Shown piece by piece: positions 1 through 33,614 of a stretch of DNA of 33,614 nt (the first letter of the stretch is position 1; every line of letters starts with the position of its first letter). Origin of the DNA: Alphaproteobacteria bacterium (GTDB taxonomy: Bacteria; Pseudomonadota; Alphaproteobacteria; UBA6615). The stretch covers positions 1 to 33,614 of the forward strand of contig QIGO01000159.1 of assembly GCA_003230015.1 (NCBI GenBank), given 5' to 3'. Position numbers and translations under genes: made by a program. Under the pieces are notes generated by a model. That model was not told the origin of the DNA, ran no database searches, and worked only from the letters and a program-made list of their open reading frames with translations.

Positions 1-400
<400 letters not shown>

Positions 401-677
401 CACATCCTCCGGTCTGGCGTGCCTAACCCGCCGCGCCCTCGATTGCTCCCTGATTCCTAAGCGTGCCCCCCGGCACATCGGCGAGCCTAACCAGCAAAAT
501 TCTCATGCACAACCGCACATATGTTGCACAATACCTGCATAAATCCCCGCCACGTCGCATTTACAAAACAAAGTTCCCTGGTCAAAATCAACCGCCGCGA
601 TCCAATAACCGCCCCAAGTCGCATCTGTCATTAGACGCTCCAGGGCGCTACAACCGCGCCAATCACCCAGAGGCCCC

Positions 678-1601
678 ATGCGTATTGCAGCCATCGGCGA
701 GTGCATGCTCGAACTCAGCGGTCCGCCGCAATCGCAACGATTTGGCTTCGGCGGCGATACGCTCAACACAGCCATTTATCTGGCCCGCCTCGGCGCCGCG
801 GTGGATTATGTCACCGCCTTGGGCGACGACCCGTTCAGCGATGAAATGCTGGCGGCCTGGCGACAGGAACAAGTCGGCACCGGCCTCGTCCTCCGTTTGG
901 CCGGCCGTCAGCCCGGCCTCTACATCATTCGCACCGGCGCCCGGGGTGAACGCAGCTTTTATTATTGGCGCGACCAGGCCCCCGCCCGTGAGCTTTTCGA
1001 CCGCCCGGAGGCCGCCCCGATTATTGCCGCCTTGCCGGCCTATAACTGGCTCTATCTCTCCGGCATCACCCTGTCCATATACAGCCCCGCCGGCCGCGCC
1101 ATCCTCCACGACGTGCTCACCCGCCAGCGCGCCCAGGGCGGCCTGGTCGCCTTTGACAGCAACTACCGGCCCCGTGGCTGGCCCCGTCAAGCGGCCGCGC
1201 GCGAAGCCATGGCGCCGCTGCTCGCCCGCACCGATCTCGCCTTGCCGACCCTGGAGGATGAGCAAGCCCTGTATGGCGACCGGGACGCCGCCGCCTGTGC
1301 TGCCCGCATTGCCGCCATGGGGGTGCGCGAAGTCGTCGTCAAACAAGGCGACCGGGGCTGTCTGATCCACACCGAAGAGGGCCAGATCCAGGTCGCCGCC
1401 GAGCCCGACCGCGACGCGCTCGACACCACCGCCGCCGGCGATTCGTTCAATGCCGCCTATATCGCCGCCCGCATGGCCGGCAAACCGCCGCGCCAGGCCG
1501 CCATCGCCGGCCATTATTTGGCCGCCACCGTGATCCGCTATCCCGGCGCCATCATCCCCGGCGACGCCATGCCGGCTTTGCCACCGGAGAGCGCGCCGTG
1601 A
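678..1601 (+). CDS. kdgK: 2-keto-3-deoxygluconate kinase (PfkB family sugar kinase)
   Basis: 307 aa; MRIAAIGECMLEL..FGGDTLNTAIYLARLG and C-terminal DTTAAGDSFNAAY PfkB signature; GTGA overlap with eda. Confidence 0.88.
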   Translation: MRIAAIGECMLELSGPPQSQRFGFGGDTLNTAIYLARLGAAVDYVTALGDDPFSDEMLAAWRQEQVGTGLVLRLAGRQPGLYIIRTGARGERSFYYWRDQAPARELFDRPEAAPIIAALPAYNWLYLSGITLSIYSPAGRAILHDVLTRQRAQGGLVAFDSNYRPRGWPRQAAAREAMAPLLARTDLALPTLEDEQALYGDRDAAACAARIAAMGVREVVVKQGDRGCLIHTEEGQIQVAAEPDRDALDTTAAGDSFNAAYIAARMAGKPPRQAAIAGHYLAATVIRYPGAIIPGDAMPALPPESAP

Positions 1602-2218
1602 CCGGCAATATTGCCTACATCGCCGCCACCGCCCCGGTTATCCCGATCCTCACCATCGCCCGTGTCGAGGACGCCGTCCCCCTGGCCCGTGCTCTTATTG
1701 CCGGCGGCCTGCCTGTTCTCGAAATTACCCTGCGCACCCCGGCCGCCCTCGGTGCCATCGCCGAGATCGCCGCCCAATTGCCCGCTGCCCTGATCGGCGC
1801 CGGCACTCTCACCCGCCCCGACCAGTTCGCCCAGGCCCGCCAGGCCGGCGCCCAATTCGCCGTCAGTCCCGGTTTCGATCCCCAGCTCAGCGCCGCCGCT
1901 TCCGACGCTGGCATGCCCTATCTTCCCGGCGTCGCCACCGCCTCGGAAATCATGCAGGCCACCCGTCACGGCCACGAAATACAAAAATTCTTTCCCGCCG
2001 AATCCAGCGGCGGCTGTGCCGCCTTGCGCGCTTTCGCCGGGCCATTCTCTAACATCCGCTTCTGCCCCACCGGCGGCATCGGCGGCGAGAATTTCGCCGA
2101 CTATCTCGCCTTGCCCAACGTCGTCTGTGTCGGCGGCTCTTGGGTCGCCCCCGCCGCCGCCATCGCCGCCGGTGACTGGCAACAGATCGAGGCCCTTGCC
2201 CGCGCCGCGGCGGGTTAG
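1598..2218 (+). CDS. eda: 2-dehydro-3-deoxy-phosphogluconate aldolase (KDPG aldolase)
   Basis: 206 aa; PVIPILTIARVEDAVPLARALIAGGLPVLEITLRTPAAL, IGAGTL, FFPAESSGG, FCPTGGIG; follows kdgK. Confidence 0.92.
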   Translation: MTGNIAYIAATAPVIPILTIARVEDAVPLARALIAGGLPVLEITLRTPAALGAIAEIAAQLPAALIGAGTLTRPDQFAQARQAGAQFAVSPGFDPQLSAAASDAGMPYLPGVATASEIMQATRHGHEIQKFFPAESSGGCAALRAFAGPFSNIRFCPTGGIGGENFADYLALPNVVCVGGSWVAPAAAIAAGDWQQIEALARAAAG

Positions 2219-2889
2219 TTGTCTAAGCCACAGCCGCGCAGCACCAGGATCGTCAACTGCTCGGCGGCGCGCTCGTAATCTTTCTCACTCAACGCGTCGA
2301 CCCCCAGCACCGCACCCACTTGCACACTGAAATCCGCATAAGTCTGCGTCGCCGCCCACAGGGTAAACATCAAATGATGGGCATCCACATCGGCGGCGAT
2401 TTTTCCTTGCGCCGCCCAGCGCGCGAACACCGTGGCGATGGCATCCACCCGCGCCTTCAGCTTGCTGCCCAGGAAGCGCCCCAGATAGGGCGCGCCATGC
2501 AGCATTTCATTGGCGAACACCCGCGACTCGATGGGGTAGCTGCGCGCCAGGGCCACCTTTGCCTGGATATATAGACGCAGCGCCACCGCCGGATCCGCCT
2601 CGGTTGTGAACAGGTCCATCTGCTCGATCCAGATGTCGAGCACATCGGCCAGCACCTTTTGATAGAGCAGCTCTTTTGTCCGGAAATAATAATGTATGTT
2701 CGCTTTTGGCAGCCCTGCCCGCTCAGCGATCGCCGCCGTGGTCGCGGCATCGAAACCGGCTTCGGAGAACACCGCCGCCGCCGCCGCCAGAATTCTCTGC
2801 TCCATTACCGCACGGCTGCGCGCCCGCGCACTTTTTTGGCTGACCGCGCTATCTGCTGCTGGTATTTCCGTTGCTTCACCGATCCGCAT
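2215..2889 (-). CDS. rutR: TetR-family regulator, RutR-like
   Basis: 224 aa; HTH ILAAAAAVFSEAGFDAATTAAIAERAGLPKANIHYYFRTKELLYQKVL; C-terminal SRVFANEMLHGAPYL resembles the YcdC/RutR C-domain; adjacent to pyrimidine catabolism genes and a RutR-type palindrome. Confidence 0.75.
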   Translation of the reverse strand: MRIGEATEIPAADSAVSQKSARARSRAVMEQRILAAAAAVFSEAGFDAATTAAIAERAGLPKANIHYYFRTKELLYQKVLADVLDIWIEQMDLFTTEADPAVALRLYIQAKVALARSYPIESRVFANEMLHGAPYLGRFLGSKLKARVDAIATVFARWAAQGKIAADVDAHHLMFTLWAATQTYADFSVQVGAVLGVDALSEKDYERAAEQLTILVLRGCGLDN

Positions 2890-2904
2890 CGCCTGCTCCC
2901 GGTT

Positions 2905-4257
2905 TCAGGGCAGAGCCTTCAACACATCCGCGAGCAGGCCGAACATCTCATCGATTTGACTCTTCTCGATGATCAAGGGCGGCGACAGGGCGATGATATC
3001 GCCTGTGGTCCGGATCAACAGTCCTTTGTCGTAACAACGCAAAAAGGCCTCGAACGCCCGCGCTGTCGGTTTGCCGCTTATGGACTCCAATTCGATGCCC
3101 GCGATCAGCCCGATATTGCGCAGATCGATCACATGGGGCAGACCTTTGAGAGCATGCACCGCGTCCTCCCAATAGGGCGCCATCTCCGCCGCCCGCCCGA
3201 ACAGGTCATCCTCGGCGTAGGTGTCGAGCGCGGCCAACGCCGCCGCCGCCGCCAGCGGATGCCCGGAATAGGTGTAGCCATGGAACAGCTCGATGGCCCC
3301 TTCCGGTCCCTGCATGAAGGCGTCATGGATCTCATCGCGCACGATCACCGCGCCCATGGGCACCACGCCGCTGGTCAATCCCTTGGCACAGGTGATCATG
3401 TCCGGCGTGACGCCGAAGCGTTCGGCCCCGAAACTCGATCCCAGGCGGCCAAAGCCGGTGATCACCTCGTCGAAGATCAACAGAATGCCGTGGCGGTCGC
3501 AGATTTCCCGCAAGCGCTCCAGATAACCCTTTGGCGGCAGCAGCACCCCGGTTGATCCGGCCACCGGCTCGACAATCACCGCGGCAATCGTCGAGGCGTC
3601 ATGCAGCGCCACCAGCCGCTCCAATTCATCGGCAAAATGCGCGCCCCAGGCCGGTTGTCCCCGGCTGTAGGCGTTATGCTCAAGATCATGGGTATGGGGC
3701 AGATGGTCGACACCATTGATCAGCGGCCCGAAAAAGCGTCGGTTGGAGACGATGCCGCCCACCGAAATACCGCCAAATCCGACCCCGTGATAACCCCGTT
3801 CCCGCCCGATTAGCCTTGTCCGCGAGGCCTGGCCGCGCACATTCTGATAAGCGATGGCGATCTTCAGCGCCGAATCCACCGCTTCGGACCCGGAATTGGT
3901 GAAGAACACATGGTTCATGCCCTCCGGCGCCAGCGCCGCGATGCGGCTCGCCAGGGCAAAGACTTTCGGATGCCCCATCTGAAAGGCCGGCGCATAGTCC
4001 AGTTCGCGTACCTGATTCTGCACCGCCTCGACGATCTTCTCCCGCCCGTGCCCGGCATTGACGCACCACAGCCCGGCGGTGCCGTCGAGAATCCGGCGGC
4101 CGTCATGGCTGGTGTAATGCATGCCCTTGGCGCTCACCAACATGCGCGGCTTTTGCTTGAACTGCCGGTTCGCCGTGAACGGCATCCAGAACGCCGCCAG
4201 GTCGTTCGGATTGTCGTATGACGCGCCGGTCTCGGCCACAGGATCGTGCAACGACAT
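2905..4257 (-). CDS. Class III PLP aminotransferase, omega-amino acid (beta-alanine):pyruvate transaminase type
   Basis: Start MSLHDP at 4257; NDLAAFWMPFTANRQFKQKPRMLVSAKGMHYTSHDGRRILDGTAGLWCVNAGHGR; FDEVITGFGRLG; CAKGLTSGVVPMGAV (PLP Lys). Confidence 0.88.
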   Translation of the reverse strand: MSLHDPVAETGASYDNPNDLAAFWMPFTANRQFKQKPRMLVSAKGMHYTSHDGRRILDGTAGLWCVNAGHGREKIVEAVQNQVRELDYAPAFQMGHPKVFALASRIAALAPEGMNHVFFTNSGSEAVDSALKIAIAYQNVRGQASRTRLIGRERGYHGVGFGGISVGGIVSNRRFFGPLINGVDHLPHTHDLEHNAYSRGQPAWGAHFADELERLVALHDASTIAAVIVEPVAGSTGVLLPPKGYLERLREICDRHGILLIFDEVITGFGRLGSSFGAERFGVTPDMITCAKGLTSGVVPMGAVIVRDEIHDAFMQGPEGAIELFHGYTYSGHPLAAAAALAALDTYAEDDLFGRAAEMAPYWEDAVHALKGLPHVIDLRNIGLIAGIELESISGKPTARAFEAFLRCYDKGLLIRTTGDIIALSPPLIIEKSQIDEMFGLLADVLKALP

Positions 4258-4368
4258 TTCCCCTCCCAAATTCTGATCTCTCTCGCCGGCTTGCGTAACG
4301 TATGACCGCCCCGGACAAAGCCCCGGCACGCTAACACGCCCAGCCCGACCGGCACAGAGGACCAAATC

Positions 4369-4384
4369 TTGACCAGTTGGTCAA
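4369..4384. promoter_or_regulatory. RutR-type operator palindrome TTGACCA-GT-TGGTCAA
   Basis: Exact match to the RutR box TTGACCAnnTGGTCAA (recalled from E. coli work); palindrome extends one more base each side (C...G); lies between divergent aminotransferase and preT. Confidence 0.85.
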
Positions 4385-4446
4385 GGTTCCCTAGAGTCGA
4401 AATACCGCGCCATCGCCAGCGCGGCCAGTCAACGGGAGGGGCACGC

Positions 4447-5844
4447 GTGACCCAGCAGACAGACCCCACGGACAACGGGCCCAATCCCACGCAGACCGCG
4501 CCTGATATCACCGCCGGCCGGCTCGGCACCGCCGACTACGCGGCCAATTTCGACGATGCCAAACCGCCCCTCGGCCACCGCCGCGCCCTTGTCGAGGCCG
4601 CCCGCTGTCATTTTTGTTACGACGCCCCCTGTATCGAGGCCTGCCCGACCGCCATCGATATCCCCGCTTTCATCGCCAAGATCGCTTCGGACAATCTCAA
4701 AGGCTCGGCCCTGGAGATCCTCAACGCCAACATCTTCGGCGGCATGTGCGCCCGTGTTTGTCCCACCGAGATTCTTTGCGAACAGGCGTGCGTACGCACC
4801 GCCCAGGACGGCAAGCCGGTCAAGATCGGCTTGCTGCAGCGCCATGCCACCGACTGGCTTTTTGATGCCGGTATCAGGCCCTTTGAACGCGCCCCGGCCA
4901 GCGGCAAGACCGTCGCCATCGTCGGCGCCGGCCCCGCCGGCCTCTCTTGCGCCCACCGCCTCGCCATGCTCGGCCATAATGTCGTGGTTTACGAGGCCCG
5001 GGAGAAAAGCGGCGGCCTCAACGAATATGGCATTGCTGCCTATAAAGTACCGGACGGCTTCGCCCAGCGCGAACTGGATTTTATCCTGTCCATCGGCGGC
5101 ATCGAGATCCGCCACAACCAGCGCCTCGGGCACGACGTCACTTTGACCAAGTTACGCCACCAATATGACGCCGTCTTCCTCGGTATCGGCCTTGCCGGCG
5201 GGCGCGGTTTGGACACCCAAGGCAATGGTCTTGGTGGCGTGCACGCCGCCGTCGACTACATCGCCGAACTGCGCCAGAGCAAGGACCTGGCAAAGCTGCC
5301 CGTCGGCCGCAACGTCGTTGTCATCGGCGGCGGCAACACCGCCATCGACATCGCCATCCAGTCCAAACGCCTCGGCGCCGAAATCGTCACTCTCGTCTAT
5401 CGCCGCGGTGCCGAACAAATGAGTGCCACCGGCCACGAGCAGGAATTTGCCCAGGTCAACGGCGTCACCATCATCCACTGGGCCCAACCGGCCGCGATTG
5501 CCGGCAAGGACGGTCATGTTCGCAGCATTTCCTTCGAGCGCACCACGCTTACGCCCGATGGCCGGCTCGACGGCACCGGCGAGCATTTCGCCCTGCCCGT
5601 CGATGTCGTTTTTACTGCCATCGGGCAACTATTCATGACCGAGCCCATCGCCGCCGACGACGCCGCCAGTTCCCTGGTCATTCGCGACGGCGCCATCGCT
5701 GTCGACGACGAGCGCCAAACATCCCTGCCCGATGTTTTCGCCGGCGGCGATTGCATCTCGGGTGTCGACCTCACCGTGCAGGCTGTCGAGGACGGTAAGC
5801 AGGCCGCCATCGCCATCGACCGCCGCCTGCGCGGCCAAGTTTAG
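4447..5844 (+). CDS. preT: NAD(P)-dependent dihydropyrimidine dehydrogenase subunit A (PreT/PydA-like; glutamate synthase small-chain-like FAD/Fe-S protein)
   Basis: GTG start 4447 after GGGAGGGG; Cys motifs CHFCYDAPCIEACPTAIDIP and CARVCPTEILCEQAC; VAIVGAGPAGLSCAHRLAMLGH; VVVIGGGNTAIDIA. Confidence 0.92.
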   Translation: MTQQTDPTDNGPNPTQTAPDITAGRLGTADYAANFDDAKPPLGHRRALVEAARCHFCYDAPCIEACPTAIDIPAFIAKIASDNLKGSALEILNANIFGGMCARVCPTEILCEQACVRTAQDGKPVKIGLLQRHATDWLFDAGIRPFERAPASGKTVAIVGAGPAGLSCAHRLAMLGHNVVVYEAREKSGGLNEYGIAAYKVPDGFAQRELDFILSIGGIEIRHNQRLGHDVTLTKLRHQYDAVFLGIGLAGGRGLDTQGNGLGGVHAAVDYIAELRQSKDLAKLPVGRNVVVIGGGNTAIDIAIQSKRLGAEIVTLVYRRGAEQMSATGHEQEFAQVNGVTIIHWAQPAAIAGKDGHVRSISFERTTLTPDGRLDGTGEHFALPVDVVFTAIGQLFMTEPIAADDAASSLVIRDGAIAVDDERQTSLPDVFAGGDCISGVDLTVQAVEDGKQAAIAIDRRLRGQV

Positions 5845-5854
5845 GGAGCGCATT

Positions 5855-7126
5855 ATGGCCGACCTCAGTTGCAAAATCGGCGGCGTCAGCGCGCCAAACC
5901 CGTTCTGGCTTGCCTCCGCCCCGCCCACCGACAAGGAATACAACGTCCACCGCGCTTTCCGGGCCGGTTGGGGTGGCGTGGTTTGGAAAACCCTTGGCGA
6001 AGATCCGCCGGTCGTCAACGTCACCTCCCGTTATGGCGCCGTCCACCACCAGGGCCAGCGCCTCGCCGGTTTCAACAATATTGAGCTGATCACCGACCGC
6101 CCCCTCGACATCAATCTGCGTGAGATCAAGCAGGTCAAACGCGACTGGCCCGACCGGGCCATGATCGTGTCGTTGATGGTGCCTTGTGAAGAAGAGCCCT
6201 GGCGCCGGATTCTGGCCGCGGTAGAAGATACCAATGCCGATGGCGTCGAGCTCAATTTCGGCTGCCCCCACGGCATGTCCGAACGCGGCATGGGATCGGC
6301 CGTCGGCCAGGTACCGGAATATATCGAGATGGTCACCCGCTGGTGCAAATCCCACACGAATATGCCGGTTTTCGTCAAGCTCACCCCCAATGTGACCAAC
6401 ATTCTCGGCCCCGCCCACGCCGCCGTCACCGGCGGTGCCGACGCCGTCTCGCTCATCAACACCATCAACTCCATCACCAACGTCAATCTCGACGCCATGG
6501 CCCCCGAACCCATGGTCAATGGCAAGGGTGCCCATGGCGGTTATTGCGGCCCGGCCGTCAAACCCATTGCCTTGGCCATGGTCGCCGAAATCGCCCGCGA
6601 CGCCGAATGCCGAAATATCCCCATTTCCGGCATCGGCGGCATCTCCAACTGGCGCGACGCCGCCGAATTCATCGCCCTGGGCGCCGGTTCGGTACAAATT
6701 TGCACCGCCGCCATGCATTATGGCTTCCGCATCGTCGACGACATGATCGAGGGTTTGTCCAATTGGATGGACAGCAAGGGTTACCGCACCCTCGCCGATT
6801 TTCGCGGCGCCGCCAGCCGCAATTATGTCGATTGGGGCGCCCTCGACATCAACTACGAGCTTATCGCCAGCATCGACCAACAAGCCTGCATCAAATGCGG
6901 CCTTTGCCATATCGCCTGCGAAGACACGTCCCACCAGGCCATTGCCGCCACCCGCAGTAACGGCGACCGGCGCTACGAGGTCATCGACGAAGAATGTGTC
7001 GGCTGCAATCTATGCATGCATGTCTGCCCGGTTGACGGCTGCATCACCATGCAGCCGGTTGACAATGGCAAGCCCTATACGGTTTGGGGCGACGACCCGC
7101 GCAACCCGGCCAACATGCAAGACTGA
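5855..7126 (+). CDS. preA: NAD(P)-dependent dihydropyrimidine dehydrogenase subunit B (PreA)
   Basis: ATG at 5855; NPFWLASAPPTDKEYNVHRAFRAGWGGVVWKTLG; two C-terminal [4Fe-4S] motifs CIKCGLCHIAC and CVGCNLCMHVCP. Confidence 0.95.
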   Translation: MADLSCKIGGVSAPNPFWLASAPPTDKEYNVHRAFRAGWGGVVWKTLGEDPPVVNVTSRYGAVHHQGQRLAGFNNIELITDRPLDINLREIKQVKRDWPDRAMIVSLMVPCEEEPWRRILAAVEDTNADGVELNFGCPHGMSERGMGSAVGQVPEYIEMVTRWCKSHTNMPVFVKLTPNVTNILGPAHAAVTGGADAVSLINTINSITNVNLDAMAPEPMVNGKGAHGGYCGPAVKPIALAMVAEIARDAECRNIPISGIGGISNWRDAAEFIALGAGSVQICTAAMHYGFRIVDDMIEGLSNWMDSKGYRTLADFRGAASRNYVDWGALDINYELIASIDQQACIKCGLCHIACEDTSHQAIAATRSNGDRRYEVIDEECVGCNLCMHVCPVDGCITMQPVDNGKPYTVWGDDPRNPANMQD

Positions 7127-7155
7127 CCAAATTCGAATAGCGAGGACCAACGATC

Positions 7156-8028
7156 ATGGCGACGTTCAAGGCTGGCTTGATTCAACTCGGCCTCAAGGCC
7201 GATACCGATCTCAGCCCCGAGAAGATCCGCGATGTAATGACCCAGGCCCATATCCCCTACATCGAGCAGGCCGGCACCGCCGGCGTCCAGGTGCTGTGTT
7301 TCCAGGAAGTTTTCAACCAGCCCTATTTCTGCCCCAGCCAGGACGTCAAATGGTACGCCGCCGCCGAGGCCATTCCCGACGGACCCACCGTCCGGCTGAT
7401 GCAGGAATACGCCAGGAAATACAATATGGTCATCGTCGTCCCCATCTATGAGCAGCAGATGACCGGCGTTTATTACAACACCGCGGCGGTCATCGACGCC
7501 GACGGCAAGTATTTGGGCAAATACCGCAAGACCCATATTCCCCAGGTTGCCGGTTTTTATGAGAAATTCTTCTTCAAACCCGGCCAGAGCGGCTGGCCGG
7601 TCTTCGACACCGCTTATTGCAAACTGGGTGTCTATATATGTTACGACCGCCATTTCCCCGAAGGTTGGCGGGCCCTGGCCCTCAACGGTGCTGAATATAT
7701 CGTCAACCCCTCCGCCACCGTCGCCGGTCTCAGCCAATATCTATGGAAGCTCGAGCAGCCGGCCTCGGCCGTCGCCAATGGCGTTTTCATTGGCGCCATC
7801 AACCGCCCCGGCACCGAGGGCCCGTGGAATATCGGCCGCTTCTATGGCTCCAGTTATGTCGTCGATCCCCGCGGCGAATTCCTCTGTGAGGCGAGCGAGG
7901 ACAAGGATGAGCTGGTCACCGCGCAAATCGATCTCGATAAGGTGCGCGAAGTCCGCGATCTCTGGCAGTTCTTCCGCGACCGCCGCCCCGAGACCTATGG
8001 CTCTCTAGCCGACATCTCTACCGCGTAA
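7156..8028 (+). CDS. Beta-ureidopropionase / nitrilase-superfamily carbamoyl amidohydrolase
   Basis: 290 aa; Glu-Lys-Cys triad contexts LCFQEVFNQPYFCP, GKYRKTHIPQ, VYICYDRHFPEGWRALALNGAEYIVNPSAT. Confidence 0.9.
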   Translation: MATFKAGLIQLGLKADTDLSPEKIRDVMTQAHIPYIEQAGTAGVQVLCFQEVFNQPYFCPSQDVKWYAAAEAIPDGPTVRLMQEYARKYNMVIVVPIYEQQMTGVYYNTAAVIDADGKYLGKYRKTHIPQVAGFYEKFFFKPGQSGWPVFDTAYCKLGVYICYDRHFPEGWRALALNGAEYIVNPSATVAGLSQYLWKLEQPASAVANGVFIGAINRPGTEGPWNIGRFYGSSYVVDPRGEFLCEASEDKDELVTAQIDLDKVREVRDLWQFFRDRRPETYGSLADISTA

Positions 8029-8064
8029 GGGGTAAAACGCCGCCACCACCACCAAAGTGGCAGC

Positions 8065-8096
8065 AAGCGGGCCGACTCGGGCCCGCTTCTTTTTTA
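8065..8096 (+). terminator. Rho-independent terminator after the pyd cluster
   Basis: AAGCGGGCC-GACTCG-GGCCCGCTT perfect 9-bp stem followed by CTTTTTT. Confidence 0.9.
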
Positions 8097-8131
8097 ATTA
8101 TTCCCCGCATTCCACACATCAGCGCCACCCC

Positions 8132-8221
8132 ATATATGGTGGCGTCAACCATAAATTGACTCACATCCAGATATTACGCCCACCAGTAGATGACAGCGAG
8201 TCGATTCAAAACACCATATAT
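8132..8221. other. Candidate structured RNA / nested inverted repeats in intergenic region
   Basis: Outer 10-bp arms ATATATGGTG (8132-8141) / CACCATATAT (8212-8221); inner 9-bp arms AATTGACTC (8154-8162) / GAGTCGATT (8198-8206, one G-U); small apical CATC/GATG. Confidence 0.4.
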
Positions 8222-8251
8222 TGTATTTGTGAGCAAAAATCTCCCCAGGAT

Positions 8252-8281
8252 TTGACACAGCCCTGTAAATAAAAGTTTAAC
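8252..8281 (+). promoter_or_regulatory. Possible sigma70-type promoter upstream of the lipoprotein/TCS operon
   Basis: TTGACA at 8252-8257, 18-nt spacer, TTTAAC (4/6 match to the -10 consensus); in an AT-rich intergenic region. Confidence 0.3.
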
Positions 8282-8513
8282 TATGCCCGGTTGCACGGTT
8301 AACCAGATCTAAAGTGGTGGTGCCCAATAATTCGCATGAAACCACTTGCCAGAACGGGTATGAAAGAGCGATATCTACAGTACCTCGATTGGAAGTGATT
8401 TTCGCGTTGGCCCTGCCAGGCGGATTAGTACTTAAAAACACCTGGCAAACAGCCTGCGCAGACGGACTGGAAACGATGGGACGGGCGGTGACGCCCGACG
8501 TGGCGAGATCGTG

Positions 8514-9065
8514 ATGAAGGTTCGCTATCTGCCGATGGCCGGAAAAGCGGTGCGACGCATCGCCACCATTACCTGTCCGCTGTTTCTTGCCGGCTGCGCG
8601 GCGATTGGCGACTTCCAGGATCGCTTGTCCGAGGCTTTGACGGCACCGCCGCCGCCGGCCGTTCAAGTCAGTGAGCCGGCAAAGGACCAGCAACTGGCTG
8701 AAAAGATTCCCCACCCCATCGCCAAACCGCAACCGCCCGCACGCCTGGAGACGATCCCGCCCGAGCGTATCCCGCAAGTTGTGGTTTCACGCGAAGCCGT
8801 CAACCCGGAGCGCCTGATTGGCATCGCCCCGGACGACTTACTCAGTCAGCTCGGTGAGCCCGCCCTGCGTCTTCAGGATCCGCCTGCCGAAATCTGGCAG
8901 TACAACGGCCGCAACTGCACGCTGCGATTGACGCTCTTGCTGGACGTCGTCACGGCGCAAAATCGAACGGTCTTCTATGAAGTGAAAAACACCAAACCGG
9001 AGGTGCTTAATGGCGACAGCAACTGCCTGGCCGAACTCCTTGCCGACGGACGGCCCCAGTCATGA
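8514..9065 (+). CDS. Hypothetical lipoprotein (BamE/SmpA-like C-terminal pattern)
   Basis: 184 aa; lipobox PLFLAGC; proline-rich linker; 'LIGIAPDDLLSQLGEPALRLQDPPAEIWQYNGRNCTL' resembles SmpA/OmlA-type small lipoproteins. Confidence 0.6.
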   Translation: MKVRYLPMAGKAVRRIATITCPLFLAGCAAIGDFQDRLSEALTAPPPPAVQVSEPAKDQQLAEKIPHPIAKPQPPARLETIPPERIPQVVVSREAVNPERLIGIAPDDLLSQLGEPALRLQDPPAEIWQYNGRNCTLRLTLLLDVVTAQNRTVFYEVKNTKPEVLNGDSNCLAELLADGRPQS

Positions 9066-9792
9066 GGAACTATCTGGCGGCGATCGACCCCATGTCGTGC
9101 TCATCGACGACGACAAACTGTTCCGCGAGTCCTTGAGTCCCAATCTTGACGACTGTGGCTTCGAGGTCACAGAGATCCCTGGCGGTCCCCAGGCCCTGGA
9201 TTATTTCAACAGCGGCGGCACCGCCGATTTGGTCTTGCTCGACTGGCGCATGCCCGAGATTGACGGCCTCGAGGTGCTGCGCCGGCTGCGCCGTGAGCGC
9301 AACGAGGTTCCGATTATTTTTCTGACCGTGCTCGACGACGAAATCTACGAAGAGGCGGCACTTGCCGGCGGCGCCGTCGATTTTGTCGAGAAGTCGCGCA
9401 GTCTGCCCATCTTGTTGCGCCGCATCTCTCTCATCCTCGACGGCCGCAAGAAGCAGAACGAGCAGCGCGACGAAACCGGTATTTTTGGCCAGCTTGAGCT
9501 TCACTATGAGAGCAAGCGGGCAAAATGGGCCGACAGCATCGTCAATCTCACGCTAACCGAATTCAACATCCTCGTCAGGCTCACTGACAGTGCCGGCACT
9601 GACGTGCCTTATCGCGATATCTATGACTTGGTGCACGGGCAAGGTTTCATTGCCGGCAGCGGAGCGGAAGGCTACCGGGCCAATGTGCGCACCTTCATCA
9701 AGCGCATCCGTAAGAAGTTCCGAGAAATCGATGACAATTTCGACCACATCGAAAACTACCCCGGCTTCGGTTATCGCTGGCATCGCGACTAG
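9010..9792 (+). CDS. OmpR-family response regulator, ChvI-like
   Basis: GGAGG before ATG 9010; receiver VVLIDDDKLFRESLS, LVLLDWRMPEIDGLEVLRRLR, FLTV, FVEKS; wHTH LTLTEFNIL ... NVRTFIKRIRKKFREIDDNFDHIENYPGFGYRW. Confidence 0.88.
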   Translation: MATATAWPNSLPTDGPSHEELSGGDRPHVVLIDDDKLFRESLSPNLDDCGFEVTEIPGGPQALDYFNSGGTADLVLLDWRMPEIDGLEVLRRLRRERNEVPIIFLTVLDDEIYEEAALAGGAVDFVEKSRSLPILLRRISLILDGRKKQNEQRDETGIFGQLELHYESKRAKWADSIVNLTLTEFNILVRLTDSAGTDVPYRDIYDLVHGQGFIAGSGAEGYRANVRTFIKRIRKKFREIDDNFDHIENYPGFGYRWHRD

Positions 9793-11332
9793 GTCCCGCG
9801 CGGTATGCGCCCTTTATGGGCCCCGCGCCGGTACCATCGCCCGATCCCTGCGGACCAAGCTTGTTTTGCTGGCGCTGATTTTCGCGGCGGTTCCGCTTAT
9901 CCTCTATTACCAATTCCAGAACGCCTACACCGACAACCAGAAACTCATTGAACAGAGTGTGTCAGAGCAGGGCCGGCTCATCACCCGCGCCCTGACTCCT
10001 TTGCTGACGGTCACCGACAACGGCCCCTTGCCCACCTCGCGGGAGTTCAGCCAGGTCCTGCAACAGCTGACCGCCGGTGAGATCATGGTCCGGATTCTGT
10101 TCCGCCCGGCGGCCACGACCGGTGCTGAAGGGTTTTATTTCGTCGCCGCCAATCCCATCGTCTCCCTTGGTTATCTCGCCCAGGTCCGCCAGGAACTCGA
10201 ATCTCAGGGTGTACTCGCCCGTCTTGCCCCCAGCTGCGACGGCGGCATTGACGAATCCATTCGTTATGCAACCGACGCCGGCAGCGAGGAGATTCTGACC
10301 TCCATCACCCCCCTCAACACCCAAACCGGCTGCTGGATCGTCATTACCTCTCAAGCCACCAACGAATACCGCGAGAGTTCCCTCGGCGTGCCCTATTGGA
10401 TGCAGCCCGAAACCCGCTCGGCCGCGGCCATCTATGCCATCATGGCCGTCATTACGCTGAGCCTGTTTGCCGGTATTTGGCGCAATCTCCGCCGCTTCGG
10501 CCGCTTGGCCCAACGCATCGGCACCAATCAGGCGGTACAGCCCTCCTTCACCGACATGAACCGGGTCCCCGAACTCGCCAGTGTTGCCTCCGAATTCGAC
10601 CGCATGGTCGAAACGTTACAACATTCGGCCCACACCATCCGCCGCGCCGCCGAAGACAACGCCCATGCTTTCAAGACGCCCATTGCCGTCATTCGCCACT
10701 GCATCGAGCCTCTGAACCGGGCCGTTCCGCAGGTCGACCCCCGTGGCCGCAGCGCCTTGGAACGCATCTCTCAGGCCCTCGACCGCCTCGACGGCCTGGT
10801 TTCTTTCGCCCGCCGCATGGATAACACCGAAGCAGCGCTCATCAATCCGCCGCGCCAGGACCTCGATCTGTCCCGGTTCCTGCAACAAGTACTCACCGGC
10901 TACCGCCAGGTTGTCGGCCAGCGCCGCATCAACCTCCAACTCGCCCTTGAGGATCGGGTCCACATTACCGGCAGCGAGGATTTACTCGAGACGATCCTCG
11001 AAAATCTCATCGACAACGCCCTCAGCTTCACCCCCGATGGCGGTTGGATTGGCGTTTCCCTGCGGACCGCCGGCGACACCGCCACCATGGTCATCGAGGA
11101 TTCCGGCCCCGGTGTGCCCGAAGGTGACCTTGAGCGCATATTCGAGCGTTATTTCTCCCGCCGCGATGAGATTGAACATGCGCGCCACCACGCCCAGGAC
11201 GATCATCTTGGCATCGGCTTGTGGATCGTCCGCACCCATCTCGGCGCCATCGGCGGCACGGTCCATGCCGAGGCCGGTCACCGTGGCGGCCTCCGCATGG
11301 TCGCCACCCTGCCGTTGGAGCCGGCCGGCTGA
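9731..11332 (+). CDS. Sensor histidine kinase, ChvG-like (start codon uncertain)
   Basis: TM LVLLALIFAAVPLILYY; H-box EDNAHAFKTPIAVIRH; N-box LENLIDNALSFTPDGG; DSGPGVPE; LGIGLWIVRTHL. ORF track start (9590) is embedded in the RR gene. Confidence 0.85.
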   Translation: MTISTTSKTTPASVIAGIATRSRAVCALYGPRAGTIARSLRTKLVLLALIFAAVPLILYYQFQNAYTDNQKLIEQSVSEQGRLITRALTPLLTVTDNGPLPTSREFSQVLQQLTAGEIMVRILFRPAATTGAEGFYFVAANPIVSLGYLAQVRQELESQGVLARLAPSCDGGIDESIRYATDAGSEEILTSITPLNTQTGCWIVITSQATNEYRESSLGVPYWMQPETRSAAAIYAIMAVITLSLFAGIWRNLRRFGRLAQRIGTNQAVQPSFTDMNRVPELASVASEFDRMVETLQHSAHTIRRAAEDNAHAFKTPIAVIRHCIEPLNRAVPQVDPRGRSALERISQALDRLDGLVSFARRMDNTEAALINPPRQDLDLSRFLQQVLTGYRQVVGQRRINLQLALEDRVHITGSEDLLETILENLIDNALSFTPDGGWIGVSLRTAGDTATMVIEDSGPGVPEGDLERIFERYFSRRDEIEHARHHAQDDHLGIGLWIVRTHLGAIGGTVHAEAGHRGGLRMVATLPLEPAG

Positions 11333-11524
11333 TAGCATCGTCAAAAACCGTCGGTAGACGGCATTTTACTAAATTGGCGCACTGCCCCTTGCCACAGAAT
11401 TGCCGCAACAACAGGCCCCACGCCCTCGTTAGTCTGTGCCGCTCGTGATGACAAAGGTATTGCCGTCACCGCACAGCGCTGCCGTGTCATTTAAGCAAAA
11501 CGCAAGTGACAGGGAGTTGCTGCG

Positions 11525-13222
11525 GTGGATCCACGACCGGCAGGACGCATTATTCGGGACAGCATCCCGGATCTCCACACCCCCCCCTCTACGGCCGCCA
11601 TGGTCGGGCCGGCGCCATCCCGACGGCGGCGCCGGGCTTTTGCCCCGGTTATCGCCACCGCCGCGTTGGCGGTTATCCTTATTGGCTGTGCCCAGATCAC
11701 CCTGCCCCAGCAGGCCGCCAGCACCGCGGCGGCACCCATCGCCATCCCGCCCCTCTATACCGTCGCCCCCGGCACCAGCCTGCTGGGTTTCCACCAGGAC
11801 CGGCTCAATTGCGCCAATGCCGAAGCCGGCAGTGACGCCTGCATGCAGGCTCTCGGCCATCAGCCCCTGGGTGACGATCAGGCACGGCTGTTTCTGACCG
11901 CCGCCCGCAGCGGTCAGCAGTCCGACCCCCAGCGCATTGGCCTTGCCCTGCTCAAGGGCGATGAATTACTCACCGGCTGGACCGAGCTGTTTTCGCGCAA
12001 CAGCACCGCCCCGGCCATACTCGACAGCACCGCCGGCCCCGACCGCTGCGACGGTATCGCCCGCCCCTTGCGCAGCGAGACCATTGCCACCCAACCCGGC
12101 GGCGACGCCGTACTGCAATGCAGCGACGGGCGAGTGTTATTCCTCCGCCTCGTCCTTGACACCCCCGATTCCGGCCACGGCATAGCCTGGGACACCGCCG
12201 GCGACACCTACAGCGTCCTGTTCGGCGCCCCTGAACTGGTCGCCCCCCGCCTCCAGGGTCAACTCATCCGGGTTCTCCGCGCCCAGGCCGGCGATGCCGC
12301 CGCCCCCAAGATCGTCACCGCGTCCGCCGCCACCACCATGTCCCAGATCGCCCGCGACTTTCGCCATCTCGACTACCGGCTGGCCCGCATTCGCCAAGGC
12401 AGCGCCTCCGTGCCCGGTCGTTATGCCGACCGCCTGCCCAGTGACATGCCGTCGAGTCGCGACAATCTGGCCCGCAAGACCATGTTCATCCAATTGATGC
12501 TGCCGCTGATCCTGGTCGCCAATGATGCGATTCTCGAGGACCGCCGGCACCTCTTGCGCCTGATCTCCCGCAGCAAGGCCGGCAACGCCCTCAGCCCGAC
12601 AAATCAGCAATGGCTCGCCCGCTTGGCCGAGCGTTACGGCGTCCGCGCCGACGATTTCAGCAGCCTCAAATACCGTGTCGACGCCATTCCGCCTTCCCTG
12701 GCCTTGGCCCAGGCGGCCCTGGAGACCGGCTGGGGTACCTCCCGCTTCGCCCAGCAAGGCAATGCCCTGTTCGGCGAGTGGACCTTCGGCGACCGCCCGG
12801 GCATCGTCCCGGCGTCGCGCAGTGCCGGGCAGGACTACAAGGTCCGCAGTTTCCAGAACCTGCTGCACAGTGTCAGCGCCTATATGGACAATCTCAACAG
12901 CCACCCTGCCTATCGTGATTTCAGGGCCAGGCGCGCCTATGGCCGGGCCTTGGGGCGCCCGGCGGACAGCCGCGAACTGAGCGCCACATTGCGCGCCTAT
13001 GGCGGCGATAGTCGCTATGTCGATAAACTGGACTGGGTTATCGTAGCCAACCGGTTATATGAGTTCGACGGCGCTCAACGCGCCTCGTTGCCCTTGTTCG
13101 CGCTGCCGACGCCGCGCCTCAGGCCGGACTTGGCCACCCTCCCGGCGGCGCCGGCCGAGAAGCAGAACAGGTTGGCTCAAATGCTCCGAAAAATACGCGC
13201 GAAACTTGATCCCACGCCCTAA
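11525..13222 (+). CDS. Lipoprotein with glucosaminidase (Bax/FlgJ-type) domain
   Basis: GTG start with AGGGAG upstream; lipobox LAVILIGC; RYGVRADDFSSLKYRVDAIPPSLALAQAALETGWGTSRFAQQGNALFGEWTF is the Bax-type glucosaminidase signature. Confidence 0.82.
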   Translation: MDPRPAGRIIRDSIPDLHTPPSTAAMVGPAPSRRRRRAFAPVIATAALAVILIGCAQITLPQQAASTAAAPIAIPPLYTVAPGTSLLGFHQDRLNCANAEAGSDACMQALGHQPLGDDQARLFLTAARSGQQSDPQRIGLALLKGDELLTGWTELFSRNSTAPAILDSTAGPDRCDGIARPLRSETIATQPGGDAVLQCSDGRVLFLRLVLDTPDSGHGIAWDTAGDTYSVLFGAPELVAPRLQGQLIRVLRAQAGDAAAPKIVTASAATTMSQIARDFRHLDYRLARIRQGSASVPGRYADRLPSDMPSSRDNLARKTMFIQLMLPLILVANDAILEDRRHLLRLISRSKAGNALSPTNQQWLARLAERYGVRADDFSSLKYRVDAIPPSLALAQAALETGWGTSRFAQQGNALFGEWTFGDRPGIVPASRSAGQDYKVRSFQNLLHSVSAYMDNLNSHPAYRDFRARRAYGRALGRPADSRELSATLRAYGGDSRYVDKLDWVIVANRLYEFDGAQRASLPLFALPTPRLRPDLATLPAAPAEKQNRLAQMLRKIRAKLDPTP

Positions 13223-13433
13223 CCCGCGGCCACCAAGACTTTGCCGGTCGCGCCCCATGTTTCGCCCGCCTCACGCCCTTTTCTTGACACGATTGCCGCC
13301 GCCATCGCCTTGTTATCATGCCCCTGTTACTCCACGCGGCCAGGTAAGGCGGTGCCAGGGTTAGCGAAACCTGGATTGCCCTTCGGCCACGAAATCACAG
13401 GCACCACAGGATGTGGCAACGCCGGAGGGATTG

Positions 13434-14195
13434 ATGAGCGGAATTCGCTACAGCCTGTTGACTGGCGTCGGCCTATTTCTCGCCGGATGCGGCATACCGC
13501 CGGCCTTGATGGTCGCTTCCTACGTCGCCCAGGGCGCGTTGGTGGCCACCAGCGGCAAGACCTTTGGCGGCTATGCTCTGTCGGCCGTGGTCCAGCAGGA
13601 TTGTGCCATGTGGCGTGTCTTGCGCGGTGACAACATTTGCCAGCCTCCCCTGACCGTCGCCGACGACGACATCTTGCTCGCTGCCGGTGAGGCGCTGGCC
13701 CCCGCCATTGGCGCCGAAGACAGCGCCGCTATTCAACTTGCCCAGGTCTATCTCAATAATCTCGGCTACGGCGCCGGCCCCATTAACGGTATCGCCGGGT
13801 CCCAGACCCAGGCCGCCGTCCAGGCATATCAGGCCGATATCGGCCGCCAGAGCGACGGTACCTTGACCTACGACGACCTTACTGAGCTGAGCCGCCAATT
13901 CGGCGATGCTGGCGACGGCCCCAGCCTTGTCGATGACCCCGTCACAACCGTGCTCTTGGCCCAGGCTCACCTCGCCTATTTCGGCTACCGGCCTGGCCCT
14001 CTCGACGGTATTTCCGGTCCGGTGACCCGCGATGCCATCATCCATTTCCAGCGCGCCAAGGGTCTCGAGGCCGATGGCCAGGCCGATGCGGCCTTGCTGG
14101 CGATCCTGCGCAGTGACCTACCCGACTGGCAGGCCCAGTCCATCGCCGCCACTCCCCGGCCCGAACTGCGGCCGCAAACCGCCGCCGCGGGGTGA
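13434..14195 (+). CDS. Lipoprotein with two PG_binding_1 (peptidoglycan-binding) repeats
   Basis: MSGIRYSLLTGVGLFLAGC lipobox; repeats AIQLAQVYLNNLGYGAGPINGIAGSQTQAAVQAYQ and VLLAQAHLAYFGYRPGPLDGISGPVTRDAIIHFQ. Confidence 0.85.
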   Translation: MSGIRYSLLTGVGLFLAGCGIPPALMVASYVAQGALVATSGKTFGGYALSAVVQQDCAMWRVLRGDNICQPPLTVADDDILLAAGEALAPAIGAEDSAAIQLAQVYLNNLGYGAGPINGIAGSQTQAAVQAYQADIGRQSDGTLTYDDLTELSRQFGDAGDGPSLVDDPVTTVLLAQAHLAYFGYRPGPLDGISGPVTRDAIIHFQRAKGLEADGQADAALLAILRSDLPDWQAQSIAATPRPELRPQTAAAG

Positions 14196-14200
14196 GGCCC

Positions 14201-15889
14201 TCAGAACAAGCCGTCGATCACCCCGTCGCCATCGACCGTGATGCCTTCGGCCGCCGGGCGCCGTGGCAAGCCCGGCATGGTCATGATCTCGCCGCACACC
14301 ACCACCACGAATTCGGCGCCGCTGGCCAGCCTGATCTCGCGCACCGGCACCACATGATCCACCGGCGCCCCCTTGAGCAACGGATCGGTCGAAAAGCTGT
14401 ATTGGGTCTTGGCGATACACACCGGATAATGCCCATAGCCGCCATCCTGAAGGGCGGCGAACTGGGCCCGCACTTTCTTATCGGCGACGATGCCGCGCCC
14501 GCGATAGATTTTTTGAGCGATCGCCTCGGTCTTGTCCCATAACGACATTGCATCGTCATAGAGCGGCTTGAAAGCGCTCGGCTGGGTCTCCATCGTCTCC
14601 AGCACCGCGCGGCCCAGCGCTTCCGCCCCGGCCCCGCCCCGCGCCCAATGTTCGGCCAGCACCACCGCCGCGTCCTGACCGGCGCAGATCGCGCGCACGG
14701 CCTCGATCTCCGCTTCGCTATCGCCGGGGAAACGATTGATCGCCACCACCACGGGCACGCCGAACCCACGCATATTTTCAATATGCCGGACCAGGTTACT
14801 GCCGCCCTTGGCCACCGCCGCGACATCTTCCAGGGCCAGATCCTCCCGCGCCACGCCGCCATGCATCTTCAACGCCCGCACGGTCGCCACCAGCACCGCC
14901 GCGTCTGGTCTTAGTCTCGCCTTTCGGCACTTGATATCGAGAAATTTCTCGGCCCCCAGATCGGCACCGAAACCCGCTTCGGTCACCACGTAATCGGCTA
15001 GCTTCAATGCCATCTTGGTCGCCAGAACGGAGTTGCAGCCATGCGCGATATTGGCGAAGGGGCCACCGTGAATCAGCGCCGGCGTATGCTCCAATGTCTG
15101 CACCAGATTGGGTTTTACCGCGTCTTTCAGCAGCGTCGCCATGGCCCCGTCGGCGCCGATCTCCCGCGCCGTGACCGGCTTGCGCGCCCTTGTTTGCGCC
15201 ACCACGATATTGCCCAGCCGGGTCTTCAGGTCGTCCAGCCCCTCGGCCAGGCAGAGGATCGCCATCACCTCCGACGCCACCGTGATGTCGTAGCCGCCTT
15301 CGTGGGTGAAGCCGTTGGCCACCCCCCCTAGCGCCACGGTGATACTGCGCAATGCCCGGTCGTTCATATCCACCACCCGCCGCCAGGTGATCCGCCGCGT
15401 ATCGATATCCAGCCCGTTGCCCCAATAGACGTGATTGTCGATCATCGCCGACAACAGGTTATGGGCCGCACCGATGGCGTGGAAATCGCCGGTGAAATGC
15501 AGGTTGATATCCTCCATCGGCACCACTTGCGCGTAACCGCCGCCCGCCGCCCCGCCTTTCATCCCGAAACAGGGCCCCAGGGAGGGTTCGCGCAGGCAGA
15601 TCATCGCCCGCTTGCCCAGCCGCGACAGGGCATCGCCAAGCCCCACGGTTGTTGTTGTTTTGCCCTCGCCCGCTGGTGTCGGCGTCATCGCCGTCACCAG
15701 AATGAGCTTGCCATCCGCCACCTCTTGCCGCTGCGCCAGCACCTCCAGGGACACCTTGGCCTTGTAGTGGCCATAGGGCTCCAGCTGTGCCGCCGCCAGC
15801 CCCAGCGTCTCTTCCGCCAGTGCGATGATCGGGCGCATCTCGGCGGCCCGCGCGATTTCGATATCGCTCTTATGATTTTCCGTCGCCAT
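14201..15889 (-). CDS. fhs: Formate--tetrahydrofolate ligase
   Basis: 562 aa; [90 protein letters not shown]. Confidence 0.97.
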
Positions 15890-15964
15890 GTTTCCGACTT
15901 CATTCCCACTGATTGCAAAAAAGCGGGAAACCTTAGCCGTGAAACTCCTTCAGGGCCAGCGCTG

Positions 15965-17452
15965 CTAGGCAACCCCCGAAGGAACCACATTGAGCCGGAA
16001 AGTGAAGGTCGTGCCCTCGCCTTGTTTGCTCTCCACCTCGATCGGGCTGCCATGCAGTTGCAACGCGCGTTTGGCGATGGCAAGGCCGAGTCCGGTGCCT
16101 TCCTGAGCCCCGGCATCGCCTGACTTGCTGCGGAAAAACCGGTCGAAAATCCGCGGCAAATCCGCCGCCGCGATGCCGCACCCGGTATCCGAAACCCGCG
16201 CCGTCACCGCCTTGTCGCCAGGCTCGATGGCCAGACGGACGAGGCCGCCCGGTGGCGTGAATTTGATCGCATTCTCGATCAAATTATCGAGTGTTCGCTC
16301 GATCAGGCCGATATCGCCGACCACGAAGGGCGTGCTTTCGGCGATCTCCACCTCCAGCCGCAATTGTTTCTTTTCCACCGCCAGGCGGAATTTCTGCGAC
16401 ACATCCTGCACCAGTTCGGCGATCGAGAACGGCTCCACCTGCAATGAGGAATTGGGATGTTCCAGGGTCGCCAATTCGAACAATTCATGGATCAGCCGGC
16501 CCATGCGGCGGCTATGTTTTGCCGCCAGGTCGAGATACTCCTGCCGTTGCCCGGCGCTCAGATCGCCGCCCTTGATCAGCAAGGTTTCCAGATAACCCTG
16601 CATCGCCGCCAGCGGCGTGCGCAGATCATGGGATACATTGGCGAACAGCTCGCGCCGCACCGCGTCGGCATCCTCCAATTGCTGGATCTGATCGGTCATC
16701 AGCGCCGACATTTGCTCGAACGTCACCGCCAATTGGTCGATTTCGTCGCCATTGGCCCTTTGTTGCACCGCCGGCAGTGTCATTTTTTTGCGAAAACCAC
16801 TTTGTTTGAAAGCCTCCATCGCCGCCGCCAGGCGCCGCAACCGCCGGGTCAGGAAATTGAACGACATTAGCCCCGCCGCCAGGGTCAGCAGGGCACTGGC
16901 AATGGCGATCCCAGCCGCCAGCCGCAGGATAAAGCTGCCTTGCAGGGCGCGGGTCACCGCATCCTGTGCTTCGCCGCCGAGCACCACATAGAGATACCCT
17001 TCCAGCGCCCCGGCATTGAGAATCGGCGCCACCGAAAACACCTTCATTCGTTCCCGGTCCCGCGGATCTTGCCCAAGTATCGGAAAATCTCGGCTGCCTC
17101 CCAGGAAGGCGTGCAGCGGTGCCAGATCGACCCGTTGCCGCTCCACCCTGCCCGTCGGTGTCGAGAAGGTAAGAATCGACCCTTCACTGTCCAGTAGATA
17201 CAGCTCGACCCCGGGATTGATGTCCATCAGCCGGTCGAACGCCTTCTTGAACGCTTTTTCATCGATTTGACTGTCGGCCATCAACACCGTGTCCTGGACC
17301 ACATTGGCGGCCAAGCCCGCATTGAGGCTCTGGCTCACCTCCTGCAGGTAGATCCGTGTCGTGAATACCGTCAGACCCACATAGAAGGCGCTGACCAGAA
17401 AGATCAGGCCCAGCAGCGCCAGCGAGAGTTTGCCGTAGAGGGTCCGCAACAT
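15965..17452 (-). CDS. Sensor histidine kinase (HAMP, HisKA, HATPase)
   Basis: 495 aa; ELFANVSHDLRTPLAAMQGYLETL; LDNLIENAIKFTPPGG; GTGLGLAIAKRALQLHG. Confidence 0.93.
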   Translation of the reverse strand: MLRTLYGKLSLALLGLIFLVSAFYVGLTVFTTRIYLQEVSQSLNAGLAANVVQDTVLMADSQIDEKAFKKAFDRLMDINPGVELYLLDSEGSILTFSTPTGRVERQRVDLAPLHAFLGGSRDFPILGQDPRDRERMKVFSVAPILNAGALEGYLYVVLGGEAQDAVTRALQGSFILRLAAGIAIASALLTLAAGLMSFNFLTRRLRRLAAAMEAFKQSGFRKKMTLPAVQQRANGDEIDQLAVTFEQMSALMTDQIQQLEDADAVRRELFANVSHDLRTPLAAMQGYLETLLIKGGDLSAGQRQEYLDLAAKHSRRMGRLIHELFELATLEHPNSSLQVEPFSIAELVQDVSQKFRLAVEKKQLRLEVEIAESTPFVVGDIGLIERTLDNLIENAIKFTPPGGLVRLAIEPGDKAVTARVSDTGCGIAAADLPRIFDRFFRSKSGDAGAQEGTGLGLAIAKRALQLHGSPIEVESKQGEGTTFTFRLNVVPSGVA

Positions 17453-17455
17453 GGC

Positions 17456-18163
17456 TCAGCCCGGCAGCCCATCGTTGAATTTGTAACCCACGCCCCACAC
17501 CGTCAGCACATAGGTCGGTTTCGCCGGCGAGCCTTCGATCTTGCTGCGCAACCGGTTGATATGGGAATTGACCGTATGTTCATAGCCTTCATGGCTATGG
17601 CCCCACACCGCGTCCAGCAGTTGCGTGCGTGTATAGACCCGCCCCGGATGGTTGGCGAAATGCAGCAACAGGTCGAATTCCTTGGCCGTCAGCTCGATCC
17701 CCTTGCCCTCGATGGTAACGCTGCGTTTTTCCACATCGATGACCATCGCCCCCCGGGCCAAAGCGCCTTTGACCTCATTCCCGCCATTGCTGAATTCTTC
17801 GGCACGCCGAAAGATCGCCTTCACCCGGGCCAGTAGCTCATGGATGCTAAATGGCTTGGTGACATAATCGTCGGCCCCCAATTCCAGTCCCAGCACCCGG
17901 TCCATCTCCGACGACCGCGCCGTCAGCATCAGGATCGGGGTGTAGTCCGACAGTTGCCGCAGCCGTTTGCACAGCTCCAGGCCCTCCATGCCCGGCAGGT
18001 TCAAATCCAGCACGATCAAATCGAAGCGCCCGGTCCTGGCCTCTTCGAATCCGGTTCGGCCATCCTCCACCAGGCGCACCTGGCAATCCAGGTCGCTCAG
18101 ATGCAGTTTTATGAGTTTACCAATATCGGCGTTGTCCTCGACAACCAGAACTTGTCGTGCCAT
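17456..18163 (-). CDS. OmpR/PhoB-family response regulator
   Basis: 235 aa; VLVVEDNADIGKLIKLHL, FDLIVLDLNLPGMEGLELCKRLR, GADDYVTKPFSIHELLARVKAIFRR; C-term YEHTVNSHINRLRSKIEGSPAKPTYVLTVWGVGYKF; immediately upstream of the kinase. Confidence 0.95.
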   Translation of the reverse strand: MARQVLVVEDNADIGKLIKLHLSDLDCQVRLVEDGRTGFEEARTGRFDLIVLDLNLPGMEGLELCKRLRQLSDYTPILMLTARSSEMDRVLGLELGADDYVTKPFSIHELLARVKAIFRRAEEFSNGGNEVKGALARGAMVIDVEKRSVTIEGKGIELTAKEFDLLLHFANHPGRVYTRTQLLDAVWGHSHEGYEHTVNSHINRLRSKIEGSPAKPTYVLTVWGVGYKFNDGLPG

Positions 18164-18269
18164 GTCGGCCCTTTGACCTTGCTATGTCAGCCCAGCATAG
18201 CCTAAAGACTTCACGAAAGAGTCACTGAATAGTACCGAGAAAATCCCCCAGAACCGGAGCCCCTTTACC

Positions 18270-18653
18270 ATGTCGCGTCGATTGATCTCTTCCGGATCCC
18301 CTTTCGAAGCCATTGCCGGCTACTCCCGCGCCGTCGTCGAGGGCGACTGGGTCTTGGTATCGGGCACCACCGGTTTGGCCGCGGACGGCACCTACCCCAC
18401 CGATGTCGCCGCCCAGACCGAACGCGCCATTGAGATTATCCGCCAGGCCCTGGCAGAGGCCGGCGCCGGCCTCGCCGACGTCGTCCGTCTGCGCTGCTAT
18501 ATCGCCGAGCGGGACGATTTCATGACCGTAGCCAAGATCATCGGCCGCCACTTCGCCGAAATCCGCCCCGCCAATACCACCATCTGCGCCACCCTGGCCC
18601 TGCCGGAAATGAAAGTCGAGATCGAGGTCAGCGCCCACAAATCTTCCCCTTGA
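18270..18653 (+). CDS. Rid family (YjgF/YER057c/UK114) protein, non-canonical at the Arg105 position
   Basis: 127 aa; VLVSGTTGLAADGTYPTDVAAQTERAIEIIRQALAEAGAGLADVVRLRCYIAERDDF...PANTTICATLALPEMKVEIEVSA. Confidence 0.85.
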   Translation: MSRRLISSGSPFEAIAGYSRAVVEGDWVLVSGTTGLAADGTYPTDVAAQTERAIEIIRQALAEAGAGLADVVRLRCYIAERDDFMTVAKIIGRHFAEIRPANTTICATLALPEMKVEIEVSAHKSSP

Positions 18654-18691
18654 GACGATCCGGCCCGCGATTTCTTCCCGGCTCCCCCATT

Positions 18692-18711
18692 ATTTGCATT
18701 CTCATACAAAT
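18692..18711. promoter_or_regulatory. Operator-like 20-bp imperfect palindrome ATTTGCAT-TCTC-ATACAAAT
   Basis: Half-sites ATTTGCAT / ATTTGTAT (7/8 identical), 56 bp upstream of the monooxygenase start, at the head of a tightly packed operon. Confidence 0.45.
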
Positions 18712-18766
18712 CATAGGATGCTCGGCACGACTGCAAAAGAGCCAACCGCCCGGGGAGTAAACAACA

Positions 18767-19873
18767 ATGGCCGCGGTCGCACCGAACCCCTTATTCGGAG
18801 AAAACCCGTTCAAACTAGGTCTCTTTTCGGTCAATGCCGATGGCGGCCTCGCCCTCACCACCGTGCCCGAACGCTGGCGGGCCCGGTGGGACGATATTGT
18901 TCATATCAGCCGCCTCGCCGACGACGCCGGCATCGAGTTCATTCTGCCCATCGCCCGCTGGCAGGGTTTTGGCGGCCAGACCGATGCCCGCGGCAGCTCT
19001 TACGAGACCCTGACCCACGGTGCGGCCCTGGCCGCCCTGACCAAGCGCATCGCCATCTTCTCCACCGTCCACGCCCCGCTGGTCCACCCGGTATTCGCCG
19101 CCAAGGCCCTGGCCACCATCGACCATGTCAGCCATGGCCGTGCCGGGCTCAATATTGTCTGCGGCTGGAACCAGCCGGAGTTCGATATGTTCGGCACCGC
19201 CCAGGCCGATGACCGTTACGCCCAGGGTTATGAATGGTATCAGATCCTCACCCGCATATTCGCTGGCGGCGAGCCCTTCGACTTTACCGGCGAATATTAC
19301 GACCTCAAGGGCGTCGTCGGCGCCCCATCGACGATCCAGCAGCCGCGCCCCGTGACCATGTCGGCCGCATTTTCGCCCCCGGGCCGGGAGTTCGCCGTCA
19401 AGACCAGCGATTTCCTTTTCACCACCTTCGCCGAGATCGAGAGCGGCGCCGCCCATATCGCCGATATCCGCCGGCGCGGCCAGCAGGCCGGCCGTGACCT
19501 CGGCGTCTTCACCACCACCCATGTGGTCTGCCGCGAGAGTCAGCAGGAGGCCGAGGATTATTATCAGCGCTACGCCGTCGATCTGGCCGACCATGGCGCC
19601 GTCGACCGCCATATGGCCATGAAGAAGGAATTCGCCAACTCCCACGACCCCCATGTATTCGACCAATACCGCCAGCGTTTCGCCGGTGGCGTCGGCACCT
19701 ATCCCCTGGTTGGCACGCCACGGCATATCGTCGACGAAATGGTCAAGATGCACGCCATCGGCTTTGCCGGCACCACTTTGTCTTTCGTCAATTTTAGCGA
19801 CGAGTTGCCCTATTTCATTGACCGGGTACTGCCGCTCATGGCGAGCGCCGGCCTGCGTCGGCCGCGCCCATGA
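18767..19873 (+). CDS. LLM class flavin-dependent monooxygenase, RutA/SfnG/DmoA-like group
   Basis: 368 aa; FILPIARWQGFGGQTDARGSSYETLTHGAALAALTKRIAIFSTVHAPLVHPVFAAKALATIDHVSHGRAGLNIVCGWNQPEFDMFG compares with RutA RGFGGKTEFW...GWQKPEY. Confidence 0.85.
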   Translation: MAAVAPNPLFGENPFKLGLFSVNADGGLALTTVPERWRARWDDIVHISRLADDAGIEFILPIARWQGFGGQTDARGSSYETLTHGAALAALTKRIAIFSTVHAPLVHPVFAAKALATIDHVSHGRAGLNIVCGWNQPEFDMFGTAQADDRYAQGYEWYQILTRIFAGGEPFDFTGEYYDLKGVVGAPSTIQQPRPVTMSAAFSPPGREFAVKTSDFLFTTFAEIESGAAHIADIRRRGQQAGRDLGVFTTTHVVCRESQQEAEDYYQRYAVDLADHGAVDRHMAMKKEFANSHDPHVFDQYRQRFAGGVGTYPLVGTPRHIVDEMVKMHAIGFAGTTLSFVNFSDELPYFIDRVLPLMASAGLRRPRP

Positions 19874-20946
19874 GATCGGCACCCTTCCCCTACATTCTTG
19901 CCGCCGACGGCACCGCCGCGGTTAAGGCAACACCACCCCCGGGCGGCCAGTTCATTGATCTGTCCCTCAATGAATCCAGCTACGGTGCCAGCCCCCGGGC
20001 AATTGCCGCGGCCACGGCCCGTTGCGCCGACCCGGCGCGTTACCCCGACCCGGCCAGCACCGATTTGCGCGAGGCTTTGGGCCGCGTTCATGATCTCGAC
20101 CCCGCCCGCATCGTCTGCGGCAACGGCTCGGAGGATTTGCTCGACATTATCGGCCGCATATACGCCCGCCCCGGCGACGAGATCCTCTTCACCGAACATG
20201 GTTTCGCCCAGTTCCGCCTCATCGCCACTCGCCTCGGTGCAACCCCGGTCACCGCGGCCGAGCACCATCTGACCGCCCAGGTCGAAGCTCTTCTGGCAGC
20301 GGTCACCGAGCGCACCAAAATCCTCTATCTCGCCAATCCCAACAATCCCACCGGCACTTATCTCCCCACCCCGGAACTGCGCCGGCTTCACGCGGGCCTG
20401 CCGCAGTCGGTTCTACTTGTGATTGACGCGGCTTATGCCGAATATGTCGGCGCATCCGACTATGACAGCGGCCTCACCCTCGCCCGTGACAACAGCGCCA
20501 AGAATATTGTCGTTACCCACACCTTCTCCAAAGCATACGGCCTCGCCGCTTTCCGAGTCGGCTGGGCCTATGCCCCCGCCGGCGCCATTGGCGCCATGAA
20601 CCTCGTCCGCGCCATCGGCAACCTCAACGCCATCGCCCAAGCCGCGGCACTTGCCGCCCTCGACGATCCCGGCTTCGTCGCCCGCACCTGCGAGCACACC
20701 GCCGGCGAACGCACCCGCTTGACCGCCGCGCTGACGTCTCTTGGTATTGCTGTGCCCAACGGTCGCACGAATTTCCTGCTCGCTGGTTTCCCGGACGCGG
20801 GCGCCGCCCACCGCCATCTCGCCCGCGACGGCATTGTCACGCGCCCGGTCGCCGACCATGGCCTCCCCACCTATCTGCGCCTGACCATCGGTTTGCCCGC
20901 GGAAAATGACGCGGTCATCGCCAGCCTGCGGAGCTTCATGGTGTGA
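19870..20946 (+). CDS. HisC-like PLP-dependent aminotransferase (class I/II)
   Basis: 358 aa; LSLNESSYGASP, IVCGNGSEDLLDIIGRIYARPGDEIL, LANPNNPTGTYL, HTFSKAYGLAAFRVGW (PLP Lys), YLRLTIGLPAEN. ATGA overlap with the LLM gene. Confidence 0.85.
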   Translation: MRSAPFPYILAADGTAAVKATPPPGGQFIDLSLNESSYGASPRAIAAATARCADPARYPDPASTDLREALGRVHDLDPARIVCGNGSEDLLDIIGRIYARPGDEILFTEHGFAQFRLIATRLGATPVTAAEHHLTAQVEALLAAVTERTKILYLANPNNPTGTYLPTPELRRLHAGLPQSVLLVIDAAYAEYVGASDYDSGLTLARDNSAKNIVVTHTFSKAYGLAAFRVGWAYAPAGAIGAMNLVRAIGNLNAIAQAAALAALDDPGFVARTCEHTAGERTRLTAALTSLGIAVPNGRTNFLLAGFPDAGAAHRHLARDGIVTRPVADHGLPTYLRLTIGLPAENDAVIASLRSFMV

Positions 20947-21734
20947 CCCAACCGCTCATCAGCGTCGAGCATGTTTCCAAATCCTTCGGCGGCATCCAAG
21001 CCGTCCGCGATTGCTCCCTCACCGTCCAAAAAGGCTCGATCACCGCCCTCATCGGCCCCAATGGCGCCGGCAAGACGACGCTGTTCAACATGGTCGCCGG
21101 CTTCATGCCGCCCACCGCCGGCCGCATCACCCTCGACGGCGAGGACATCACCGGCAAACCGCCCCATCAGCTTTTCGCCCGTGGTCTTGTCCGCACATTC
21201 CAGATCCCCCATGAATTTTCCGCCATGACGGTGCTGGAGAACCTAATGGTGGTGCCCATGGAACAAGCCGGCGAAAGTTTGTTGGTCGCCTTGTTCGTCC
21301 GTGGCCGCATTCACAAACAGGAAAGCGAAATCCGCGAGCGCGCCGAGCAGGTACTTGAATTTCTCCGCCTCACCCATCTGCGTTTCGAACGCGCCGGCAA
21401 TCTGTCCGGCGGCCAGAAAAAACTGCTCGAGCTTGCCCGCACCATGATGACCGACGCCAAAATCGTGCTGCTCGATGAATTGGGCGCCGGGGTCAACCGC
21501 ACATTGCTGGCCGAATTGGCCACCGATATAGAACGCCTCAACCGCGAACAGGGTTACACATTCTGGCTCATCGAGCATGACATGGACCTCATCGCCCGCC
21601 TCTGCGACCCTGTCATCGTCATGGCCGAGGGCACTGTCCTGACCCAAGGCACCATGGCCGAAATCCAGGCCAACCCGGCGGTAATCGAGGCCTATCTCGG
21701 CGCCGGTGCCGCGGCCCGGCGGACCGCCCCATGA
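20943..21734 (+). CDS. livG: Branched-chain amino acid/HAAT-type ABC transporter ATPase, LivG-like
   Basis: GTG start overlapping the previous stop; Walker A GPNGAGKTTLFN; signature LSGGQKKLLEL; Walker B IVLLDELGAGVN. Confidence 0.92.
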   Translation: MTQPLISVEHVSKSFGGIQAVRDCSLTVQKGSITALIGPNGAGKTTLFNMVAGFMPPTAGRITLDGEDITGKPPHQLFARGLVRTFQIPHEFSAMTVLENLMVVPMEQAGESLLVALFVRGRIHKQESEIRERAEQVLEFLRLTHLRFERAGNLSGGQKKLLELARTMMTDAKIVLLDELGAGVNRTLLAELATDIERLNREQGYTFWLIEHDMDLIARLCDPVIVMAEGTVLTQGTMAEIQANPAVIEAYLGAGAAARRTAP

Positions 21735-22435
21735 CCTTGCTGGAAGCGACCGGCATGACCGGCGGTTATGGCGAGATGGATATTCTCGACTCTGTCCATA
21801 TGTCCGTCGACAAGGGCGAAATCGTTTCCATTATCGGCCCCAACGGGGCCGGCAAATCCACCGCCATGAAGGCCATTTTCGGTATCGTCCATCTGCGCCA
21901 GGGCCGCGTGATTTTCGATGGCGATGACATTACCAACGCCGCCACCCAGACCCAGGTCCAGCGCGGCATGGCCTATGTGCCCCAGGAGCGCAACATTTTC
22001 CCCAATCTTTCCGTGCATGAGAATCTCGAGATGGGGGCATTCAGCCGCAACGACGACATCACGGCCTCCCTCGATCATGTCTATGAGTTATTCCCGCCTT
22101 TACGCGAAAAAATGCGTCAGCCCGCCGGCGAGCTTTCCGGCGGCCAGCGTCAGATGGTTGCCATCGGCCGCGCCTTGATGGTGACCCCGAAACTGCTCAT
22201 GCTCGACGAGCCCACCGCCGGCCTATCGCCCAAATTCATGGCCGAGATTTTTGACCGTATCATCGCCGTCAACAGCACCGGCATCGGCATTCTCATGGTT
22301 GAGCAAAATGCCCGCCAGGCCCTTGAAATCTCCCACCGTGGTTATGTTCTCGCCACCGGACGCAACCGTTTTACCGACGCCGGTGCCAATCTTCTCGCCA
22401 ATGAAGAAGTCACCAAGTCCTTCCTCGGTGGCTGA
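21731..22435 (+). CDS. livF: HAAT-type ABC transporter ATPase, LivF-like
   Basis: GPNGAGKSTAMKAIFG; YVPQERNIFPNLSVHENLEMGAF; LSGGQRQMVAIGRALM; LLMLDEPTAGLSP. Confidence 0.95.
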   Translation: MTLLEATGMTGGYGEMDILDSVHMSVDKGEIVSIIGPNGAGKSTAMKAIFGIVHLRQGRVIFDGDDITNAATQTQVQRGMAYVPQERNIFPNLSVHENLEMGAFSRNDDITASLDHVYELFPPLREKMRQPAGELSGGQRQMVAIGRALMVTPKLLMLDEPTAGLSPKFMAEIFDRIIAVNSTGIGILMVEQNARQALEISHRGYVLATGRNRFTDAGANLLANEEVTKSFLGG

Positions 22436-22479
22436 CGTCATGGCAAGGGAATATCTGGATTGGGAGGCACGGCGGCGCG

Positions 22480-23370
22480 GTGCTTGAATTCATCAATTTC
22501 TACTTGTTGCCTGGCCTGGTCCTGGGTTGCATCTATACCCTAGGCGCCATCGGGGTCTCGCTGCTTTTCGGGATCATGCGGTTCGCCCATTTCGCCCATG
22601 GCGACATGATGACACTGGGCGCCTATCTCGCCTTGGCGGTAGTCGCCGTGACCGGCTGGCCGACGATCACCGCCATTCCCCTGGCCATGCTCGGCACTGC
22701 GGCGGCGGCCATTTTCATCGACCGTTTTGCCTACCGCCCGTTTCGCGCCAGCCCGACGATTATTATCGTCATCGCCTCTTTCGGCGTCGCCCTCATGGTC
22801 CGCTCCGTCATTCAGATCGGCTGGGGCCTGGAAATCGAATCCTATGCCACCGGCATACAGCGCCCCCTTATCTTTTTCGACAGCCTGCGCCTGTCGAAGA
22901 ATCACATCCAGATTCTCGTCTCGACAGTGCTTCTGGTTACCGCCATGCATTATTTCCTCTCGCGCACCAAGACCGGCAAGGCCATGCGCGCCATGAGCGA
23001 TGATCCCGACCTCGCCCGCATCACCGGCATCGACACTGAGCGGGTGGTCACCTGGACTTGGATCATCGGCGCCGGTTTGGCCGCCGCCGCCGGCGTTTTT
23101 GTCGGCATGGACACCCAGCTCAACACATTTATGGGCTGGAACCTGCTGCTCCCTGTTTTTGCCGCCGCCATCCTCGGCGGCATCGGCCGTCCCTATGGCG
23201 CCATCGCCGGCGGCATGGTCATCGGCCTGGCCGAGGAGCTTTCCACCTATCCCTGGATCACCGACGCGCCGCTGCTGTCGCCGGGTTACAAGACCGGTGT
23301 CGCTTTCGGCATCATGATTATTTTGTTGATCTGGCGGCCCAGCGGCTTGTTTCGCGGCAGGGTCTTCTGA
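22480..23370 (+). CDS. livH: HAAT-type ABC transporter permease, LivH-like
   Basis: GTG start; LEFINFYLLPGLVLGCIYTLGAIGVSLLFGIMRFAHFAHGDMMTLGAY; C-term GMVIGLAEELSTYPW. Confidence 0.93.
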   Translation: MLEFINFYLLPGLVLGCIYTLGAIGVSLLFGIMRFAHFAHGDMMTLGAYLALAVVAVTGWPTITAIPLAMLGTAAAAIFIDRFAYRPFRASPTIIIVIASFGVALMVRSVIQIGWGLEIESYATGIQRPLIFFDSLRLSKNHIQILVSTVLLVTAMHYFLSRTKTGKAMRAMSDDPDLARITGIDTERVVTWTWIIGAGLAAAAGVFVGMDTQLNTFMGWNLLLPVFAAAILGGIGRPYGAIAGGMVIGLAEELSTYPWITDAPLLSPGYKTGVAFGIMIILLIWRPSGLFRGRVF

Positions 23371-24338
23371 TGGAACAAACGCTCTTCGGCATCATGATGT
23401 ATTTCGTCGCCATGTTCACCATCGGCGGCATCTACGCCATTATCGTCCTCGGCCTCAACATGCATTGGGGTGTCAGCGGCCTGTTCAACGCCGGCATCGC
23501 CGGTTTTTTCGCCATCGGCGCGTATACCACCGCCATTCTCACCACCCCCACCAGTCCCAAGCATCTCGGCGGTTTCGATCTTCCGGTCTGGCTGGGCATG
23601 CTCGGCTCCATGGTGACTGCCGGCATTGTCGCCTATGGCGTCGGCCGTATCTGTTTGCGCCTGCGCGCCGACTATCTCGCCATCGCCACCATCGGCATCG
23701 CCGAAATATTCCGCCTGGTGCTGAAAAACGAAACTTGGATGACCAACGGCACCCGCGGCATCACCAATGTGCCGCGCCCTTTTGAAGATTTCGCCACCCC
23801 ATGGTCCCAAATCGCCTTTCTCGGCGTCGTCATCCTCGTCGTCGCCGCCACCTACTTCATTGTCGAACGCGCACTCGATGCCCCTTGGGGGCGGGTCATG
23901 CGCGCTATTCGTGAAAACGATACCGCCGCCGAGGCCGCCGGCAAGAATGTTGTCCGCTTCCGCCTCCAGGCTTTTGTCTTTGGCGCCATGTTCATGGGCC
24001 TCGGCGGCGCCATGACCGCCCACGCCTTCAAATTCATCGGCCCCGAGGCCACCGAGCCCCTGCTCACCACCTTCCTGGTCTGGGTGATGCTGATAATCGG
24101 CGGCAGCGGCAACAACCGTGGCGCCATCCTCGGCGCCATTGTCGTTTGGGCCATCTGGTCCATGACCCAGCTTGTCACCGGATTTTTGCCCCCCGATTGG
24201 GCCGTCCGTGCCTCCCTGCTGCGCGTCTTCCTTGTTGGCTTGCTGCTTCAGGTCATGCTGCAAAACTTCTCCGGCGGCCTGATCCCGGAGAAATCACCGA
24301 AAATCGGCGACCGCCAAAAACAAACCCCCGCTCCCTGA
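23370..24338 (+). CDS. livM: HAAT-type ABC transporter permease, LivM-like
   Basis: MEQTLFGIMMYFVAMFTIGGIYAIIVLGLNMHWGVSGLFNAGIAGFFAIGAYTTAIL; TGA/ATG overlap with livH at 23370. Confidence 0.93.
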   Translation: MEQTLFGIMMYFVAMFTIGGIYAIIVLGLNMHWGVSGLFNAGIAGFFAIGAYTTAILTTPTSPKHLGGFDLPVWLGMLGSMVTAGIVAYGVGRICLRLRADYLAIATIGIAEIFRLVLKNETWMTNGTRGITNVPRPFEDFATPWSQIAFLGVVILVVAATYFIVERALDAPWGRVMRAIRENDTAAEAAGKNVVRFRLQAFVFGAMFMGLGGAMTAHAFKFIGPEATEPLLTTFLVWVMLIIGGSGNNRGAILGAIVVWAIWSMTQLVTGFLPPDWAVRASLLRVFLVGLLLQVMLQNFSGGLIPEKSPKIGDRQKQTPAP

Positions 24339-24353
24339 CGGGAACGGGGGTTT
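24322..24353. terminator. Bidirectional intrinsic terminator between convergent livM and livK
   Basis: AAACCCCCG-C-TCCC-TGAC-GGGA-A-CGGGGGTTT (single C/A mismatch); on the minus strand followed by TTTGTTTTT. The livM stop (24336-24338) is inside the hairpin. Confidence 0.88.
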
Positions 24354-24376
24354 CGCAACCACGAACCGGTATCGAG

Positions 24377-25603
24377 TTATTCCACCAGGCCGAGTTCCTT
24401 GAAACGATCGCCGTCGACGACGAACTCGCCGATAACGCCGGCCACATCACCGTTTTCGTCGAAGTCATGACCGCCCGAGACGCCGGAATAGTCGATGTCT
24501 TCACCCGCCGCGATAGCGGCCTTGGCTTTTGCCCATTCGCCGGGCTCGATGACCATGCCTGGAGGGCCGGCAACCTCGCGCAACGCGGCGGAGATCGCCC
24601 CGCGATCCGTCGTCCCGGCTTTTTCGATCGCCAGCGCCAGCAAGAATGTGGCGTCATAAGTCTGATTGATGAAAATGGCATCCAGATCGCCGTCCGGATA
24701 GGCCGCCATGAAGTTCGCTTGGAACTTCTCGGCCGCTGTCGAGGCCGCCGGTGAGGATGGTGAGGTGAAGAAGGTGCCTTCGAGATTCTCGGCACCGATC
24801 TGCTCGATCAGCAACGTGTCGCGCAGGGAATCCGTACCGATAAAGGACTCGAACATGCCGCCTTCCAGCGACTGGCGCACGATCGGCACCCCGGTATCGC
24901 CGGCAAAAGCGATCAGCACCAGCGATTGCGGGTCGCCTTTCGACAGGGTCGCCAGTTCCGACCGGAAGGAAGTCTTCTTCGGCTCATGCACCTGATCGCC
25001 GGTAATCACGCCGCCGGCGGCCGTATAGGCATCGCGGAACGCGCCGGCAATACCCACGCCATAATCGTCGTTGACGTAAGACAGCGCCACTTTCTCGATG
25101 CCCTTGCCCAGCACTAATCGGGCCAGGACCGCGCCCTGATAATTATCGCTCGGCACCACCCGGAAGATCAGGTCGTTATCGTCCAACCCGGTCACTTCCG
25201 GCGACGTCGAGGTCGGCGAGAGCCCGACAACACCGTTGGGAATCAGCATGGCGTTGGCCGCGGCGATGTTCGGCCCGCTCATCAGCGCCCCCACCACGGC
25301 GGTGACATTGTCGATATTCACCAATTTGGTCGCCGCATCGACACCACCCTGGGCCGTACCCTGGGTATCGGCCACGGCCAGTTCCAGTTCGCGTCCATCG
25401 AGAATGCCGCCATTGGCGTTGACATCGGCGACCGCCAGTTTAGCCGCATCCAGGATCGGCGGCACCAGATTGGCGATCGGCCCGGTAACCGCCATCAGCG
25501 CCCCGAGTTTGACGGTTTGAGCCATCGCCGGGCCCGCCCCCATGACGGTGACCAAAGCGGCGGCGGCCGCCGCAGATTTAAGTGTTCTAGAAAATCCGGA
25601 CAT
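24377..25603 (-). CDS. livK: HAAT-type ABC transporter substrate-binding protein, LivK-like
   Basis: MSGFSRTLKSAAAAAALVTVMGAGPAMAQTVKLGALMAVTGPIANLVPPILDAAKLAVADVNANGGILDG; GGGAGG before ATG 25603. Confidence 0.93.
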   Translation of the reverse strand: MSGFSRTLKSAAAAAALVTVMGAGPAMAQTVKLGALMAVTGPIANLVPPILDAAKLAVADVNANGGILDGRELELAVADTQGTAQGGVDAATKLVNIDNVTAVVGALMSGPNIAAANAMLIPNGVVGLSPTSTSPEVTGLDDNDLIFRVVPSDNYQGAVLARLVLGKGIEKVALSYVNDDYGVGIAGAFRDAYTAAGGVITGDQVHEPKKTSFRSELATLSKGDPQSLVLIAFAGDTGVPIVRQSLEGGMFESFIGTDSLRDTLLIEQIGAENLEGTFFTSPSSPAASTAAEKFQANFMAAYPDGDLDAIFINQTYDATFLLALAIEKAGTTDRGAISAALREVAGPPGMVIEPGEWAKAKAAIAAGEDIDYSGVSGGHDFDENGDVAGVIGEFVVDGDRFKELGLVE

Positions 25604-25691
25604 ATGTCCTCCCTTTACTCTATTCATTGTCAGCACAGCCCCACGCATTTGTCTTAGTTTAGCGCGCCCGGCCGGTCTGCATCCAGCGGTG

Positions 25692-27308
25692 TCATTGCGG
25701 TAGGTATTCCGCGAACTGTTTTTCCACTTCCGAGGCATCGGCGGCCAGCCCGGCCGCCACCCCTTGCGCCATATCGCCCACATAGACCACTTCCGAACCC
25801 GCCTGCACGGCGGCCAGCGCCGCCACGGCTACCTCTTTTGGGGCAAGCTTGGGTTGCGGCTGCTGGGCGCTCATCTCCGTATCCACCGCCCCCGGCATCA
25901 CCCCCACCACCAGCGTCCCCTGCCCGGCCAGCTGCGCCCGCACCCCTTGCGTCAAGCTCAAGGTCGCGGCCTTGGAGGCGCTATAGGACCCCAGGGCCGG
26001 CAGATTCACCCGTGACAGGATAGTCAGCATGTTAACCAAGGCGCCGCCGCCATTGCGCGCCAAGACCGGGGCAAACTCCCGGCACATGGCCAGGGTCCCA
26101 AAATAGTTGACTTCGATCTCCTGGCGCTGCTCGGCCATATCGCCGCCGATCAACGGCCTATTGGCGTTGACCCCGGCGTTATTGATCAGCAATGTCACGT
26201 CGCCGCACGCTTGTGCCGCCGCGGCCACCGCCCCGTGATCGGTAATATCCAGGGCCAAAATCTCGACCCGTTCGCCATCACCCGCGGCCAAATCCGCCAG
26301 GCCGTCCCGGTCGCGCGCGCTGGCATAGACCTTCGCCGCCCCACCATCCAGCAAGGCATGCACGAACGCCCGGCCGATGCCCCGGTTACAGCCGGTCACG
26401 AAAGCCACTGCTCCCTTGATATCCATCGTCTCTGCTCTCCCCTCTGCCGACCCGGCATCGCCATCTTGTGGCCCGTCGATCCAATCTGGATCGATCTCCG
26501 GCAACGGGATCGAGTCCAGCAGCGTCCGAGTATAGGGGTGGCTTGGGGCGGCGAACAGCGCCCCACAGGGGCCGCTTTCCACCACCGCGCCGTTATTCAT
26601 CACCATCACCCGGTCGCAGACCACCCGCACCACCGATAGATCATGGCTGATAAAGATCAGGGCAATTCCCAGATCCCGTTTAAGCTCGGCCAGCAGGTCG
26701 AGAATTTGCGCTTGTGTCGAGACGTCGAGGCCGGAAACGATCTCGTCCGCCACCACCAGGGCCGGTTTGATCCCGATCGCCCGGGCGATCCCCACCCGCT
26801 GCCGCTGGCCCCCGCTGAGCTCATGGGGATAGCGCCGCCCGTGGGCGCTGCTCAGCCCCACCCGCTCCAACAACCCGTCCGTTACCACCAGGGCCGCCCG
26901 CCGATCCACGGCCAGCCCGAAACTCAGCAATGGCCGCGCCACGATATCGGCCACCCGGCGGCGCGGATTGAGGGAGGATTGCGGATCCTGAAAGATCATC
27001 TGCATACGGGCCCGCAAGGGCCGCAGCGCCGGCTCACCCAAATGGGTGATGTCCGTGCCCTCGAACAGCAACTGCCCGCCCGAGGGTTCATAGAGCCGCA
27101 ACAGACAACGGCCCAGGCTGGTTTTGCCCGAGCCGGATTCCCCGACGATACCCAGCGATTCCCCCGCCGCCAACGTCAAGTCGATCCCCCGCAGGATCGG
27201 CCGCATGGGCGTCGACCTGAACAACCTCTTGGCGCCCCGGTCCGGCAGCGCCAAACTCAGCCCCCGCACGTCAAGCATAACGCGCCATGGCGCGCCGGTG
27301 CTGGTCAT
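25692..27308 (-). CDS. In-frame fusion ORF: Dpp/Opp-type ABC ATPase (DppF-like, about 26427-27308; probable start 27278) + SDR-family oxidoreductase (25692-26426)
   Basis: ATPase: GIVGESGSGKTSLGRCLLRLYEPSGG, LSGGQRQRVGIARAI, HPYTRTLLDSIPLPEIDPDWI. SDR: MDIKGAVAFVTGCNRGIGRAFVHALL (TGxxxGIG), LINNAG, YSASKAA. No stop between them. Confidence 0.85.
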   Translation of the reverse strand: MTSTGAPWRVMLDVRGLSLALPDRGAKRLFRSTPMRPILRGIDLTLAAGESLGIVGESGSGKTSLGRCLLRLYEPSGGQLLFEGTDITHLGEPALRPLRARMQMIFQDPQSSLNPRRRVADIVARPLLSFGLAVDRRAALVVTDGLLERVGLSSAHGRRYPHELSGGQRQRVGIARAIGIKPALVVADEIVSGLDVSTQAQILDLLAELKRDLGIALIFISHDLSVVRVVCDRVMVMNNGAVVESGPCGALFAAPSHPYTRTLLDSIPLPEIDPDWIDGPQDGDAGSAEGRAETMDIKGAVAFVTGCNRGIGRAFVHALLDGGAAKVYASARDRDGLADLAAGDGERVEILALDITDHGAVAAAAQACGDVTLLINNAGVNANRPLIGGDMAEQRQEIEVNYFGTLAMCREFAPVLARNGGGALVNMLTILSRVNLPALGSYSASKAATLSLTQGVRAQLAGQGTLVVGVMPGAVDTEMSAQQPQPKLAPKEVAVAALAAVQAGSEVVYVGDMAQGVAAGLAADASEVEKQFAEYLPQ

Positions 27309-28152
27309 AGGCCGCCGCGTCGTCCCGCATCCGCCTTGTCAACTGCCGCGGTACCGGCATCAATCTCTCCCCCGGCCGGTCGTAGCGCGGTGTCGCCGCG
27401 AACAGCGCCCGGGTATAGGGGTGCTGAGGCGCCGAAAACAAAGCCTCCGCCGGGCCGCATTCGACGATCCGTCCGCTATGGATGACGCTGACCCGGTCGC
27501 AAATTTTCGCCACCACGCCCAGATCATGGGTCACGAACAACAGGGCCGTGCCCTCGTTACGCTGCAACCGGCGGATCAAACGCAGCACCTCGCGCTGCAC
27601 GGTGACATCCAGGGCGGTGGTCGGCTCATCGGCAATAATCAATTTCGGCCCGCAGGCGAAGGCCCCGGCGATCAGCACCCGCTGTCGCATACCGCCGCTC
27701 AATTCGTGGGGATATTGGTTGAATACCCGCTCCGGTGCGCTGATGCGGACCTCGTCCAGCAACTCGAGCGCCCGCCGCCGCGCCGCGCCGCGCCCCAAAC
27801 CCAGACTGTGCCGCAGCACGTCGCTAAGCTGCCGCCCGATCCGATAGACCGGATTGAGTGCCGTCATGGGGTCTTGCGGGATCAACGACATGTGCCGGCC
27901 CAGCATGCGTCGCCGGCTCGCCCCCGGCAGCTGCGCCAGATCGATGCCATCGAATGCCATATTGCCGTCGGTAATCCGTGCCCCGCCCGGCAGGATGCCC
28001 AGCACCGCCCGCCCAACCATGCTTTTGCCGGCCCCGGTTTCGCCCACCAGCCCATGCACCTGCCCGGCCGCGACATTCAGATCCACACCCCGCAAGACCG
28101 CCATGCCGCGGATCTCCAGATGCAGATCGTCGATCTCGAGAATATCTTTCAT
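27271..28152 (-). CDS. Dipeptide/oligopeptide ABC transporter ATPase, DppD-like
   Basis: GLVGETGAGKSMVGRAVLGILP; LIPQDPMTALNPVYRIGRQL; ELSGGMRQRVLIAGAFACGPKLIIADEPTTALDVTVQ; HPYTRALFAATPRY. Confidence 0.93.
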   Translation of the reverse strand: MKDILEIDDLHLEIRGMAVLRGVDLNVAAGQVHGLVGETGAGKSMVGRAVLGILPGGARITDGNMAFDGIDLAQLPGASRRRMLGRHMSLIPQDPMTALNPVYRIGRQLSDVLRHSLGLGRGAARRRALELLDEVRISAPERVFNQYPHELSGGMRQRVLIAGAFACGPKLIIADEPTTALDVTVQREVLRLIRRLQRNEGTALLFVTHDLGVVAKICDRVSVIHSGRIVECGPAEALFSAPQHPYTRALFAATPRYDRPGERLMPVPRQLTRRMRDDAAAYDQHRRAMARYA

Positions 28153-29000
28153 CGCCGCATCACCGGGTCCAGCACCGCGCGCAAACCGTCGCCCAGGGCG
28201 TTAAAACCCACCACCACGACGATAATACAGGCCACCGGCAACGCCATCAGCCACCAGGATTGATAGACATATTGCCGCCCTTCTTGGATCAGGCCGCCCC
28301 AGGTCGGGAAGTCCGATGCCACGCTCAAGCCGACAAAACTGAGGATCGCTTCGACGATCACCGCGATCCCCATCTCCAGGGTCAGCAGCACCAGCAGCAC
28401 CGGCAGCAGGTTCGGCAGAATCTCGCCCAGCAGGATACGCCACCGGCTCAGCCCGATGGTCACCGCCGAGGTCACATAATCCTGCTCCCGCTGCACCAGC
28501 ACTTCGGCCCGCACCACCCGGCAGAACCGCGTCCAATCGACAATGACAATGGCGATGATCACCGAATGCAGGCCGGCACCGATCACCGCCACCAGGACGA
28601 TGGACAGCAACACCGGTGGAAACGCCATCCAGATATCCACCAGGCGCGAGATCACCATATCGGCCCAGCCGCCGAAATAACCCGCCACCAATCCCAGTAC
28701 GGTCCCCAGAATGGCCGCCAGACTAGCCGCCACCACCGCCACCGTAAGGGCGATCCGCGCGCCGAAAATCAGCCGCGAAAAAATATCCCGGCCCAAGCCG
28801 TCCGTCCCCAGCAGATAACGGGGATCGCCCCCGGACCAACGCGGTGGCAGGAGCGAATCCAGCAAATCCTGCCGCAGCGGGTCTTCGGGCGCGAGCAGCG
28901 GCGCGCCCAGCGCCACCACCACCAGCAGCACCACGACACCGCCGCCCAGAACAACCCGCCGGTTACCCGCCAGCGCCCGCCATAACCGACGCTCACCCAT
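28149..29000 (-). CDS. Dipeptide/oligopeptide ABC transporter permease, DppC-like
   Basis: PRYLLGTDGLGRDIFSRLIFGARIALTVAVVAA; EQDYVTSAVTIGLSRWRILLGEILPNLLP; PTWGGLIQEGRQYV. Confidence 0.93.
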   Translation of the reverse strand: MGERRLWRALAGNRRVVLGGGVVVLLVVVALGAPLLAPEDPLRQDLLDSLLPPRWSGGDPRYLLGTDGLGRDIFSRLIFGARIALTVAVVAASLAAILGTVLGLVAGYFGGWADMVISRLVDIWMAFPPVLLSIVLVAVIGAGLHSVIIAIVIVDWTRFCRVVRAEVLVQREQDYVTSAVTIGLSRWRILLGEILPNLLPVLLVLLTLEMGIAVIVEAILSFVGLSVASDFPTWGGLIQEGRQYVYQSWWLMALPVACIIVVVVGFNALGDGLRAVLDPVMRR

Positions 29001-29993
29001 GACGCACCCGTGGGTTGAGCATGACAATCGTCATGTCGATCAGCAGGTTAATGGCGATGAACAGCACAGCGAAGGTCAGCACCAGCCCTTGAATCAGCGG
29101 CAGGTCCCGCGATATCACTGCCCCCAGCGCCATATTGCCGATCCCCGGATAGCTAAAAATCCGCTCGATCAGCACCGTGCCGCCCACCAGAAAGGTGAAC
29201 TGAACACCGGTCAGTGTCACCGCCGGGATCATCGCGTTGCGCAAAGCCTCGCGCAGGATGATACGCCCCCGGGTAAAGCCTTTCACCCGCGCCACCATGA
29301 TGTAGTCCTGGGTCATCGCTTCGCTCAGCGAGGCCTTGAGCATGCGTGTGATCACCGCCATCAACGGCAGTGCCAGCGCCACCGCCGGCGCCACCAAATG
29401 GGTCAGCAGCATGGCCAGCACCCCGAACTCGCCCCGCAAGAGGCTCTCGGCCAAATAGAACTGGCTGCTGAATTCAATCGCCTGGCGCGGGTCGACGCGC
29501 CCGGAGATCGGCAGCACCGGCACCAGCACCCCCAGCACCAATATGAACACCAGCCCCCACAAGAAATCGGGGATCGCCAGGGTCAGGCCGGTAATCCCGT
29601 CCACCAGCGCTTCCGGCCACCGCCCGCGCCAATAGACACCCGCCATGGCCAGCAGCCCCCCACAGCCAGCAAGGTGGCGACCAGCGCCAGTTCCAGTGTT
29701 GCCGGCAAGCGGCTCAACACCAGCAGACCGACATTCTGGCGCAAACTGATCGAGATGCCGAAATCGCCGCGCAGCAAATCCGCCAGCCAGCGCGTAAACT
29801 GCACCAATATCGGCTGGTCCAGGCCATAGACGCGCCGCAGATTGGCGATATCCTCGGCCCCCGCGCCGGGCGGAATCATCATCGCGATAGGGTCGCCCGG
29901 AACCACCCGCAGCAACACGAAGACGATCACCGCCACACCGAACAGCGTCGGCACCGCCAGCAGCAGGCGCCGCAAGAAATACGTCCCGGACAC
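28993..29993 (-). pseudogene. Dipeptide/oligopeptide ABC transporter permease, DppB-like, split by a frameshift near 29656-29661
   Basis: ORF 29583-29993 encodes the N-terminus (MSGTYFLRRLLLAVPTLFGVAVIVFVLLRVVPGDPIA...); ORF 28993-29646 encodes the rest (...LVDGITGLTLAIPDFLWGLVFILVLG...). Join at a G6 run (minus strand); one extra G gives continuous LLAVGGLLAMAGVYWRGRWPEAL. Confidence 0.8.
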
Positions 29994-30021
29994 CGGGCCC
30001 CGGCTTTCGCTTGTCCCGGCC

Positions 30022-31569
30022 CTAGTTTGCCGGTTTGATCAGTTGCGGCAGCACATAATTGGCCACATGCGGTGTCATCGACAGCCCCTCGCGCAGCACG
30101 ATCGGCTGTACATATTGCAGCAACGGGATGACATAACCCTGTTCGGCGATATACCGGTCGACCTTCTTATAACCCGCGATCCGTTTGGCCTCGTCCGTTT
30201 CGCCCAGCAACGGCAGCAACATGCCGTCGAGATCGTCCGTATCCCAAACCGAATGGGGCGACGGCCCGAACATGGCGAAGAAGGTCGAGGTCGACGGATC
30301 GCCGATGGAGTTGCCCCAGTTATAGAAAGCCGCCGGCGCCAATTCGTCCCGCGCCCGCAATTCGAAATGTTTGGCGATCTCGTATATTTCGATTTCCGCC
30401 TCGATCCCCACATTGCGCCACATGCCGACGATCGCCTGGATCATCTCGAAATCTTTCGGCTTAAAACCCCGCGTCGTCTGAATGGTGAACTTCACCGGGT
30501 TATCCGTCGAGAAACCCGACGCCGCCAACAATTCTTTCGCTTTGTCCGGGTCGTAGGGCACTTTGATACTGGCATCGAAGGCGGCATATTCCGGCGCTTG
30601 CAGGGTATCTATAGGCACCCCATAGCCGCGCAGTAGCCGGTCGACAATGGCTTCTTTGTTGATCGCGTAGCTGGCCGCCAGGCGGACATTCTTATCCTCC
30701 ATGGGACCGATATCATTGAGGAAAATCATCGCGATGTCCGAGACCGGCGTTGACAGCCCCTGCAACCCCGGTTTGGCGCTCAGCCTGTCGAATTCCTCAT
30801 AGGGGATTTCGATGGTCAGATCCGATGCCCCACTCTCGATTTCGGCGACCCGGCTGGTCGCGTCGGTGACGAATTTGAATACCACCGTTTCGAATGCCGG
30901 TTTCGGCCCCCAATATTTGTCGAAGGCTTTTAGCCGCAGGAACGAATCCCGTTCGAACACATCCACCCTATAGGGCCCCGAGCCAATAGGATTTTGCTCG
31001 AAACCCTCGCTGCCCACCTCTTCGAGATATTTTTTCGGCAGCACATAACCGGTCAGGAAGGCCATCCATTTGAACAGCACCGGGTCGAAATTCAGCACAT
31101 CGGCGGTGATATTGTTGCCATCGATCTCAAAGTTGCCGATCCCGGCCCACACCGGCTGCACCGGATTGCCCGCGTCAGGGTCCGCCGCGCGCGTCAGCGA
31201 CCACACCACGTCTTCGGCCGTCACCGGCGCCCCGTCATGCCAAAAGGCGCCGTCGCGCAGGGTAAAACTGACCTTGCTGCGGTCATCATTCCAGCCCCAA
31301 CTGGTCAGCAAACCCTCCCGCAAACTGAGGTCGTTATCCAGGTCGAGATACTGGTCGAACACCGACTTATAGATCGATTGCAGAGTCGGATTGACCGCCG
31401 ACGTCCCCACTGTCGGATCCCATGACGGCAACGCCACATTATAGGCGATGGTCAGTGAATCCGCGCTCTGCGCCAACGCAGCGCCACCAAAGGACGAGGC
31501 CAAAACCGGCAGCGCGGCGGCACCGGCCGCGCCATATTTCAGCACCCGTCGACGATCCATATATTTCAT
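30022..31569 (-). CDS. Dpp/Opp-type (family 5) ABC transporter substrate-binding protein, Tat-like signal
   Basis: MKYMDRRRVLKYGAAGAAALPVLASSFGGAALAQ; LREGLLTSWGWNDDRSKVSFTLRDGAFWHDGAPVTAEDVVWSLTRAADP; NPIGSGPYRVD. Confidence 0.93.
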   Translation of the reverse strand: MKYMDRRRVLKYGAAGAAALPVLASSFGGAALAQSADSLTIAYNVALPSWDPTVGTSAVNPTLQSIYKSVFDQYLDLDNDLSLREGLLTSWGWNDDRSKVSFTLRDGAFWHDGAPVTAEDVVWSLTRAADPDAGNPVQPVWAGIGNFEIDGNNITADVLNFDPVLFKWMAFLTGYVLPKKYLEEVGSEGFEQNPIGSGPYRVDVFERDSFLRLKAFDKYWGPKPAFETVVFKFVTDATSRVAEIESGASDLTIEIPYEEFDRLSAKPGLQGLSTPVSDIAMIFLNDIGPMEDKNVRLAASYAINKEAIVDRLLRGYGVPIDTLQAPEYAAFDASIKVPYDPDKAKELLAASGFSTDNPVKFTIQTTRGFKPKDFEMIQAIVGMWRNVGIEAEIEIYEIAKHFELRARDELAPAAFYNWGNSIGDPSTSTFFAMFGPSPHSVWDTDDLDGMLLPLLGETDEAKRIAGYKKVDRYIAEQGYVIPLLQYVQPIVLREGLSMTPHVANYVLPQLIKPAN

Positions 31570-31623
31570 GAATTTTCCTCCCCAGGAGCGAGTCGGCATT
31601 TTGCCGCCCGCAATTTGTTTTGA

Positions 31624-32862
31624 TTATTCGGCGGCGGGCTCGCTCTCCGTCCAACGCGCCATCAGCGTGTTGGACGGCAGTGATTCATCCGCCATCTTCT
31701 TCGCTGTCTCAATGCCGGCAATCGGCAAGTTCGCGGGGTCCAGCAACCCGATCTGTACTAATACCGAAGCCTGATCCCAGTAAATATGCTCGTGATAGAG
31801 CTTGTTGCCGCGGAAGCAAATGATCCCCACCAGCGGTATTTCCACATACCGCCGCGTCGGCGCCACACCCGGCAGCATCCAATCGATTTCGATATCATGG
31901 GTAAAACAAAATAGCATTTCATCCACGACCCTATCCGACCCCACGGTCCGTGAGATCGGGATCAGCTTGGTATCCGCCGGCGTTTTTGGAATGAAATGGT
32001 TCTTGTAGAACCGATGTAGATCCTTGTAACCGACCCCGCCGGTCATGGTCGGGATATGATTGACGTAGGGCTCATCCACCATGGTCGCCATGGTCGCGTC
32101 CACGTCGCGGGCCCCGAATTCATAGTCGACATGGGCCTCCCACAGCTCTACCAGATTGTAAATCGGTCCCATCACCCGCCGAAACAGTGCCACCGCGCTG
32201 GTATGGGCGATCATCGCCGACGCTTTATCGTAGGACGGCCGCCCCGGCGTGCTGAACGCGTGGGCCGCCCCGGGATAGTCGAAAAATTCGGTATGTTTGT
32301 GATCGCTGAAGGCAGCCTTGATTTTGGCCACGGCCTCTTGCGGCACATGGTCATCCTCGCCGGCGAAATGAAATGCCATGGGACAGGTTACGGCCCCCGC
32401 CTCGTCGAGCAGACTCTCGATACCAACGCCGTAATAGCTCACCGCGCAATCCACCCCGCACCGCGCCGCCGCCAGAAAGGCCAGCTTGCCGCCCAGGCAG
32501 AAGCCCAGCGCCCCGACCATACCGGTCACTTCCGGCATCGCCCGCATGGCGGCCACCGTAGCACCCATATCTTCGGCCGCCTTGTCCAGGTCGAACTGGC
32601 CCAGATAGCCCAGCGCCTTGCCGAAATCCGCCTCGTCGTAACCCAGCGATATTCCCGGCTCGATGCGCCAAAACAGGTCCGGCGCCACCACCACATAGCC
32701 TTCTTCGGCATAATGCTTGGCCACGTCATGCATCTGCTGGTTGAGCCCGAAAATCTCTTGCAGCAATAGGATCGCCGGCCCGCTGCCGCTTTCGGGCAGT
32801 GTCACCAAGGCCTTGAAATTCCCGCCATCGGCGGCGGCGATATCCATATAAGTGCCCGTCAT
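31624..32862 (-). CDS. Dienelactone hydrolase family protein with C-terminal SnoaL/NTF2-like domain (fusion)
   Basis: 412 aa; [53 protein letters not shown] (Cys nucleophile), [18 protein letters not shown]-term about 180 aa with [96 protein letters not shown] typical of SnoaL-like folds. Confidence 0.85.
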
Positions 32863-33020
32863 ACGAGCTTCCTCCCTGCCTATCCGTCCGATCCATGGGG
32901 CCGGCGAACGATTGTCAGCGCAAGCTTAGTGCGCCCCCCAAGGTGTGTAAACGCGCGCGCCGACCGCGCCGGCGAATCCCTGCTACACTCACCGGCAAGC
33001 GACCAGGGAGGATCGAGAAT

Positions 33021-33614
33021 ATGCGCGCCTTGATGATGGACACCCCGCTGCTGATTTCGGCTCTACTGCGCCACGCCGCCAACGCCTGCGCTGACCAACA
33101 AATCGTCTCGCGAACCGTCGCCGGACCCATCCACCGCTATACCTATGCCCAAGCCCACCAGCGATCCTGCCAACTCGCCAATGCCCTGGTGGCGTATGGC
33201 ATTACCCCCGGCGATCGCATCGGCACCATCGCCTGGAACGGTTTTCGTCATTTTGAGATTTATTTTGCCGTCTCCGGCATGGGTGCTGTCTGTCACACCA
33301 TGAATCCCCGGCTCTCCCCCGACCAGCTCGTCTATATCGTTAATCACGCCGGTGACCGGCTGCTGTTTGTCGATACCACATACCACTTTCCTGCCCTTGG
33401 TCGAGGCCATCGCCAGCCAATTGACCAATCTCGAAGCCGTCATTGTCATGACCGGCGCCGAGGATATGCCTGCGACAACACTCACCAACGCCCTTTGTTA
33501 TGAAGATTTCATCGCTGCCCATAGCGACAGTTACGACTGGCCGGATTTCGACGAGAACACCGCCTCGTCCCTTTGTTACACCTCCGGCACCACCGGCAAT
33601 CCCAAGGGCGTCCT
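33021..33614 (+). pseudogene. AMP-dependent acyl-CoA synthetase (medium/long-chain fatty-acyl type), N-terminal part, frameshifted at 33373-33386; 3' end beyond window
   Basis: Frame 1: [93 protein letters not shown]...; after the frameshift [23 protein letters not shown]...ASSLCYTSGTTGNPKGV (AMP-binding motif). Confidence 0.85.
33373..33386. repeat. 7-bp perfect tandem duplication ATACCAC x2
   Basis: gATACCACATACCACtttcc; removing one unit restores [13 protein letters not shown] in frame. Confidence 0.95.

Follow-up and report, generated by a model that had tools for sequence, protein, structure and literature searches.

In Pseudomonas putida, the gene for dihydropyrimidine dehydrogenase is described as being under the control of a RutR-like repressor, PydR (Hidese et al. 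2012, J. Biochem. 152:341, as cited in PMC7332683). According to the RegPrecise survey, RutR regulons for pyrimidine catabolism are predicted in 68 proteobacterial genomes from 13 taxa, and their motifs vary in a taxon-specific way (Leyn et al. 2016, PMC5343134). In the structure of RutR with uracil, the ligand is contacted by W77, Y97, W167, Q171, and Q179' (E. coli numbering), and K52 and K62 are DNA-binding lysines (PMC10891134). Here, we analyzed a stretch of 33,614 nucleotides from an alphaproteobacterial draft genome (the window), in which genes for the reductive (Pyd) breakdown of pyrimidines flank a RutR-type palindrome. The features of the locus are as follows.

2215..2889, minus strand: RutR-like TetR-family repressor, 224 aa (PDB RutR matches, TIGR03613, TetR_C_3, uracil contacts)
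2905..4257, minus strand: aptA, omega-amino acid (beta-alanine) aminotransferase (NF052567 AptA, 767.8 bits, cut-off 500)
4369..4384, no strand assigned: predicted RutR-type operator TTGACCAGTTGGTCAA, palindrome 4368-4385 (0 mismatches, unique in the genome, kept in relatives)
4369..4397, plus strand: sigma-70-like preT promoter, -35 TTGACC (4369-4374), 17-bp spacer, -10 TAGAGT (4392-4397)
4447..5844, plus strand: preT, NAD(P)H-oxidising subunit of dihydropyrimidine dehydrogenase, GTG start (GltD-like flavoprotein family, directly before preA)
5855..7126, plus strand: preA, dihydropyrimidine dehydrogenase catalytic subunit (NF006183, 706.8 bits, cut-off 335)
7156..8028, plus strand: nitrilase-type hydrolase, probable beta-ureidopropionase (PydC role; PDB matches)

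The sequence at 4369-4384, TTGACCAGTTGGTCAA, is enclosed by an 18-bp perfect palindrome, CTTGACCAGTTGGTCAAG (4368-4385), and matches the RutR consensus TTGACCANNTGGTCAA with 0 mismatches, as the earlier note had claimed; that note was also correct in its distances, 112 bp to the start of aptA at 4257 on the minus strand and 63 bp to the GTG of preT at 4447. Across the whole window, the next-best place has 2 mismatches to the consensus. The genome-wide scan that the note had proposed, made on a draft of 3,066,266 bp in 244 contigs (75% complete), returned this site as the sole exact match, with ~0.01 exact sites per genome expected by chance from 14 fixed bases. Two one-mismatch sites occur elsewhere in the draft genome, neither beside Pyd genes. 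Ten stretches elsewhere with ≤2 mismatches were inspected in context and rejected as chance matches, because most lie inside long open reading frames and none is beside Pyd genes. We consider 4369-4384 a well-supported predicted operator of a RutR-type repressor on the preT promoter.

The first half-site of the operator doubles as the preT -35 hexamer. A consensus scan of 4200-4500 found a single promoter-like site, TTGACC-17-TAGAGT, which faces preT (shuffled sequences gave 0.0), and the element is identical, spacing and -10 included, in a relative of the same family (L145). Among 21 boxed promoters of relatives, 14 share one fixed distance to a TA dinucleotide, the beginning of a -10-like hexamer (18-bp spacer), versus 0 to 4 at other offsets. 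Because the half-site coincides with the -35 and the -10 lies at a fixed distance, repression by occlusion of the -35 is favored. The aptA side of the box has no good -10, so control of aptA and the regulator gene from this box is uncertain.

The earlier note had placed a RutR-like TetR gene 1.5 kb away. Its RutR-like character is upheld by PDB matches, residues, and phylogeny; the distance understates the linkage, since the gene lies 15 bp downstream of aptA on the same minus strand. Given that gap and shared direction, it is better described as the second gene of an aptA operon, and the two are probably cotranscribed. The best PDB matches of the product are E. coli RutR entries (E 3e-42), and Pfam TetR_C_3 is present. 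It scores 175.8 bits on TIGR03613 RutR (E 9.6e-52), far under the equivalog cut-off of 368, and we therefore call it RutR-like rather than RutR of the E. coli type; on PRK15008 it reaches 167.2 against a cut-off of 230. Its gene is not divergent to rutA-G, as in the TIGR03613 definition of RutR, its neighbors being aptA and preTA, and a search of the genome at E 1e-150 found no RutA. No other RutR-like gene occurs in this genome, in which the next-best TetR is 26% identical.

All five uracil contacts are conserved in the window protein as W87, Y107, W178, Q182, and Q190, and the helix-turn-helix lysines K52 and K62 of RutR correspond to K62 and K72. In the alignment, these contacts are absent from three unrelated TetRs of the same genome and are kept in every aligned regulator linked to Pyd (39/39), URC (3/3), or rut (3/3) genes; the two lysines are likewise kept in 39/39 Pyd-linked regulators. 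By its contact residues and the exact box in a pyrimidine catabolic promoter, that of preT, the window protein fits the broad RutR/PydR-like group of uracil-sensing TetRs. Phylogeny, which the earlier note had named as a possible refutation, places the regulator within the RutR group and apart from the three other TetRs.

The arrangement is conserved. The order tetR-aptA, box, preT-preA, with the two units divergent, recurs in two relatives of the same family (loci L145 and L146; genomes G002 and G008), with a single box serving the pair in G002 and two boxes between the divergent genes in G008. More widely, preT is followed by preA in relatives, and the same element precedes preT in most of those with an adjacent RutR-like gene. 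Sufficient upstream sequence was available for 26 preT loci, and in 17 of them a box (≥12/14) lies within 400 bp upstream, compared with 3.3% of random control windows from the same loci. We also pooled 74 catabolic loci (preT, URC1, and RutA; mostly of the same class) at a box threshold of ≥11/14. A box was present at 22/22 loci with an adjacent RutR-like gene versus 5/52 without (Fisher p ~2e-14), p-values of this kind being optimistic because relatives are not independent; for some of these loci the flanks span just 1.5 kb, so that a distant regulator would escape the count. Four TetR-adjacent URC loci entered the pool via their regulator, which fixes adjacency and does not select for the box. 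The comparative evidence thus lends good support to the earlier suggestion that the box controls the reductive route, as a prediction from sequence.

The closest PDB matches of the 7156-8028 product are the CG3027-PA chain (2vhh) and the beta-ureidopropionases 8pt4 and 6ftq (E ~2e-57); because two of these are beta-ureidopropionases, a PydC role is probable. In one relative (L147), a protein 80% identical to it adjoins hydA and has a box of its own. The window contains no dihydropyrimidinase gene. A strong dihydropyrimidinase (590 bits, cut-off 393) is found on contig C9 of the same genome, where it stands last in a row, all on one strand, with genes of an NMT1-type ABC transporter (L143:4251-9722, G000 contig C9). 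Upstream of this row, 44 bp from its first start codon, is a degenerate box, TGACCAATCGGACA (C9:17706-17721); the stretch CTGACCAATCGGACAA has 3 mismatches in 14 to the E. coli consensus and 1 to TGACCAnnCGGTCA, the box form common in relatives. Places with ≤3 mismatches number 240 in the genome, or one per 12.8 kb, which gives a chance of ~2% of finding one within 200 bp of the start of the row. Betaproteobacterial relatives show a box, then a similar row of transporter genes, and then the regulator gene. The C9 box therefore probably brings the missing dihydropyrimidinase step, together with uptake, into the same predicted regulon. A second hydantoinase, on contig C118, has no box and is merely 41% identical to the reference.

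Two other parts of the window deserve mention. At 18270-19873, a RidA-family gene and then a luciferase-like monooxygenase gene related to SfnG/RutA, both far under the cut-offs, precede a branched-chain-type ABC transporter. We considered this pair as a Rut-like oxidative route beside Pyd and rejected it on the scores (RutA, 129 versus 498 bits; RutC, 49 versus 169) and on the lack of RutA in the genome. At 25692-27308 (minus strand), an oligopeptide-type ABC ATPase and a short-chain dehydrogenase share one open frame, which is either an unusual fusion or the result of a lost stop codon or an assembly error.

We assign a probability of about 0.88 to the reading in which a local repressor of the RutR/PydR type, responsive to uracil, uses this site as its operator and controls preT-preA-pydC. 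In the scheme that we infer, a dimer of the 2215-2889 product would occupy TTGACCAGTTGGTCAA when uracil is lacking, masking the preT -35 and shutting off the three genes. Uracil (or thymine) would enter the pocket formed by W87, Y107, W178, Q182, and Q190 of the partner subunit and release the dimer, after which dihydropyrimidine dehydrogenase, dihydropyrimidinase, beta-ureidopropionase, and beta-alanine aminotransferase would act in turn. The divergent aptA-tetR unit is probably under the same box, in which case the repressor would be autoregulated, and the weaker C9 box TGACCAATCGGACA would probably add dihydropyrimidinase and uptake.

The box may govern preT-preA-pydC only, with aptA and the regulator gene transcribed from a separate, unregulated promoter; the sole intergenic promoter-like site faces preT, the box is nearer to preT than to aptA (63 versus 112 bp), and the G008 intergenic region has two boxes. 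We regard this restricted control as possible, although less probable than shared control: in G002 one box serves this divergent pair, and TetR-family repressors often act bidirectionally from one intergenic operator and regulate their own genes.

Two further doubts concern the ligand and the site itself. In the wider family, regulators with identical pocket residues stand beside NCS2 permeases and non-Pyd genes, which means that the pocket may accept other nucleobases, and the regulator might sense thymine, dihydrouracil, beta-alanine, or a purine instead of uracil. The conservation of all five E. coli RutR uracil contacts and the linkage to genes for uracil and thymine breakdown make this unlikely. 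It is highly improbable that the palindrome arose by chance or belongs to another regulator: TTGACC is also a plain -35 hexamer, but the low number of exact sites expected per genome, the persistence of half-sites and spacing in relatives despite differing flanks, and the way in which box presence tracks an adjacent RutR-like gene all argue for a RutR-type operator.

The regulator tree sets the locus in a wider context. The regulators of L145 and L146 cluster with the window protein (SH-aLRT 99). In the family tree of 102 rows, whose catabolically linked members are mostly Pyd-linked, the three rut-linked regulators fall together in a single clade (98). Long outgroups leave the root uncertain; what can safely be said from this tree is that rut-linked RutR appears as one small branch among Pyd-linked regulators. 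The idea that a rut box was transferred to Pyd genes is thus probably the wrong way round. While the operator, the RutR-like regulator, and the proposed Pyd control of the earlier note held up, its presentation of the site as a surprising carry-over from E. coli rut did not: Pyd-linked members predominate, the native box at rutA-rutR of E. coli matches the consensus poorly (11/14), and control of Pyd genes by a RutR-like repressor had already been published.

Within the class, the rut-linked locus L216 carries a 13/14 box. The box and a RutR-like gene also occur beside URC1-URC4-upp genes in beta- and alphaproteobacteria (L044:3014-6900, L059:200-4114, L164:4421-8489, and L166:4471-8498); in these four loci with an adjacent regulator, a 12-13/14 box stands before URC1. 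We take these genes to be the URC pathway from their RefSeq names and from what is known of this pathway in yeast. We rejected the idea that URC operons are linked to RutR in general, because, among URC1 operons of the class that lack a neighboring regulator, 22/23 have no box, and the association is confined to loci with an adjacent TetR gene. To judge by sequence comparison, the same RutR-like sensor and box precede the reductive Pyd, oxidative Rut, and URC routes. We lean toward the view that one module (a RutR-like TetR plus ctTGACCAnnyGGTCAag) has become attached to three or more uracil routes of unrelated chemistry, with essentially unchanged pocket and recognition residues, and that E. 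coli rut is derived and not the prototype.

In Marinobacterium, Oceanobacter, and relatives, RutR-like genes adjoin NCS2 nucleobase permeases (L109, L110, L113, L070, L071, and L088). Variants of the box lie upstream, and the regulators keep all, or almost all, uracil contacts; the ligand of these regulators could be uracil or a purine. Tandem pairs of RutR-like genes, each drawn from different branches of the regulator tree, lie beside Pyd genes at L087:8019-9226, L095:8070-9289, and L107:8049-9258.

For this proteobacterial lineage, the analysis offers a confident regulatory annotation, that of a predicted uracil-breakdown switch with one repressor and one strong site, in which the operator doubles as the -35. 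Since the enzymes differ from route to route but box and regulator stay paired, uracil catabolism also stands as a clear example of a conserved sensor being reused for pathways that are not homologous, and the box is a practical marker for locating pyrimidine catabolic operons.

Compared with E. coli RutR, the window regulator shares the fold, the uracil-contact residues, the helix-turn-helix lysines, and a palindromic box of the same consensus, but it is distant in sequence and under the equivalog cut-off, and E. coli RutR governs the oxidative rut operon and carAB, whereas the genes here are reductive. PydR, by its description, is alike in being a RutR-like TetR regulator that acts on a reductive-route dihydropyrimidine dehydrogenase gene; the P. 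putida lineage differs from that of the window, and in two Pseudomonas genomes examined by locus we found weak PreA matches and no strong one. The RegPrecise RutR regulons resemble the locus in their predicted control of pyrimidine catabolism in proteobacteria. Because PydR and these regulons are already published, the locus adds one more well-supported example to a type of control that is conserved and largely known, and its novelty is modest.
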